In this document: one piece after another, positions 1 to 64,000 of the stretch
Numbering within the stretch: position 1 is the stretch's first letter
Layout: the number at the start of each line of letters is the position of its first letter
Assembly (NCBI RefSeq): GCF_023806485.1
Contig: NZ_JAMSLR010000011.1
Location: 1 to 64,000, forward strand
Source: Thermalbibacter longus
Lineage (GTDB): Bacteria > Chloroflexota > Chloroflexia > Thermomicrobiales > Thermomicrobiaceae
Length of the DNA: 64,000 bases
Direction of reading: 5' to 3'
The notes under the pieces: model-generated
What the model saw: only the letters and a program-made list of their open reading frames with translations
What the model was told of the DNA's origin: nothing
Databases searched by the model: none
Position numbers and translations under genes: made by a program

Positions 1-1001
<1,001 letters not shown>

Positions 1002-1003
1002 AG

Positions 1004-1048
1004 GTGAGGGGTGTCCCTCACTCCTTCCCCCCTCTCCCCGAGGGGAGA
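1004..1048. terminator. Two tandem GC hairpins between the dpp operon and dnaJ
   Basis: GTGAGGG (1004-1010) pairs perfectly with CCCTCAC (1015-1021) across a 4-base loop. TCTCCCC (1033-1039) pairs with GGGGAGA (1042-1048), realistically as 6 bp with a 4-base loop. They follow the dppC stop on the minus strand and abut the dnaJ -10 box. Neither has a T tract, so termination is plausible but not proven. They could also be an interspersed GC palindrome or an operator over the dnaJ -35 region. Confidence 0.35.
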
Positions 1049-1075
1049 CGGGTATACGGCCTCTCCACGGGTGGG

Positions 1076-1975
1076 TCACCGCTCGCGGCGCCAGGGGTCG
1101 AACGCGTCCCGTAGCCCGTCGCCGACGAGGTTGAAGGCCAGCACCGTGACGAAGATGGCCATGCCGGGGAAGACCGCCACCCACCAGCCCATCCGCATGT
1201 CGACTCGCCCGTCGGCCAGCATGTTGCCCCAGGAGGGCGTCGGCGGCTGCACGCCCAGGCCGAGGAACGAGAGGCTCGACTCGAGCAGGATGGCGTAGGA
1301 GAGCCAGAGGGTCGCCTGGACGATGATGGCAGGGAGCGCGTTCGGCAGCAGGTGCCGCGCCATGATCCGCGGGGTCGAGGCCCCCAGCGCGCGTGCCGCG
1401 AGCACGTAGTCGAGCGCCTTCAGCCGCAGGAACTCGCCGCGCACCAGCCTGGCCGTCGTCATCCACGACGTGAAGCCGATCACGATCACCGTCGTCCGGA
1501 TCCCCGGCGTGAAGAGGGCCGCCGCGGCGATCAGCAGGAAGAGCAGCGGGATCGCCAGCATGATGTCGGTCAAGCGCATGATCACGTTGTCGACGATGCC
1601 CCCGAGGTAGCCGGCGACGGCGCCGAGCGTGATCCCGATCAGCATGATCAGCGACACCGCGGCGAAGCCGACCGCGAGCGACACCCGCGAGCCGACCAGT
1701 ACCCGGCTGAAGACGTCGCGCGTCTGCCGGTCTGTCCCCATCCAGTGCTGCGCGCTCGGCGGCTTCAGCGGCTGGCCGGGGTTGAAGGCCCGGTAATCGT
1801 ACGGGGCGAGCACCGGGGCGAACAGCGCGACCACGTACAGCAGCAGGAGCACGACGCCGCCGGCGACCGCGAGCCGGTTGCGCCGGAAGCTCCGCCAGGC
1901 CAGCCGGAGCTGCGATTCCGGCGGCCGGCTGAGCCGGTCGATCCCGAGGGCAGGCGTCGCAGCGGTCTCGGCCAT
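1076..1975 (-). CDS. dppC: Peptide ABC transporter permease, DppC type
   Basis: Inner-membrane permease of a dipeptide/oligopeptide/nickel family importer (299 residues, usual length). It has a cytoplasmic N-terminus, a first membrane helix at about 35-55 ending in APYDYR, then the TM domain with the EAA loop (VLAARALGAS then RHLLPN) that docks the ATPase. Its C-terminus, LRDAFDPWRRER, is typical of DppC. It lies 41 bases after dppB and is the last gene of the M24-SBP-dppB-dppC run. No DppD/DppF ATPase gene follows. The exact substrate cannot be read from the permease. Confidence 0.93.
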   Translation of the reverse strand: MAETAATPALGIDRLSRPPESQLRLAWRSFRRNRLAVAGGVVLLLLYVVALFAPVLAPYDYRAFNPGQPLKPPSAQHWMGTDRQTRDVFSRVLVGSRVSLAVGFAAVSLIMLIGITLGAVAGYLGGIVDNVIMRLTDIMLAIPLLFLLIAAAALFTPGIRTTVIVIGFTSWMTTARLVRGEFLRLKALDYVLAARALGASTPRIMARHLLPNALPAIIVQATLWLSYAILLESSLSFLGLGVQPPTPSWGNMLADGRVDMRMGWWVAVFPGMAIFVTVLAFNLVGDGLRDAFDPWRRER

Positions 1976-2016
1976 AATCTTCTCGTGCCTCCAGCCCGCG
2001 ACCCGCGCTCCGGCGC

Positions 2017-2976
2017 CTAGTCGAACGAGATGCGCGGGTCGATCAGCGCGTAGACGATATCGACCAGCACGTTCACGATCAGGATGAAGCTACCCGCCAG
2101 CAGGGTGAGCGCGAGGATGACCGGGTAGTCGCGGCGCAGGATCGACTCGTAGGCGAGCGAGCCCAGCCCCGGCCATCCGAAGATGTACTCGACGATCACC
2201 GAGCCGCTGAGCAGGCCGGCGAGCTGGTTGCCGACGACGGTGACCATCGGGATCAGCGCGTTGCGCAGCGCGTGCCCGTAGATCACCGCGCGTTCGGGCA
2301 ACCCCTTCGCCCGCGCGGTGCGGACGTAGTCCTGCGAGATCACGTCGAGCATGCTCGAGCGCATGAAGCGCACGAAGATGGGGAGCACCGTCGTCGCCAG
2401 CACGGTGACCGGCATCACGTAGTGGGCGACCTTCTGGAGCCCGTGGGCGTCGGCCCCGGAACCGAACGCGGGGAGCCAGCCGAGCTTGACGGCGAACAGG
2501 AGCTGCAGCAGCAGGGCGATCCAGAAGTTGGGCAGCGCCAGGCCGAGCAGCACGCCGACCGTCGTCGTGTGGTCGAAGAGCGAGTAGCGCCGCTGCGCGG
2601 AGATCACCCCGATCGGGATCGCCAGCGCCAGCGCGACCAGCAGGGCCAGCCCCTGGAGCTGCACGGTCACCCCCAGGCGCTCGCGGACGAGGTCGATCAC
2701 CGGTGTCCGGTTGAACGTGTAGGCGGTGCCGAAGTCCAAGCGGATCACGTGGGAGGCCCACACGGCGTACTGGACGGGGAGCGGCTTGTCGAGCCCCAGG
2801 TTCCTGCGCACCTGCTCGACGAGCTCGGGATCCATCGCCTGCTCGGAGATGAAGGCGAGCGCGGGGTCGCCGGGAGCGAGGTGGATCAAGGCGAAGACGA
2901 CGATGCTCAAGCCGACTAACAAGAACGGCAAGAGCACGATACGGCGCACGATGTAGGCACGGCTCGCCGGCGTCAC
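2017..2976 (-). CDS. dppB: Peptide ABC transporter permease, DppB type
   Basis: Partner permease of the downstream DppC (319 residues). The first TM helix is followed by the conserved LAPGDPA motif around residues 34-40, typical of DppB/OppB. An EAA loop (VRTARAKGLPE) and the C-terminal VYALIDPRISF motif are present. It forms a heterodimeric channel with DppC in the membrane and takes substrate from the lipoprotein encoded upstream. The 97-base gap after the binding-protein gene suggests one transcript. Confidence 0.93.
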   Translation of the reverse strand: MTPASRAYIVRRIVLLPFLLVGLSIVVFALIHLAPGDPALAFISEQAMDPELVEQVRRNLGLDKPLPVQYAVWASHVIRLDFGTAYTFNRTPVIDLVRERLGVTVQLQGLALLVALALAIPIGVISAQRRYSLFDHTTTVGVLLGLALPNFWIALLLQLLFAVKLGWLPAFGSGADAHGLQKVAHYVMPVTVLATTVLPIFVRFMRSSMLDVISQDYVRTARAKGLPERAVIYGHALRNALIPMVTVVGNQLAGLLSGSVIVEYIFGWPGLGSLAYESILRRDYPVILALTLLAGSFILIVNVLVDIVYALIDPRISFD

Positions 2977-3073
2977 GACGCCGCCACCTCCGCTCCCGGA
3001 TCGGCCTCCGCGGCGCGGAGCGGGGCCTCAGGCCGGCTCGCCGCACCCCGCGCCGCGCTCGATGGTCGAACGG

Positions 3074-4858
3074 CTAGCTGCTGACCCGGTGCCACTCCTC
3101 CAGCCGCTCGAAGAAGGAGAGCACGGTGTTGACGTAGCCCTGGAAGTCCTTGGTGACCACGTTGATGAACGGGCGATCCCAGGCGTAGAACACCGGCACG
3201 TCTCGCTGGATCAGCTCCTGCACCTGCGCGTAGATCTGCTTGCGCTTCTCGACGTCGAGCGTGCGGCGGCCCTCCTCCAGCAGCTTGTCCATCTCCGGGT
3301 TCGAGTAGCCGGAGACGTTGCGGGGCGACTGGGAGTGGAACCACAGGTACAGCTCGTCCGGATCGACGGTCATGCTCGCGAAGGTGGGGCAGATCAGCTC
3401 GAAGGTGCCGTTGGTGCCCTCCTGCACTACCTGTGTCCACTCCTTTAGGTCGGGCACGCCTTCGAGGCCGATCTCGGCGAGCGCCTGCTGCGTGAAGGTC
3501 ACCCAGTCCTCGCGGAACTTGTTCCCCGCGTTGGCGGTGAGGCGCACGCGCAGGCCGGTCGCCCCGGCCTCCTGGATCAGTTGCTTAGCGGCCTGCGGGT
3601 CGTAGGGGATCCGCTGCAGGTCTTGCTTGAAGGCCCAGTGCCCCGGCGGCACCGGCCCGATCGCCGGCTTGCCCAGGCCGAGCAGGAAGTCGCTGGCGAA
3701 CCGATCCACGTCGATCGCCATCGCGATCGCGCGCCGCACCCGGGGATCGGCCAGCGCCTCGATGTTCTTCTCGCCGAAGTTCCAACCGTTGATGTCGACT
3801 CCCGGCGGCCGCACCAGCACGACCAGGTTCTCACGCGCCTTCAACTGGTCGGCGAGCGTCGGCTGGGCGTACATCGAGGCCTCGATCTCTCCGGTCTCGA
3901 GGGCGATGACCAGCGACTGGGAGTCGGCGATGGTGCGGTGGGTGAAGCCGTCCAGGTACGGCAGGCCCTGTTGCCAGTAGTGCGGGTTGCGCTCGGCGAC
4001 GAAGTCGCCGCCGATGTTCCAGCTCTTGAAGACGAACGGGCCGGCGCCGACCGGCTGCTGGAAGAACGGGTCATCGGTCAGGTTCTTGCCCTCGAGCAGG
4101 TGCTTGGGCAGCGGTCTCAGCCAGCGCAGGTTGGCCAGGAAGGCGGCGTTCGGCTCCTTGAGCGTGATCTTGATGGTCTGCTCGTCGACGACTTCGACGC
4201 CCTTGATCGTGTCGGCCTCGCCCTTGTTGTACTCCTCGGCCCCCTCGATGCCGATGAAGCGCGGCACGAACGGGCTCGCGGTCTCCTTCTTGAGGATCGC
4301 GTGGAGCGTGAAGGCGATATCGTCGGCGGTCAGCGGCGTGCCATCACTGAACGTGACGCCCTCCTGGAGGGTGAAGGTATAGGTCGTCTCGCCGTCGATC
4401 GTCCACTCTTTGGCGATGTTCGGCACGGGCTCGAGCGTCTCGAGGTCGAGCTTGAGGAACTCGTCGAAGAGCATGCGGGCGCGCCACTGGCCCTCGGTCT
4501 CGTTGGTCAGCAGCGGGTTGATGGTCTGCGCCTCGCCGAGCGTGCCGATGACGATCGTGCCGCCCCGCTGCGGCCCACCGGCCGCGGTGGGGGAAGCCCC
4601 GGCGGCCGGGGTAGGCGCAGCGCCGGTCGCGGGGGTCTGAGCCCCCGTCGGGGCCGGGGTGGTCGCTTCCGTCGCCTCTCGCTCGCTGACCTCGCCGCAG
4701 GCCACCAGCACTGGCAGCACGGTCGCGGCGGCGCTACCCGCGGCGATGAGGCGAAGGAACTGGCGCCGGTCGATGCCCTGCTCGGCGAAGTGCTGCTCAT
4801 AGCGCCGGAACTGCCGGACGATCGTCTCCGCTCGCTCGCGTGAGATTCGCTCTCCCAT
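3074..4858 (-). CDS. Peptide ABC transporter substrate-binding lipoprotein (SBP family 5)
   Basis: Extracytoplasmic solute receptor (594 residues) that hands peptides or similar solutes to the DppBC permease. The N-terminus carries a twin-arginine signal with R31-R32 in RRQFL, a hydrophobic stretch, and a lipobox LVAC ending at Cys54. A low-complexity Ala/Pro/Thr linker follows to about residue 100, then the family 5 fold. I chose the ATG at 4858 because AGGAGGAG lies 6 bases before it; an in-frame ATG at 4879 would put that ribosome site inside the gene. It follows the M24 peptidase by 72 bases, which supports import of a small peptide. The ligand is unknown. Confidence 0.93.
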   Translation of the reverse strand: MGERISRERAETIVRQFRRYEQHFAEQGIDRRQFLRLIAAGSAAATVLPVLVACGEVSEREATEATTPAPTGAQTPATGAAPTPAAGASPTAAGGPQRGGTIVIGTLGEAQTINPLLTNETEGQWRARMLFDEFLKLDLETLEPVPNIAKEWTIDGETTYTFTLQEGVTFSDGTPLTADDIAFTLHAILKKETASPFVPRFIGIEGAEEYNKGEADTIKGVEVVDEQTIKITLKEPNAAFLANLRWLRPLPKHLLEGKNLTDDPFFQQPVGAGPFVFKSWNIGGDFVAERNPHYWQQGLPYLDGFTHRTIADSQSLVIALETGEIEASMYAQPTLADQLKARENLVVLVRPPGVDINGWNFGEKNIEALADPRVRRAIAMAIDVDRFASDFLLGLGKPAIGPVPPGHWAFKQDLQRIPYDPQAAKQLIQEAGATGLRVRLTANAGNKFREDWVTFTQQALAEIGLEGVPDLKEWTQVVQEGTNGTFELICPTFASMTVDPDELYLWFHSQSPRNVSGYSNPEMDKLLEEGRRTLDVEKRKQIYAQVQELIQRDVPVFYAWDRPFINVVTKDFQGYVNTVLSFFERLEEWHRVSS

Positions 4859-4930
4859 CGTTCTCCTCCTCCGCTTCAAGCTAGACCACGGTCAGGCGCG
4901 TGACAGTTCGGCGACCTCCGGGCGCTGGAG

Positions 4931-6118
4931 TCAGACCGGGATGACCAGGCTCGCGAGGTCGCGCGGGTAGTATGTGATCATCTCGACGCCGTCCGGCGTC
5001 ACCGCGACGGTGTCCGAGTGGCGGAACCCGCCCAGCTCCGGGACGTAGATGCCCGGCTCGACGGTGAAGACCATGCCGACCTCGATGGTTTGCTGGTCGC
5101 CGACGTCGAGGAAGGGGGCCTCGTGGACGAGCGTGGACTTGGCGTGCCCGGTGTGGTGTCGCCAGTACTGCTCCAGCCCGTTCTCCTTGAAGAAGTCGCG
5201 CACCGCCTTGTCCACCGCCGAGCAGGGGATGCCGGGCTTGATGGTCTGGATGGCCAGGGTCTGTACCTCCAGCATCAGGTTGAAGAAGCGCTCCTGCTCC
5301 GGGCTGGGCTCGCCCATGATCATGGTGCGCTCCAGCTCGCAGCTATAGCCCCAGATGTACGCCGTCGCGCCGGTGACCAGGATGTCGCCGGGCTTGAGGC
5401 GGGCGTTGCTGGTCATGGCATGCGGCAGGGCCGAGTCCTTGCCGATTTGGCCGCGGAAGCCGGCCGAGGCCAACCCGCGGCCTAGCGGGCGGTATTCCGG
5501 GCCCAGGGTGCGGATCATCGCCTGCGAGGCCTCGTAGGAGGCGCGCATCGAGATCTCGGTCTCGGTGGCGCCGACGCGGCAGTACTCCTGGAGGTAGGCG
5601 TGGGCCAGGTTGGCCCAGCGGGCGCTCTCGCGCAGGAGCTCCAGCTCCTCCTCCGAGTTGATCATCTGCATGTACTCGATGTCGTCGGCCACGTTGACGA
5701 TCTCGGCCTCGGGCAAGAGCTCGCTGACCTTCGGGCCGCGATAGCCGTAGAGCTGGCCGTAGCCGTCGGAGTCGACGCCGATCTTCGCCCGGCTCAGCCG
5801 GAGGTCGACCAGGATGTCCTTGAGGAACTCCATCGGGTGGCGCAGATCGGGGTACTCCGGATACGAGACGATCCGGTCGGTGAGCGCGAACTCCTGGGCG
5901 TGCTCCAGCTCGAGGCGCGGCACCAGGAGGGCCGACGTGTCTCGCGTGAGCACGAAGGCGATGGGGCGCTCGGTCGGGATGAAGCCGAAGCGGCTGAAGT
6001 AGGAGACGTTGTTGGGGCCGAAAACCACCACTGCCGTGATGTCGCGCTCGCCCAGACGCTGGAGGATCGTGGCGCGACGCCGCAGGTACTCAGCGTCGCT
6101 CAGGCGCAAGCGGGGCAT
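4931..6118 (-). CDS. M24 (Xaa-Pro peptidase/creatinase-like) family protein with altered metal site
   Basis: A 395-residue pita-bread-fold protein with an N-terminal creatinase-type domain (about 1-150) and a C-terminal M24 domain. The usual five metal ligands are not intact: the first Asp aligns with Gly250, the second with Glu261 (in CELERT), His325 (HTGHAKS) and Glu354 (VEPG) are kept, and the last Glu aligns with Ser368 (RHSDT). It may therefore be a metal-independent creatinase-like hydrolase, or use a different ion. It heads the operon with the peptide importer, so its substrate is probably imported. Calling it a prolidase is possible but not safe. Confidence 0.85.
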   Translation of the reverse strand: MPRLRLSDAEYLRRRATILQRLGERDITAVVVFGPNNVSYFSRFGFIPTERPIAFVLTRDTSALLVPRLELEHAQEFALTDRIVSYPEYPDLRHPMEFLKDILVDLRLSRAKIGVDSDGYGQLYGYRGPKVSELLPEAEIVNVADDIEYMQMINSEEELELLRESARWANLAHAYLQEYCRVGATETEISMRASYEASQAMIRTLGPEYRPLGRGLASAGFRGQIGKDSALPHAMTSNARLKPGDILVTGATAYIWGYSCELERTMIMGEPSPEQERFFNLMLEVQTLAIQTIKPGIPCSAVDKAVRDFFKENGLEQYWRHHTGHAKSTLVHEAPFLDVGDQQTIEVGMVFTVEPGIYVPELGGFRHSDTVAVTPDGVEMITYYPRDLASLVIPV

Positions 6119-6193
6119 CGTCGCGGTCTCCTTCCGTCGCCAGAACGGTCACCCGGATGAACCAGGACGGCTGGCCGGGTCGACAGCAGCCAC

Positions 6194-6223
6194 CTTATAG
6201 CAGAGTGTGCCGGAGGCTGACAA
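6194..6223 (-). promoter_or_regulatory. Promoter of the M24/dpp operon
   Basis: Minus strand: TTGTCA (6218-6223), an 18-base spacer ending in TGC, then TATAAG (6194-6199). The extended -10 form TGCTATAA matches the dnaJ, hspR and dnaN promoters in this window. It lies about 76 bases before the M24 start codon. Confidence 0.6.
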
Positions 6224-6250
6224 GAGCTGGTTATGATGGGCAAAACATGG

Positions 6251-7249
6251 CTAGGCGCGCAGCCGGGCGACTACCCGCACGCGGCCGGAACGGCGGGCCA
6301 GCGCGGCGGCCAGCGAGACCGGCGTCGCTGCCACGGTGAGCGGCAGGTGCAGCCGGCCCAGGAGGCGCTCGAGCGCGTCGCCGTCGTGCCCGCGCTGGCG
6401 CAGCGCCAGCCGCAGGCCCCACGACCACTCGATGCCCACCCACTCGTGGCGCACGGCGGCCACGCCGAAGCCGTGCCGATCCAGCAGGACGCGGAGCGTC
6501 TCCAGGTCGAACGTGTAGAGGTGCCGCGGGGCGTCGTAGCCCATCCAGGCGGGGCCCCAGACCCGCGCTGCCCAGGAGCCGGCGTTGGGTAGCCAGAGGA
6601 CGAGCGTGCCCCCGGGGCGCAGCACCCGGGCGAGCTCGGCGAGCGTGGCGGAAGGCGAGGGCAGGTGCTCGAGCACGTGCTGCGCCAGCGCGACATCGAA
6701 ACTCCCGCTGGTCAGCCGAGCCTCTTCGAGCGTGCCGCGCACCACCTCCAGCCCCCAGCGCTGGCGGGCGAGGTCGGCGGCGGACGCGCTCGGCTCGATC
6801 CCCATCACGTTCGGGTTGCCGAGCTCGCGGACGATCTGGAGCAGGTCGCCCGAGCCGCAGCCGAGCTCCAGCACGCGGCGCGGCGGCGCCAGCAGGGGCC
6901 AGAGGGCGCGGAGCTCCCGGCGCAGGAGCCAGCGTCGGGCGGCGGCGGCCAGCCTGCCGCGCCGGTGGGGCGCGTAGTCCACTGGGTAGAAGCGGTCGAG
7001 CTGTGCCAGGATCGGCCGCGGGTTCAGGTAGCGCAGGCCGCAGCGACGGCACCGCACCAGCGTGAAGGGCAGGCCGGTCGTGCGGTGGATCAGGTCGCGC
7101 AGAGAGAGGATTGGCTCAGTGTCGTCGGCGCCGCAGAGGTCGCAGGCCACCGGTTCCAGCACTATCGGTGCGGTCGGGGCCCGCTGGGTACGGCTCGCGG
7201 TAGCGCCCGGCTGGCCGAAGGGAGACTCCTCCGTCGGCTTACTGGTCAT
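6251..7249 (-). CDS. SAM-dependent methyltransferase with N-terminal zinc-binding motif
   Basis: Class I methyltransferase of 332 residues. Near the N-terminus two CxxC pairs (CDLCG and CRRCG, about 30 residues apart) form the putative zinc-binding region common in sugar or natural-product methyltransferases. The Rossmann core has LELGCGSG (SAM motif I) and the downstream LRPGG loop. It overlaps the preceding glycosyltransferase gene by 11 bases, so the two are translationally coupled and may act on one glycoconjugate. I prefer the ATG at 7249 with GGGAG about 10 bases upstream. An ATG at 7264 is possible but has its GGGAG directly against the codon. The acceptor is unknown. Confidence 0.87.
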   Translation of the reverse strand: MTSKPTEESPFGQPGATASRTQRAPTAPIVLEPVACDLCGADDTEPILSLRDLIHRTTGLPFTLVRCRRCGLRYLNPRPILAQLDRFYPVDYAPHRRGRLAAAARRWLLRRELRALWPLLAPPRRVLELGCGSGDLLQIVRELGNPNVMGIEPSASAADLARQRWGLEVVRGTLEEARLTSGSFDVALAQHVLEHLPSPSATLAELARVLRPGGTLVLWLPNAGSWAARVWGPAWMGYDAPRHLYTFDLETLRVLLDRHGFGVAAVRHEWVGIEWSWGLRLALRQRGHDGDALERLLGRLHLPLTVAATPVSLAAALARRSGRVRVVARLRA

Positions 7250-8342
7250 GCGGGAGGCTCCCATCTCCCGGCACGCGCTGGGTGATGTCCTCGCCCGCTG
7301 ACCCGTCGTGGCGCAGGTGCTGGCGGACGCTGTAGTCCCGGCGCGGCGCGGCGTGGGCGATCAGCTCGGCCAGCAGGCCGGTGAGGAAGAACTGCGCGCC
7401 GATGGTCATCAGGAGCACGCCGAGGGTCAGCAGGGGCCGGTGGCCGATCGGCTGGCCGAGGAACCACAGCGCGCTCAGGTAGGCGTTGATCAGGGTGCCG
7501 AGGCCGAGCGAGAGCAGGCCGAACCAGCCGAAGAGGTGGAGCGGCCGCCGGGTGTACTGGGTCAGGAAGAGCACGGTCAGCAGATCGAAGAAGCCGCTGG
7601 CGAAGCGACCGGCGCCGAACTTGGAGCGGCCGAAGCGCCGGGGCCGGTGCTCGACTGGCAGCTCGGCGACCCGGAAGCCGCGGGCGTAGGCCAGCACTGG
7701 GATGTAGCGGTGCAGCTCGCCGTAGAGCGGCAGCTCCCGCAGCACCTCCGCGCGGTAGGCCTTGAGACCGCTGTTGAAGTCGTGCAGGGGCACGCCGGTG
7801 AGCAGCCGGACGACCAGGTTGAACCAGAGGGAGGGCAAGCGCTTGGAGAGCGGGTCGCGCCGGGGCCGCTTCCAGCCGCTCACCAGGTCGACGTGCTCGA
7901 GCGTCGCGAGCAGCCGGGGGATCTCGGCCGGCACGTCCTGAAGGTCGGCGTCGAGCGTGACGATGCGCTCGCCGCGAGCGGCCGCGAATCCGGCCTGGAG
8001 GGCGGCGGCCTTGCCGAAGTTGCGCCGCAGCTCGATCACCTGCACGCGCTGGTCGCGCTCGAAGAGCTGGCGCAGGACGGCGGTCGAGCCGTCCCGGCTG
8101 CCGTCGTCGACGAAGATGATCTCGGCCGGCCAGGGCAGCGTGCTGAGCGTCTCCCGCAGCTCCTCGTAGAGGAGCGGCAGGCTCTCGGCTTCGTCGTAGA
8201 CCGGAACCACGACCGAGAGCCCCGGCGCCTCCAGGGAGCCGCTGGTGACGACCCGATCCGCCTGTACTACCGGCCGGGGCGGCGCTGTCGATCCGGCGAG
8301 CAACACCCTTCCCCTCCCGAGGCGACCTGCTCCCCCGAACAT
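7239..8342 (-). CDS. Glycosyltransferase family 2 with two C-terminal membrane helices (DPM1/GtrB-like)
   Basis: A 367-residue GT2 enzyme. The catalytic domain begins near residue 42 (LSVVVPVYDEAES), with DDGSRDGS, a DADLQD metal/nucleotide motif and GLKAYRAEVL. Two or three hydrophobic helices follow near the C-terminus. This arrangement is typical of enzymes that move a sugar from a nucleotide donor to a polyprenyl phosphate at the membrane. The ATG at 8342 is the first plausible start. The frame remains open far upstream, but that part is the antisense of the HAD-Nudix gene. It is the first gene of a pair with the methyltransferase. Confidence 0.9.
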   Translation of the reverse strand: MFGGAGRLGRGRVLLAGSTAPPRPVVQADRVVTSGSLEAPGLSVVVPVYDEAESLPLLYEELRETLSTLPWPAEIIFVDDGSRDGSTAVLRQLFERDQRVQVIELRRNFGKAAALQAGFAAARGERIVTLDADLQDVPAEIPRLLATLEHVDLVSGWKRPRRDPLSKRLPSLWFNLVVRLLTGVPLHDFNSGLKAYRAEVLRELPLYGELHRYIPVLAYARGFRVAELPVEHRPRRFGRSKFGAGRFASGFFDLLTVLFLTQYTRRPLHLFGWFGLLSLGLGTLINAYLSALWFLGQPIGHRPLLTLGVLLMTIGAQFFLTGLLAELIAHAAPRRDYSVRQHLRHDGSAGEDITQRVPGDGSLPHDQ

Positions 8343-8477
8343 CTTAACAGGATCGTCGCCCGGCGGATCGGCTAGGCCGGTCACCCGGTGGGGCATAATC
8401 GGACGCGGCGACCGCCGGATTCCGGCGCACAGGCTGCCGCATCGCGGCACGGCGATCCCCGCGGCGGGAGGTGATGG

Positions 8478-9716
8478 GTGCTTGCCGAGCAGTTCGATGC
8501 CTTTCTCCTCGATCTGGACGGTGTGGTCTACATCGGAGCCGAGCTGCTGCCCGGTGCCGCTGAGGCGCTCGGCCGGCTCCGCGAGGCCGGCAAGGCGATC
8601 CGCTTCCTGACGAACGATCCGCGGCCGACCCGGAGCGAGCTCGCGGAGCGGCTGGCCGGTCTCGGCGTGGAGGCCCGCGCCGACGAGGTCATCACCTGTG
8701 GGTGGGCGACGGCTGAGTTCCTCCGGCGAGAGGGTGTGCGCTCGGTCTTCGTCGTCGGCAGCGCTGGGCTGCGGGCGGAGCTGGAGCAGGCCGGGATCGC
8801 GGTCGTCGACCGGGAGCGGCCGGAGGCGGTCGTGGTCGGTGCCGACGAGCACCTCGGCTATCTCGATATCCTGCGGGCCAGCCGGCTGATCCACCAGGGC
8901 GCGCGGTTCGTCGCAGTCAACGTCGACGGGGCGTTCCCCGTCCCCGGTGGCCTGGCCCCGGCGACCGGCGCCGTGGTCAGCGCGGTGCAGGCGGCCACCG
9001 GGCGGCGTCCGATCGTCGTCGGCAAGCCGTCTCTGCCGATGTTCGAGCTGGCGCTGGCGAGCCTCCCGGGTCGCCAGCGGGTCGTGATGGTCGGCGATAC
9101 CCCTGAGTCCGACGTGCTCGGCGCGCACCAGGCCGGGATCCCCGCTATCCTGGTGGCCGAGGAACCGCCCCGCTATCCCACGGCCGGAGACTTCCGCAAC
9201 CCGGACGCATGCATCCGCACCCTGCTCGACCTCTTCGAGCCGGGACGCTCGATCCGGCAGTGGACGAGACCCTCCCATCCCTGGCCCGAGCGAGTGGCCC
9301 CGGGCGTCGCTGCGGTCGTGCTGGACGGCGACGGACGCGTGCTCCTGGTGAAGCGGGCCGACAACGGCCGGTGGGGCCTGCCGATGGGGCAGGTGGAGCG
9401 CGGTGAGACGGTAGCCGAGGCGGTGGCGCGCGAGCTGCGCGAAGAGGTCGGGCTGGAGGTACGCGTCCTGCGGCTGGTCGGCGTCTACTCTGAGCCGGCC
9501 TCGCAGGTGTTCGTCTACCCTTCCGGAGAGGCCGTCCAGTTCGTGACCTGCTGCCTGCTCTGCGAGATCTCCGGTGGCGCTCTGCGCGCGGACGACGCCG
9601 AGATCCTCGATGCCGCCTTCTTCCCGCCGGACGCCCTGCCGGACGATCTGCTGTCGATGCACCCTCGGTGGCTGGCCGACGCGCTGGCAGGTCAGACGGC
9701 GGCGTTCGTGCGATAG
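8478..9716 (+). CDS. HAD-IIA (NagD-like) phosphatase fused to a Nudix hydrolase
   Basis: Two complete catalytic modules in 412 residues. The N-terminal HAD-IIA phosphatase has D12-L-D14-G, T45-N46, K183 in GKPSLP and G206-D207-T with D212, so all four HAD motifs are intact. A linker at about 232-272 leads to a Nudix domain with a perfect Nudix box from G304 to L326 (E310, R318-E319, E322-E323). HAD-IIA enzymes dephosphorylate small phosphometabolites and Nudix enzymes cleave nucleoside diphosphate-X compounds, so sequential sanitation of one metabolite is a fair inference. The start is GTG at 8478 with GGAGGT 5 bases upstream. A second HAD-IIA gene without the Nudix part lies at 48792-49625. 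Confidence 0.93.
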   Translation: MLAEQFDAFLLDLDGVVYIGAELLPGAAEALGRLREAGKAIRFLTNDPRPTRSELAERLAGLGVEARADEVITCGWATAEFLRREGVRSVFVVGSAGLRAELEQAGIAVVDRERPEAVVVGADEHLGYLDILRASRLIHQGARFVAVNVDGAFPVPGGLAPATGAVVSAVQAATGRRPIVVGKPSLPMFELALASLPGRQRVVMVGDTPESDVLGAHQAGIPAILVAEEPPRYPTAGDFRNPDACIRTLLDLFEPGRSIRQWTRPSHPWPERVAPGVAAVVLDGDGRVLLVKRADNGRWGLPMGQVERGETVAEAVARELREEVGLEVRVLRLVGVYSEPASQVFVYPSGEAVQFVTCCLLCEISGGALRADDAEILDAAFFPPDALPDDLLSMHPRWLADALAGQTAAFVR

Positions 9717-9747
9717 CAGTTCGGTCTCGACGCTCCGCAACGTGACA

Positions 9748-10788
9748 TCAGGAAGGCGGCGTCGGCTCGCTCGCGGTCGGCCGGCGGGCGACCAGTACCT
9801 GGTTGGCCAGGTCGCCCTCGATTGGCAGGCGCTGGGACTCGGCGAAGCCCGCCGTCGCCAGCCAGGACTCGATCGTCGCGACGCCCGGCACGCGGCCGCG
9901 CTCGGTCGAGAGGAGCATGTGGAGGTCTCGCAGCGCCTGGCGGAGGCGCGCTTCCGGGTTGTCCGGCGCATGCGCCGTGATCGCGATCCAGCCTCCCGGC
10001 GCGAGTGCCTCGCGCACCTTGCCGAGCAGGCGGAGGGCCGAGGGCTCGTCCTCGCTCACCAGCACGCCGAAGAGCAGCGCCAGGTCGTAGCCGGAGCCGA
10101 GCGAGTCCTGGTGGAAGTCGCCGGTCACCGCCCGCACCCGATCCTGCAACCCGGCCCTGGCGATGAGCTCCCTGGTGACGGCGATCACCGGCGGCAGGTC
10201 GAAGACGACCGCCTCCAGCCCGGGCACCTGCCGGGCTAGCTCCATCGCGTACTCCCCGTGCCCGCCGCCGACGTCGATGATCGTGGGTGGCCGCGGCAGC
10301 TCGGCGAGGAGCGGGGTCAGGGCCGTGGCGACCAGCGGCGCCTGCACGCGGGCGATGTCGTAGAGCATCAGGGTAAAGCTGCGAACCCAGTCCCCGGCGG
10401 CTTCGTCCTGCCGGTTCTCCTCGGGCCGGCGCCCGGTGCGCACCGCCTCGGCTAGCCGGCTCCAGCGACGGTAGAAGGCACCCTGGTGTCGCAGGAAGTT
10501 GACGAGCGAGCGCGGCGAGTCGCTGACGAGCGTCTCCTCCGAGAGCGGCGTATTCTGCCAGCGGTCTCCGCTCCGCGCCGCCAGCCCGAGCGCCTCAGCG
10601 GCCGCCAGCAGGCGCGCGACCGCCGCCGGGTCTGCTCCTACCGCCTGGGCGACCTCCGCGGCCGAGCGCGGGCCGCCCGCGAGCTGGTCGGCGATACCCA
10701 GCTCGGCGTAGGCGATCAGCAGCGCGGCGGTCTGATAGCCCTGGGCCAGGGCGACGATCTGCCGGTGGCCTGCGGACGCATGGGACAT
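9748..10788 (-). CDS. O-methyltransferase (COMT/acetylserotonin type)
   Basis: A 346-residue two-domain methyltransferase. The N-terminal part (about 10-95) resembles the winged-helix dimerization domain of small-molecule O-methyltransferases. The catalytic part has DVGGGHGEYA (SAM motif I), an acidic VVFDLPPV strand and the LAPGGWI loop. The ATG at 10788 follows GGAGGTGG by 5 bases, so the longer frame to 10884 was not used. It is convergent with the HAD-Nudix gene and is preceded by a roughly 300-base structured leader region. Similar enzymes methylate hydroxylated aromatics or carotenoids; the substrate here is unknown. Confidence 0.88.
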   Translation of the reverse strand: MSHASAGHRQIVALAQGYQTAALLIAYAELGIADQLAGGPRSAAEVAQAVGADPAAVARLLAAAEALGLAARSGDRWQNTPLSEETLVSDSPRSLVNFLRHQGAFYRRWSRLAEAVRTGRRPEENRQDEAAGDWVRSFTLMLYDIARVQAPLVATALTPLLAELPRPPTIIDVGGGHGEYAMELARQVPGLEAVVFDLPPVIAVTRELIARAGLQDRVRAVTGDFHQDSLGSGYDLALLFGVLVSEDEPSALRLLGKVREALAPGGWIAITAHAPDNPEARLRQALRDLHMLLSTERGRVPGVATIESWLATAGFAESQRLPIEGDLANQVLVARRPTASEPTPPS

Positions 10789-10978
10789 CGTCCACCTCCG
10801 GTTCTCCGGGGGCTGGCGCCGAGGGCAAGGGCCCAGCGTGTGTCGAAGGGCCGGGCACTGCTGCGCGGCCCACAGAAGAGCCACGTTGTCTCCCAGCCGA
10901 CGGTTGCAGGCAATTCCCCATTCGCCGTCTCATCGCACTGGCCGCGGGAGTCCGGACCCTTTCGAGCGCAGGCCCGTG

Positions 10979-11040
10979 CCTCCGCGCACCAGCGAGGGTA
11001 GCGTGAGCGCCACCACGCTCCGGCATCGTCCCCGCGGAGG
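10979..11040 (-). other. Structured element in the 303-base leader gap before the O-methyltransferase
   Basis: The 10789-11091 gap holds no convincing gene. It does hold a nested inverted repeat: CCTCCGCG (10979-10986) pairs with CGCGGAGG (11033-11040), and inside it AGCGTG (11000-11005) pairs with CACGCT (11014-11019). As minus-strand RNA this would be a compact stem with an inner hairpin about 190 bases before the methyltransferase start. It may be a cis-regulatory RNA or a terminator for the upstream M20 operon. No T tract is seen and no known riboswitch class fits. Confidence 0.35.
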
Positions 11041-11091
11041 AGTGCAGGATGGGACAGGGTTGCCTCCAGGGCAGCCGAGAGCTGCTCAGGC

Positions 11092-12375
11092 TCAGTCCTC
11101 GGCGAGCCCGCACCACCCGGCGATGAGCACCGCGAACGTCTGGGCTGCCGCCACGAGCTCGGTGACCGAGATGTGCTCGTCGGCCTGGTGGGCGACCGCC
11201 ACGTCGCCAGGGCCGTACATCACGCAGGGCATCCCGCCGAAGAGGATAAACAGCCGCATGTCGGCCCCGTAGGTCACCCCCTCGACGGACGGCGCCGAGC
11301 CGTGCGCGGCCTCGTGTGCCCGGACGATGGCCCGGCAGATCTCGGCGTCGGCCGGTACCTCCGCTGGAGCGAACTGGCCGCTGAACCACTCCAGGCGCGG
11401 GGGATGCTGACGGAGCCACTCGTCGCGCTCGGCAGCCTCGGCGACCCTGCGCTCCACCTCACGCTTGAACGAGGCCATATCCTCTCCCGGCGCCAGGCCG
11501 ACGCGCCCTTCGGCTACCAGCGTCTCCGGCACGGTCGAGGGCCAGACTCCGGCTCGGACGATGCCGATATTGATCGGCACCTTGTTCTCGATGCGCTCAT
11601 AGAGCGGGTGTCGCAGCCGGCGGTTGCGCTCCGCCTCGAAGGCCATCAGGTCCTGGTAGAGCGGCAGGAACTTCTCGAACGCCGACACGCCCTCGTCGCG
11701 CATGGCCGCGTGGGCGGCCTTGCCGGTGACCGTCAGGCGGAAGACGAGCGAGCCTCCCTGCGCGGGTACCAGCGCGAGACGCGTCGGCTCGGAGATTACG
11801 ACGGCATCGGCCCGGTAGCCGCGCAGCACCGTCGAGAGCGCGCCGAGTCCTCCGTCCTCCTCGCCGACCGTGGTGTTCAGCAACAGATCGCCCCGCGGCC
11901 GGACGCCGAGCGAGCGGAGCGCCTCGAGCGCGCCGAGGAAGGCGACCAGGCCGCCCTTCATGTCGCAGCTCCCGCGCCCGTAGACCAGATCGCCGGCGAC
12001 CTCACCAGCCGGGTCATGGCTCCAGGCGGAGCGATCGCCCACCTCAACGGTGTCGATGTGGGCATTGAGCAACAGCGAGCGGCCGCCTCCGCTGCCCGGC
12101 CAGCGGGCGACGAGGTTGGGCCGGCCCTCGTACCGTGCCTGCTCGCCGACGTGTTCGACATACGGAGCGATTTCCTCTGGTCGGGCTTCCCAGCGGTCGA
12201 CCGCCAGACCCCGGGACCGGAATTCCTGTTCGATGACGTCCTGTACTGGCCCCTCATGGCCGGTTACCGAGGGCGTGCCGACCAGCCGGAGCAGCAGCGC
12301 GACCAGATCCTCGCGCCTGGCCTCGACGGCCTCGCGGATAGCGCGGACGAGCTGCGGGTCGATGTCTCCAGCCAT
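11092..12375 (-). CDS. M20 family metallo-amidohydrolase (ArgE/DapE/carboxypeptidase type)
   Basis: A di-zinc amidohydrolase of 427 residues. Metal and catalytic positions visible are His106 with Asp108 (NAHIDTV), Asp138 (GSCDMKGG) and the Glu172-Glu173 pair (VGEEDGG). A lid/dimerization domain follows at about 190-310. M20 enzymes hydrolyse N-acyl amino acids or small peptides in the cytoplasm. The ATG at 12375 follows the DDAH-like stop by 7 bases with GAGGAG upstream; a longer open frame to 12429 is unlikely to be translated. It is last in the lacI-dppBC-SBP operon, so it probably acts on the imported compound or the product of the preceding hydrolase. Confidence 0.9.
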   Translation of the reverse strand: MAGDIDPQLVRAIREAVEARREDLVALLLRLVGTPSVTGHEGPVQDVIEQEFRSRGLAVDRWEARPEEIAPYVEHVGEQARYEGRPNLVARWPGSGGGRSLLLNAHIDTVEVGDRSAWSHDPAGEVAGDLVYGRGSCDMKGGLVAFLGALEALRSLGVRPRGDLLLNTTVGEEDGGLGALSTVLRGYRADAVVISEPTRLALVPAQGGSLVFRLTVTGKAAHAAMRDEGVSAFEKFLPLYQDLMAFEAERNRRLRHPLYERIENKVPINIGIVRAGVWPSTVPETLVAEGRVGLAPGEDMASFKREVERRVAEAAERDEWLRQHPPRLEWFSGQFAPAEVPADAEICRAIVRAHEAAHGSAPSVEGVTYGADMRLFILFGGMPCVMYGPGDVAVAHQADEHISVTELVAAAQTFAVLIAGWCGLAED

Positions 12376-12382
12376 CAGTCGT

Positions 12383-13228
12383 CTACTCCTCACTGCGTAG
12401 TAACGGCCTGGTGAGGCACGTCGGCCCACCTGACCGGTTGTGGGAGATCTCGTGACCCGTATAGGTCAGTACCTCGCAGCCGGCCGCTTCCAGCCGGCGG
12501 ATGGTCTCCCGGTTCTCCTCCAGGATCAGGCAACGGCGCGGCGCCAGCGCCAGCACGTTGGGGCCCTGGGTCGGGAATTCCTCGTCCGGTACCGCGATCA
12601 GCTCGACGCCGCGCTGCCGGAGGAGGCGAACCATCTCGGCGGCCAGCAGCGGCAGGTAGACGACGGCGAGGTCGTCGTCGACCAGGCTGATCAGCGAGAG
12701 CAGGTGGAGACACTCCTCCGGGCCGTGCCAGTGCGGCAGATCGACGCTGAGCACGGTCACGCCGAGCGGCGAGAGGATCTCGGAGAGCTGCCGGATCCCC
12801 TCGCTGTTGGTGCGGTAGCCGCGCCCGACGACGAGCGTGCGCTCGTCGAGCCAGAGGCAGTCGCCGCCCTCCAGCGTGCCGGGCTCCTGGATGCGACCGA
12901 TGACTGGGATACCGAGGTCGGCCATCGTCTGCTCGGCTAGCTCGACCTCGCGGGCACGCAGAGGCTTGCCCATCCGGCAGAGCACCGCGCCGTGGTCGGT
13001 GATGAGCACCGGGTCGAAGGGGAAGATCGCGTCTTGAAGCGCAGGGTCGTCGATCTCTCCGACGACGAGTTCCACGCCGGCTCTAGCTAGGAGCTGCCGG
13101 AAGGCGGCGTGCTCGGCGACGGCACGCGCGTGGTCGATCGGGCGGAAATAGCCGAAGTCCTCCCAGGAGACCGATGCATCTGGAGGGACAGGAGGAAAGA
13201 CCAGCACCCGCTTCAGCGGGCGTACCAT
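12383..13228 (-). CDS. DDAH/arginine deiminase superfamily amidinohydrolase
   Basis: A 281-residue guanidino-group-modifying enzyme. The superfamily motifs are visible in order: Glu120-Gly-Gly-Asp123 (LEGGD), His175 in ECLHL and nucleophile Cys271 in GGPTCLTRP. Dimethylarginine dimethylaminohydrolases have this layout and release citrulline plus an amine, while other members act on arginine or transfer amidino groups. The ATG at 13228 has GGGGAGGAC 7 bases upstream. It sits between the binding-protein and M20 genes of the LacI-controlled operon, which points to catabolism of an imported guanidino compound. The exact substrate cannot be decided from sequence. Confidence 0.85.
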   Translation of the reverse strand: MVRPLKRVLVFPPVPPDASVSWEDFGYFRPIDHARAVAEHAAFRQLLARAGVELVVGEIDDPALQDAIFPFDPVLITDHGAVLCRMGKPLRAREVELAEQTMADLGIPVIGRIQEPGTLEGGDCLWLDERTLVVGRGYRTNSEGIRQLSEILSPLGVTVLSVDLPHWHGPEECLHLLSLISLVDDDLAVVYLPLLAAEMVRLLRQRGVELIAVPDEEFPTQGPNVLALAPRRCLILEENRETIRRLEAAGCEVLTYTGHEISHNRSGGPTCLTRPLLRSEE

Positions 13229-13411
13229 CGACTGTCCTCCCCAGAGACGAGCAGAGGCCTGCGCGCTCACCCGATCCTCCTTCCCCGCGCACGCGCGTAC
13301 CACGCCGTCGCCACGATACCCGAGCGTGACGCTCGCGGCAAGCCTGGAAACGAGGCAGGGGGCACAGGCAGCCGCCTGTGCCCCCTGCCGGATCCGCTCC
13401 TAGTCTGTCCC

Positions 13412-15169
13412 CTACGTGGCCTCGCGCCACATGTGCCAGAAGGGGAAGGAGTTGATGTAGATCCCGTTCGGCGTGAAGCCGCGGATATCGGCCTGCAGCA
13501 CCGTCGCCTTCTTGATCTGGGCGTAGAAGATCGCCGCCGGGTCGTCCCAGGTCAGGATCTTCACGATCTGGCCGGTTAGCTCTCGGATCTCCTCTTCGCT
13601 TTCGGCCACCTGGAGCTGATCCATCAGCCGGTCGAACTCCGCGTTCTGGTAGAACATGGCGTTCGACCCTTTCGAACCGACCGAATCAGAGTGGAAGTTC
13701 GGGTACATCTGGTTCCAGGAGTCGTTGTAGTCCGGCCACCAGCCGGCGGACATGAAGTGCGGGCGCTCTTCGGGAGGGGAGTCGCCGTAAGCCAGCTCGA
13801 GTAAGGCGGCGCGGTCGACCTGCTGGAGCTCGAGGGTAATCCCAATCTGCGCCAGGTTGGCTTGGAAGAGCTGCGCCATCGCCGAGTCGGTCGCGTCGCC
13901 GGTAGCGAACATGTAGGTGAAGGTGTCGCCCTCCCGGATGCCGGCCTCGGTCAGAAGCTGCTTGGCCTTCTCCAGGTCAGTCGTGTAGGTCGGGATGCTC
14001 GGATCGTAGCCGATCACCGTGTCGGCGATCGGCCCGTTGATCGGCTTCCCGTAGCCACGCAAGACCTGCTCGATCACCTCCTGGTACGGCCAGGCATAGG
14101 CAAAGCCCTGACGCGCCTTGGCGTTCAGCTTGGCGTAGTTCATCCGGATCCAGTCCACCTCGGTCGTGTCGTACTCGACCACCTGGAGGGCCGGGTTGTC
14201 CCTCATTACGAGCAAGTCTTCAGGGTTGATGTAGGCGCAGCCGTGGACCTCGCCGCTCTCCATGAGCTGGCGCCGGGTGGCGTCCTCCACCACCACCCGG
14301 GCGATGATCCGGTCGAAGAAGGGTGGCTCGCTGTGGTAGTCGGCGAATCGCTCGAAGACGAACCGCTCCTGCGGCAGGATCTCCACCGCCTTGTACGGCC
14401 CCGTCCCCACGATGTTCTGGGCGAACCACTCGTGGGCGTAGGGGTCGTCCGCCGTCTTGTGCTGCTCCATCGCTGCCGGCGACACCACCAGAGGCCCGTA
14501 CTCCGAGGCCATCGCCGCCAGGAATAGCGGCTCTGGCTTGGTCATCTTGAACACCAGCGTGGTCGCATCGACGACCTCGATCTGCTCCTCCGGGTTGTCG
14601 ACGAAGCGGCTGATCACGTTGTATGGTCCCCGCTCCATCCGCCGGAAGCGGACGAAGGAGGCCTTCACCGCCTCGGCGTCGCAGGGGGTACCGTCATGGA
14701 ACTTGGCGTTGGGGGCCAGCTTGAAGGTGAACTCGGTCAGGTCGTCGTTCTGCGACCACTCGCGAGCTAGCATCGGCTCGTACTCGAAGGTGCTTTCCCC
14801 CTTGAGCGCGATCAGCATCTCGTAGCAGGCCAGGAACAGGGCGCTGGCCTGGTTGTCGTAGGCCGACTGCGGGTCGAGGTCGGGCACCCCGCCGCTGAAG
14901 GCCACCACGAAGTCGCGGTTGTCCGACAGCCGCCGCTCGCCCGTCGCGGTCGCCCCCGGCGCCGGCGTCTGGCCGGCCGCTGGGGCGCTGGTCGGTGCGG
15001 GCGCGGCGCCGCCTTCCTCCTGCTGTCCGCAGGCTGCCAGCAGCGACAGGATAGCTGGGGTGGAGAGCCCCAGCCGCAGCCCGCGAGTCAGCACCTGCCG
15101 GCGCGTCAGTCGGCCGGCGCGGGCGCCCAGCAGCAGGTCGAGGTAGTGCTCCGGATGTCGGCGTTCCAT
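13412..15169 (-). CDS. Peptide/opine ABC transporter substrate-binding lipoprotein (SBP family 5)
   Basis: A second family 5 solute receptor (585 residues). Arg23-Arg24 in TRRQVL and a hydrophobic stretch ending in the lipobox LAAC at Cys47 indicate Tat export and lipidation. A Pro/Ala/Thr linker follows to about residue 78, then the bilobed receptor. The ATG at 15169 has GAGGAGGGGC just upstream, so the N-terminal 47-codon extension in the open frame is not used. It follows dppC by 91 bases. Its neighbours suggest a ligand carrying a guanidino or acylamino group rather than a generic dipeptide. Confidence 0.92.
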   Translation of the reverse strand: MERRHPEHYLDLLLGARAGRLTRRQVLTRGLRLGLSTPAILSLLAACGQQEEGGAAPAPTSAPAAGQTPAPGATATGERRLSDNRDFVVAFSGGVPDLDPQSAYDNQASALFLACYEMLIALKGESTFEYEPMLAREWSQNDDLTEFTFKLAPNAKFHDGTPCDAEAVKASFVRFRRMERGPYNVISRFVDNPEEQIEVVDATTLVFKMTKPEPLFLAAMASEYGPLVVSPAAMEQHKTADDPYAHEWFAQNIVGTGPYKAVEILPQERFVFERFADYHSEPPFFDRIIARVVVEDATRRQLMESGEVHGCAYINPEDLLVMRDNPALQVVEYDTTEVDWIRMNYAKLNAKARQGFAYAWPYQEVIEQVLRGYGKPINGPIADTVIGYDPSIPTYTTDLEKAKQLLTEAGIREGDTFTYMFATGDATDSAMAQLFQANLAQIGITLELQQVDRAALLELAYGDSPPEERPHFMSAGWWPDYNDSWNQMYPNFHSDSVGSKGSNAMFYQNAEFDRLMDQLQVAESEEEIRELTGQIVKILTWDDPAAIFYAQIKKATVLQADIRGFTPNGIYINSFPFWHMWREAT

Positions 15170-15260
15170 CGTGCCCCTCCTCACTCGTCTGCCACGCTCA
15201 GCGCACACTCCTCGCCAGGGATGGATCGAGGCTGTGTGGTCCTCCTTTCGCCGTGCCCGC

Positions 15261-16184
15261 TCACCAGGCCCGGCGCCGGGTGCGGGGGTCGATGTAGTCG
15301 CGCAACCCATCCCCTAACAGGTTGAATCCGACGACGGTGAGCGTCAGCGCCAGCCCGGGGAAGCTGATATACCACCAGGCCTCGCGGAAGACCGTGCGCG
15401 CCCCGGCGATCATGCTCCCCCATTCCGGCGTCGGCGGCTGTGCTCCCAGCCCCAGGAACGACAACCCGGCGGTCGCGAGCACCGCGTAGCCGACGTCGAT
15501 CGTGAGCTGGACGATCACCGGCGCCGTGGTGTTGGGCAGGATGTGCCGCAGCAGCACCCGCCCCGGGCTCGCGCCCAGCGCCCGGGCCGCCTCCACGAAC
15601 TCCCGCTCCTTGAGCGCGAGCACCTGCCCCCGCACCAGCCGGGCATACCAGGGCCAGTAGACGGCGGTCAGCGCGATTGCCGCGGTCTGCAAGCTGCGCC
15701 CGAGTGCCGCCGCGATCGCCATGGCCAGGATCAGGGCCGGAAACGCCAGGAAGAGGTCGGTGAGCCGCATCAGCACCTCGTCGGCCAGCCCGCCGAGATA
15801 CCCCGCCAGCGCGCCGACGACGACGCCGATCACCAGCGCGATCGAGAGGATGATCACGGCGACCCCGAGCGAGTACTTGGCCCCGCTCATCACCCGGCTC
15901 AGGACATCCCGTCCCAGCTCGTCGGTGCCGAACCAGTAGGTGGACGACGGTGCGTGAAGCTTGAGCTGGATGTTGGGCTTGATTGGGTCGTGGGGCGCCA
16001 GCGTGCCGCCGAACACAACCAGGAAGACGAACAGGGCGATCAGCCCGAGGGCCAGCAGGTTGAGCGGGCTCTGGCGGGCGAAGTCGACGAGGGTCACCAG
16101 CGGTCCCCGCCGCCGGGCTGCGCGTTCAGTCAGCCCGAGTGGCAGGATCTGTGGTTCTGGCGTGACTCTCGGCTCGGCCGTCAT
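15261..16184 (-). CDS. ABC transporter permease, DppC type (second system)
   Basis: A 307-residue inner-membrane permease. It has a long cytoplasmic N-terminus, a first TM helix around residues 36-58 followed by APHDP, an EAA loop (VEAARALGASPG, RHILPN) for ATPase docking, and the C-terminus GLRDYIDPRTRR. Its ATG overlaps the dppB stop in an ATGA arrangement (16181-16184), so the two channel subunits are translationally coupled. As in the first system, no ATPase gene accompanies it. Confidence 0.93.
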   Translation of the reverse strand: MTAEPRVTPEPQILPLGLTERAARRRGPLVTLVDFARQSPLNLLALGLIALFVFLVVFGGTLAPHDPIKPNIQLKLHAPSSTYWFGTDELGRDVLSRVMSGAKYSLGVAVIILSIALVIGVVVGALAGYLGGLADEVLMRLTDLFLAFPALILAMAIAAALGRSLQTAAIALTAVYWPWYARLVRGQVLALKEREFVEAARALGASPGRVLLRHILPNTTAPVIVQLTIDVGYAVLATAGLSFLGLGAQPPTPEWGSMIAGARTVFREAWWYISFPGLALTLTVVGFNLLGDGLRDYIDPRTRRRAW

Positions 16185-17191
16185 GTTACCCGTATCCTCG
16201 GATCGAGCAGTACATACGCGATGTCCACCAGCAGGTTCACGGTGACGTAGGCGAAGCCGATGATCAGCGTCACCGAGATGACGGCATTGTAGTCGAAGTT
16301 CTGGATGGCGGTGAACGCATAGCGGCCGATCCCCGGCCAGGAGAAGATGATCTCGACCAGCACCGCGCCGCCGAGTAGCAGGCCGATCTGCAGGCCGATC
16401 ACGGTCACCGCAGGCAGCAGAGCGTTCTTAAGCGCGTGCCGGATCACGACCGTCTTCTGTTCCAGTCCCTTCGCGCGCGCCGTCCGGATGTAGTCCTGTC
16501 CCAACACCTCGAGCATCCCGGAACGCACCATCCGGGTGACGATAGCGAGCGAGCCGAAGCCGAGGACGAACGCTGGCATGGCCAGGTGCTTGAGTGCGGT
16601 CAGGAACAAACCGAACTGCCCGCTGAGCAGCGCGTCCACGGTGTAGAGCGTGGTAATCGTGGGCGGCTCCTTCACCCCGATCGGCAGGCGCTGCCCATCG
16701 GGCAAGAGCCCGAGCTGGGCGAAGAGCACGAACTGGAGCATGAGCGCCAGCCAGAACGACGGGATCGAGAGGCCGAGCACCGAGATCGTCCGGGTGATGC
16801 CGTCGAGCAGCGAGTTCCGCTTGACCGCGGAGAGCACCCCCAGTGGGATGCCTGCCACCACCGCAAAGAGCATGGCGTAGAGCGTCAGCTCGACCGTCGC
16901 CGGGAGGTAACGCTTGAGATCCTGGTTCACTGGGCGTCGCGACGAGAGCGACTCGCCGAAGTCCAGCCGGATCACGCCAGCCATGTAGCGGATGTACTGC
17001 TCGTGCAGCGGCCGGTCGAGCCCATAGTCCTTGCGGATCTTCTCGACCGCCTCGGGACTGGCGCGCGGGCCGGCGATCATCCTGGCCGGGTCGCTCGGAA
17101 CAACGTGCGAGAGCGTGAACGTGATCAGGGAGAGGCCGAGCAGGACGAAGACGAGGAAGAAGAGCCTTCTGATGATCAAGTGCAGCACCAT
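16181..17191 (-). CDS. ABC transporter permease, DppB type (second system)
   Basis: A 336-residue channel subunit with an N-terminal helix, the VVPSDPARMI motif near residues 30-39, an EAA loop (IRTARAKGLEQ) and the C-terminal YVLLDPRIRV. It pairs with the overlapping DppC gene. GGAGGAGAT lies about 6 bases before the ATG at 17191. The gene follows lacI by 152 bases, and that gap shows no obvious promoter better than the one upstream of lacI, so one transcript is likely. Confidence 0.93.
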   Translation of the reverse strand: MVLHLIIRRLFFLVFVLLGLSLITFTLSHVVPSDPARMIAGPRASPEAVEKIRKDYGLDRPLHEQYIRYMAGVIRLDFGESLSSRRPVNQDLKRYLPATVELTLYAMLFAVVAGIPLGVLSAVKRNSLLDGITRTISVLGLSIPSFWLALMLQFVLFAQLGLLPDGQRLPIGVKEPPTITTLYTVDALLSGQFGLFLTALKHLAMPAFVLGFGSLAIVTRMVRSGMLEVLGQDYIRTARAKGLEQKTVVIRHALKNALLPAVTVIGLQIGLLLGGAVLVEIIFSWPGIGRYAFTAIQNFDYNAVISVTLIIGFAYVTVNLLVDIAYVLLDPRIRVT

Positions 17192-17343
17192 ACTCTATCT
17201 CCTCCGCCCTGCAGCGGTAGCATGCCGCCTCGCAAAGAGATCGAACGATGGCTGTTCACAGGAAGCCCGGCGCAGCAACCCCTCGTGAACTCTGCAGCGC
17301 GGTGTGCGGAAGCAGCGACCGAGCATCTCGCGTCTCTGTCTCC

Positions 17344-18429
17344 TCAGTTCACCGGGACAGCGTCAGCGACGAGGGTTTCTTCACCTCTGGCGAGGTACCA
17401 GAGCGGATTGGCTCCGCACGATTTCCGGATAACGAGCTCCGCCGGAAGGACGATCTGTCGTGGGTCCCCACAATAGCCTCCGATGCGGTCGAGGAGCAGG
17501 CGCATGGCTGCCTCCGCCATTGCAGTGACAGGCTGGCGGACCGTCGTCAACCCGATGGGACGGTACGATGCTTCTTGCACATCGTCGAACCCGATCACAG
17601 CGACCGCGTCCGGCACCCGGAGGCCTCGATCATAAAGTGCGTCGATGAAACCGATTGCAGTCAGGTCGTCGGCGCACAGCATCGCCGTCGGTCTATGGCG
17701 AAGTCTGAGAAACCGCAGGCCAGCGTTGTAGCCACCTTGCCAGGAATAGTGACCGTCGAAGATCCAGCCGCGACGGACGGGAATGCCTGCCTGGTTGAGG
17801 GCCTCACGATAACCTCGTTCGCGATCCCGGTTAGTCGAGGTGTTCCGGACGCCTCGCACGTACCCGACAGTCGCGTGCCCGAGCCGGATGAAATGTCGCG
17901 TCGCCTCGTAGGCTCCAGAGTAGTTGTCGATCACCACGCTGTCTGCTGGAACTCCAGGCAGGTACCGGTTGACCAGAACGACGGGAAATCCATTGGGGAC
18001 GAGCGTCCTGATATAGCTGTCATCGAGCATGACTGAGGTCATGATGATCCCTTGGACGCGGTGCTCGATGAGCATGCGCACGTGCTGCCGCTGGAGCCGG
18101 TGATCCTGAGAGGTGCTACAGAGGATGATATTCATGCCCTGTGACGCCGCTATGTTCGTGATCGATTCGACGATCTCGGCAAAGAAGGGATTCTTGATGT
18201 TGGCGACGACCAATCCGATCGTATTCGTTTTGCGAGTGGCGAGGCTCCTCGCCAGCACGTTCGGCGTGTAATTGAGCGCCTCGATGACCTGAAGAACCCG
18301 CTCGCGCGTCTGCGGACTCACGTTCGTCCGGTTGTTGAGCACGCGTGACACGGTCGCCTGCGAGACCCCGGCAAGTTGCGCGATTACGCGACTGTTCACA
18401 TGGCCGCCCTGGTCACCAAGGCGCATCAT
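17344..18429 (-). CDS. LacI-family transcriptional regulator
   Basis: A 361-residue repressor with an N-terminal helix-turn-helix (VIAQLAGVSQATVSRVLNN, about residues 15-33), a hinge rich in Ala/Leu, and a periplasmic-binding-protein-like effector domain from about residue 70 (TIGLVVANIKNPFFAEI). It is first in the operon with the second DppBC/SBP system and probably represses it until the ligand or a metabolite binds. An ATACGTAT palindrome just after its own promoter suits autoregulation. The ATG at 18429 has GGAG upstream; a GTG ten codons in (about 18399) gives a more typical LacI N-terminus. Its base composition looks less GC-rich than its neighbours. Confidence 0.93.
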   Translation of the reverse strand: MMRLGDQGGHVNSRVIAQLAGVSQATVSRVLNNRTNVSPQTRERVLQVIEALNYTPNVLARSLATRKTNTIGLVVANIKNPFFAEIVESITNIAASQGMNIILCSTSQDHRLQRQHVRMLIEHRVQGIIMTSVMLDDSYIRTLVPNGFPVVLVNRYLPGVPADSVVIDNYSGAYEATRHFIRLGHATVGYVRGVRNTSTNRDRERGYREALNQAGIPVRRGWIFDGHYSWQGGYNAGLRFLRLRHRPTAMLCADDLTAIGFIDALYDRGLRVPDAVAVIGFDDVQEASYRPIGLTTVRQPVTAMAEAAMRLLLDRIGGYCGDPRQIVLPAELVIRKSCGANPLWYLARGEETLVADAVPVN

Positions 18430-18764
18430 TGCCTTGAACTCCAGCTCGCTCCGCGACCGGTGCGATGTGTGTTTCGACTCCGTGCGGGTTCAGTACGGTA
18501 AGGTGGCAGGAAGGTGTATACGTATCCAGCACGCTCCCACTCTAGCTGTTATCCGCCCGGAAGTCAATACCCCCATGCGAGCGTGGAAATTCTCGCAGTA
18601 CCGTGCTTGGAGCATATCGATCCTGAGCCTCGAACGATGGCGTGCTCGCTGCCTGAAAGAGACGGTCGCTGTTCGGAGGGCAGACGAGGACGCTCGGTGG
18701 AGCCAGGCACGTTTGTGGAAAGTGATCCTGCGAAGGCACAGCGCATTCTCTACCGCAGTTAAAC
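18430..18764 (-). promoter_or_regulatory. Promoter and LacI operator of the lacI-dppBC-SBP operon (335-base gap)
   Basis: This gap has no gene. On the minus strand it holds TTGACT (18562-18567), a 17-base spacer (18545-18561) and TAGAGT (18539-18544), a good vegetative promoter. About 13 bases after the -10 lies ATACGTAT (18518-18525), a palindrome with the central CG step typical of LacI-family operators. A repressor bound there would block initiation or early elongation. The rest of the gap, up to the kinase stop, shows no further recognisable signal. Confidence 0.65.
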
Positions 18765-20264
18765 TTACAGTCCTGCACTGATCACCAGGCGGTAGAGCGC
18801 CTGCTGGCGGGCGAGCATCGCCTCGTAGGCCGGGGCATGGTCTGGGTCGGGCGTGATCTGGTGAGCGCCCTCCAGCGACGGGCGCGCCAGTGCCTCCAGG
18901 CTTCCGAGTCCCAGTCGTTCCAGCGTGACCAGCGCCGCCCCGCGCAGCGACGCCTCTGGCTCGGGTGAGAGGGCAAGCGGCTGCCCGAGCGCATCGGCCA
19001 TGATCTGTGCCCAGACCGGATTGTTGACGAGCCCGTTGCCACTGCCGACGATCAGTCGCTCGCCGGGCACGGCCGCCAGGATCAGGCGGTAGACGAGGAC
19101 GAAGCGGCAGGCCACTGCCTCGAGCGCGGCTCGCAGGACTTCGAGGGCGGTCGTGTCCAGGTGCAAGCCGGAGAGAGTCGCCCGGGCGTGCCCGGCCCAG
19201 CCAGGGCTGCGCTCGCCCGCGAGGAACGGTAGCCAGACCAGCCCATGAGCGCCGGGCTGGCAGGCGGCCAGTGCCTCTTGCAGCTCGTCCAGCGACGGGA
19301 GGCGGAACTCGCGGCACACCCAGTCGATGAAGTTGCCGCCCTCGCTCAACGCGCCGCCGAGCACCGGCCGGCGGCGGTCGAGCCGGTACAGCCACAGCCC
19401 CTGCGGCGGTTCGGGCGGCATACCTTCCCAGAGCAGGCGCATGGCGCCGGAGGTGCCTACCATCAGGGCGAGCCGATCGGTACCCACTGCGCCGCTTCCC
19501 ACGTTGCTGCACGCGCCATCGCCCCAGGCGGGAAGCCAGGCGGCGCGAGTCAGTGCTGGCCAGCGCCGGGCATAGGTGGCGCGTAGGCCGCTCGCCGGCT
19601 CGTCGCCGATGGCGGACAACTGGCTGGGCTGGAGACCGACCGCCTCGAGCGTGGGGAGATCCCAGCCGAGCGTCTCGTGGTGGAAGAGCCCGGTGCCGGA
19701 CGCCATCGAGATGGAACAGGTCGCCTGGCCGAACCAGCGAAGGAAGAGATATTCGGCGAAGGATACCCAGCGTGTCGTCCGTTCCCAGATGCTGCGGTAC
19801 TCGGCGCGTAGCCAGGCAAGCCGGGCAACCGGATAGCTCGGGTGCAGGTAGGCCCCGGTGCGCCGGTGGTGCGCCTCCGGGTCGAGCCGCTCGCGCAGCA
19901 TCGGCACGACGCGAGCGGCCCGCGTGTCGGCCCAGGTCAGGACTGCGGTCGTCGGCCTCCCGCTGGCGTCGAGGCCGAGGAGGCTGTGCCAGAAGGTCGC
20001 CATCCCCACCGCCAGGATCGGCCGCGTTCCTGCCACGGAGATGACCTGGTCGATCAGCCCCTCGACCGCCTCTGCCAGCTCCTCAGGGTCGAGCTCGGCG
20101 CCACCGTCCTCGCTCGTGCGTAGGCGACAGGCGGCGCGTGCCAAGGTGCCGGGCAGCAGTGTGCCCCGCGAGTCGAAAATCGCCGCTCGAGCCGACGACG
20201 TGCCGATGTCGAGTGCTAGGACGAGACCCTGATCACCGCAATGCTCGTGGTCGCTCGGTTGCAC
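18765..20264 (-). CDS. FGGY-family carbohydrate kinase (gluconokinase/xylulokinase-like)
   Basis: A 499-residue two-lobed sugar kinase that would phosphorylate a sugar or polyol with ATP in the cytoplasm. The N-terminal phosphate-1 loop reads LALDIGTSSARAA (about 15-27). Further along are WADTRA, the WGDGACSNVGSGAV region, the adenosine-region motif MVGTSGAMR, GGALSEGGNF and IVGSGNGLVNNPVWAQ (typical FGGY signature area). The start is GTG at 20264 with GGGAGGAG about 6 bases upstream. Sugar specificity cannot be read directly, although gluconokinase-like motifs dominate. It is transcribed in the same direction as the lacI operon but separated by that operon's own promoter. Confidence 0.9.
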   Translation of the reverse strand: MQPSDHEHCGDQGLVLALDIGTSSARAAIFDSRGTLLPGTLARAACRLRTSEDGGAELDPEELAEAVEGLIDQVISVAGTRPILAVGMATFWHSLLGLDASGRPTTAVLTWADTRAARVVPMLRERLDPEAHHRRTGAYLHPSYPVARLAWLRAEYRSIWERTTRWVSFAEYLFLRWFGQATCSISMASGTGLFHHETLGWDLPTLEAVGLQPSQLSAIGDEPASGLRATYARRWPALTRAAWLPAWGDGACSNVGSGAVGTDRLALMVGTSGAMRLLWEGMPPEPPQGLWLYRLDRRRPVLGGALSEGGNFIDWVCREFRLPSLDELQEALAACQPGAHGLVWLPFLAGERSPGWAGHARATLSGLHLDTTALEVLRAALEAVACRFVLVYRLILAAVPGERLIVGSGNGLVNNPVWAQIMADALGQPLALSPEPEASLRGAALVTLERLGLGSLEALARPSLEGAHQITPDPDHAPAYEAMLARQQALYRLVISAGL

Positions 20265-20428
20265 GCTGCTCCTCCCTGCTGAGGCTGCGAAATACCGCCC
20301 GAGGGTGGGAAAGCCTGCGGATCGCGCCTGCCGTGCGAATCCTACCAGGAGGGTCGGCTACGCTGTCCTTCTGGAGGTTATCTCGCCGGTCCGTGCTGGC
20401 GGTTATCATCGCGAGGACGAGGTTGGTC

Positions 20429-20938
20429 TCAACTCTCCCCTGAAGCCCACTCGGACCCGGCGATCTGGAGGAGCTGGGCGCTGACGTCACCGAGCGCGGC
20501 GAGCAGCTCGCGGACCGGCTTGTGCAGCGTCGGGTGCCGGAGGTTCGGCGCGATCTCGAACAGTGGCACCAGCACGAAAGCCCGCTCGTGCAGACGCGGA
20601 TGGGGGATCGTCAGCTCGGGCCGGTTGAGCACGAGGTCATCGTAGAACAGGAGGTCGAGGTCGAGCGTGCGCGGCGCGTTGGGGAACGGCCGCTCCCTCC
20701 CCGCGGCCTCCTCGAGCCCTAGCAAGTGCCGGTGGAGTTCCTCAGGCGATGCTCCGGTTTCGAGCGCGACCACCGCGTTCAGGAACCAGGGCTGGTCGAG
20801 GTAGCCGACCGGCGTAGTCTCGTAGAGCGAGGAGACGGCGACGATCTTGCCTATCTCGGCTAACCCGCGCACGGCGCCGCGCAGGTAGCCGAGCCGGTCT
20901 CCCAGGTTGCTGCCGAGGCCGATGTAAGCCCTCACCAT
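20429..20938 (-). CDS. folK: 2-amino-4-hydroxy-6-hydroxymethyldihydropteridine pyrophosphokinase
   Basis: HPPK transfers pyrophosphate from ATP to 6-hydroxymethyl-7,8-dihydropterin, the step before dihydropteroate synthase. In 169 residues it shows IGLGSNLGDR at the N-terminus, SSLYETTPVG, FLNAV, the GRER loop, and the signature RTLDLDLLFYDD followed by PHPRLHERAFVL. It is the last gene of a folB-folE-folP-folK series and overlaps folP by 7 bases. Confidence 0.95.
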   Translation of the reverse strand: MVRAYIGLGSNLGDRLGYLRGAVRGLAEIGKIVAVSSLYETTPVGYLDQPWFLNAVVALETGASPEELHRHLLGLEEAAGRERPFPNAPRTLDLDLLFYDDLVLNRPELTIPHPRLHERAFVLVPLFEIAPNLRHPTLHKPVRELLAALGDVSAQLLQIAGSEWASGES

Positions 20939-21765
20939 CGCCCGCGCACGACCGCGTCGGTCATCCGCACGACCCGGACGATCTGCGGCACGTCGTGGAC
21001 CCGCACGATATCGGCGCCGTTCGCGATCGCGAGCGCTACCGTGGCTGCCGTCCCCTCGAGCCGGTCCTCCGGCGGTGTCCCGAGCACCTGCCCGATCATG
21101 CTCTTGCGTGAGGTCCCAACCAGGATCGGCCGCCCGAGCACGGTCAGCTCACGGAGCCGCCGCAGGAGGAGCAGGTTGAGGTCCGGGGTCTTGCCGAAGC
21201 CGAAGCCGGGGTCGATGACGATCCGCTCCCAGGCGATGCCGGCCGACAGCGCGTGCTCGATCCGCCGTGCCAGCTCGCGCACGATGTCGGGAATCAGCCG
21301 ATCAGCGGACTCGATCTTCCGGTCGTGCATGATAATCACCGGCACGCCGGCTCGCGCGGCGAGAGGCGCCATGTCTGGATCGCCCTGAAGCCCGCGCACG
21401 TCGTTGATGATCGAGGCGCCGGCCTCGAGGGCAGCCTCGGCCACGATCGCCTTCGAGGTGTCGATCGAGATCGGCACCGGAATGGCCTGGGCCAGTGCCT
21501 GGATAGCCGGAATGACCCGACGGAGTTCTTCCTCCGCCGGAACCGGCGTGTGCCCGGGCCGGGTGGATTCGCCGCCGACGTCGATCAAGTCTGCGCCGGC
21601 CTCGACCATGGCCCGTGCCTTCTCGACCACCGCGTCGAGCTGCTCAGCCAGACCATCGCCGCTGAACGAGTCGGGCGTGACGTTGATGATTCCCATGACG
21701 TAGGTCCGGCGACCCCACTCCCACGTCTCCAGAGCGGTCGCGGACCGTGCTGGCGTCGCCGCCAT
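20932..21765 (-). CDS. folP: Dihydropteroate synthase
   Basis: DHPS joins the pterin pyrophosphate to p-aminobenzoate. This 277-residue TIM-barrel protein carries MGIINVTPDSFSGDG, DVGGESTRPG, SIDTSKA, INDVRG, IIMHD, VIDPGFGFGKT and GTSRKSMIG, all the usual loop motifs. The ATG at 21765 follows GGAGGGGAG. It sits between folE and folK, overlapping folK. The folP-folK order suggests translational coupling of consecutive pathway steps. Confidence 0.96.
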   Translation of the reverse strand: MAATPARSATALETWEWGRRTYVMGIINVTPDSFSGDGLAEQLDAVVEKARAMVEAGADLIDVGGESTRPGHTPVPAEEELRRVIPAIQALAQAIPVPISIDTSKAIVAEAALEAGASIINDVRGLQGDPDMAPLAARAGVPVIIMHDRKIESADRLIPDIVRELARRIEHALSAGIAWERIVIDPGFGFGKTPDLNLLLLRRLRELTVLGRPILVGTSRKSMIGQVLGTPPEDRLEGTAATVALAIANGADIVRVHDVPQIVRVVRMTDAVVRGRW

Positions 21766-21809
21766 CGCTCCCCTCCATCATTGACGTAAGTAGTCTACCG
21801 CATGCGCCT

Positions 21810-22364
21810 TCACCAGGAGGCGAGCAGAGCGCGGAGCGACGGGTCATCGTCGAAGGCGCCGTGGTAGACGGCGGTCAAGACCCGGCTCTCTCGGGCCTGG
21901 ACGCCGCGGATCGTCATGCACATCTGCTCCAGCTCGAGCTGGACCGCCACTCCCTGCGGGCGCAGCGCTTGCTCGATCGCCTCGGCGATCTGCCGTGTCA
22001 GGCGCTCCTGAAGCTGCGGGCGGCGAGCCAGCGCGTCTACCAGCTTGATAATGCGGTCCGAGCCGACGATGCGCCCGTCAGGCAGATAGGCCACATGAGC
22101 TCGGCCGACCATCGGCACCAGGTGGTGCTCGCAGACCGAGCGCACCGGGATGTCGCGGATGACGACCAGACCCTCGTGTTGCTCGGCCAGCGGCTCGGCC
22201 AGAAAACTGGCCGGGTCGATCTCCAGCCCGCCGAGTAGTTCTCGCAGCATCTCGGCTGCACGGCGTGGCGTCTCCCGGAGCTCCGGTCGATCCAAGTCCT
22301 CGCCGGCTGCCTCCAGGATCATCCGGACAGCCGTCTCCAAGCGCGCTCGGTCGATCTCCCTCAT
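21810..22364 (-). CDS. folE: GTP cyclohydrolase I
   Basis: Opens the folate pathway by converting GTP to 7,8-dihydroneopterin triphosphate. The 184-residue protein has the zinc ligands in SVCEHHLVP and QMCMTIRG, the substrate-binding GRIVGSDRIIKLVD segment, and an N-terminal helical region of typical length. Its ATG overlaps the folB stop as ATGA, and it lies 44 bases before folP. Confidence 0.95.
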   Translation of the reverse strand: MREIDRARLETAVRMILEAAGEDLDRPELRETPRRAAEMLRELLGGLEIDPASFLAEPLAEQHEGLVVIRDIPVRSVCEHHLVPMVGRAHVAYLPDGRIVGSDRIIKLVDALARRPQLQERLTRQIAEAIEQALRPQGVAVQLELEQMCMTIRGVQARESRVLTAVYHGAFDDDPSLRALLASW

Positions 22365-22741
22365 GACGCCCTGCCCCGCTCTCGGGTGATCTGCACGCCG
22401 ACTCGCTCCAACACGCTACCGGCAATGGGCGCTCCAGGCTTCCACACAGTGACGGTGACCGATTCGACGAGCGGGAACCGCGCGAGCACGCCTGCCGCGA
22501 TCTCCTCGGCTAGCGTCTCGACAAGCTGGCGTGGTCGACCCTCCACAATCTCGCGGGCCACCCGGTAGAGGTCGCTGTAGTTCACTGTCTGTGCCGGCTC
22601 GTCGCTGGTACCAGCCGGACGCAGGTCACAGCGCGCCTCCAGGTCCACCAGGAAGCGCTGGCCCAGCCGTTGCTCCTCGGGATGGACGCCGTGATACCCA
22701 TAGAAAACCATCCCGCGCAGAATGATGACATCAGCGGCCAT
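22361..22741 (-). CDS. folB: Dihydroneopterin aldolase
   Basis: Cleaves dihydroneopterin to 6-hydroxymethyldihydropterin and glycolaldehyde. The 126 residues show the FYGYHGVHPEEQRLGQ segment with the catalytic-site Glu, NYSDLY, and the KPGAPI motif with the catalytic-region Lys. It overlaps folE by 4 bases and starts only 9 bases after the stop of the upstream membrane-protein gene, so the folate genes may be co-transcribed with it. Confidence 0.93.
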   Translation of the reverse strand: MAADVIILRGMVFYGYHGVHPEEQRLGQRFLVDLEARCDLRPAGTSDEPAQTVNYSDLYRVAREIVEGRPRQLVETLAEEIAAGVLARFPLVESVTVTVWKPGAPIAGSVLERVGVQITRERGRAS

Positions 22742-22750
22742 CGAGGGCCC

Positions 22751-24319
22751 CTACCGCTCTTTTCGATCTTCTTCGGCCTCCGGTCGGCCGGCTGGTGGTG
22801 ATGCAGGTTGCTCCCCGATCGGGCGCGTGTCCTCGGGCGGCTGGCCCGCGGGCGATTCGGGCGAGGCTGGCTGCTGGCGCTCAGGCGTGGGCGCGCTGGT
22901 CTGCGCCGGCTCAGTCATGGCTGGGCCGGCTGCCGGCTCGGCCTCGCTCGGGGTAGCTGGCCGCTCGGGTGCCGGGCGCTGCGACGTGATCGCTGGCTCG
23001 GTGATCGGCCGTTCTTCTCGTATCTGGGCGCTGCGTTCGGGTCCGAGTCCAGGCGTCCCTGGAAGTGGACCAGTCACTGGCCTGAGCTCGGTCTCCTCGG
23101 CCGGCGGCGGAGGCGCAGCGGCCGGCGCGAGCGCCGGCACCGGCTTGCCCCAGCCGGTCAGATCGGTCCAGATCGCCCCGAGGGCGAGGACGGCAATGAG
23201 AAAGCTCAGGATCGCTGTCCACCAGGTGGCGATACCGAAGGGTAGCGGCAGTAACCTGATCAGCACGACCAAGCTGGTGCCGATCAGCATTGCCAGCCAG
23301 AGCGGCAAGCGCCTGGTGGTGCGCCACGAGAGAGGCACCGCTCCTCGGACCAGCGAGAGCCCCAGGAGCACCTGGCTCAGGTAGAGGGCGGCAAGGTAGA
23401 AGCCGAGCAGGAGAAGCCCAGCCGGGACGCCGACCACCGTGATCAAGAGGATGAACGCGAGGATCGGGACGGCAATCAACAGGGCGATGCCCCAGAGTAG
23501 ACTTGCCACCGGAGCTTGCCGCAATGTGTCGGCGATCGTGGCACTGCGCCGGGGCAGGAGCATCACCAGTAGCGTGCCGGCGACAAGTGCCCACGCCAGC
23601 CGCAAGAGCAGGCTGCCGAGCCAGGCTAGTGCCCGCTCCGTGAACGACCGCTCGCTGCCGGTCGCCGCCCCTGTCGGAGTAAAGCGTGTTTGACCCTGGA
23701 TGCGCGCTCCGGGGTCGATATTCGCTGCCTGCGGCGCGCGGTAGCTCAAGTCCCCGCCGATGACCGCCTGCGGCCCGAGCGAGAGCTGGTTATCGATGTC
23801 GAGCAGCACGTCTCCGCGTACCTCGCCCAGCAGGCGCGCCTGGGTGGCACTTCCGCGGAGGTCGCCGTCGATGCGACCAGCCACTGTCACCGTTCCCGCT
23901 CCCAGGACGAGATCGTTGGCGATCCTGCTCCCGGAGCCGACGGTCACGTCGCCACCAGCGGCTACGACATCCCAGCCAACAGGACCGTTGATCGTCACGG
24001 TTCCCCCGGCGACCCGAACCGTGCCTCCTACAGGGCCGTTGAGCGTTATCGTCCCGCCGGCCACTGTCACGTCGCCATCGACCTGGCCGTTGACCGTCAC
24101 CGTTCCCCCGGCGACCACCAGGCTACGCGTGACACGCCCATCGATAGTGATCGTCCCGCTGAACGCGTACACGTCGTCATCGATGGTCTGACCCTGTGCG
24201 ACGACCACCTGGCCATCGGCCAGGAACGTTGCCGCACGGGCTGGTCTCGGCAGCGCCAGGGCGGCCAGTGCGAGCAGGAGAGCAGCGATCGTGCGAGCGA
24301 TCGCGATACTGCTTCGCAT
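22751..24319 (-). CDS. Polymer-forming (bactofilin-like) surface protein with multi-pass membrane domain
   Basis: A 522-residue protein in three parts. A Sec signal peptide (about 1-27, ending PARA) leads into a beta-helical region at about 30-210 built from short repeats such as GGTVTVNGQVDGDVTV and GGTITLNGPVGGTVRV. Next come four or more hydrophobic helices (about 235-390), and the tail is a Pro/Ala/Glu-rich low-complexity C-terminus. The repeats resemble bactofilin/polymer-forming cytoskeletal domains but here would face outward. The ATG at 24319 has AGGAG 8 bases upstream; the longer frame to 24544 lacks that. Its place directly before folB is probably a transcription convenience. Function is unknown. 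Confidence 0.82.
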   Translation of the reverse strand: MRSSIAIARTIAALLLALAALALPRPARAATFLADGQVVVAQGQTIDDDVYAFSGTITIDGRVTRSLVVAGGTVTVNGQVDGDVTVAGGTITLNGPVGGTVRVAGGTVTINGPVGWDVVAAGGDVTVGSGSRIANDLVLGAGTVTVAGRIDGDLRGSATQARLLGEVRGDVLLDIDNQLSLGPQAVIGGDLSYRAPQAANIDPGARIQGQTRFTPTGAATGSERSFTERALAWLGSLLLRLAWALVAGTLLVMLLPRRSATIADTLRQAPVASLLWGIALLIAVPILAFILLITVVGVPAGLLLLGFYLAALYLSQVLLGLSLVRGAVPLSWRTTRRLPLWLAMLIGTSLVVLIRLLPLPFGIATWWTAILSFLIAVLALGAIWTDLTGWGKPVPALAPAAAPPPPAEETELRPVTGPLPGTPGLGPERSAQIREERPITEPAITSQRPAPERPATPSEAEPAAGPAMTEPAQTSAPTPERQQPASPESPAGQPPEDTRPIGEQPASPPAGRPEAEEDRKER

Positions 24320-24713
24320 GCTTCCGCTCCTCTCGACAAACGCCGTCCACGCCGAAGTCGACCCACGTTTCTGCTCTCGATCGACACACACAATACCATG
24401 CTTGCCTGGCGGCTGTTGGAGAGAGTGGACGAATGGATGCCAAAGGGATCCGGCGCAGAACTCCACCCGGCGGGTCGAACCCCTCTCTGGGAGACGCGGC
24501 TTGCGTCGCCGGCCCTCGTGGAGCGCTAGCGATAGACGGGTCATCAGCCACGGGGGCGCGAGTCTCCAGGTCTCTTTCAGGTGCGAAGAGCTGACTTCCA
24601 GCCCTCAGCGAGGATCGGCCAGCTCCGCTTGCATCGTGGAAGAGAATCGCGGTAGGGTTCTGTGGACTTCGGGACCCTCAGACCGCGTACCGGCAACGAG
24701 GTGGAGCGCGAGC
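24320..24713. other. Divergent intergenic region, no clear signals
   Basis: This 394-base gap separates the minus-strand polymer-forming protein gene from the plus-strand kinase gene. It must hold both promoters, but I see no hexamer pair good enough to name. Short open frames here are continuations of the flanking frames or lack ribosome sites. A GGTGGAG sits 7 bases before the kinase ATG. Confidence 0.4.
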
Positions 24714-26336
24714 ATGGCGATCGATTACGACGACGAGGCGCGGCAGCACGTCGCCCGCCTGCTGGCCGATCTCAGCCGGCCCGAGGCCTATCCCTTCGCG
24801 GTGGATGCCGTCGACATCGAAGAGACCCACATCTCGATCGTCTTTCTGGCTGGCGATCTGGTCTTCAAGGTGAAGAAGCCGGTCGATTTCGGCTTTCTCG
24901 ACTTCACCACGCTCGAGCGGCGGCACCAATTCTGCCAGGAGGAGGTGCGCCTCAACCGCCGGCTCACGCGCGATGTCTACCTAGGCGTGGTGCCGGTCGT
25001 GGAGGTTGGTGGCCAGCTCCAGTTCTATGGCGATGGCCCGGTCGTCGAGTACGCGGTGAAGATGCGCCGGCTGCCAGACGACCGGATGCTGCTGCGGATG
25101 CTCGGACGGGGCGAGGTGGACGAGCGCGTGCTCGTAGCGCTCGCCGACCGTTTGACGCGTTTCTACCGCGAGGAGGCGGCTACCGGGCCTGGAGTGGACG
25201 AGTGGGGAACGCCGGAGGCGGTCTGGCACAACATCCGCGAGAACTTGGATCAGACTGCTCCCTATGCCGGCGAGATCATCGCGCCGGTACAGCTTCGCTG
25301 GATCGAGGACGCCTCATCCAACTTCCTCTGGAGCCAGGCCGACCTCTTCGGCCGCCGGGTGGCTGGCGGCCAGATCCGGGAGGGGCACGGCGACCTGCAC
25401 CTGGCGCACGTGTTCGTCGAGCGGCCGGAGCCGGATGGGCTCCAGATCGTCGACTGCATCGAGTTCAACCCCCGGCTGCGGTGCGGCGACATCGCGGTGG
25501 ATATCGCATTTCTCTCGATGGATCTCGATCACCACGGTCGCTCGGACCTGGCCGCGCGCTTCGTCGCGCTGCTCGCCGAGCGGCTGGCGGACGACGATCT
25601 TGCCCGGCTGGTCCACTTCTTCTCCATCTACCGGGCGCACGTGCGGGCGAAGGTTAACTGCTTCCGCACCGACGAGCTCGCGCCGGAACTGCCCGAGTAC
25701 CTCGCGGTGCGCACCCAGGCCGAGCGCTACATCGACCTGGCGACCTCGTACATCGTCGAGCCGATGCGCCCGACGCTCTTGCTGGTCGGGGGGCTCGCTG
25801 GTACGGGCAAGAGCGTGCTCTCGCGGCGGCTGGCGCGTGTGCTGGGGGCGCGGCTGGCCTCCTCCGACGTGATCCGTAAGGAGTTAGCCGGCCGGCCGCT
25901 CGAGAGCCGCAACCCGGTTCCGTTCGGCGAGGGGATCTATGGCCCCGAGCTGACGAGGGCAACCTACGAGACCCTGCTCGCCCGGGCCGGCGAGTCGCTG
26001 GGGACAGGACACTCGGTCGTGCTGGACGCAACCTTCCTGGACACGAGCTGGCGGGAACGGGCACGCGACCTGGCGCGGTCGCGCGGCGCTGATCTGCTGC
26101 TGATCGAGTGCCGTTGCCCGCCGGAGGTGGTTCATCACCGGCTGCTGTACCGTGCTCACGAGCCTGGACAGGTCAGCGAGGCCACCTGGGCGATCTACCA
26201 GGAGCAGCGCGCACACTACGGCGAGACGTTCACTCAGGTAACCGGCTTGCCGCACATCGTCGTCGATACCGACCGGCCCTCGGCCGAAGTGCTCGAGGAC
26301 GTGCTCTGCCGGCTTTCCCTCCGCCGGCGGCTCTGA
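24714..26336 (+). CDS. Bifunctional APH-like kinase / AAA ATPase
   Basis: A 540-residue fusion. Residues about 25-335 resemble an aminoglycoside-phosphotransferase-like fold: a lysine-rich VFKVKKPVDFGF strand at 50-61, HGDLH at 225-229 as the catalytic loop, and CIEFNPRLRCGDIAVD as the metal-binding loop. Residues from about 350 form a P-loop kinase with GGLAGTGKS at 359-367, close to zeta-toxin or gluconokinase-type folds. This pairing is a known bacterial family of unknown substrate. The ATG at 24714 with GGTGGAG upstream fits the first conserved residues; the frame is open further upstream but without protein-like sequence. Confidence 0.88.
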   Translation: MAIDYDDEARQHVARLLADLSRPEAYPFAVDAVDIEETHISIVFLAGDLVFKVKKPVDFGFLDFTTLERRHQFCQEEVRLNRRLTRDVYLGVVPVVEVGGQLQFYGDGPVVEYAVKMRRLPDDRMLLRMLGRGEVDERVLVALADRLTRFYREEAATGPGVDEWGTPEAVWHNIRENLDQTAPYAGEIIAPVQLRWIEDASSNFLWSQADLFGRRVAGGQIREGHGDLHLAHVFVERPEPDGLQIVDCIEFNPRLRCGDIAVDIAFLSMDLDHHGRSDLAARFVALLAERLADDDLARLVHFFSIYRAHVRAKVNCFRTDELAPELPEYLAVRTQAERYIDLATSYIVEPMRPTLLLVGGLAGTGKSVLSRRLARVLGARLASSDVIRKELAGRPLESRNPVPFGEGIYGPELTRATYETLLARAGESLGTGHSVVLDATFLDTSWRERARDLARSRGADLLLIECRCPPEVVHHRLLYRAHEPGQVSEATWAIYQEQRAHYGETFTQVTGLPHIVVDTDRPSAEVLEDVLCRLSLRRRL

Positions 26337-26345
26337 TGCCAGGCC

Positions 26346-27347
26346 TCAGGTCGTATCGGGACTTGACTCCCCGAGCAGCGGCGGCGCGGCGAGCTTGAGA
26401 TAGCGCCGAACGCTCATCCGGTTGCGGGCGTCGTCGGCCAGGCCCAGCAGTTCCAGCAGCTCGTCCTCGGTGGCCCCCCGCCGGGCCTGCTCCACAGCAA
26501 AGGTGTGCCGGAGCGTCTGCGGCGTGACCTGCTTCTGGATGCCGGCTGCCTGTGCCACTCGCTCGACGAGCTTGTTCAGCGACTGCGGGAGAATCGGCAC
26601 CAGGTAGTCGACCGGCTCGTCACTGTCCTGGAGCAGCCGGTGGTAGATTTCGGTCAATTCGGCGCTCGCGGCCAGCTTGCGCTCGCGCAGCCGGCGTCTC
26701 AGCCCCTCGTAGAAGATGTACACGACCGGCCGCTCGGGGTCGGACCAGTCGATGTGCGAGGCCCGCAACCCCAATACCTCCGAGCGGGTGAGTCCGAGCT
26801 TGAGCATCAGCCAGATGGCCAGGTGCGCTCTCGGGCCGTCCTCGGCGGCGGCCGCCAGCAGCCGCTCCTGCTCTTCGGCGAAGAGCGGCTGGGGCGTCTT
26901 GAGCGGGATGTGCTCCGGGTAGAACGCCGCCGTGGGGTCGCTGTCGAGCACCTTGGCCTTGTTGATGAGGAACTTGAAGAACCCGGAGACAGTAGTCAGC
27001 CGCCGCTTCCTAGTAGAGCGGCCCCGGCTCTCGTTGAGGAACGTGGCGATATCCCGCCGGGTAATCGCTCGGATCGGCTTGGGGCCGATCAGCGACTCGA
27101 ACACGGCGAGGTCGTAGCTGTACGACTTGACGGTGTTCGGCGGATGGCCAGATTGCTCCAGGTACCGCCGGTACCAGTAACGCGCGACGTCGAGGCTCGA
27201 ATCTGCGGTCAGGTCGGGGAGCAAGCCGACATGGCCGCGGAGCCGGCCATCGGCGCCCAGTTCGAAGAGTGGTGGCTGAAGGGCGCGAGGCTTCCGCTCG
27301 GGCTCATCGGTCTGGAGTGGCTTGCTCACCGCCGCAGCCTCCGGCAC
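26346..27347 (-). CDS. Tyrosine recombinase/integrase with degenerate catalytic box
   Basis: A 333-residue XerC/D-like protein. The N-terminal SAM-like core-binding domain spans about 48-135 and the catalytic domain about 150-320. Arg188 (LTRSEVLGL), Arg280-His281 (TLRHTF) and candidate nucleophile Tyr316 (RRYLKL) are present. The first His of HxxR is Gln277, and the LLGH/W position is Leu303, with a 13-residue rather than 9-residue step to the Tyr. It may be a divergent active recombinase or a DNA-binding relic. The start is GTG at 27347 with AAGGAT upstream. No phage or transposon genes flank it. A palindrome lies 15-32 bases upstream of the start. Confidence 0.82.
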   Translation of the reverse strand: MPEAAAVSKPLQTDEPERKPRALQPPLFELGADGRLRGHVGLLPDLTADSSLDVARYWYRRYLEQSGHPPNTVKSYSYDLAVFESLIGPKPIRAITRRDIATFLNESRGRSTRKRRLTTVSGFFKFLINKAKVLDSDPTAAFYPEHIPLKTPQPLFAEEQERLLAAAAEDGPRAHLAIWLMLKLGLTRSEVLGLRASHIDWSDPERPVVYIFYEGLRRRLRERKLAASAELTEIYHRLLQDSDEPVDYLVPILPQSLNKLVERVAQAAGIQKQVTPQTLRHTFAVEQARRGATEDELLELLGLADDARNRMSVRRYLKLAAPPLLGESSPDTT

Positions 27348-27362
27348 CGTCGATCCTTCGGC

Positions 27363-27413
27363 ACAAATGTTCTATTTGTCTCATAGCCTATCCAGCGCCT
27401 GGCATCCTGTCAA
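27363..27413 (-). promoter_or_regulatory. Promoter and AT-rich palindrome upstream of the recombinase
   Basis: Minus strand: TTGACA (27408-27413), a 17-base spacer and TAGGCT (27385-27390). The expected start of transcription falls on ACAAAT-GTTCT-ATTTGT (27363-27379), a perfect 6-bp inverted repeat with a 5-base centre, unusually AT-rich for this DNA. It may be an operator, or a binding or crossover site for the recombinase itself. Confidence 0.5.
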
Positions 27414-27435
27414 GCCATGATCAGTCCTTTCAGTG

Positions 27436-27465
27436 TTGACACCACTCTCCGTGGAGTCCTAGACT
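27436..27465 (+). promoter_or_regulatory. Promoter of the permease/XDH operon
   Basis: A perfect TTGACA (27436-27441), an 18-base spacer and TAGACT (27460-27465) point toward the NCS2 permease gene. Transcription from here would give a leader of about 280 bases before the ATG at 27754. It is back to back with the recombinase promoter. Confidence 0.55.
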
Positions 27466-27469
27466 ACTT

Positions 27470-27753
27470 TGCGTCGTTTGTTCGCGAGGAATGACCGATG
27501 GGCGAGCCGGAACCGGACAGCGTCATTGCCGTCGTCGGTGGCCCATGTGCCCCGAGAAGAGCGCTGGCATGCTGAGCCGACTCGACGCCCACCGAGACCG
27601 GTGGGCGTACCTGCTTCGCGGCCGCGCTCCAGCTCACGGCATTGCCCGTAGCCCGCCCCGGGGCAGGGCGAGGTGCTGCTCGGCTCGTGCGCGGTCGAGC
27701 CGAGGGAAGGGACGGGGGTGTCTCGCAAGCGCGGCGTGAAGAGGGGGAAGACC
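27470..27753 (+). other. Long structured 5' leader of the NCS2 permease gene
   Basis: Two long perfect hairpins stand out. ACGCCCACCG (27585-27594) pairs with CGGTGGGCGT (27599-27608) around a 4-base loop. CTCGGCTCG (27679-27687) pairs with CGAGCCGAG (27696-27704) around 8 bases. The second ends 49 bases before the permease start. The arrangement suggests attenuation or a ligand-binding RNA, but no known purine riboswitch core is recognisable. A 25-codon frame starting near 27498 (MGEPEP...) could be a leader peptide, which I consider weak. Confidence 0.45.
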
Positions 27754-29151
27754 ATGGTGCTGCAGTTGACCTGGCGTGAGAAGACCGGCGGCGTGATCGC
27801 CCCGGATGAGCGGCTCCCCTGGGGGCAGACGGTAGCGCTCGGCCTCCAGCATGTGCTGGCGATGTTCGGCGCGACGGTGGTAGCGCCGCTGGTGATGGGC
27901 TTCGATCCGAATCTGGCGATTTTCTTCTCGGGTATCGGAACGCTCATCTTTTTCGTCTTCGTCGGCGGGCGAGTGCCCAGCTACCTCGGCTCGAGTTTCT
28001 CCTTCATCGGGCCGATCGCCGCTGCCATCGGCTCGCCGGCAGCCGGCAACTTCAACCCGGCCGATATCCCGAAGGCACTCGGCGGGATCATCGCGGCCGG
28101 GCTGCTCTATACCATTATCGGCCTGATCGTGCACATCTCGGGGACCGCCTGGATCGATCGGCTGATGCCGCCCGTCGTCACCGGTTCGGTGGTGATGATT
28201 ATCGGCCTGAACCTGGCTCCGGCAGCCTGGGGATTGGTGCAGCAGGGGCCATTCCTAGCCATCGTCACGCTCTTCGCGGTGTTGATCGTCGGGCTCTACA
28301 CCCGTGGCATTTGGGCGCGGCTCCCCGTATTGCTCGGTACAGTGATCGGCTACGTGGTGGCGCTGATCCTCGGCGGGACATCACCGGAGGGGCGGCAGAT
28401 CTGGTTCTTCCAGGTTCAAGGTGTCGATCTCTCGGCTGTGCGCGACGCGGCCTGGTTCGGCCTGCCGGACTTCGTCGGCCCAGCGTTCGATACGCGCGCG
28501 GTCACGCTGATCGCCCCGGTCGCGATCGTCCTTGTGGCTGAGAACTTCGGCCACATCAAGGCCGTCGAGGCGATGACCTCGCGCAACATGACCCAGTACC
28601 TCGGCCGGGCGTTCATGGGCGACGGGGTAGCGACCATGGTCGCCGGTACCGGTGGTGGGACAGGCGTCACCACCTACGCGGAGAATATCGGCGTGATGGC
28701 CATGACGCGGGTCTACTCCACCATCATTTTCCCGATCGCCGCGCTGGTTGCGATCCTGCTCGGGCTGTCACCCAAGTTCGGCGCGCTGGTGCAGTCCATC
28801 CCGGCGGGCGTGCTCGGAGGGATCACCACGGTGCTCTTCGGCCTGATCGCTGTCACCGGAGGCCGGATCTGGGTCGAGGGCGGCGTGGACTTCACCAAGG
28901 GAATCAATCTGTTCATCGCCGCCGTGGCCCTGATCCTCGGCGCGGCCGACTACAAGCTTCGGCTCGGTGACTTCGAGTTCGCCGGCATCGCGCTGGGCAC
29001 GTTCGGCGCGATCATTCTCTACCAGCTCTTCAAGGGCGCGCCGCAGGCGTTCGGCGAGTTCGAAGCGGCCCCGGCCGAGGCGGGGGCAGTGGAACCGCCG
29101 CCGGGAGTCGAGCCCGAGCCGGGTCGACAGTCCGGATCTGGTGGGCGATGA
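27754..29151 (+). CDS. Uracil/xanthine permease, NCS2 family
   Basis: A polytopic nucleobase transporter of 465 residues with 12-14 hydrophobic helices. Family motifs include QHVLAMFGATVVAPL in TM1, GSSFSFIGP in TM3 and AENFGHIKAVEAMTSRN in the substrate-binding region. UraA-like members import uracil and others xanthine or urate by proton symport. The ATG at 27754 follows GAGGGGGAAG. The gene precedes the XDH-like subunits on the same strand, so the cargo may be an N-heterocycle oxidised by that enzyme. The C-terminus ends in a Pro/Glu/Gly-rich tail. Confidence 0.92.
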   Translation: MVLQLTWREKTGGVIAPDERLPWGQTVALGLQHVLAMFGATVVAPLVMGFDPNLAIFFSGIGTLIFFVFVGGRVPSYLGSSFSFIGPIAAAIGSPAAGNFNPADIPKALGGIIAAGLLYTIIGLIVHISGTAWIDRLMPPVVTGSVVMIIGLNLAPAAWGLVQQGPFLAIVTLFAVLIVGLYTRGIWARLPVLLGTVIGYVVALILGGTSPEGRQIWFFQVQGVDLSAVRDAAWFGLPDFVGPAFDTRAVTLIAPVAIVLVAENFGHIKAVEAMTSRNMTQYLGRAFMGDGVATMVAGTGGGTGVTTYAENIGVMAMTRVYSTIIFPIAALVAILLGLSPKFGALVQSIPAGVLGGITTVLFGLIAVTGGRIWVEGGVDFTKGINLFIAAVALILGAADYKLRLGDFEFAGIALGTFGAIILYQLFKGAPQAFGEFEAAPAEAGAVEPPPGVEPEPGRQSGSGGR

Positions 29152-29174
29152 GCCCGGCCGAGCTGGGGTCCGAG

Positions 29175-29217
29175 TCCTCGCCGCGCGGCGAGGAGACTGC
29201 TCGTCCGGGCGGACGAG
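29175..29217 (+). terminator. Tandem GC palindromes between permease and XDH genes
   Basis: A 20-base perfect palindrome TCCTCGCCGC/GCGGCGAGGA (29175-29194) is followed by CTCGTCC (29200-29206) pairing with GGACGAG (29211-29217). There is no T run. They could act as an mRNA processing barrier or partial terminator that sets the ratio of permease to enzyme. Confidence 0.35.
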
Positions 29218-29315
29218 GCCACGATGCGCACCCTGCGAGAGAGGTGGACCGCCGTTGCGCCGGTGCGCGGGCTTGAGCCAAGATAACGACGGGCCGCGAG
29301 AGGGAGTGGCAGCCG

Positions 29316-30197
29316 GTGAAGCCGCCGCGTTTCCAGTATCACGTCCCGGAGTCGCTCGATGAGGCGCTCGGGCTCCTAGCCGAGCTCGGGGCCGATGCGA
29401 AGCCACTGGCTGGGGGGCAGAGCCTCGTCCCGCTGCTCAACATGCGCCTGGCCCGGCCTGGGCACCTTCTCGATCTCAACCGGGTCGCTGAGCTCGATTA
29501 CCTGACCGAGCGCGACGGTGGCCTGGCGCTCGGGGCTATGACTCGCCAGCGCGCCGTCGAGCGCTCGGCGCTGATCCGGGATCGCTGCCCGCTGCTTGCG
29601 CAAGCCATTCGTTACGTCGGCCACCTGCCGATCCGAACCCGCGGAACCATCGGCGGTAGCGTGGCGCACGCCGACCCGGCCGCCGAGCTGCCGGGCGTGC
29701 TGGCGGCGCTCGATGGCCGGATCACGCTGCAGAGCCGCTCGAGCACGCGCGTGCTCGACCCGGCCGACTTCTTCCTCGGAGTGCTGGCATCGGCTGCCAC
29801 GCCGGAGGAGCTCGTGACGGAGATCTGGTTGCCTGCGGTCCCCGAGCGGACAGGGCAGGTCTGGTTGGAGGTCGCCCGGCGACATGGCGACTACGCGCTG
29901 GTGGGGCTCGGAGCGTCGGTAACGCTCGACGGCGATGGAACCATCAGCGAGGCGCGTCTGGCGCTCATCGGCGTCGGGCCGGTGCCGGTGCGGGCGCGGC
30001 GGGCCGAGGAGCGGCTGCGCGGTGAGTGGCCCGCCACCTCGCTCTTCCGCGAGGCGGGCCGGCTGGTGAGCGCCGAGATCCAGCCTGAGACCGATGTCCA
30101 CGCGACGAGCGAGTACCGCCGCCGGGTCGCTGCGGTGCTGACCGAGCGGGCGCTGGCAGAAGCGACCCGGCAGATCACCAGGGAGACGGTGGAGTGA
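29316..30197 (+). CDS. Xanthine dehydrogenase/CoxM-type FAD-binding subunit
   Basis: Medium subunit (293 residues) of a molybdenum hydroxylase. It passes electrons from the 2Fe-2S subunit to an acceptor through FAD. The two FAD-binding motifs are AGGQSLVP (about 32-39) and [16 protein letters not shown] (about 110-125). The start is GTG at 29316, with GAGGGAG upstream. Its TGA overlaps the GTG of the next gene as GTGA, so the subunits are coupled. Medium-small-large order is that of CoxMSL-type operons. Confidence 0.93.
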
Positions 30198-30709
30198 GCG
30201 CAGAGGTGGGTGCCGGCAGCGCGCAGCGGCGGGCGATCAGGGTGACCGTCAACGGGGTCGTGTACGAGCGCGTCGTGGAGCCACGGCTGCTGCTCTCGGA
30301 CTTCCTGCGGCACGAGCTGGGGTTGACCGGCACGCACGTGGGGTGCGAGCACGGCGTCTGCGGCGCCTGCACCGTGCTGGTGAACGGGGAGCCGGCTCGC
30401 TCTTGCCTGATGCTGGCGGTGCAGGCCGACGGGCTGGCGATCGAGACCGTCGAGAGCCTGGCCCCCGACGAAGAGCGCCTGCACCCGCTGCAGCAGGCGT
30501 TCTGGGACAGGCACGGGTTACAGTGTGGCTTCTGCACCCCTGGGCTGCTGATGCTGCTCAAGAGCTTCCTAGCGGAGAACCCGAGCCCGTCCGAGGAGGA
30601 AGTGCGGGAAGCCATCTCCGGCAACCTCTGTCGCTGCACTGGCTATCAGAACATCGTGGCTGCTGCGCTGGAGGCGGCACGGCTCCTGCGTGAGCCGGTT
30701 GCCGGATGA
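30194..30709 (+). CDS. Xanthine dehydrogenase/CoxS-type 2Fe-2S subunit
   Basis: Small iron-sulfur subunit (171 residues). The plant-ferredoxin-like cluster is held by Cys51, Cys56, Cys59 and Cys71 ([12 protein letters not shown]...C). The second cluster uses Cys111, Cys114, Cys146 and Cys148 (CGFCTPG and CRCTGYQ). It relays electrons from the Mo centre to FAD. The start is GTG at 30194, overlapping the FAD-subunit stop. Confidence 0.95.
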
Positions 30710-30738
30710 TCTCGGGACAGGCGGGGAGGAGGCGTCTC

Positions 30739-33120
30739 GTGCCGACGCGGATGCTGGGCGAGCCGGTCAAGCGGCGGGAAGACCCGAGGCTCTTGACCGG
30801 CCACGGTCGTTACGTGGACGACATCGATCTCCCCGGCATGCTCCACGCCGCGGTGCTGCGCAGTCCCTACGCCCATGCCCAGATCGAGCGCATCGACGCG
30901 AGCACAGCTCGAGCCCTCGAGGGAGTGGTCGCCGTCTTCACCTACGACGACCTCGGCCCGGCCCGGCAGCGGATGCCCCTCCTGATCCCCAACCCGGCGC
31001 TCACTCATCCCTACACTCGTTATGCACTCGCGCGCGACGAGGTGAATCACGTCGGCGAGGGGGTGGCGCTGGTCGTTGCCGAGAGCCGCTACGTGGCCGA
31101 GGACGCGCTGGAAGCGATCCGGGTCGAGTACCAGGAGCTGCCGCCGGTGGTCGACATCGAGCGGGCGGTCGAGCCTGGAGCGTGGCTGGTGCACGAGGAG
31201 CTCGGGACGAACGTGGCTGCGCACTACGTCGGGGTGGTCGGCGACCCCGAGCGCGCCTTCGCCCAGGCGGCGCACGTGTTCCGGGAGCGGCTGGTCATCG
31301 AGCGCAGCGCCGCCATGCCGATCGAGACGCGGGGGATCGTGGCGGCCTGGGATCCGTACCGGGAGGTGCTTCGGGTCTGGGATTCGACTCAGGGGCCGAT
31401 CGTGATCCGCAACGCGCTCGCCGCTCTCTTCGGTTTGGCCCCGCACCAGGTGGAGGTGATCGCGCCGGACGTCGGCGGCGGCTTCGGCTGCAAGATCATG
31501 TTCTACCCGGAGGAGGTCCTGATCCCCTACGCCGCGCTGGTGCTGGGCCGGCCGGTGAAATGGACCGAGGATCGGATCGAGCACTTCATCGCTACGAACC
31601 ACGAGCGCCTGCAGATCCACGACGCCGAGATCGCGGTCGACGCTGAGGGCCGCATCCTGGGGGTGCGCGACATCTTCCTGCACGATGCCGGAGCCTACAC
31701 GCCCTACGGCATCATCGTGCCCCAGATCACGGCCTGCCAGCTCCCCGGCCCGTACAAGGTGCCGAACTATCACGTCGAGTTCCGCGCCGTCTACTCGAAT
31801 ACCGTGCCGGTGAGCCCGTACCGTGGCGCCGGGCGGCCGCACGCCTGCTTCGTGATGGAGCGGCTGATCGACCGGGTGGCCGATGAGCTGGGGCTGGATC
31901 GGGCCGAGGTGCGCCGCCGCAACTTCGTCCAGCCTGACGAGTTCCCCTACGACGTCGGGCTGGTCTTTCAGGACGGCGCTCCCACGCGCTACGACAGCGG
32001 CGACTACCCGGCCATGCTGGCCCGGGTGCTGGAGATGGTCGACTACGAGCGCTTCGTGCGCGAGGAGCAACCGCGCCTGCGTGCCGAGGGGCGCTACGTC
32101 GGTATCGGACTGGCCTGCTACGTCGAGGGTACCGGGATCGGCCCGTACGAGGGCGCGCACGTCCGCATCGAGCCGACCGGGCATGTCTATGTCGCCACCG
32201 GGATGCCGCAGCAGGGCCAGGCGCACAAGACGATCTTGGCCCAGGTGGCGGCCGAAGAGCTCCAGGTGCCGATCGAGCGCATCGTGGTGATCGAGGGGGA
32301 TACCGCGCACTTCGGCTTCGGCTCGGGCACCTACGCCAGCCGCAGCGCGGTGGTAGCCGGCAGCGCGGTGGCGCTGGCCGCTCGGCGGGTGCGCGAGCAG
32401 GCGCTAGAGCTGGCCGCGCGTGAGCTGGAGGTCGACCCGGCGGACTTGGTCGTCGAGGATGGGCGCATCTTCGTGCGGGGCGCGCCCGAGCGCGGGCTCA
32501 GCTACTGGGAGGCGGCCCAGCTCGCCAACCCGCTGCGCTATGCCTACGGCACGGAGGCGAGCGAGTTGCTGAGCAAGCCGCGGCCGTGGAACGGCCCGGC
32601 GCTGCCGCCAGGCCGGCAGCCGGCGCTGGAGGCGACCGAGTACTACAGCCCGCCGCACGCGACCTGGGCGAGCGGCGCCCTCGCCTGCATCCTAGAGGTC
32701 GATCCGGGTACCGGCATGATCAGGTTCCACCGGCTCTGCGTCGTCCACGACTGCGGGCGGGTGATCAACCCGATGGTAGTCGAAGGGCAGATCCACGGCG
32801 GTATCGCCCAGGGGATCGGAGGAGCCTTCTACGAGCGGATCGTCTACGACGAGAACGGCCAGCCGGTCAACGCCAGCTTCATGGACTTCCTGATCCCGAC
32901 GGCGGTCGAGGTGCCGCCGATCGAGATCGCCCACCTGGAGACCCCCTCACCGCTCAACCCGCTGGGTGTCAAGGGGGTGGGGGAGGCGGGAGCCATCCCG
33001 GTGCCGGCGCTGGTGGCCTCAGCGATCGACGACGCGCTGCGCCCGCTGGGGGTGCGGGTGACGCGGATGCCGCTCGGCCCCAGCGAGTTGCTCGAGCTGA
33101 TCGCGCGGTCGACGGAATGA
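30739..33120 (+). CDS. Xanthine dehydrogenase/CoxL-like molybdopterin-binding subunit
   Basis: Large catalytic subunit (793 residues) of the molybdenum hydroxylase family. Visible motifs are GGGFG at 246-250, the active-site loop YRGAGRP at 361-367 and the C-terminal KGVGEAGAIP with the catalytic Glu. The loop is the YRGAGR form, not the CO-dehydrogenase AYRCSFR form, so CO is unlikely to be the substrate. The enzyme probably hydroxylates an N-heterocycle or aldehyde. I chose GTG at 30739 because GGAGGAGG lies 6 bases before it; an ATG at 30706 overlapping the previous stop lacks a good ribosome site. The TGA overlaps an unused ATG at 33117. Confidence 0.93.
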   Translation: MPTRMLGEPVKRREDPRLLTGHGRYVDDIDLPGMLHAAVLRSPYAHAQIERIDASTARALEGVVAVFTYDDLGPARQRMPLLIPNPALTHPYTRYALARDEVNHVGEGVALVVAESRYVAEDALEAIRVEYQELPPVVDIERAVEPGAWLVHEELGTNVAAHYVGVVGDPERAFAQAAHVFRERLVIERSAAMPIETRGIVAAWDPYREVLRVWDSTQGPIVIRNALAALFGLAPHQVEVIAPDVGGGFGCKIMFYPEEVLIPYAALVLGRPVKWTEDRIEHFIATNHERLQIHDAEIAVDAEGRILGVRDIFLHDAGAYTPYGIIVPQITACQLPGPYKVPNYHVEFRAVYSNTVPVSPYRGAGRPHACFVMERLIDRVADELGLDRAEVRRRNFVQPDEFPYDVGLVFQDGAPTRYDSGDYPAMLARVLEMVDYERFVREEQPRLRAEGRYVGIGLACYVEGTGIGPYEGAHVRIEPTGHVYVATGMPQQGQAHKTILAQVAAEELQVPIERIVVIEGDTAHFGFGSGTYASRSAVVAGSAVALAARRVREQALELAARELEVDPADLVVEDGRIFVRGAPERGLSYWEAAQLANPLRYAYGTEASELLSKPRPWNGPALPPGRQPALEATEYYSPPHATWASGALACILEVDPGTGMIRFHRLCVVHDCGRVINPMVVEGQIHGGIAQGIGGAFYERIVYDENGQPVNASFMDFLIPTAVEVPPIEIAHLETPSPLNPLGVKGVGEAGAIPVPALVASAIDDALRPLGVRVTRMPLGPSELLELIARSTE

Positions 33121-33140
33121 AGCAGAGGAGGGGCAGGCAG

Positions 33141-33956
33141 GTGAGCGTACCGCTGGACAGGATGCGGGTTCTCGATCTCTCGCAGGACTGGGACATCCAC
33201 ACGCCAGGGTTCGCCCTGTACGAGGGGCCGACGGTGACCTGGGTCAAGCGACTGGCCTTCGACAAGGCGGGTGGGCAGCGGATCACCTCCACGCTCCACG
33301 TCGGGACGCACCTCGACGCGCCGCTCCACTTCCAGACCAATGGTCTGGATATCGCCTCGATCCCGCTGTCGAAGCTGGTGGGCTGGGCCTGCGTGGTGGA
33401 CCTGACTCGCTACGGAATCGGCGACTACGACATCTACGGCCCGGAGCACTTCGAGCAATGGGAGCGGGACACCGGGATCCGGATCCAGCCCGGTGACATC
33501 CTGGTGATCCACACGGGTTACCATCGCCACTACCCGAGCGACTGGGCCGCGGCATGCGCCGAGTCGGACCCCGACGATACCCGTTACTTCATCAAGCATC
33601 CCGGCCCGACGCGCGCATTCGCCGAGTGGGTGCTCGAACGGGGCATCTCCTGGCTGGCTGTCGACGCCGGCTCGGCCGACCACCCGATGAACACCGTCAT
33701 CCGCCGCGTGCGGCCGGATCTGGCCGCCGAGGCCGAGCGCAAGCTCGGGCGGCCGCTGAGCGAGGTCTTCCCCGACGAGGACTACCAGATCATGCACATC
33801 CTGCTCTTCCCGCGCGGGGTCATCCACATCGAGAATGCCGGTGGGGAGATCGATCAGGTGCTCGACCGGCGGGTGATGGTCGGCTGCTTCCCTTGGCGCT
33901 TCAAGGGCGGCGAGGCGGCCTTCTGCCGGTTCGTGGCCTTCGTGCCGGAGGAGTAG
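33141..33956 (+). CDS. Cyclase-family metal-dependent hydrolase (kynurenine formamidase/isatin hydrolase-like)
   Basis: A 271-residue member of the family that includes bacterial kynurenine formamidase and isatin hydrolase. The metal-binding signature HVGTHLDAPLH spans His53, His57, Asp59 and His63. These enzymes hydrolyse amide or lactam bonds with a divalent metal. The GTG at 33141 follows GAGGAGGGG by 7 bases; an ATG at 33117 overlapping the previous stop has no such site. Directly after the molybdenum hydroxylase, it could open the ring of the hydroxylated (lactam) product. That is an inference from order. Confidence 0.88.
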   Translation: MSVPLDRMRVLDLSQDWDIHTPGFALYEGPTVTWVKRLAFDKAGGQRITSTLHVGTHLDAPLHFQTNGLDIASIPLSKLVGWACVVDLTRYGIGDYDIYGPEHFEQWERDTGIRIQPGDILVIHTGYHRHYPSDWAAACAESDPDDTRYFIKHPGPTRAFAEWVLERGISWLAVDAGSADHPMNTVIRRVRPDLAAEAERKLGRPLSEVFPDEDYQIMHILLFPRGVIHIENAGGEIDQVLDRRVMVGCFPWRFKGGEAAFCRFVAFVPEE

Positions 33957-34007
33957 GCGGTCCGAACGAGCGTTCGGGCCGGGCGGCTGCGGTCTGGAGC
34001 TGTCACG

Positions 34008-34997
34008 ATGCGGGCGATGGTGTTGACCGAGCCTGGCCGACCGCTCGAGCTCCGGGAGGTGCCCACCCCCGAGCCTGGGCCGGGGCAGGTACAGCTCCGC
34101 GTGCGGGCCTGCGGTGTTTGCCGGACCGATCTGCACGTCTTCGATGGCGAGCTGCCGGAGCCGAAGCTGCCGCTAGTGCTCGGCCACCAGATCGTCGGCG
34201 TGGTCATGAAGGTGGGCGAGGGCGTCGGGCGGTTCGCTGTCGGCGACCGGGTGGGCGTGCCCTGGCTAGGATGGACTTGCGGGCGCTGCCGGTATTGCTT
34301 GGGTGGCCGGGAGAACCTCTGCGACCAAGCGCGCTTTACCGGCTACCAGCGCGACGGCGGCTACGCCGAGTACGCGGTAGCCGACGCTCGCTACTGCTTC
34401 CCGATCCCCGAGGACTATCCGGACTTGCAGGCTGCCCCGCTGCTCTGCGCTGGCCTGATCGGCTACCGGGCCCTGCGATTGGCTGGTGAGGCCGAGCGGC
34501 TCGGCCTCTACGGTTTCGGCGCGTCAGCGCACATCGTGGCGCAGGTCGCGCGCTACCGCGGCCAGCGGGTGTACGCCTTCACCCGGCCGTGCGACCTCGA
34601 GGGGCAGCGGTTCGCCCGCGAGCTGGGCGCCGTCTGGGCTGGCGGCTCCGACCAGCTCCCGCCCGAGCCGCTCGACGCCGCGGTCATCTTCGCTCCAGCC
34701 GGTGGGCTGGTGCCCCAGGCGCTGCGCGCGGTGGCCAAGGGTGGCGTCGTCGTCTGCGCTGGGATCCACATGAGCGATATCCCCTCATTCCCCTACGAGA
34801 TCCTCTGGGGCGAGCGGGTGCTCCGCTCGGTGGCCAACCTGACCCGGCAGGACGGCGAGGAGTTTCTAGCGCTGGCGCCGCGAGTGCCGGTCCGGACCAC
34901 GATCCAACCCTACGCACTGGAGGAGGCGAACCGGGCGCTGGAAGACCTGCGCGCCGGCCGCGTCCACGGTGCCGCCGTGCTGGTGGTGGCATCGTAG
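34008..34997 (+). CDS. Zinc-dependent alcohol dehydrogenase
   Basis: MDR-superfamily dehydrogenase of 329 residues. Catalytic zinc ligands include Cys38 and His60 (VLGHQ). The structural zinc is held by Cys91, Cys94, Cys97 and Cys105 (CGRCRYC...C). The nucleotide-binding strand reads GLYGFGASAH, a slightly degenerate GxGxxG as in AdhA-like proteins. It is the last gene of the permease-XDH-cyclase run and would oxidise or reduce an alcohol/aldehyde intermediate with NAD(P). A strong palindrome follows 9 bases after its stop. Confidence 0.92.
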   Translation: MRAMVLTEPGRPLELREVPTPEPGPGQVQLRVRACGVCRTDLHVFDGELPEPKLPLVLGHQIVGVVMKVGEGVGRFAVGDRVGVPWLGWTCGRCRYCLGGRENLCDQARFTGYQRDGGYAEYAVADARYCFPIPEDYPDLQAAPLLCAGLIGYRALRLAGEAERLGLYGFGASAHIVAQVARYRGQRVYAFTRPCDLEGQRFARELGAVWAGGSDQLPPEPLDAAVIFAPAGGLVPQALRAVAKGGVVVCAGIHMSDIPSFPYEILWGERVLRSVANLTRQDGEEFLALAPRVPVRTTIQPYALEEANRALEDLRAGRVHGAAVLVVAS

Positions 34998-35006
34998 GGG
35001 GAACAT

Positions 35007-35036
35007 TGTCGGGGCGAATGACCATTCGCCCCGACA
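35007..35036. repeat. Perfect 13-bp hairpin after the ADH gene (terminator or palindromic repeat)
   Basis: TGTCGGGGCGAAT (35007-35019) pairs exactly with ATTCGCCCCGACA (35024-35036) across GACC. The downstream side reads GTCTATTGTG, moderately T-rich. It lies between convergent genes and can terminate both strands. The core GGGGCGAAT/ATTCGCCCC resembles palindromic repeats scattered in other bacterial genomes, which I recall but cannot check here. Confidence 0.65.
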
Positions 35037-35066
35037 GTCTATTGTGTTGGTCTTCGCGGGTTGTCC

Positions 35067-35750
35067 TTACAGTGCCCAGAGGCCGAGGACGAGCGTGATG
35101 AGCCCGGCGAGCGCCAGCGCGCCGACCCAGATCAGGTCCAGGTTGATCCAGGCTCGGCGCAGCACCTCCACGCCCACCTCCTGGTAGACCACCACGGCGA
35201 TAAGGCCCATCACCAGGAACATGGCCAGCGTGTGCAGCGCCACGGCCGCAAGCCCCGATCCGATCGAGCTCCCGGCTGCCATCGCATGGCCCGCGTGCCC
35301 AGCGGTCGCCAGCGCTGGCACGGCACTGGCTGGCCGCAGGTGGGCGAGCACAGGGACGAGCATGAGCCCGGCGCCGTGCGCGGTCGCCATCAGGAACGAC
35401 CAGAGCGCCAGCTCGTGCGGCTTGACGCGCATGCCGACCCAGCGCGGGTGACGGAAGCGGGTCGCGACCTTGTAGGCCGCGAACGCCAGCAGCAGTGCCC
35501 CACCGAGGAGCAGCAGGAGCTCGCGGGAGACCGCGAGCTGCAAGAGGCCGATGGCGATGGCCACCAAGCCGGTCGAGGCGGCATGGCCGATCGCGATCGG
35601 CAGAAGCGCCTCGACGACCGCGCGCAGGCGCCCTTCCTGCAAGCCCAGCGCAACCGCGAAGAGCCAGCCCATCGCCGGGTTCAGCCCGTGAAACGCCCCG
35701 AGCAGGATCAGTGAGAGCCAGGGCCAGGCAGTGCCCAGATCAGCCATCAA
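35067..35750 (-). CDS. Polytopic membrane protein of unknown function
   Basis: A 227-residue protein with about six or seven hydrophobic helices. Near the N-terminus GAFHGLNPAMGW, later a HELA motif, and TAHGAGLMLVPVLAH, place conserved-looking His residues in or near helices, somewhat like metal transporters (NiCoT/HupE), though the diagnostic motif is absent. A loop contains two or three further His around residues 151-155. It is downstream of the SBP56 gene on the same strand, behind a GC hairpin. A metal or copper transport role for the neighbouring enzyme is only a guess. Confidence 0.75.
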   Translation of the reverse strand: MMADLGTAWPWLSLILLGAFHGLNPAMGWLFAVALGLQEGRLRAVVEALLPIAIGHAASTGLVAIAIGLLQLAVSRELLLLLGGALLLAFAAYKVATRFRHPRWVGMRVKPHELALWSFLMATAHGAGLMLVPVLAHLRPASAVPALATAGHAGHAMAAGSSIGSGLAAVALHTLAMFLVMGLIAVVVYQEVGVEVLRRAWINLDLIWVGALALAGLITLVLGLWAL

Positions 35751-35772
35751 CGAGCACCAGCATGGCTGCCCT

Positions 35773-35795
35773 CCCCTCCCGGTCGCCGGGAGGGG
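35773..35795 (-). terminator. GC-rich hairpin after the SBP56 gene
   Basis: CCCCTCCCGG (35773-35782) pairs perfectly with CCGGGAGGGG (35786-35795) across a 3-base loop. It lies 27 bases past the SBP56 stop and before the membrane-protein gene. There is no T tract, so it may only attenuate read-through. Confidence 0.4.
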
Positions 35796-35822
35796 TGGGT
35801 CGAGAATCGACGACGACCTGCA

Positions 35823-37214
35823 CTACGGGAAGCAGTACGAGTCGGTCGAGGCATCGCCGCCCTGGAGCCGGATCTGGTGGGCCCGCTGGTCGCCGAAGTC
35901 GAGGAAGAAGTTCGGGTCGAAGCTGATGCCTCCCTCCGGGTTGACGTCGAGCTTGACCATCCAGCCCCGGATGCCGTCCGGGTAGAACTGGGCGTCCCAG
36001 GGCAGGTAGAGCGAGTTGGTGAAGTAGACTCGCCGCCCGTCGCGGCTGACCTCGACCATCTGCGGCCCGCCGTTGAGCGGCCCGGGAGCGGCCGGGTGGC
36101 CGGCCCGCCGGACGATGCCGCCGATGTGCACCGAGCCGGTGAGCTTCGGGTTGAACGGGTCGGAGACGTCGTACTGCCGCAGCTCGCCGGTGCCCCAGCA
36201 CGAGACGTAGAGGAACCGGTCGTCGACGCTCAAGTCGATGTCGGTGACCAGCGGCGGAACCGCCTTGAACGGCTTCAGGATGTCCGGGAGCTGGTCCTCC
36301 TCCGCCGGCTCGGCTGGGATGTCGATAACCTTGCGGACATCCCAGGAGCCGTTCTTGCGATACCAGACCCAGATCGAGGAGGAGAGATCGTTCAGGCTGA
36401 CGACGGTATTGACGAAGCCGTAGGACTTGGTCGGGTCGTGGGCCGGGCGCAGCTCGAGCGCGATCTGGTGCTCCTTGCCCAGATCGATAGTCTGCACGTG
36501 CCGCCGCCGGCGCAGATCCCAGAAGTGCAGCCGGTGGCCGTACTGTCCCTCGAGCAGCAGGTCGCCCTGGACACCGTTCTCGACCATCTTCGGCGTGCCC
36601 CACTCGCTGGTGACCATAGTGTCATAGCCGAGGTGCCACCAGAAGTCGTAGTGGAGGTACTGGTCACCGCGGTCGATCTCCCAGCGGCCGAGCACGTCGA
36701 AGCTGTCGTGGTCGAGGATGAAGATCCCGCCTGGACCATCACCGTCGGGCGCGCCGAGGGCGCTGATGTAGATGCCGTCCGGGCCGCAGTGCACCGTGTG
36801 GCCCTTGGCGTAGCCGGCCCGGTCGGCGACCTCCTCCGGCTCGATGACTTTGACGATCTTCGGCCGGGTCGGATCGGGCTTGGTGTCGACGATGTAGATC
36901 CGCGAGGAGCCGAGCGCGGGCACGACGAGATAGCGCCGTTCGACGTGCGGGTGCGGCGCGTTGGGGCAGAGCATCGAGCTGCAGGCGTTCCAGCCGAAGT
37001 GGTGCAGCTCGTCCCCAGCGTGGGTCATCTCGACCTCGCCGACGACCTGGCCGTAGGTGCTCGACTGGGGGTTGACGTCCACGACGCAGATGGCGTCGGG
37101 CCGGCTGTCGCCGTTGGGATTGATCCGCACCACGAAGGCTAGCTCTTCCGGGGGAGCCTTCATTGCCGAGCGAGGAGAGGGGTAGAACGTCGGGTCGGGC
37201 CGCCAGACTGCCAT
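35823..37214 (-). CDS. Selenium-binding protein 56 / methanethiol oxidase family
   Basis: A 463-residue beta-propeller protein of the SBP56 family, whose characterised bacterial members oxidise methanethiol to formaldehyde, sulfide and peroxide with copper. The conserved HHFGWNACSSMLC segment gives His71, His72, Cys78 and Cys83, followed by NAPHPH (His88, His90), candidates for selenium or metal binding. Length is normal. The start ATG at 37214 has GGAGGGAGG. No signal peptide is visible, so the protein appears cytoplasmic. A sulfurtransferase and OsmC gene lie upstream on the same strand, consistent with handling the released sulfide or peroxide. Confidence 0.92.
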   Translation of the reverse strand: MAVWRPDPTFYPSPRSAMKAPPEELAFVVRINPNGDSRPDAICVVDVNPQSSTYGQVVGEVEMTHAGDELHHFGWNACSSMLCPNAPHPHVERRYLVVPALGSSRIYIVDTKPDPTRPKIVKVIEPEEVADRAGYAKGHTVHCGPDGIYISALGAPDGDGPGGIFILDHDSFDVLGRWEIDRGDQYLHYDFWWHLGYDTMVTSEWGTPKMVENGVQGDLLLEGQYGHRLHFWDLRRRRHVQTIDLGKEHQIALELRPAHDPTKSYGFVNTVVSLNDLSSSIWVWYRKNGSWDVRKVIDIPAEPAEEDQLPDILKPFKAVPPLVTDIDLSVDDRFLYVSCWGTGELRQYDVSDPFNPKLTGSVHIGGIVRRAGHPAAPGPLNGGPQMVEVSRDGRRVYFTNSLYLPWDAQFYPDGIRGWMVKLDVNPEGGISFDPNFFLDFGDQRAHQIRLQGGDASTDSYCFP

Positions 37215-37549
37215 GGTGCCTCCCTCCGTAGATCGCCGCGCGCAGCGCGCGGGTAAGTGTCACCGGGCTGCTGGCTTACGCCAGTTTCGAACCACGAGAC
37301 ACAACTGTCAAGTGACGTATGTCAAGCGACGCAGACTCTCCGCCTCGCTCCCGCTGCAAGACGTGCCCTAAGAGAGCCGTCGAGGGCACAGCGATCAACT
37401 CGCGCGGGATGAACCGTGAGCGGCGGATCACCGCGACGGTATCGCTTCCTCCTCGAGTGACCAGGACGCGCCTGTGGCGTCCACCCCAGGCCCGAGAGCC
37501 GGGGCGGGACGCCCGAGTGGAGCTCGGCGTCCCGCCTCTCTCCGTCGGT
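37215..37549 (-). promoter_or_regulatory. Upstream region of the SBP56 gene with a 12-bp direct repeat
   Basis: The 335-base gap holds no gene. TGTCAAGTGACG (37306-37317) and TGTCAAGCGACG (37320-37331) form a direct repeat differing at one base, with a 14-base period. On the minus strand each contains TTGACA, so the repeats could be overlapping -35 elements or an activator site about 95 bases before the SBP56 start. At its far end lies the terminator-like stem listed separately. Confidence 0.45.
37503..37536 (-). terminator. Hairpin after the sulfurtransferase gene
   Basis: GGCGGGACGCC (37503-37513) pairs perfectly with GGCGTCCCGCC (37526-37536) around a 12-base loop, 14 bases beyond the sulfurtransferase stop on the minus strand. 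It lacks a T tract but is a strong 11-bp stem. Confidence 0.5.
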
Positions 37550-38455
37550 CTAGCGCTCGATGGGGAGCCCGACCGCGTTGCCCCACTCGGTCCAGGAACC
37601 GTCGTAGTTACGGACCTGCGGGTACCCGAGCAGCTCGTGCAGGACGAACCACGTGTGCGACGAGCGCTCACCGATCCGGCAGTACACGACGATGTCCTTG
37701 TCCGGGAGGATGCCCTTGCTGCCGTAGAGCTGCTTGAGCTCCTCGGCGCTCTTGAAGGTGCCCTCCTCGGTGACGGCTTGGCCCCACGGGATGTTCACCG
37801 CTCCCGGGATGTGCCCACCGCGCAGCGCGCCCTCCTGGGGATAGTCGGGCATGTGCAGCAGCTCGCCGGTGTACTCGCCCGGGCTGCGCACGTCGACGAG
37901 TGGCTTGCCCTCGGCAACCTTCTGCCGATCGCGGTAGCCGATATGCGCCAGCACCTGATCGCGGAAGGCGCGTAGCTCGGGGTGGGGCGTCGGCACCGGG
38001 TACTCGGCGGGTGGGTACTGCGGCACCTCGCGGGTCATCGGCCGTCCTTCGGCCTCCCACTTCTTGCGGCCGCCGTCCATGATCGAGAGCGGGCCGTGGC
38101 CCATGTAGCGGAAGAACCAGTAGGCATAGGCTGCCCACCAGTTGTTCTTGTCGCCGTAGAAGATCACCCTGGTCTGCGGGCTGATCCCCAGTCGGGAGCA
38201 GAGCTGGGCGAACTGCTCCGGGCCGATGAAGTCCCGCACCAGTGGATCCTGAAGATCGGTGTGCCAGTCGATCTTGACAGCTCCGGGGACATGCCCGAGT
38301 TCGTAGAGCAGCACATCTTCGTCCGACTCGACGATGCGGATATTCGGATCGTCGAGGTGCTCGGCCACCCACTCAGTGGTCACCAGCGCTTCGGGGTGGG
38401 CATAGCCCCGGTCGAGCACTCGCGGATCGACTTCCAGGGTCGCGCGCTCTGCCAT
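37550..38455 (-). CDS. Thiosulfate/3-mercaptopyruvate sulfurtransferase (two rhodanese domains)
   Basis: A 301-residue tandem rhodanese. The N-terminal domain (about 20-140) is non-catalytic. The C-terminal domain carries the nucleophile Cys259 in YCRIGERSS, a loop typical of thiosulfate sulfurtransferases rather than the CGSGVTA loop of mercaptopyruvate enzymes. [11 protein letters not shown] and [11 protein letters not shown] are standard rhodanese motifs. The ATG at 38455 has AAGGAGGA 7-8 bases upstream, so the 14-codon extension is not used. It follows OsmC by 45 bases, giving a likely two-gene transcript. Confidence 0.93.
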
Positions 38456-38500
38456 GACGATTCCTCCTTTCCTCTCCCTCCGGAATCCTGCCCCCACGTC

Positions 38501-39037
38501 CTAGGCCGCTGAGGTCTGAGCAGGACGCTCGATCGCGAGCGTCGTCGTGATCGGTACCGGGTTGGTCAGCATGTCCTGAGCCGGGCAGAACCGTTCGACC
38601 AGATCAGCCAGCTCGCGTAGCCGGGACTCCGGCTCTGGACTGACAAGCCGGACCCGAGCCTCGATCTGGCGGAAGCCGGGGCGCACCGATGGGTCGAGGC
38701 CGAGAAAGCCACGCAGATCCAGCATTCCGGTCAGCTCGATCTCGATCGCGTCGAGCTGGATACCGAGCTGCTCAGCATAGGCAGCGTAGACGATCTCCTG
38801 GCAGGAGCCCAGCGCGAGCAACAGCAGCTCGACCGGTGTCGGCCCCTGATCCTCGCCACCGAGCCCTGGCGGCTCGTCGATCGTGATCGGATCGAACTCG
38901 CGAACCTTGCCGGTAACCCTCGTCCCACCCGTCCAGCGAGTCCGCGCCTGGACGATACCCTCCGCCATTGCCGGGTTCGCCAGGATCGCCGAGCTCAACG
39001 TGCGGATCGCGTCGATAACGTGCCCGTTTCTGCTCAT
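38501..39037 (-). CDS. OsmC-family peroxidase/redox protein
   Basis: A 178-residue OsmC/Ohr-superfamily protein with Cys79 in LALGSCQE and Cys151 in ERFCPAQDML, the thiol pair used to reduce organic hydroperoxides. The central PTPVELLLLALGSC helix is typical of the OsmC/YhfA branch. The ATG at 39037 follows AGAGGG. It is the first gene of OsmC-sulfurtransferase, behind a near-consensus promoter about 410 bases upstream. A role in sulfur or peroxide stress beside the methanethiol oxidase is plausible. Confidence 0.9.
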   Translation of the reverse strand: MSRNGHVIDAIRTLSSAILANPAMAEGIVQARTRWTGGTRVTGKVREFDPITIDEPPGLGGEDQGPTPVELLLLALGSCQEIVYAAYAEQLGIQLDAIEIELTGMLDLRGFLGLDPSVRPGFRQIEARVRLVSPEPESRLRELADLVERFCPAQDMLTNPVPITTTLAIERPAQTSAA

Positions 39038-39258
39038 CGTTTCCCTCTTTGCGCCTTCCTGACCGTGATAACGAAGCGCCGGTCGTGCAGCCCCGCCAGG
39101 TTTCCAGCGCATGGTAAGGACGCGAGATGCTGGCGCTGGCGGGCCGAATGGTTACAGGGTTCACCGGTCGCGATGTGGACCGCGACCAGTTCACGTTCAA
39201 TCAACTGGGCTTGTCGAGCACAAAGGGGGCTGACCAGGTCGCTCGATGGAGCGGCCGG

Positions 39259-39378
39259 TCAGCGGCAGGTACAGCAGCAGATCCGGGGCCAGAAGGAGAA
39301 GACGCCGATCATCGGCGGGCACGGTGGCACCGGCGAGTGGGAGATGCCATAGCGATCGAGTGGCGGTCGCTCGGTCAT
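39259..39378 (-). CDS. Possible 39-codon Cys-rich small ORF (weak)
   Basis: Within the long leader of osmC, an ATG at 39378 opens 39 codons ending in a cluster of five Cys (ICCCTCR preceded by a further Cys). AGGAAGGG lies about 13 bases upstream, which is far for a ribosome site. No homolog is recognised. It may be chance, and it is listed because the promoter upstream is strong and the gap is otherwise empty. Confidence 0.2.
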   Translation of the reverse strand: MTERPPLDRYGISHSPVPPCPPMIGVFSFWPRICCCTCR

Positions 39379-39449
39379 GCCGGACGCAGGCCCTTCCTGG
39401 TCGAGCGCTACGCTGCGACGTGCCGCCGCTCAGACGTGCACAATACCAC

Positions 39450-39478
39450 AGTATATGGGGATGCTCGATCGGTGTCAA
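39450..39478 (-). promoter_or_regulatory. Near-consensus promoter reading toward osmC
   Basis: Minus strand: TTGACA (39473-39478), exactly 17 bases, TATACT (39450-39455). This is the best sigma-70-type promoter in the window. It implies a leader of about 405 bases before the osmC ATG at 39037. Confidence 0.7.
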
Positions 39479-39528
39479 TTGCGGAATGGGCTCGCCGGGT
39501 GCCGAAGAGGCTGGTGAGATGGCCTAAC

Positions 39529-39558
39529 TTGACACTACTGGGGGGACCATGATAGGCT
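39529..39558 (+). promoter_or_regulatory. Promoter of the 39.6 kb leader RNA
   Basis: TTGACA at 39529-39534 with TAGGCT at 39553-39558 (18-base spacer) reads rightward into the structured leader. The -10 is weak, but the same TTGACA/TAGGCT pair occurs before the recombinase gene. It is divergent from the osmC promoter. Confidence 0.5.
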
Positions 39559-39617
39559 CGAGGCGTTGATCGGTAGCCTGCTACACCGTGCAGGGTGGAA
39601 GGAGGTGATGCCCGGAT

Positions 39618-39665
39618 ATGAGTAGTGGTACATTGACGGGCGTCACCGTGGAGGTCACCAGCTAG
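39618..39665 (+). CDS. 15-residue leader peptide candidate
   Basis: ATG at 39618, 16 codons with TAG, encodes MSSGTLTGVTVEVTS: four Thr, three Val and three Ser in 15. GGAGGT lies 11 bases upstream and both it and the coding segment are part of the helices described for the surrounding leader. This design recalls amino-acid or ribosome-stalling attenuators. Thr/Val enrichment may be the sensed feature, which is inference. Confidence 0.4.
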   Translation: MSSGTLTGVTVEVTS

Positions 39666-39731
39666 CTCGCCTAGCCACAGGCGCGGTGAGCGCAATCTGG
39701 GACTTCTCGGTGAGCGCCCGAGAGAACCGGG

Positions 39732-39760
39732 AGCCGGCCATCTCCATGGGCCGGCTTTCC
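39732..39760 (+). terminator. Intrinsic terminator of the leader RNA
   Basis: AGCCGGCC (39732-39739) pairs with GGCCGGCT (39749-39756) around a 9-base loop, followed by TTCCGTTT. It lies 91 bases before the DUF1684 start. A further CCGCAGG/CCTGCGG stem follows near 39769. Confidence 0.65.
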
Positions 39761-39850
39761 GTTTGCCCCGCAGGCCGTTCACCTGCGGTATCCTAGCTTG
39801 CGGGTCTGGTCGTGGCGGCCCGCTGAGCTGAAGACGGATGGAGTAGCCCC

Positions 39851-40414
39851 ATGAGCCGCTTGGAGGACTTTCGTCGGCGCCGCGACGAATTCTTTCGCAA
39901 TCATGCCAACTCACCGCTTCTGCCGGAGCAGAAGGAGCGCTTTGCGGGATTGAGTTATTATCCGGAGAATCCGCAGCTTCGCTTCGTGGTGGAACTCGAT
40001 CGGGACGCCGTGTCTCACGATCCGGTCTTGCTGGCGACGACGACGGGCGAGCCGAAGGAATTCATCCCGGCTGGTAAGGTCACCGTGACGATCGAGGACA
40101 AGCCAGTCAGCTTCGTCGTCTATCGGGAGGTGGGGCGAGGGCGCTACTTCCTGCCCTTCCGCGATGCCAGTGCCGGGAAGGAGACCTACCCGGTCGGTCG
40201 CTACCTCGATCCACAGGAGACGCCCGACGGTAAGCTGGTCATCGACTTCAACTACGCCTACAACCCGTACTGCGCCTATAACGATCGCTGGACCTGCCCG
40301 ATTCCGCCAGCCGAAAACGTGGTCGACGTGCCGATCCGGGCCGGCGAGAAGAGCTATCCGGACTACGTGTCGGTTCATTCGTTCAGCTTCACGATCGAGG
40401 GCTCGGAGGAGTAG
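39851..40414 (+). CDS. DUF1684 domain protein
   Basis: A 187-residue cytoplasmic protein of the DUF1684 family. The C-terminal signature is clear: DFNYAYNPYCAYNDRW then CPIPPAENVVDVPI, about residues 135-165. The N-terminal helix (LEDFRRRRDEFF) and the middle beta region also fit the family. Function is uncharacterised. The ATG at 39851 has GGAG 8 bases upstream. It lies 5 bases before the leucyl aminopeptidase gene, so they form a transcription unit behind the leader/terminator region. Confidence 0.88.
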   Translation: MSRLEDFRRRRDEFFRNHANSPLLPEQKERFAGLSYYPENPQLRFVVELDRDAVSHDPVLLATTTGEPKEFIPAGKVTVTIEDKPVSFVVYREVGRGRYFLPFRDASAGKETYPVGRYLDPQETPDGKLVIDFNYAYNPYCAYNDRWTCPIPPAENVVDVPIRAGEKSYPDYVSVHSFSFTIEGSEE

Positions 40415-40419
40415 GCACG

Positions 40420-41907
40420 ATGACCATCCGCTTCACCGCCGAGCGGCGCTCCCCAGCCGAGCTCACGGACACCCTGCTGGTTCCTGTCGAGGCCGGCGGT
40501 TCCATCGATGCCTCGATCCAGGAATTGGATCGGATACTTGACGGAAAGCTATGCCAGAGCGTAGGGGATCTCGGGCTCACCGGGCGGGTAGGCCAGGTGA
40601 CCGTGTTGCCGACCTGGGGACAGCTCCCGGCCCAACGGCTGGTGATCGCTGGCATCGGGTCACCCGAAGCGCGTACGGCCGACGATATTCGACGGGCTTG
40701 GGGCGCGGCCGCGCAGGCGGCTGCCGAGGCAGGGGCACGCACGCTCTACTCGCCGCTGCCAGCGGTACCTGGGCTCGATCCGGAAAGGGTCTGCCAGGCG
40801 GCAGTGGAAGGCGCTGGCCTGGGGACGTACCGGTTTCTGGAATACCGCACCAGAGTGGAGACGACCCTATCGCTCGAACAGGTCATCTTCCTGGCCACCG
40901 CCGGGCAAGTCGAGCGGGGGATCGAGCGCGGGCGGACGGCGGTAGAGGCGGTGTGCCTCGCTCGCGATCTGGTGAACCGGCCGGGCAACGAGCTGCCGCC
41001 TGAGCGACTGGCCGGGATAGCCTGGGAGATCGCCGAGCGGGCCGGGTTGGAGTGCAGGGTCTACGATCGCGGCGCGCTCGAGGAGCTCGGTGCCGGCGCC
41101 ATCCTGGCTGTGGGCCAGGGGAGCCGGCACGAGCCACACCTGATCCACCTCGTCTACCGTCCCGCCGGGCAGCCGCTCGCGAGCGTAGGGCTGGTGGGCA
41201 AGGGGGTAACCTTCGACACCGGCGGCATCAGCATCAAGCCGGCCGAGGGCATGGAGCGGATGAAGGGCGACATGGCCGGAGCGGCGGCGGTGATCGGCGT
41301 GATGCAGGCTGTGGCGACGCTGGGACTGCCGATTGCCGTGCACGGCGTCGTCGCCGCAGCCGAGAACATGCCTGATGGAGCGGCGTTCCGCCCCGGCGAC
41401 ATCCTCCGGGCGCTCAACGGCAAGACGATCGAGGTGATCAGCACTGATGCCGAGGGCCGGCTGCTGCTGGCTGATGCCCTGACCTACACCGCCCAGCAGG
41501 GCGTGGACGTGATGATCGACCTGGCGACGCTGACCGGAGCCTGCGTCGTGGCGCTGGGCAAGCAGGGCACTGGACTCTTCGGGACCGACCAGGACCTGGT
41601 CGATGCGCTGGTACGCGCTGGTCAGCGTGCCGGCGAGAAGCTCTGGCCAATGCCCTTGTGGGACGAATACCGAGAGCTGCTCAAGAGCGAGCACGCGGAT
41701 ATCAAGAATACCGGCGGGCGCTGGGGAGGGGCGATCAACGCCGCGCTCTTCCTCCGCGAGTTCACCGAAGGGGTGAGCTGGGCGCATCTGGATATCGCCG
41801 GGCCGGCTTGGGCCGAACGGGGAGGACCGCTCGGGCCTGCTGGCGGGACTGGGCACGGCGTGCGGACACTGCTCTACTTCCTCGAAGAGTACGCTGCCCG
41901 CTCCTAG
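40420..41907 (+). CDS. pepA: Leucyl aminopeptidase (M17 family)
   Basis: Cytosolic di-metal aminopeptidase of 495 residues, removing N-terminal residues from peptides. The catalytic half shows VGKGVTFDTGGISIKP (first metal/lysine region), MKGDMAGAA and STDAEGRLLLADAL, which carries the Asp, Glu and Arg of the active site; Ser replaces the usual Asn of NTDAEGRL, which is not a ligand. The N-terminal domain is divergent but of normal length. The RBS GGAGGAG overlaps the DUF1684 stop, implying coupled translation. Confidence 0.95.
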   Translation: MTIRFTAERRSPAELTDTLLVPVEAGGSIDASIQELDRILDGKLCQSVGDLGLTGRVGQVTVLPTWGQLPAQRLVIAGIGSPEARTADDIRRAWGAAAQAAAEAGARTLYSPLPAVPGLDPERVCQAAVEGAGLGTYRFLEYRTRVETTLSLEQVIFLATAGQVERGIERGRTAVEAVCLARDLVNRPGNELPPERLAGIAWEIAERAGLECRVYDRGALEELGAGAILAVGQGSRHEPHLIHLVYRPAGQPLASVGLVGKGVTFDTGGISIKPAEGMERMKGDMAGAAAVIGVMQAVATLGLPIAVHGVVAAAENMPDGAAFRPGDILRALNGKTIEVISTDAEGRLLLADALTYTAQQGVDVMIDLATLTGACVVALGKQGTGLFGTDQDLVDALVRAGQRAGEKLWPMPLWDEYRELLKSEHADIKNTGGRWGGAINAALFLREFTEGVSWAHLDIAGPAWAERGGPLGPAGGTGHGVRTLLYFLEEYAARS

Positions 41908-42172
41908 CGAGTAGCGGGCCGTCGCTCGATGCGTCCCGCTCCAGTCGCCTGCTCGGTCGGTAGCCAGTCGACGCGGTAGGCGCTGCGAGGGGGGAAACGC
42001 GAGCTAGAGGACGACAGGGGAGAAGAGACCACGAGCGCAGAAGGTTCGGAGAGGGGCGCGGCGGTTCCCGATCGTCTAGCCAACCAGAGCGCAGCGTGCA
42101 GCCAGGGCTGCGGCGCAGTCGATGACCTGCTGCAGGTTTCGCCCGCGAGCAGTCCGTGGAGAAGTGGAATGG

Positions 42173-42604
42173 ATGTCGGGTATGTGCAGGGTCTACTCGG
42201 CGCGCGCTCAGGTGCCGACGCAGGGGAACGATCAGATGATCGACCTAACACCGATCGCTCGCGAGGCGATCGTCGAGAGCGGGCTCCAGCTCGGCATCGT
42301 AACCGTCTTCGTTGCTCACTCGACCGCCGGTGTCACGATCAGTGAGTACGAGCCTGGACTGATCGAGGACGTGAAGCAGGTAGGAGAGCGAATCGCCCCA
42401 GCCGGTTGCGACTATCTCCACGACCGGCTCAACTACGACGACAATGCGCACAGTCACCTGCGGGCTCTGGTCTTCGGACCGTCGGTCACGGTCCCGTTCG
42501 AGAACGGCGAGATGTTGCTCGGGACCTGGCAGCGGGTGGTCTTGATCGACTTCGATACTCATCCCCGAACCCGCAACGTCGTTATCCAGGTGCTGGGCCA
42601 GTGA
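42173..42604 (+). CDS. YjbQ/UPF0047 family protein (secondary thiamine-phosphate synthase-like)
   Basis: A small cytoplasmic protein of about 143 residues. Family marks are FVAHSTAGVTISEYEPGL, the HDRLNYDDNAHSHLRALVFGPS region with several His, and the C-terminal LIDFDTHPRTRNVVIQVLG. Members have weak thiamine-phosphate synthase activity, but the physiological role is unclear. The ATG at 42173 is one option and the ATG at 42182 another. The TGA overlaps the GTG of the next gene. The 265 bases before it show no recognisable element. Confidence 0.88.
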   Translation: MSGMCRVYSARAQVPTQGNDQMIDLTPIAREAIVESGLQLGIVTVFVAHSTAGVTISEYEPGLIEDVKQVGERIAPAGCDYLHDRLNYDDNAHSHLRALVFGPSVTVPFENGEMLLGTWQRVVLIDFDTHPRTRNVVIQVLGQ

Positions 42605-43023
42605 GCGTGCGAGGGGATTCGACCGGTGATCCGGCTGCGGGAGCGGAGTATCGGGCAGCGCTGTCGCGAGCGCTCTCGGGGTTGCGACACGGTCACGGGT
42701 GGTCGCTACGCGAGCTCAGCGAGCGGTCTGGTCTCTCGGTTCCCTACCTGAGCGAGCTGGAGCGCGGGTTGAAGGCCCCCTCACCGGAAGCGCTGGAGAG
42801 CCTGGCTGGTGCGTATGGTCTCTCGCTGGCCGGCCTGCTCCGGGCCATCGCTGACCAGCTCGAGCCGGCTCCAGCCGAGGAGGTTCCCGCGGCTGCTCCG
42901 CCAGATGTCCTCACCGGCCTGACCCAGGAAGATCTGGCCGAGTTGTTGCGCTATGCGGCCTATCTCCGCTGGCGGCGAGAGCGATTACGTTCTGAGCCAG
43001 GGAACCCGCAGTCCACATCGTGA
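42601..43023 (+). CDS. XRE-family HTH regulator
   Basis: A 140-residue protein with a Cro/CI-type helix-turn-helix at about 20-75 (WSLRELSERSGLSVPYLSEL). A short C-terminal region ends in a helix rich in Leu, Tyr and Arg. The start is GTG at 42601, overlapping the YjbQ stop as GTGA. The compact Pro/Ala linker and the small C-domain suggest a dimeric repressor. Its target is unknown, and the downstream sulfurtransferase is a candidate. Confidence 0.88.
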   Translation: MSVRGDSTGDPAAGAEYRAALSRALSGLRHGHGWSLRELSERSGLSVPYLSELERGLKAPSPEALESLAGAYGLSLAGLLRAIADQLEPAPAEEVPAAAPPDVLTGLTQEDLAELLRYAAYLRWRRERLRSEPGNPQSTS

Positions 43024-43082
43024 ATGCCCTGGCGTCCTCGTATACTCATTTGGCGATTCGGGCTCGTGATCGGAGATCGGGT

Positions 43083-43958
43083 ATGCCTCTGGAGCTTCGC
43101 CGAGAAGATGTCCTGGTCAGCACCGAATGGCTGGCCGAGCGTCTTGGTGACCCGAGCCTGCGTATCCTCGATTGCCGCTACTACTTCGATGGCCGAGATC
43201 CCTACCACGAGTATCGCCAGGGGCATATCCCGGGGGCCATCTACTTCGACTGGGACGCCGCGCTCAGCGACCCGAACCACCCGGTCGAATTCATGATGGC
43301 CCCACCAGAGCGCGTCGCTGCCGAGTTGGGTCGGCACGGGGTGGGCGATGAGCACCTGATCGTCACGTACGATGACGAAGGCGGGCATTTCGGTGCCAGG
43401 GTCTGGCTCGTCCTCACCCGCTACGGCCGCGGGCACCAGGTACGGATCCTCGAGGGCGGCTGGACGAAGTGGCTTGCCGAAGGGCGTCCGGTCAGTACCG
43501 AAGAGGCCCCGGTGGTGCCTGCCCGCTTCACGCTCACCGCTGACGCGCATCCCGAGCTGATCGCGACACTCGACGATGTCCTCCAGGCGATGAACACCGC
43601 TGAGGCTGTGATCCTCGACGTTCGCCGGTTGAGCGAGTACACCGGCGAGGAGGTGCGGTCGCGGCGCGGCGGGCATGTGCCCGGCGCCATTCATCGCTTC
43701 TGGCAGGAGAATCTCGACTGGGACGGGGACCGCACTTTTAAGTCGCCCGAGGAGATCCGGGCCCGGCACGAGGCAGTCGGCGTCACCCCCGACACGCCGG
43801 TGATCACCTACTGCCAGGGAGGCGTGCGCGCTGCCCACGCGGCGCTGGCGTTGCTGCTGGCCGGCTACCGGAATGTGCGGGTCTACGAGGGGAGCTGGGC
43901 GGAGTGGGGCAACCGCGACGACGTGCCGGTCGAGACCGGTCCCCCTGACCGCACCTGA
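43083..43958 (+). CDS. Sulfurtransferase (two rhodanese domains), second copy
   Basis: A tandem rhodanese of 291 residues. The nucleophile is Cys244 in YCQGGVRA, a loop different from that of the first copy (CRIGERSS), so donor preference may differ. RQGHIPGAIYFDWD and GGHVPGAIHRFWQENLDWD are the domain motifs. I prefer ATG 43083 (GGAG 9 bases upstream) because the conserved domain begins just after it. A GTG at 43020 overlapping the XRE stop would add 21 poorly conserved residues. It is convergent with the following methyltransferase, 7 bases away. Confidence 0.9.
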   Translation: MPLELRREDVLVSTEWLAERLGDPSLRILDCRYYFDGRDPYHEYRQGHIPGAIYFDWDAALSDPNHPVEFMMAPPERVAAELGRHGVGDEHLIVTYDDEGGHFGARVWLVLTRYGRGHQVRILEGGWTKWLAEGRPVSTEEAPVVPARFTLTADAHPELIATLDDVLQAMNTAEAVILDVRRLSEYTGEEVRSRRGGHVPGAIHRFWQENLDWDGDRTFKSPEEIRARHEAVGVTPDTPVITYCQGGVRAAHAALALLLAGYRNVRVYEGSWAEWGNRDDVPVETGPPDRT

Positions 43959-43965
43959 AGCCCGG

Positions 43966-44676
43966 TTATTCCGGCTTGCGCGCCACCAGCCGCTCGACCA
44001 GTCCGAGCCGGGAGCGCTCGAGCTGCTCCACCACGAGCCCGGCCGCCTCGACATACTCGAGCGGCTCCCGCAGCAGGTGGTCATGCTCCAGCCGCACGGT
44101 GATCGGTTCCAGCAGCCGCTGGATCACCCGGACCGGCAACAGCGGGCTCCGCACGTGCTCCAGTAGGATGAGCCGCCCGCCGGGCCTGAGCACGCGCGCG
44201 GCTTCCCGGACGGCCTGTGCTGGGTCAGGAATGGTGCAGAGCGAGAGCGTCGAGACTACTGTATCGAATGAGGCAGCGGGGAAGTCGAGTGCCTGGGCGT
44301 CGCCGGCGCGCAGCTCGACCGGGCGGTTCAGTTGCCGCGCCCGCTCGCGAGCCAGTTCGAGCATGGCCGGGCTGACATCGATACCGGTCAGGCGGACTTC
44401 GGCTGGGTAGTACGGCAGGTTGCGCCCCGTACCGATGCCGATCTCCAGCGTCTCGCCGCGGGCTTGCGCGGCGGCCCAGCGGCGACCCTCTTTGAAGAGG
44501 ACCCACTCACCCAGCCTGATTCCCCGGTCGTAGCGCGTCGCTATCCGGTCGTAGAAGCGCCGCACCTGTTCAGTCTCCTCAGCCGGCGTCACTGGTGATC
44601 GCTGGCTGGCCAGCCTCCAGAGGGTGAGGGCCCCGAGCAGCCCGAGAGCCGAGAGAAACAGTCGCCTCCCGCGCAA
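43966..44676 (-). CDS. Membrane-anchored class I methyltransferase (UbiE-like)
   Basis: A 236-residue SAM-dependent methyltransferase. The N-terminal hydrophobic helix (about 6-22, LFLSALGLLGALTLWRL) probably anchors it. The core has LEIGIGTGRNLPYY (SAM motif I), GIDVSPAMLELA, DTVVSTLSLC and the LRPGGRLILLEHVR loop, most like UbiE/phospholipid methyltransferases. The start is an uncommon TTG at 44676 supported by AAGGAGG 6 bases upstream. Substrate unknown, perhaps a lipid or quinone. Confidence 0.88.
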   Translation of the reverse strand: MRGRRLFLSALGLLGALTLWRLASQRSPVTPAEETEQVRRFYDRIATRYDRGIRLGEWVLFKEGRRWAAAQARGETLEIGIGTGRNLPYYPAEVRLTGIDVSPAMLELARERARQLNRPVELRAGDAQALDFPAASFDTVVSTLSLCTIPDPAQAVREAARVLRPGGRLILLEHVRSPLLPVRVIQRLLEPITVRLEHDHLLREPLEYVEAAGLVVEQLERSRLGLVERLVARKPE

Positions 44677-44767
44677 GGCAAGCCTCCTTCTCGAAGCACG
44701 AGGAGTACCGCTGGTAACGACTCGTCACCGAGTATCGCCGCTTCGGAAGCCCCTGTGAAGCTAGCCA

Positions 44768-47029
44768 CTACTCGCCGGAAGGATCGGTTGCCAGTGCCGG
44801 TTCGTGTGCCGGGACTCGCCGAGGACCCTCGATGCGCAGATCCGGGAGCCACCGCAGCCAGGCGGGCAGGTACCAGTTGAAGCGGCCAAGGACCGCCATC
44901 GTCGCCGGCACCAGCACGGTGCGGATGACGGTGGCATCGAGCAGGACGGCGACCGCGAGCCCGAAGCCGAGCTGCTGGAACACGATGAGCCGGCCGGAGG
45001 CGAAGCCCGCGAAGACGACAATCATGATGAGCGCCGCTCCGGAGATCAGTCGCCCGGTTGCGGTGAGCCCAGCGGCGACCGCCTCGCGGTTCGAGCCGGT
45101 CAACAGGTAGTGCTCCTGGATGCGGCTGAGCAGGAAGACATGGTAGTCCATGCTGAGTCCGAAGAGCACGCAGAAGAGAAAGATCGGCACCCAAGCTTCG
45201 ATCACCGGCGTGTGCGTGAATCCGAGGAGCTCGTTCCCGATGCCCTTCTGAAAGACGATGGTCAATGTGCCGTACGCTGCGCCGACCGAGAGCAGGTTGA
45301 GCAAGATGGCCTTCGCCGGGATCACGATCGAGCGGAAGGCAATCAGCAACAGGATGAAGCTCAGGCTCAGGACGAAGGCAAAGATCCAGGGGGTGAAGCG
45401 GTCCATCAGGTCGAGGAAGTCAGTGTTGAAGGCTGAACTCCCGGTAACGTAGACCCGTGCTGGCACTCCGTTGAAGGCGGTGGGGATCAGCTCACCGCGC
45501 AGGGTCTTGACCGCCTGAATCGCCTCGGGGCTCGAGGGGTCTACCGCAAGCGGTACCCTGATCACGGCCAGGTTGCCGGCAGTCGTCCACTCGACCTCGG
45601 CCGCTGGGGTAAACGGCGGGGTTCGACGCATGCGCTCGACGAGCCTGGCGATGGCGGCCTCGGACTCAGGCGTGCGCTGCCCATCGACCGCGATCTCGAT
45701 GGGGTCCAGCAATCCGGTGGGGAAGTCTCTCGCCAGTGCCTGGTAGGCGTGCTTGACCTCGCCGTCGGGCAAGGTGGAAAGGTTGTCCGCGCTCCCTCGC
45801 CGGAGATCGAGCGAGGGGAGCGCCAGCGCGACCAGCACTAGTCCGGCAGCGGCGGCGCTCAGGAGCGGCCGTGCCATGATCAGGTGCGTGATGCGCCACC
45901 AGAAGCCAATCCTACCGGCGGAGCCGGCGCCCTGATTGGATACCATGCTCGGCGTCATTACCCGGGTGCGACGCCGTCGTGGCCAGTCGATCCTGTCTCC
46001 CAGGAGCCCCAGCAACGCTGGCACCAGCGTGAGCATAGCGAGCATGGCTACCAGCACGACCACCACGGCCCCTGCCCCCAGGCTGCGGAAGATGTTCGTG
46101 GGGAGGAACACAAGACCGGCGAGCGTCAGCACGACGGTCATCCCGGAGAAGAGCACCGCTTTGCCGGCCGTGGCGCCGGCATTCCCCACCGCGTCCACGA
46201 CCGCGAGGCCCTTGCTGCGCTCCTCGCGGTAGCGCGAGATGATGAACAGCGCGTAGTCGATGCCGATCGCCAGCCCGATCATCGTGATCATGTTGACGAC
46301 GTAGAGGGAAAGATCGACGAAGCGGCCGACGAAGGTGGTCAGCCCCAGCGCGATGATGATCGAGACGATCGACAGAATCACCGGGACGCCCGCCGCGACC
46401 AGCGCGCCGAAGACGGCGATGAGAACCAGCAACGCGATCGGCAGCCCGATCGCCTCGCCGCGGCGAAGATCCGACTCGGCGACCTGATTGAACTCGTGGT
46501 GGACAGTGATCGATCCCAGGGAGAGCACCTCGAAGCCGGGCCGGTTAAGCTCGCGAACCAGTGCTTCGTACTCTTCGGCGCGCCCGGAGATCTGCTCGAC
46601 CGTTCCGGCCATCTGAACCCGCATCAGCAAGGCGTGGCGATCAGGGGAGACCATCGACCCGGCGGCGGGATGGCCGAGCGCCTCGAGATGATAGTAGGTC
46701 ACGACGGCGTCGATAAGGTGCGAGCGCTCGGTGAGCCGGCGAACGATGTCCTGGACGGTGGCCTGGAATACCGGGTCATCGACCGTGGAGATGTCCGAGC
46801 GGACGATGAGCGTTTCGATGGCAGGGTTATCGGAGTGGAAGCCTTGCAGCAGAAGCTCGCGCCCGCGCACGGATTCGGGCTTGTTCGTGAAGCGTGCGGT
46901 GGTGTCGAGTTGCAGGTGGGTCGCCGCCATGGCGGCGAGGACGAGCGCGAGGAGCCAGAAGCCGATCACTGGCTGAGGGTAGCGCGCGCTGGTCCTGGCG
47001 ATCGAGCGCGTCGATGGGATACCGGTCAT
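44768..47029 (-). CDS. MMPL/RND-family membrane transporter
   Basis: A 753-residue exporter-like protein with an N-terminal TM, a large extracytoplasmic loop, a five-TM block (including MITMIGLAIGIDYALFIISR), a second loop and a second five-TM block with LFGLSMDYHVFLLSRIQEHY. The duplicated GxxxDY signature of MMPL transporters is present (GIDYALF, SMDYHVF). Such proteins export lipids or hydrophobic molecules using the proton gradient. The ATG at 47029 has AAGGGAGC. A palindrome about 42-53 bases upstream may bind a regulator. No regulator gene is adjacent. Confidence 0.93.
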   Translation of the reverse strand: MTGIPSTRSIARTSARYPQPVIGFWLLALVLAAMAATHLQLDTTARFTNKPESVRGRELLLQGFHSDNPAIETLIVRSDISTVDDPVFQATVQDIVRRLTERSHLIDAVVTYYHLEALGHPAAGSMVSPDRHALLMRVQMAGTVEQISGRAEEYEALVRELNRPGFEVLSLGSITVHHEFNQVAESDLRRGEAIGLPIALLVLIAVFGALVAAGVPVILSIVSIIIALGLTTFVGRFVDLSLYVVNMITMIGLAIGIDYALFIISRYREERSKGLAVVDAVGNAGATAGKAVLFSGMTVVLTLAGLVFLPTNIFRSLGAGAVVVVLVAMLAMLTLVPALLGLLGDRIDWPRRRRTRVMTPSMVSNQGAGSAGRIGFWWRITHLIMARPLLSAAAAGLVLVALALPSLDLRRGSADNLSTLPDGEVKHAYQALARDFPTGLLDPIEIAVDGQRTPESEAAIARLVERMRRTPPFTPAAEVEWTTAGNLAVIRVPLAVDPSSPEAIQAVKTLRGELIPTAFNGVPARVYVTGSSAFNTDFLDLMDRFTPWIFAFVLSLSFILLLIAFRSIVIPAKAILLNLLSVGAAYGTLTIVFQKGIGNELLGFTHTPVIEAWVPIFLFCVLFGLSMDYHVFLLSRIQEHYLLTGSNREAVAAGLTATGRLISGAALIMIVVFAGFASGRLIVFQQLGFGLAVAVLLDATVIRTVLVPATMAVLGRFNWYLPAWLRWLPDLRIEGPRRVPAHEPALATDPSGE

Positions 47030-47070
47030 CGATCGCTCCCTTCCCTTCCCACTTCCCGTTGGTTTACCTA

Positions 47071-47082
47071 TATACTCGTATA
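47071..47082. promoter_or_regulatory. Palindromic operator candidate upstream of the MMPL gene
   Basis: TATAC-TC-GTATA is a perfect 5-bp inverted repeat in an AT-rich island. It overlaps the likely -10 region (TATATA or TATACG on the minus strand) of the MMPL gene, a position suited to a TetR- or PadR-type repressor. Spacing to a -35 is poor. The gap continues to 47317 without another recognisable signal. Confidence 0.4.
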
Positions 47083-47317
47083 CTACAAGACCTCAGAGGG
47101 GTACGCCCTCCGGCGGCCCCAAGGCTACCAAAGCGCGGCCGCCGGCGACGGCCACTGCGGCAGATTCACCCGCGATCGCGTGACCGTTTTCCCTGAACTC
47201 TCACCGGTTTATCCGCACCACCACGCGGGCCTGCCAACGCCATGTCATTCGCCGCGCCGCGGTCTCCGCATACCACTACCCTCGACCGGCCAATTCGACC
47301 CGGTCGCTAGGGACCCG

Positions 47318-47956
47318 GTGACGAGAGTGGGGGAACGCTGGCGCGTTCGCGAGGATTCCGGTACGCTTGAGCCGGAGGTCGGTTCTGAGCAGAGGCTGCG
47401 TGCAACTGTGTGGCTTATCGTTCCGCTCGTCTTTCTCCTTTCATGGAAGACATGCCACCGCTTCGGCCAGGCGGTGAACGAGACCGCTGCCTGGATCATC
47501 GGCTACCTGTTGACGGCAGGGGTGATCTGGGTCACGGATGTCGGAGGGATCGACATCATCTCGGCCAACCCGGTCGGCCCTGGAGCGGCCGTCGCCTACT
47601 CCGGCGGCTTTGCCGGGATGATCGTCAGCCGGTATCGCTGGAAGCGCCGTGGGGGCCATCTCCAGCCGGCTGATGACCGGCTTTCTCGGGCGCTTCGCGC
47701 TATGCGCACCAAGCCCGCTACCCCCGCTCGTCCGGCCAATTCGCCGCCTTCGCCCTCCCCATCGGCTGCCCGCGCATCGTCGCGACCTCGCACCCAGCCC
47801 GCTGCGCAGGCACGACCGGTGGCTGAGCAGTCGATCGGCCGAGCGCTCGGCACGGCCGTGCGGATGGCGAGCACGCGGCAAGGCGGCAAACCGAACCGCT
47901 GGGTACGCGCGTTGAACGCGATGCTCGATGGAGACTCCAACCGCAAGCGCCGGTGA
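47318..47956 (+). CDS. Hypothetical membrane protein
   Basis: About 212 residues with two or three hydrophobic helices (LIVPLVFLLSW, IIGYLLTAGVIWV and a Gly-rich AYSGGFAGMIVS) in residues 30-105. A basic Pro/Ser/Ala-rich cytoplasmic tail ends in NRKRR. I recognise no family. The start is uncertain: GTG at 47318 or 47327 is possible, and the open frame continues far upstream only as an antisense shadow of the MMPL gene. Convergent with the next methyltransferase. Confidence 0.5.
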   Translation: MTRVGERWRVREDSGTLEPEVGSEQRLRATVWLIVPLVFLLSWKTCHRFGQAVNETAAWIIGYLLTAGVIWVTDVGGIDIISANPVGPGAAVAYSGGFAGMIVSRYRWKRRGGHLQPADDRLSRALRAMRTKPATPARPANSPPSPSPSAARASSRPRTQPAAQARPVAEQSIGRALGTAVRMASTRQGGKPNRWVRALNAMLDGDSNRKRR

Positions 47957-47985
47957 GCGGTCGGGCAGGGTATTAGGGCACGCCC

Positions 47986-48795
47986 TTACGGCTTAATGGC
48001 CGTGAGGTGCAGCCCGGAGGCGAGCATCCGTCCGCGGGCAATCCGGTCTTCCAGGTAGGCAAGGCGCCAGGTCACGGCGAAGATGGCTCGGGTTACCCAG
48101 CGCACCGCTGGCAGCGGGAGCCAGCCAGGCCCGCCGGCCTGGCGCTCGCGCTGCCAGTAGTCCACCAGGTCGTGAAATTGGCCGACGGGGTGGAAGCTGT
48201 ACGCAAGATGGCGAATCTCCAGGCCCGCTTCCCAGACGAGCCGCGACACCTGCTCGTCGTCGAACCGGTTGATGTGGCCGACGTGGTCGCGCTTCCAACG
48301 GTGGATCGGGATGCGCTGGCTGTGCTCCAGCAGCCGGTAGACCGTCGCTGGCTGCGCCTCGAGCGGCACATAGGCGTGCAGGATGCCGCCGGGCCGGAGC
48401 ACGCGCGCAATCTCTGCCAACATGCCCCGATAGTCCGGCACATGCTCTAGGAGATCGAAGAAGACGACTGCTGAGAAGGTGCAGTCACCGAAGGGCAACC
48501 TGGCAGCGTCGAGCGCCAGATAGCGGCCGCCCGCGTGGCGCTGGCACGCCTCCCTCACGGCCGTCAGGCTCAGGTCGCCGCCGATGAGCTCCAGATCTGG
48601 CCGAGCCTGGGCGATTGCCCGCACATAGCGTCCTGCCCCGCAGCCGGGTATTAGGACGCGCCCTCGAGCCTCGGCCAGCGCCTGCAAGGCGTAGCGCAAC
48701 CGCAAACCGCCCGGGTTACGGTCTGAGGGCCGGAGGTCATCCCGCCCCTGGATCTTGGCCGGATCTTCGACGTGGTAGCGGCCGACCTGCCTCAC
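47986..48795 (-). CDS. Class I SAM-dependent methyltransferase
   Basis: A 269-residue enzyme with VLIPGCGAGRYV (SAM motif I), an acidic IGGDLSL strand, DLLEHVPDY and LRPGGILHAYVP. The C-terminal half, rich in aromatic residues, probably binds the acceptor. The start is GTG at 48795, overlapping the TGA of the HAD gene (GTGA), so the two are translationally coupled. Acceptor unknown; the family often methylates lipids, quinones or sugars. Confidence 0.87.
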   Translation of the reverse strand: MRQVGRYHVEDPAKIQGRDDLRPSDRNPGGLRLRYALQALAEARGRVLIPGCGAGRYVRAIAQARPDLELIGGDLSLTAVREACQRHAGGRYLALDAARLPFGDCTFSAVVFFDLLEHVPDYRGMLAEIARVLRPGGILHAYVPLEAQPATVYRLLEHSQRIPIHRWKRDHVGHINRFDDEQVSRLVWEAGLEIRHLAYSFHPVGQFHDLVDYWQRERQAGGPGWLPLPAVRWVTRAIFAVTWRLAYLEDRIARGRMLASGLHLTAIKP

Positions 48796-49625
48796 GAACG
48801 CTCCTCGCGGAAGTAGTCGACGAGCGGCTCCAGATTCGGCAGCACGAGGTCGGGGCGCACATGGCTGTCGTCCACGTCGCTCAGCGTGGCGACGCCGGTC
48901 AGAACCAGCGCGGTTCGGAAGCCAGCGCGCTGCCCGGCGAGCACATCCGTATCGAGCCGGTCGCCGATCGCAAGCACCTGCGCTGGCTCGACGCCGAGCA
49001 GCGCGGCGGCCTGGAGCATGATCGCCGGCTCCGGCTTGCCGATCACGACCGGCGTGACGTCGGTCGCGGCGACCAGCGCCGCGATGATTGCCCCAGCCCC
49101 CGGGATCAGGCCTTCCTCCGAGGGAAACGTCTTGTCCGGGTTGGTCGCCACGTAGTGCGCTCCCCGGCGGATGGCCAGCGTCGCGATTCGAAGCTTATCG
49201 TAGGTAAGGCTGAAGTCGGCTCCGCTCACCACCACCTCGGCATCGGACTCTGCTGGCGCGAAGTGGCCATCGCCGAGGATGGCCTGCTGCAGCGAGGCCA
49301 TCCCGACGATGTAGATGCGAGTGCCGGGTGGGTACTGCTGCTCCAGCCAGGCTCGGGTCACCAGGCTCGAGGTCAAGATGCGATCTGGCGGGGTGGAGAT
49401 CCCCATCCCGGCGAGCTTCTCGGCGTACTGGGCGGGCGTGCGGGTCGAGTTGTTGGTGACCATCGCGTAGGGGAGTCCTCGACGGTCGAGCTCCGCAAGC
49501 AGCTCACGCACGTGCGGCAGCCGGGTGTTGCCCCGATACAGCACCCCGTCCATGTCGAAAACGAGCGCGCGGACGTCGCGCAGCACCTGCTCGATCTCCA
49601 CCTTTCCGCTCAGGACAGCCGTCAC
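48792..49625 (-). CDS. HAD-IIA phosphatase (NagD/phosphoglycolate-type)
   Basis: A 277-residue haloacid-dehalogenase phosphatase. Motifs: Asp24-Met-Asp26-Gly-Val (nucleophile and acid), TNNST (motif II), GKPEPAIM (Lys of motif III) and AIGDRLDTD (motif IV). The C2B cap lies between motifs II and III. It hydrolyses small phosphorylated metabolites. The start is GTG at 49625 with GGAGGAG upstream. It is a paralog of the HAD half of the HAD-Nudix gene at 8478. Confidence 0.92.
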   Translation of the reverse strand: MTAVLSGKVEIEQVLRDVRALVFDMDGVLYRGNTRLPHVRELLAELDRRGLPYAMVTNNSTRTPAQYAEKLAGMGISTPPDRILTSSLVTRAWLEQQYPPGTRIYIVGMASLQQAILGDGHFAPAESDAEVVVSGADFSLTYDKLRIATLAIRRGAHYVATNPDKTFPSEEGLIPGAGAIIAALVAATDVTPVVIGKPEPAIMLQAAALLGVEPAQVLAIGDRLDTDVLAGQRAGFRTALVLTGVATLSDVDDSHVRPDLVLPNLEPLVDYFREERS

Positions 49626-49882
49626 CTGGCCTCCTCCTTGCTTCGATCACTCGACTCGCTCGCCGATTCCGGCTGCTCGATCGCGGCTCTGGCCGCTAGC
49701 ATCGTAGTGCCGGATCGCGTCTCGAACACCGCAAGCCTGCCGGGCATCGCGTCGTCCTTGACGCTCTGCACACCATCGGCGAGCATAGCATAGCCCCGGC
49801 CGCCGCTCTGGGCAGCACGGCCCGGGTATGTCGTCCCAGCGATCGAGTGGCGGCAGCGCCCAAGATGAGGAGGTCTCGGTCG

Positions 49883-51103
49883 ATGAGCGCCGACCCCCGG
49901 CTCGATGCGACGCTTGCAGAGCGCGTGCTGGCAGAGATCCGCGAGGATGAGGTGATCGCGTTCCTGCGCGATCTGGTCAGGATCCCGACCGTCAACCCAC
50001 CAGGCGATGTCCGCGACGCGGCCGAGTACTGCCGGCGCACGCTCGCCGCCGAGGGCTTCGAGACCGAGTTCGAGACCGCCGAACCTAGCAAGCCGAACTT
50101 GATCGCTTGGCTGCGCGCCGGGGACGGGCCCACTCTCCTCTTCAACTCTCACCTCGATGTCGTCCCGGTCGGCGAGGAGGCGAGCTGGACACACCCGCCG
50201 TTCGCGGCCGAGATCTCCGAAGGCAGGGTCTACGGCCGGGGCGCCAACGACGACAAGGCCAGTGTCACCGCCCAGGTGATGGGGGCGATCGCGTTGAAGC
50301 GCTCGGGCGTTCCCATCCGCGGCACATTGATCGTCAACGAGGTGGCCGACGAGGAGGTGGGCGGGCGGCTCGGAGCGCACCTGATCGCCGAGCGGCCCGA
50401 CATCCAGCCGGACTACGTGATCGTCGGCGAGCCCACCCTGAATCGCATCTGTGTGGGTGAGCGCGGCGGAGTCGGCATCAGCGTGGTGGTCTACGGCCGC
50501 ACGGCGCATGGCGCGCTCCCGTGGGAGGGAGTCAACGCGATCGAGGGGATGGCCAGGGTCATCACCGCGCTGCAACAGGAGCTGTGGCCGAGGCTCGAGC
50601 GGAAGACCCACCCCTATTTCGCCCATGCCTCCGCCACGATTAGCCTGATCGAGGGTGGAGTCAAGACGAACGTGGTTCCCGACCGCTGCTCCATCTTTAT
50701 CGATCGCCGGCTGATCCCGGGCGAGATGCCGGAGGAGGCGATCGCCGAGGTGCGCGAGGTGGCCGAGCGAGCAGTGGCCGGCGTGCCTGGCTTGCGAGTC
50801 GAGGTCGGCCCGGCGCGGGAGTGGGGTGGTCGACCGGCAGTTATGAGCCCCCCAGAGAGCCCGGTGGTCCAGGGCATGCTCGCGGTCAACCGCTTCCTGG
50901 GGCTCGACACCGAGCTGACCGGGTTCAGCATGGGCACCGATGGGCGCTTCTTCGCCGCCAAGGGGTACCCGACGATCATCTACGGCCCGGGAGACCCCTC
51001 GCTGGCGCACAAGCCGGACGAGTGGGTCGGCATCGACGAGGTGATGGCCGCGACCAGGGCGTATGCGCTGGCCGCGCTGGCGTTCCTCGGCGCTCGAGGC
51101 TAG
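49883..51103 (+). CDS. M20 family amidohydrolase (ArgE/DapE type), second copy
   Basis: A 406-residue zinc amidohydrolase. Metal-site segments are NSHLDVVP (His90), GRGANDDK (Asp123-124) and EVADEEVGG (Glu157-158). GGVGISVVVYGRTAHGALPWEGVNAI is the dimerization/lid region. It probably deacylates N-acyl amino acids or succinyl-diaminopimelate; neighbours do not decide. The ATG at 49883 follows GAGGAGGT by 7-8 bases. It overlaps the convergent RraA-like gene by 4 bases. Confidence 0.91.
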   Translation: MSADPRLDATLAERVLAEIREDEVIAFLRDLVRIPTVNPPGDVRDAAEYCRRTLAAEGFETEFETAEPSKPNLIAWLRAGDGPTLLFNSHLDVVPVGEEASWTHPPFAAEISEGRVYGRGANDDKASVTAQVMGAIALKRSGVPIRGTLIVNEVADEEVGGRLGAHLIAERPDIQPDYVIVGEPTLNRICVGERGGVGISVVVYGRTAHGALPWEGVNAIEGMARVITALQQELWPRLERKTHPYFAHASATISLIEGGVKTNVVPDRCSIFIDRRLIPGEMPEEAIAEVREVAERAVAGVPGLRVEVGPAREWGGRPAVMSPPESPVVQGMLAVNRFLGLDTELTGFSMGTDGRFFAAKGYPTIIYGPGDPSLAHKPDEWVGIDEVMAATRAYALAALAFLGARG

Positions 51104-51849
51104 CGAGGAGGATCCCCCGGATCGCCTCCGCTCCGCGACGCCTCGTACTCGGCGAGCGTCGCCTCGTCTGGCGGGTAGACGCCGAGGATGCTGCTGCCCG
51201 CTGCCACTTTCTGGAAGATGAACGCCTCGAGCCGCTCCTGCTCGTAGGCGGCGCGCGCTACCTCCTCGACGACCGAGCGCGGGACGACGATCACGCCCTC
51301 CGCATCCCCCACGATCACGTCACCCGGCAAGACGGCGACGCCTCCGCAGGCGATGGGGACGTTGATGTCCGCCGGGTGGTGGATGCTGATCGAGAGGTTC
51401 GCGTTCTGGCTACGGGCGTAGGCCGGGATTCCCAGCTCACGGATCTCCGGCGTGTCGCGGAAGGCGCCGTCGGTGACGATGCCTGCCGCGCCGCGGGCCT
51501 TGATCCGGGCGGCCAGAATGTTGCCCAGCACGCCGGCCCGCGTGTCGCCCCGCGCGTCGATCACGAGCACGTCACCTGGGCCGACCGACTCGACCGCGAT
51601 GCGCTGCTTGTTCGTCCGGTTGTCGAACTCGCCGGTACGCTCCAGGTCTTCCCGCAACGGGATGTAGCGCAGGGTGAATGCCTGGCCGACCAGTCGCAGG
51701 TCGGGACGCAGTGGCTGAACGTCGTGCATGAACAGGTTGCGAAAGCCTCGGCGGTAGAGTTGGGTGCTCAACGTCGCCGTGCTGACCGCGCGCAGCAGCT
51801 CCAGTACTCCCGGATCGATAGGCTGCGCCTGCCGGGTCTCCGACACCAC
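51100..51849 (-). CDS. RraA-like / HMG aldolase family protein
   Basis: A 249-residue member of the RraA/4-hydroxy-4-methyl-2-oxoglutarate aldolase family. The core motifs are GPGDVLVIDARGD, GVLGNILAARIKARGAAGIVTDGAFRD (the active-site Arg/Asp of the family) and PGDVIVGDAEGVIVVP. Catalytic members cleave hydroxy-keto acids such as 4-carboxy-4-hydroxy-2-oxoadipate; RraA proper inhibits RNase E. The aldolase-type residues look kept. The start is GTG at 51849 or the next codon, with GGGAGG upstream. Confidence 0.88.
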   Translation of the reverse strand: MVSETRQAQPIDPGVLELLRAVSTATLSTQLYRRGFRNLFMHDVQPLRPDLRLVGQAFTLRYIPLREDLERTGEFDNRTNKQRIAVESVGPGDVLVIDARGDTRAGVLGNILAARIKARGAAGIVTDGAFRDTPEIRELGIPAYARSQNANLSISIHHPADINVPIACGGVAVLPGDVIVGDAEGVIVVPRSVVEEVARAAYEQERLEAFIFQKVAAGSSILGVYPPDEATLAEYEASRSGGDPGDPPR

Positions 51850-51898
51850 GATCCTCCCTTCGGGATTCGGATTCTCGAACGGGCCGCTGGGTATCGTA

Positions 51899-52834
51899 TC
51901 ACGGGTTGGTCGTGCCCGGCGCTTGTCGGCGGCTGCGCCAGCGCAGCGCGAGCAGGGCGAGTGCTGCTAGCACCGGCCACAGCCACCAGAAGAACACGAG
52001 GACCATCACCGTGATCTCGGCGACACCGCCGATGAACCGCAGCGACGCCTGCCAGGCGCGCTCGACGGCGCGCGCGAGGTCGAACGCTGGGCCTGTCGCG
52101 CTCTGGGCCGACGGTACCGGGACCAGGGTAATGGTCGCCTGCGCGTACGCGATGTGCCGCTCGAGGTACTGCTTGCGCCCGGTCACCTGCTCGATCTCGT
52201 AGCGAACCCGGCTCAGCTCCTGCTCGACACGCAGGATCTCCTCGATAGTGCTGGCCCGGTCGAGGAGGGCCAGGTAGCGCTGCTCGGTCGCCTGGAGGTT
52301 GCGCAGCCGGGCATCGAGATCGAGGTACTCCTCGGTCACGTCCTGGCTCTGGAGCTGCTCCCGCTCGACCTCTACCACGAGCGGGCTCGTGCGCACCTGG
52401 TTGAGGAACTGGTCGAAGCGGTCGGACGGCACCTGGATGGTCAGCGTGGCCGTCTGCCGCTTCTCTTCCTCTCCCTGCGCGTAAGTGGAGGAGCTGAGCA
52501 CGAAGCCCCCAGCATCGATTGCTAACTGCCGGATGGCCACCAGCGCTTGCCCGACGTCGCTCACCTGGAGTTCGAGCTCGCCAGTTCGGATAACGAACCG
52601 GTCGAACGTCCCGCCGATCGTCGTTCCGCTCGAGGCTGGGGCGGGCACCTCGAGCGTCCCGCTCGCCGGCGCCGTTCGTGCCTGGTCGGGGGCAACAGCG
52701 GTGGATGCCACTACAGGTTCAGCCGATTGCCCTTCGGGGCGCTCGCCGCGGCTGCAGGCCGTCACCACAGCCAGCGTGAGCAGCAGCGAGAGGAGCAACA
52801 TGGAGTACGGCCGTGCGGTTCGGGTCGATCCCAT
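51899..52834 (-). CDS. DUF4349 lipoprotein
   Basis: A 311-residue envelope protein. The N-terminus has a hydrophobic stretch with lipobox VVTAC (about Cys27), then a Pro/Ala/Ser linker, the DUF4349 domain from about 80 to 250 with a long coiled-coil (LDARLRNLQATEQRY then ELSRVRYEIEQV), and a C-terminal TM helix with a basic tail. The helical DUF4349 family is uncharacterised and surface-associated. The ATG at 52834 has AGGAGGCAGGAG upstream, so the longer frame to 52870 is unused. Confidence 0.88.
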   Translation of the reverse strand: MGSTRTARPYSMLLLSLLLTLAVVTACSRGERPEGQSAEPVVASTAVAPDQARTAPASGTLEVPAPASSGTTIGGTFDRFVIRTGELELQVSDVGQALVAIRQLAIDAGGFVLSSSTYAQGEEEKRQTATLTIQVPSDRFDQFLNQVRTSPLVVEVEREQLQSQDVTEEYLDLDARLRNLQATEQRYLALLDRASTIEEILRVEQELSRVRYEIEQVTGRKQYLERHIAYAQATITLVPVPSAQSATGPAFDLARAVERAWQASLRFIGGVAEITVMVLVFFWWLWPVLAALALLALRWRSRRQAPGTTNP

Positions 52835-53020
52835 CTCCTGCCTCCTCGTCGTGGACGACTCTGCTGTCACCGTTGAAGACGACGGCGGCGAGGAGAGGGT
52901 TCCCTCGCGAGGACTGGATCGCAGGGAACCGGAGATAACTTCCAGGTCATCGACGACCGCGACGACGGGCTGTTAGGGACCCAGCGGTGCTGGTGCGCCC
53001 GTGCCGATCTCCACAGGTCG

Positions 53021-53245
53021 TCAGCGCCGGAAGAAGAGGTTGAGCGCGATAGTGAGGAGGATGCTCAGGAGGAGCATGGTCGCCAGCGGGATGTAGATCG
53101 TCACGTTATCGCGCCGGTAAATGATGTCACCAGGCAGCCGGCCGAGGTAGGGCACGCGTCCGGCCAGCAAGAGCAGCAGGCCGATGACGACTAGTGCCAC
53201 GCCCATTAGGATGATCGCCTTGGCCAGTGTGTCGATCCCGCTCAT
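53021..53245 (-). CDS. DUF2905 small membrane protein
   Basis: A 74-residue two-helix membrane protein. The DUF2905 signature GRVPYLGRLPGDIIYRRDN lies between hydrophobic segments at about 8-27 and 50-68. Function unknown. It follows a 44-codon membrane-protein gene on the same strand, and the two may be expressed together. Confidence 0.88.
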   Translation of the reverse strand: MSGIDTLAKAIILMGVALVVIGLLLLLAGRVPYLGRLPGDIIYRRDNVTIYIPLATMLLLSILLTIALNLFFRR

Positions 53246-53332
53246 CGCTGATCCGCTTTCCCCTGCGACCGGGCCGAGAGATGCGATTCAACGCTTGGCT
53301 GCTCTCCAGGCGTCGCCGCGAGTTCACGCTGC

Positions 53333-53467
53333 CTACCGCTCGCCGAAGAGCTCCCCGAGGTGTGCCGCGATATCGAAGATGAGCATGACCAGCAAGGGCA
53401 CCAGCAGCAGGACGATCGGGATCAGCAGGAACTTGATCAGCTCGGCAAAGATGGTACCGAACTCCAT
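53333..53467 (-). CDS. 44-residue single-helix membrane protein
   Basis: A short frame too small for routine gene calling but well supported by its hydrophobic segment. GGAGGG lies 7 bases before the ATG. After a short amphipathic start (MEFGTIFAELIKF) comes one TM helix (LLIPIVLLLVPLLVMLIF) and a charged tail ending GELFGER. No family is recognised. It precedes DUF2905 by 87 bases and is probably co-expressed. Confidence 0.6.
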   Translation of the reverse strand: MEFGTIFAELIKFLLIPIVLLLVPLLVMLIFDIAAHLGELFGER

Positions 53468-53672
53468 CGTGCGTCCCTCCGGAGTGCCGCGCTGCCCGTC
53501 TCCGTTCCAGGGTACGGCGCGCCGTCACCCGCGGCAACCTCGCGTCGCTCTACAGCTCTGCTCGACTTCGGATGCAACCGTGACCGTGCCCGCCTCAGCC
53601 CCTTACCGGCGAGCTGAGCGCGGAGGGGGAGGCATCTCGTGCCCCGACCCCTCCGCGAGCCCATGCCACCGG

Positions 53673-56285
<2,613 letters not shown>

Positions 56286-56361
56286 GACAGAAAACGACCC
56301 CTCCTGTCGTCTCGCATCTTCGTAGGTTCAGTGTGCGACCGGTATGGTGAAGCGCGGGGCG

Positions 56362-56718
56362 TTACGACTCCACGCTGGCGCCGATCTCCTGTAGCATCGT
56401 GTCGATCTCCGCCACGACGCTGTCGAAGATCCGGTCATACTGCTCGGAGATCGCCAGGCACCGCTCCCGAAGCTGTCGCAGGCGCGATGTCAACCCGAGC
56501 GCGAGCTGAACGCCAGCGAGATTCACCCCACGCTCCTCGACCAGGTGCTTCACCTGGCGCAGCCTCTCCAGGTCTTCGGCTGAATAGAGCCGCAAGTTAC
56601 CCGGCGTCCGCGATGGCGCGACGAACCCCTCGCGCTCGTACTTGCGCAATGTCTGCGGGTGCAACTCCAGCAGTCGCGCCGCCACACTGATCACATAGAG
56701 CGGTTCCGATCGTCGCAT
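56362..56718 (-). CDS. hspR: HspR-type MerR-family heat-shock repressor
   Basis: A 118-residue regulator with a MerR winged helix-turn-helix at about 8-75 (YVISVAARLLELHPQTLRKYE then RTPGNLRLYSAEDLERL), followed by a short helical C-terminus. HspR proteins repress clpB, dnaK or dnaJ genes with DnaK as co-repressor. It precedes clpB and both genes run from one promoter region. The classic HAIR inverted repeat is not seen; only CTTGA and TGACAC half-site-like words occur. Confidence 0.9.
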   Translation of the reverse strand: MRRSEPLYVISVAARLLELHPQTLRKYEREGFVAPSRTPGNLRLYSAEDLERLRQVKHLVEERGVNLAGVQLALGLTSRLRQLRERCLAISEQYDRIFDSVVAEIDTMLQEIGASVES

Positions 56719-56743
56719 AGCCTCTCCCCGGCTACTTCACCAT

Positions 56744-56788
56744 CTTGACACAGACGGATTATAGCACACCTGACACGGAGTGTATCAA
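56744..56788 (-). promoter_or_regulatory. Promoter of hspR-clpB
   Basis: Minus strand TTGATA (56783-56788), a 19-base spacer ending TGC, and TATAAT (56758-56763). The extended -10 and next bases are identical to those of dnaJ over 13 bases (56754-56766 versus 989-1001). CTTGACACAG (56744-56753) and CCTGACACGG (56769-56778) on the plus strand form an imperfect direct repeat around the -10, a possible HspR site. Confidence 0.65.
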
Positions 56789-56833
56789 ACCAATGCCGTA
56801 GTCAGCGCGGTGCAGCGATCGAGGTCGTGCTGC

Positions 56834-56847
56834 GGTGTGTACACACC
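56834..56847. promoter_or_regulatory. 14-bp perfect palindrome GGTGTGTACACACC
   Basis: It lies in the 327-base gap between the carboxypeptidase stop and hspR, about 116 bases beyond the hspR start. A perfect dyad of this length suits a dimeric regulator. The rest of the gap up to 57045 is GC-rich with no gene or RNA signal I can name. Confidence 0.35.
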
Positions 56848-57045
56848 CGCTTCGGTAGCGAGCTCCGGCCGGCGCCCCTCACACGTCACGCGTGCCACTC
56901 ATCGCTGGCCGTCGAGAACGCGCCCGGGGCAGGGCGGTGTTGCGAGGGTCGATACCTCCGTGTGAGCAGCCAGAGGGCCTACCGGCGCACGCGCCCGGCG
57001 CGCGGGATGCGGGCGCGACCGTGCAGATCCACGCCCAGCAGAGGA

Positions 57046-58836
57046 CTACCCCGGCTGTCCACTGCGCGCCAGTGGCCGGTTGGCCATCTTGTACACGGGT
57101 GACTCCAACGGCTCGACGATGGCGGCAGCCTGGTCGAGCTCCGCCTCGAGCAGCGGGGTGCTGCCGAAGCTCAGCCGCACGACGGTCAGCAACGTCCTGG
57201 CGTCCCGGCCACGGCGGACGGCGCGGTAGGCGCGGGCCGCCATGACATAGCCGGCTGGAGGCATGCTCCAGAACCCTGGGCAACGGGTGAAGTCGTAGCT
57301 GGCATCGACCCTGAGCGCGTGCCGGAACTCGCTCTCGGCGGCATGGTAGTCGCCACGGCGAGCCAGCTTGATCGCGCGGGCGGTGATCGCCTCGGCGGCG
57401 TTGAACGCGACGACGCGTGGCTGGTCGCCGGAGCCGCTCGCTGGAGCAGAGATCGGCCGCTCCAGGCCGGCTGGTCGTGTGCGGGTGGGCCTCGGCCCCC
57501 GTGCCAGCGGGTCCCTTGCTATGCCATGCCTGGCTGTGCCGCGGTAACGGCTCCGCCGCTCATCACGCGTGTCCCAGCGCCTGGCTACCGGTTGCCTGAG
57601 CAACCGGCGCTCGGCGGCGCGTCGCCGGGCGCGTTCCCGGCGCTGCCAGAGCAGGCTGCCGAGCCCCAGTACAGTCGGATAGGTGGTCACCAGCGCGAGG
57701 GCCGCTCCCATCGCCAGCAGCGCCGACACCGGCCAGCGCCAGGTCTCAGGCGGTTCCTCGGTGTTCGCCGCCGGGCGGATCACCGCGACGTCCGGTGCCT
57801 CCCGGCGCACCGTCAGCCCGGTTGCCGGCTGCTGCGACGGTGCAGCGGCGGTCGAAGCCGGTGCCGTCCCTGTCGAGGTGGCAGCCTGGGTGAGCGCTGC
57901 ATCCCCAGTCACCGCAGCGTCCGTCGTCTCGAGCGGAGCTGCCTGGGCGGCTGTCGACGCCGGCTGCATTGCGCTTCCGCGGGCGAGCTGCGCGAACCCG
58001 TAGTCCAGCAGGGTCTCGGCATCCTGGTACCAGGACTCAGCGGTGCTTCCCAGTAACACCGCGATAATCGTATGGCCGTCCCGCTCGGCCGCCTGCATCA
58101 GGCAGTAGCCACAACCGTCCGTGATGCCTGTCTTGCCACCGATGAGCCCGGGGTACGAGCCGAGCAGCCGGTTCGATTGCTGCAGGGCATAGTGCTCGTC
58201 CTGATAGATCGGGCTCCCGATGATCTGGCGAAAGGTCGGATTCCGCAGCGCCTCCCGGGTGAGCAGTGCGAGGTCGCGGGCGGTTGAGCGATGCCCGGGT
58301 TGATCCAGTCCGTGGGGGTTGAGAAAATGCGTATCGTGGAGGCCCATCCGTTCGAGCATCAGGTTGGTGCGCCGCATGAAGCGGTCGACCGACTCCTGCG
58401 GCGAGTCCCCGGGCAAGGAGCCGAGGTTGCGAGCAATGGTCATGGCGGCATCGTTGCCCGACGGCAATAGCAGCCCGTAGAGCGCTGTCTCCAGTGTCAG
58501 CTCGTCACCGGCTGCCAGCCCCATCGAGGCCTCTCCGACGAGGTCGTACTGGTCGACCGTCAGAACCTCGTCGAGCGGAGCGCTCTCGAGGGCGACCAGC
58601 GCGACCGCGATCTTGGTCAGGCTCGCTGGGGCCCAGGGCTGGTCGGGACTCTTCGCGTAGAGGACGGTGCCAGTGTCGGCGTCGATGACGATGGCGGATT
58701 GTGCCGCGATAGCCAGGTCTGCTGCCCGAAGAGGCATCGGTTCGAGTCCGGCTGCGACCGTAGCCAGTGTGATGACCGCGATCAGCGCGAGTGCCCGACG
58801 ATATGCCCCCCCACCAGTCACATCGTCCATCCTCAC
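57046..58836 (-). CDS. D-alanyl-D-alanine carboxypeptidase with membrane-anchored C-terminal extension
   Basis: Penicillin-binding protein of the S11 family (596 residues, well over the usual 400). A signal helix at about 13-38 precedes the catalytic domain with Ser72-x-x-Lys75, Ser126-Gly-Asn128 and Lys235-Thr-Gly237, all intact. The enzyme trims the fifth D-Ala of peptidoglycan stem peptides outside the cell. After a Thr/Ala-rich linker comes a TM helix near 368-395. An Arg-rich and then helical repeat-like region (about 480-575) follows, inferred to be cytoplasmic. The extension is odd and may sense or scaffold. The start is 58836 or an ATG two codons on. Confidence 0.9.
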   Translation of the reverse strand: MRMDDVTGGGAYRRALALIAVITLATVAAGLEPMPLRAADLAIAAQSAIVIDADTGTVLYAKSPDQPWAPASLTKIAVALVALESAPLDEVLTVDQYDLVGEASMGLAAGDELTLETALYGLLLPSGNDAAMTIARNLGSLPGDSPQESVDRFMRRTNLMLERMGLHDTHFLNPHGLDQPGHRSTARDLALLTREALRNPTFRQIIGSPIYQDEHYALQQSNRLLGSYPGLIGGKTGITDGCGYCLMQAAERDGHTIIAVLLGSTAESWYQDAETLLDYGFAQLARGSAMQPASTAAQAAPLETTDAAVTGDAALTQAATSTGTAPASTAAAPSQQPATGLTVRREAPDVAVIRPAANTEEPPETWRWPVSALLAMGAALALVTTYPTVLGLGSLLWQRRERARRRAAERRLLRQPVARRWDTRDERRSRYRGTARHGIARDPLARGPRPTRTRPAGLERPISAPASGSGDQPRVVAFNAAEAITARAIKLARRGDYHAAESEFRHALRVDASYDFTRCPGFWSMPPAGYVMAARAYRAVRRGRDARTLLTVVRLSFGSTPLLEAELDQAAAIVEPLESPVYKMANRPLARSGQPG

Positions 58837-59060
58837 TAGGCAGCCAGGAGGCGACCCCTGGCTGCGCAGGCTACACGAACCGGTGCCGTCGAGTCACCAT
58901 CCTAGCAGGTCAACGGCGTACGTACAATAGAACATATGACTCGTCGCGGTCGCGTGGCTAGCGCGTAGCGCCGGTGGTAGCATCGAGACGCGGCCGCGCG
59001 CTCCTGGAGGTCGGCGTGTCGAGCGGTCGCTACCCCTGCCACAGTGAATGGAGGCTAGCA

Positions 59061-60269
59061 ATGAGCATCGATTTCCCCGGCAAGGGAAAGGTCGCGGTCC
59101 TGAGGACGACGCCGGAGACGGTGCTGGGCGATATCGGCCGGGTGATGCAGATGGCCGGCTACGAGGCGGCGCTCCCCAAAGATCGCGACACGATCTTGAA
59201 GGTCAACATCACCTGGGACACCTGGTATCCCGGCTGCTCGACGACGCCTTGGCAGCTCGAAGGCGTGATCCGCCGCCTCAAGGCAGACGGATACGGCCGT
59301 CTCATCGCTGCCCACAATCGCACGGTCGTCGTGGATGCGTACCGGGGCGAGCGCAACAACAAGCACAAGTATGTAGTGGACAAGTACGGGGTGGAGAACA
59401 TCCATCTCTACGAACCGGATGTCGAGTGGGTCGTCTACGAGCCGAAGCGCGAGTTGATGGTGCTGCCGCAGATCTTCCCCGAGGGGATCAAGATCCCTAA
59501 GCTCTTCCTCGGCCGCAACATCATCCACCTGCCGACCGTCAAGACGCATGTCTTCACCACCATCACCGGCGCGATGAAGAACGCGTTCGGCGGGCTCTTG
59601 AACGAGCGGCGGCACTGGACGCATGCGGTCATCCACGAGACGCTGGTCGACTTGCTGACTATCCAGCAGGAGATTCACCCGGGCATCTTCGCGGTGATGG
59701 ATGGCACCTTCGCTGGCGACGGCCCGGGGCCGCGCGCCATGCGCCCGCACGAGAAGGACATCATCCTCGCCAGCGCCGATCAGGTGGCGATCGATGCCAT
59801 CAGCGCGAAGCTCCAGGGGTTCGATCCGCTCTCGATCCCCTTCATCCGCCTGGCGCACGAGCGCGGGCTCGGCATCGGCGACCCGCGGGAGATCGAGGTA
59901 GTCGGCATCGATATCTCGAACGAGAACTGGGGGTTCGTCGCCGGAGACACATTTGCTAGTAAGGGCCAAAAGCTGATCTACCACGGACCGCTGAAGCCGT
60001 TCGAGAACCTGTTGCTGCGCTCGCCGCTCGTGCCCTGGTCGTATTTCGCCTCGAACTTCTATCACAACGTGTACTGGTATCCGGTGCACGGCCGCCGGCG
60101 GGTAAAGCAGGCGCTGGAGAGCAAGTGGGGGCAGCTTTTCCTGAGCTACGACGATGGCAAAGTGGTCCTGCCAGGGCCGGAACCGAAAGCGACTGTGCTG
60201 GCCGTCGCTGGCCTGGCCGGACTGCTCCTCTCCGCCGTGGCGCTGGGGCGGCGGCTCCGTAGCGCCTGA
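59061..60269 (+). CDS. DUF362 domain protein with C-terminal membrane helix
   Basis: A 402-residue protein of the DUF362 family, mainly found near iron-sulfur proteins but here without ferredoxin Cys motifs. Conserved stretches include VNITWDTWYPGCSTTPWQ, LPTVKTHVFTTITGAMKNAFGG and AIDAISAKLQGFDPLSI. A C-terminal TM helix (VLAVAGLAGLLLSAVALG) is followed by a short basic tail. The function is unknown. The ATG at 59061 follows GGAGGC by 6 bases, so the 29-codon upstream extension of the frame is not used. A TACAAT -10-like box is at 58923-58928. Confidence 0.85.
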   Translation: MSIDFPGKGKVAVLRTTPETVLGDIGRVMQMAGYEAALPKDRDTILKVNITWDTWYPGCSTTPWQLEGVIRRLKADGYGRLIAAHNRTVVVDAYRGERNNKHKYVVDKYGVENIHLYEPDVEWVVYEPKRELMVLPQIFPEGIKIPKLFLGRNIIHLPTVKTHVFTTITGAMKNAFGGLLNERRHWTHAVIHETLVDLLTIQQEIHPGIFAVMDGTFAGDGPGPRAMRPHEKDIILASADQVAIDAISAKLQGFDPLSIPFIRLAHERGLGIGDPREIEVVGIDISNENWGFVAGDTFASKGQKLIYHGPLKPFENLLLRSPLVPWSYFASNFYHNVYWYPVHGRRRVKQALESKWGQLFLSYDDGKVVLPGPEPKATVLAVAGLAGLLLSAVALGRRLRSA

Positions 60270-60355
60270 GCCTTTGGCCGGCGGGCTCGGGCCGCCGGCG
60301 AGGTCGCTGGACCTCGCGGCCGGGGCGGACCTCCCGCTGAGCCCATCCAGCGCTG

Positions 60356-60364
60356 TGCTATAAT
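60356..60364 (+). promoter_or_regulatory. Extended -10 promoter of dnaN
   Basis: TGC-TATAAT directly, the same extended form as for dnaJ and hspR, 42 bases before the dnaN GTG. The -35 region is not recognisable, as is usual for extended -10 promoters. Confidence 0.65.
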
Positions 60365-60406
60365 GGCACGTGGGGAGTGTACGGACACTGAAGGGAGCAG
60401 GCGGCT

Positions 60407-61549
60407 GTGCAGGTCACCTGTCAACAGGGTGAACTCCATCGGGCGCTCGCGCACGTTTCGCGGGCCGTGGCACGCAAGTCCACGCTGCCCGTGCTCAGCA
60501 ACGTGCTCCTCTCGGCCCAGGAGGGCCAACTGCGCCTGGCCGCGACCAATCTGGAGATCGCGATCGCCGCTTCGCTCCCGGCCCGCGTGGCCGAGGCCGG
60601 CCAGCTCACCGTCCGGGCGGACTTGCTGACTGAATTCATCAGTAGCTTGCCCAGTGACGAGGTGACCCTGCGGATCGAGCCAGGCTCGCTCACCCTGGCG
60701 GTGAGTTGTAGCTACTCGAAAGCGAACATCAAGGGCATCCCGGCTGAGGACTTCCCGACGCTCCCCGAGATCGGCGAGCAGACGCCCACTGCTCGGATCG
60801 AGAGTGGACTGCTCCGCGAGATGATCGGCCAGGTCGCCTTCGCCGCAGCCACGGACGATAGCCGGCCGGTGCTGGCCGGAGTACTGGTCGAGTTCCAGGG
60901 CTCGACGCTCACGATGGCAGCCGCCGACGGTTTTCGGCTGTCGGTGCGCTCAGCGGAGCTCGACGAGCCGGTCGCTGAGGATCTCTCGATCATCGTGCCC
61001 GCGAGAGCATTGCAGGAGCTCGCCCGCAGCATGGCCGACGCGGAGGGGACGATCGACCTGCTGGTCACGCCCACTCGTAGCCAGCTTCTGGCCCGCTCGG
61101 GGCCAGTCGAATTCCTCAGCCGGTTGATCGATGGCCACTTCCCGGAGTTCCGCCAGATCATCCCCAAGACCTACAACACGCGTGTGGTCGTCTCTCGGGA
61201 GGCGTTCCTGGCCGCGGCCCGGCGCGCCAAGATCTTCGCGCAGTCCAACAACGAGGTCGTGCGTCTCCAGCTCCTGCCCGGCGATAGCGAGCTGGATCCC
61301 GGGGCGGTCATCGTCTCGGCCCAGGCGGCCGAGGCGGGCGACAATGAGGATCTCCTCTCGGCGCGAGTAGAGGGCCCCAAGGCGCAGATCGCTTTCAATG
61401 GCCGGTACTTGTCCGATGTGCTCTCGGTCATGAAGTCGGCTGAGGTGGCCCTGGAGATGACCAGCCCCAACGCAGCCGGCGTGTTCCGGCCCGTCGGCGA
61501 CACAACGTTCACGCATGTGATCATGCCGATGGTGATCGGCAACATCTAG
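60407..61549 (+). CDS. dnaN: DNA polymerase III beta subunit (sliding clamp)
   Basis: A 380-residue ring-forming clamp that holds the replicative polymerase on DNA. Three repeats of the clamp fold are seen, with HRALAHVSRAVARKSTLPVLSN in repeat 1 and the C-terminal LMPM-like motif represented by HVIMPMVIGNI. The start is GTG at 60407 with AGGGAG upstream. recF follows 458 bases later. dnaA is not upstream (a DUF362 gene is), so the usual dnaA-dnaN-recF origin cluster is incomplete here. Confidence 0.95.
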   Translation: MQVTCQQGELHRALAHVSRAVARKSTLPVLSNVLLSAQEGQLRLAATNLEIAIAASLPARVAEAGQLTVRADLLTEFISSLPSDEVTLRIEPGSLTLAVSCSYSKANIKGIPAEDFPTLPEIGEQTPTARIESGLLREMIGQVAFAAATDDSRPVLAGVLVEFQGSTLTMAAADGFRLSVRSAELDEPVAEDLSIIVPARALQELARSMADAEGTIDLLVTPTRSQLLARSGPVEFLSRLIDGHFPEFRQIIPKTYNTRVVVSREAFLAAARRAKIFAQSNNEVVRLQLLPGDSELDPGAVIVSAQAAEAGDNEDLLSARVEGPKAQIAFNGRYLSDVLSVMKSAEVALEMTSPNAAGVFRPVGDTTFTHVIMPMVIGNI

Positions 61550-62007
61550 CTCGCCTCAGCGCGCCCGGCCCGTCGGCAGGCGGCTGAACGGCCCGTCATG
61601 CCTGACGCATCCCTGAAGGCACTCTGCCACCCGCTCGAGTACGGCCCTCGCGTCCTGGACGAGGCTGCCTGCGCCTCCTGTCTCTCTGTTCACGCTCGTG
61701 CGCGGCCTGGGTGCGGGCGACGCCAAGCACTGAAGTGCCGGGCTCAGCGAGGCTGCTCTACGGTATCGCCGTGAGCGGGGCAGCCGTGCAGGCGAGCTGT
61801 CTGTGAGCCGGGTTTCTGCGGCGAGCGCGGGCCTCAGCCCGTCACTCTGAGACCACACGTGACTGTCCCGCAGCAGCCTGCCTCGGCAGGCCATTACCCG
61901 GCAGAAGGGACTACGACGGATGGCTGCACGGCCGGAGTCCCGCCCGGCGCGATACCATTGCTCTCTGAAGACGCCGCGCTCGCGAGCCGTAGGAGAGCGA
62001 CTGCGCG
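61550..62007. other. Spacer between dnaN and recF
   Basis: The 458 bases carry no convincing gene; a 112-codon minus-strand frame (61556-61894) is Arg/Ser/Ala-rich and has no domain. The only notable structure is a small stem GCCTGC-CTCG-GCAGGC (61878-61893). No TTATCCACA-type DnaA box is seen, so it is probably not the origin. RecF may use a promoter here. Confidence 0.4.
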
Positions 62008-63216
62008 ATGTATCTCCGTAGGATCGAGCTCGAGGAGTTCCGTTGCTTTCATCACCTCGATCTGCCGTTGCCCCCCTCGGGGCTCCGGCTCGTCGGCTCG
62101 AACGCCGCTGGCAAGACCTCGCTCCTCGAGGCGATCTACCTCCTCGCGACGACTCGCTCCTTCCGCACCGCTACGGAGCGGCAACTCATCCATCGCGACA
62201 GCGGGCGCGACTACGGGCTGCCTCCCTACGCGCGGCTGGTCGGTGAAGTCCTCTACGATCACCTCCACACCACGATCGAGATGACGATCACGGTCGAGCC
62301 GGAGCGGAACAGTGCCCGCAAGCGGATCAGGCAGGACGGTCTACCACGCCGGGCGATCGATGTCGTGGGTACCCTCCGGGTCGTGCTTTTTTCCCCCGAA
62401 GACCTCGAGCTGATACTGGGCTCTCCGAGTGTCCGCCGTCGCTACCTCGATATCTCGCTCTCGCAGATCGACCAGGCCTACCTCCGGTCGCTCAGCCGGT
62501 ACGTCCGGCTGCTGGAGCAGCGCAATAGCCTCCTCAAGCAGATCGCGGCCGAGCCGTCGCGGGATCGTCGCGCGATCGAGGAGCAGCTCGCGTACTGGGA
62601 TGAACAGCTCGTGATCCACGGCTCTTACGTGCTGGTCGCCAGGCTGCGCTACGTCCACCGCCTGGCGGGCGCCCTCAACGGGCACTTCCGGAGTCTGGCG
62701 GTCAGCGACCTGCCGCTGTCGCTCGAGTACCAGAGCACGGTGCCCTTGCCCGATCCGCTTCGGGACCGGGTCGTCCTCGACAGCCTGCCCGATGCCCAGG
62801 CCAGGATAAACCAGCGCTTCCAGTCCGCGCTGCACGGCATACGCGACGACGAGCTCCGGCGGGGCATGACGCTGATCGGCCCTCACCGCGACGACCTGGT
62901 CTACACGCTGGCTGGCGAGGAGCTCGCCGCCTTCGGCTCGCGTGGCATGCAGCGGCTGGCCGTCGTCGCCACGAAGCTGGCCGAGATCGATGCGTTCTGC
63001 GGCGCGACCGGCGAGTTGCCGGTACTCCTGCTCGACGACGTGCTCTCCGAGCTCGACCAGGAGCACCAGGATCGCCTGCTCCAGTCCCTCAGCGGCGTGC
63101 CGGCCCAGCGGTTCGTGACCGCGACCGACCGGCGGCTGCTCGAACATCCGGCGCTGGCCGAGTTGCCGATGTCGGAACTTCGCGACGGCCAGGTGTGCCT
63201 GCTGGTCGAGCCCTGA
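62008..63216 (+). CDS. recF: DNA repair and recombination protein RecF
   Basis: A 402-residue SMC-like ATPase that helps load RecA at single-strand gaps. Walker A is GSNAAGKT at 30-37. The ABC signature lies near SRGMQRLAV and Walker B in VLLLDDVLSELD, near the C-terminus. The N-terminal YLRRIELEEFRCF is typical. The ATG at 62008 follows GGAGAG by 11 bases. Normal length and complete. Confidence 0.95.
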   Translation: MYLRRIELEEFRCFHHLDLPLPPSGLRLVGSNAAGKTSLLEAIYLLATTRSFRTATERQLIHRDSGRDYGLPPYARLVGEVLYDHLHTTIEMTITVEPERNSARKRIRQDGLPRRAIDVVGTLRVVLFSPEDLELILGSPSVRRRYLDISLSQIDQAYLRSLSRYVRLLEQRNSLLKQIAAEPSRDRRAIEEQLAYWDEQLVIHGSYVLVARLRYVHRLAGALNGHFRSLAVSDLPLSLEYQSTVPLPDPLRDRVVLDSLPDAQARINQRFQSALHGIRDDELRRGMTLIGPHRDDLVYTLAGEELAAFGSRGMQRLAVVATKLAEIDAFCGATGELPVLLLDDVLSELDQEHQDRLLQSLSGVPAQRFVTATDRRLLEHPALAELPMSELRDGQVCLLVEP

Positions 63217-63345
63217 CAGCCGCGCGGGCAGTCTTCGGAGCGGCGAGACGACCTGCGGTAGGCGGCGACGCCGCACGCTCTTGACGCGCCGGCGCAAGAG
63301 TGGTACCCGACAGCGAGTCGAATGGCCCGTGGGAAGGGAGCAGGG

Positions 63346-64000
63346 ATGTCCAGCCCGAGCAGCTACGTCGTGTCGACTGTCCGAAGCGCTTTGCCGATCC
63401 TCGAGGAGGTCACCTACCTCAACACCGGCACCGTGGGCATCATGGCTGAACCCGTCCTGGCGGCGCACGTCGCGGCGGTGACGCAGTACGAACGGGGCGG
63501 CCACGCGGCAGAGGGCGCGGCGCGCCAAGGGTACGAGCGGGCGCGGGCCACTGTTGCCCGTCTGATCGGAGCCCAGCCAGACGAGATCGCGCTCACGCGC
63601 AACGCCACCGACGGCGTGGCGCTCATCGCCGCGAGCTTGCCGCTCGGGCCAGACGACCCTGTACTGACGACCGACCAGGAGCATCCGGCGGTGCTCCTGC
63701 CCTGGGCGCTAGCCCAGCGCCGTGGACGTGGTCGCCTCGCGTTCTTCCCGGTCTCGCCCGACCCCGAAGAGACGCTCAGCCGGTTCCTGCAGGCCCTGCG
63801 CCCCGCTACGAAGCTGGTCGTGGTCAGTCACGTCTCGTGCGAGACCGGAGCGCGCCTGCCGGTCGAGGCGATCTGTGCCTGCTGCCGCGAGCGAGGCATC
63901 CTGACCCTGATCGACTGCGCGCAGTCGGTAGGCCAGTTCCCGGTCGATGTCCAGCGGATCGGCAGCGACTTCGCCACGGGCAACGGCCACAAGTGGCTCT
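63346..64000 (+). CDS. Class V aminotransferase / cysteine desulfurase-like (partial, C-terminus off window)
   Basis: A PLP-dependent fold-type I enzyme, 218 residues visible. LNTGTVG opens the family, RNATDGV is near 85-91, QEHPAV near 111-116, and LIDCAQSVGQFPVDVQ carries Asp190 that binds the pyridine nitrogen. NGHKWL puts the catalytic Lys at residue 216, just inside the window. The ATG at 63346 has GGGAAGGGAG upstream. It could be a cysteine desulfurase, isopenicillin epimerase-like or other aminotransferase. The missing C-terminus would decide. Confidence 0.9.
   Translation, partial: MSSPSSYVVSTVRSALPILEEVTYLNTGTVGIMAEPVLAAHVAAVTQYERGGHAAEGAARQGYERARATVARLIGAQPDEIALTRNATDGVALIAASLPLGPDDPVLTTDQEHPAVLLPWALAQRRGRGRLAFFPVSPDPEETLSRFLQALRPATKLVVVSHVSCETGARLPVEAICACCRERGILTLIDCAQSVGQFPVDVQRIGSDFATGNGHKWL

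Follow-up and report, generated by a model that had tools for sequence, protein, structure and literature searches.

A predicted stand-alone small RNA of the Chloroflexia in which the ribosome site of a short open reading frame may be gated by two competing folds

Introduction

The window analyzed here, a whole stretch of 64,000 nt from Thermalbibacter longus, contains on its plus strand (39529-39764) a structured element that is best explained as a stand-alone, usually single-copy small RNA, near-universal in the class Chloroflexia, which may act as a ribosome-gated mini-mRNA. This reading is given a probability of roughly 45%. Sequence comparison between genomes supports the element itself, both of its alternative pairings, the retention of a reading frame and independence from the genes downstream; its expression, the order in which it folds, its binding of the 30S subunit and its regulatory output are inferred.

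A scan with Rfam 15 at the gathering score matched no family to the element in the window or at 17 loci across the phylum, Chloroflexus included, in agreement with an earlier note on this DNA, which knew of no riboswitch or leader class that fitted. Weak Rfam hits to P15 and sX5 in the window were far below threshold and were discarded. Literature searches, whose reach did not extend to most subscription papers, found no description of the element. The Chloroflexi-1 RNA motif (RF01698), reported from Chloroflexus aggregans (PMC2864571), resembles it in being a structured RNA with a home in Chloroflexus and differs in that no Rfam family matched the element at the 17 loci. At one locus (L172) a T-box leader (2867-3109, minus strand; Rfam, 99.3 bits) lies near the element and is unrelated to it. 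It is rare for an RNA to be retained across almost an entire bacterial class and yet be absent from Rfam, and the present one usually occurs as a single copy.

Results

Architecture of the element

The window copy contains the following features, where SD denotes the Shine-Dalgarno sequence.

39529-39534 and 39550-39558, plus strand: promoter TTGACA with extended -10 TGATAGGCT, seen in the sequence and retained in same-genus and same-family copies
39584-39597, plus strand: small 5' hairpin CACC/GGTG immediately 5' of the SD, from predicted folds
39599-39609, plus strand: SD AAGGAGGTGAT, complementary over 11 nt to the 3' tail of 16S rRNA
39604-39614, plus strand: arm 1 GGTGATGCCCG, the second half of the SD, pairing with arm 2
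39618-39665, plus strand: 15-codon ORF MSSGTLTGVTVEVTS, with ATG at 39618 and stop TAG at 39663-39665, from sequence and comparison
39637-39647, plus strand: arm 2 CGGGCGTCACC, within the ORF, a mimic of the 16S anti-SD and partner of arm 1 or arm 3
39683-39693, plus strand: partial extra copy of arm 3 GCGGTGAGCGC in a genus-specific insertion, from the alignment
39708-39719, plus strand: arm 3 CGGTGAGCGCCC, conserved rival of arm 1 for arm 2, from covariation and duplex energy
about 39728-39764, plus strand: GC-rich, intrinsic-terminator-like hairpin AGCCGGCC/GGCCGGCT with a weak T-rich tail, from sequence and fold

Much of this layout had been described in the earlier note. The promoter that it proposed was found, both hexamer and extended -10, and the 11-bp helix that it drew over the ribosome site is exact (39604-39614 with 39637-39647), with a duplex energy of -21.1 kcal/mol for arm 1:arm 2. 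Its 15-codon ORF was borne out by the retention of frame and length across copies, and its intrinsic terminator corresponds to the hairpin at about 39728-39764, with a weak T tract. The alternative pairing partner that it named, GTCACC at 39654-39659, did not hold up, as this duplex is weak (-13.3 kcal/mol) and the other three species of the genus have GTCGTC in its place. Duplex energies in the window copy are -19.4 kcal/mol for arm 2:arm 3 and -12.7 kcal/mol for arm 2 with the partial extra copy of arm 3. The region as a whole folds better than its shuffles (z = -4.0; 0/200 shuffles as good). The 5' hairpin before the SD has weak comparative support, with 60% of cells paired in the single register tested. 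A generic promoter scan of the window missed the promoter of the element and reported nothing on the plus strand.

Two competing folds

In consensus form, arm 1 is the 3' half of the SD (GGTGATGCCC), arm 2 is GGGCRTCRCC within the ORF and arm 3 is GGTGAYGCCC after the stop codon. In an alignment of 99 copies arm 1 is nearly invariant and 97.1% of the cells of helix 1:2 are paired. Arm 2 changes almost only between A and G and between C and T, such that its pairing with arm 1 is kept by G-U wobble (U-A to U-G 42 and 30 times, G-C to G-U 22 and 8 times), and at the same positions the changes in arm 3 match those in arm 2 by Watson-Crick pairing (A-U to G-C 31 and 19 times, C-G to U-A 12 times). 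Helix 2:3 has 95.9% of its cells paired and double-sided changes in 8 of 11 pairs, counts that are inflated to the extent that the alignment was fitted to the 2:3 structure, and the small hairpin that it encloses, whose loop holds or adjoins the stop codon, has double-sided changes in all six of its pairs. The covariation score of the whole structure in this fitted alignment is 0.355 versus 0.026-0.047 in slid controls. The same picture was given by an unfitted MAFFT alignment of 18 copies (97.0% paired, four pairs with double-sided changes). Because arm 2 varies only where its wobble pairing to arm 1 is kept, and because arm 3 covaries with arm 2, both folds are, as judged from these patterns, under selection.

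The two states are close in energy. The median difference is 2.1 kcal/mol in favor of 2:3, which is the better state in 70 of 114 copies, in a comparison where the arm 3 picked automatically for the genus of the window was not the right one; with the correct arm 3 the two states of the window copy are at -65.8 and -67.7 kcal/mol. When the full RNA is folded to minimum energy, part of the SD often remains paired, hence an open SD is not guaranteed by the structure alone. In some diverged families (L201, L203) the two pairings use adjacent rather than identical bases of arm 2, which would permit a pseudoknot instead of a switch. L199, L201, and L203 have a longer arm 2, the 5' part of which pairs with arm 3 and the 3' part (CATCCCTCC, CATCACCTC) with the SD, and in these three both helices could coexist as a pseudoknot.

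The ribosome site and the short ORF

The SD (AAGGAGGTGAT) is near-invariant in the 99 copies, including its AAGGA part, which is not used by arm 2, and where it does change, rarely, A is replaced by G, so that a wobble pair with the 16S tail is retained. This tail, as read in a relative, is GGATCACCTCCTTTCT, and its match to the SD extends over 11 nt in the window and over 12 nt (AAAGGAGGTGAT) in many relatives. Since the invariance of the SD reaches into AAGGA, which arm 2 does not need, pairing with 16S rRNA is the simplest cause, and the ribosome is the likely partner of the element. AAGGAGGTGATG occurs 0-5 times per genome in 12 genomes. When followed by ATGAGT it was found in 42 of 399 genomes, and the matches that could be set against the covariance-model results (G546 lay outside this comparison) are the element.

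The ORF is 12-18 codons long in 130 of 132 copies, and ATG and arm 2 are in every case separated by a distance divisible by three, which takes five different values; codons 2-3 are about 67% AT. Stop codons are UAG in 92, UAA in 30 and UGA in 6 of 128 copies, versus 47, 29, and 62 of 138 neighboring genes; as the copies are related to one another, the p-value of this difference is approximate. The stop that is read by RF2 only, UGA, is thus avoided in the elements. These features suggest that the ORF is translated. Between ATG and arm 2 the synonymous fraction of single-base codon differences is 0.22 versus 0.18 expected, and the N-terminal residues look unselected, with no clear sign of selection. 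After arm 2 the fraction is 0.45 versus 0.27 expected, an excess compatible with some selection at the level of the peptide or with an effect of RNA structure. The peptides of the compared copies show no conserved series of regulatory (sensor) codons. In two copies the usual stop is gone (TTA for TAA in L194, where the stop is lost, and CAG for TAG in L232, which has 24 codons), through sequencing error or read-through.

Distribution in the Chloroflexota

A DNA search with the core of the element (39585-39666) gave matches in about 40 of 60 relatives, often on a different contig from DUF1684. A pattern scan of one genome per species (84,980 species) returned 45 stretches, all from Chloroflexota; three HR bins among them coincide with genomes of one family (f1) from the search of relatives, and Chloroflexus records are among the titled matches. 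A first covariance model (R1) placed the element in 135 of 158 Chloroflexia genomes, and in 88 of the 93 good ones, nearly always as one copy. A second model (R2) added one clear genome, to give 136 of 158, with a weak second match in that same genome. The earlier note had proposed such a search and had named a lack of conserved helices or ORF in relatives as grounds for giving up the idea; the 11-bp helix and the ORF proved to be conserved. Three good Chloroflexia genomes (G138, G153, G155) gave no match to the covariance models, and many of the other non-matching genomes are incomplete. The element-bearing genomes include what we take to be cultivable strains of Chloroflexus, Roseiflexus, Herpetosiphon, Sphaerobacter, and Thermobaculum. 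In one of them (G067), which we take to be Chloroflexus aurantiacus J-10-fl, the element occupies C1:1776728-1776833 on the minus strand.

Across the phylum, R1 matched 89 of 400 genomes and R2 96 of 399, most of them members of the class, and in other Chloroflexota the covariance models found the element in a minority of genomes, often in diverged form. E-values for the core, as conserved across the class, go down to 1e-28. Twenty weaker loci were read, and nearly all had the same layout, including those of family f34 (MDVSCKSRAASVRSR) and of the families with a shifted arm 2 (L199, L201, L203). Two low-scoring matches from outside the class (L200, L204) were discarded by eye, as they were without the SD and ORF layout. 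The sole match on a viral contig (L267), where the pattern lies just behind a polymerase-fragment ORF on an apparent phage contig, was taken as chance, and a viral home for the element was rejected. One locus (L080; G047:C533:5796-5949) carries two facing copies, at 5812 on the plus and 5911 on the minus strand, that overlap in the arm 3/terminator region as a palindromic duplicate.

Genomic neighborhood

The nearest downstream gene was defined as at least 120 aa and within 700 nt, and as genes were called by simple ORF picking, individual assignments may be in error. Of 100 distinct cases drawn from 123 distinct loci, 55 have this gene on the opposite strand and 45 have it on the same strand. 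Downstream families are scattered (n = 89), with L25 at 12, luciferase-like proteins at 7, PIG-L at 6, DtxR-type at 4, and DUF1684 at 3, and LysM proteins recur upstream (17/74). The ribosomal protein L25/TL5 gene, found downstream at those 12 of 89 loci (L177, L181, L185, L207, and others; convergent where read), is possibly the ancestral neighbor. In several genera of the same family the element is co-directional with DUF1684 and about 250 nt before it; it is also found in genomes where DUF1684 lies at another place or is missing, and in genus g2 the element is present and DUF1684 was not found. Because the gene that follows it changes from lineage to lineage and is antisense in 55 of 100 cases, the element is, on this comparative evidence, a stand-alone transcript and not the leader of DUF1684-pepA.

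Its own signals are consistent with this. Upstream of the SD, at a distance of 15-125 nt, a promoter-like pair is present in 88 of 126 elements versus 22 of 630 shuffles, and a terminator-like hairpin lies within 115 nt of the stop in 105 of 128 elements versus 30 of 640 shuffles. In the sequences read, arm 3 is separate from the terminator hairpin (39708-39719 versus 39728-39764 in the window). Between the terminator and DUF1684 the window has a promoter-like GGTATCCTAGCTTGC (39787-39801, with a -10-like TATCCT at 39789-39794), and because relatives keep it (GGTATCCTTGC), DUF1684-pepA probably has its own promoter. On the minus strand, a strong sigma-70-like promoter, TTGACA-17-TATACT (11/12; 39478-39450), is directed away from the element to the minus-strand gene at 38501-39112.

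Discussion

The earlier note had seen in this gap the layout of an attenuator or ribosome-sensing leader and had guessed that it senses amino-acid supply for DUF1684-pepA. A structured, ribosome-related RNA with a short and apparently translated ORF is what remains of the first proposal, as there is no conserved co-directional gene and the terminator shares no arm with the switch. The amino-acid guess falls with the antisense orientation in 55 of 100 cases, the scattered downstream families and the absence of a regulatory codon run in the compared copies. More generally, a cis-acting attenuator or leader of the downstream gene would account for the alternative pairings, the leader-like ORF, the terminator and the co-directional placement before DUF1684 in several same-family genera, but it is very unlikely given the orientation and variety of the neighbors, the lack of overlap between arm 3 and the terminator, and the separate promoter-like TATCCT of DUF1684-pepA that relatives share. 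That the element is an artefact of chance or composition, a GC-rich gap that happens to fold well, is of negligible probability: such sequence does fold easily and the generic promoter scan was empty on this strand, but neither accounts for the fold z-score, the conservation in 136 of 158 genomes or the strong covariation.

Two other explanations keep the stand-alone transcript and differ in what it is for, and both are unlikely. If the element were a micropeptide gene, the peptide of 12-18 aa would be the relevant product and the arms would do no more than adjust how well it is translated, as in other structured mRNAs for small proteins. Throughout the phylum the frame, start and stop are retained, the C-terminal codons have their synonymous excess, a pattern M-S-x(n)-G-[IV]-[TA] recurs, and a precedent is the 15-aa protein from Spot 42 RNA (a reference cited within PMC11188072). 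However, the N-terminal residues vary as though free of selection, G-[IV]-[TA] follows from the sequence of arm 2, with I/V and T/A swaps being exactly the changes that wobble tolerates, and the peptide varies in length and loses its sequence in diverged families (MDVSCKSRAASVRSR, MSSTQPSAVASPLATR). The alternative is a trans-acting, dual-function sRNA in which an arm pairs with mRNAs, ribosome binding and the ORF being secondary; arm 2, which is anti-SD-like in all clades (e.g., CATCACCTC, GACATCCCTCCT), could then block the ribosome sites of targets. A stand-alone RNA of about 150-200 nt with promoter- and terminator-like signals would suit such a role, but arm 2 is occupied by either arm 1 or arm 3, and there is no conserved single-stranded seed beyond the SD/start region, whose perfect partner is the 16S tail.

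The preferred reading, a ribosome-gated mini-mRNA, would work as follows. The RNA would be transcribed from its own promoter and end at its own terminator. During transcription, arm 1, as half of a very long SD, would first pair with arm 2 in the ORF and so close the ribosome site, and arm 3, made after the stop codon, could then take arm 2 and open the SD. A free 30S subunit would bind by 11-12 base pairs with the 16S tail and keep the RNA open, and the ribosome would translate the 12-18 codons and terminate at a UAG or UAA that lies between arms 2 and 3. Selection would act on the binding of the ribosome or on translation as an event, rather than on the peptide. As its likely output, the RNA would signal or soak up free ribosomes, or it would adopt one of two forms depending on the ribosome. 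A more far-reaching version, which we regard as doubtful, is that of a phylum-level device for measuring or holding free ribosomes, in which the 16S tail is the sole conserved partner, the ORF serves only to load and release a ribosome, and the two conserved folds convert the supply of ribosomes into a state of the RNA. Should translation itself, with no useful peptide, indeed be the function, the element would give cells a new means of sensing or buffering free ribosomes.

Several known systems share parts of this design. Attenuation leaders of the trp and erm types have a short ORF with an SD, mutually exclusive hairpins and an intrinsic terminator, and the element resembles them in its short ORF with an SD, its apparently exclusive pairings and its terminator. 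Unlike them it has no conserved co-directional regulated gene and no run of sensor codons, and its terminator lies outside the competing structures. In the mRNAs of type I toxins the SD is closed by a metastable hairpin and freed by later pairing, and a locked SD that is released by a later pairing is what the element would have in common with them; its peptide, however, is polar, 12-18 aa long and unconserved rather than a hydrophobic membrane toxin, and the element is near-universal and usually single copy. A stand-alone small transcript with an ORF of about 15 codons, as predicted here, is also the form of dual-function sRNAs such as Spot 42 with its 15-aa product (reference within PMC11188072). 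Spot 42 belongs to another phylum and has no sequence relation to the element, which has no known mRNA targets and in which it is the ribosome site that is most conserved and that would be gated by two conserved folds.
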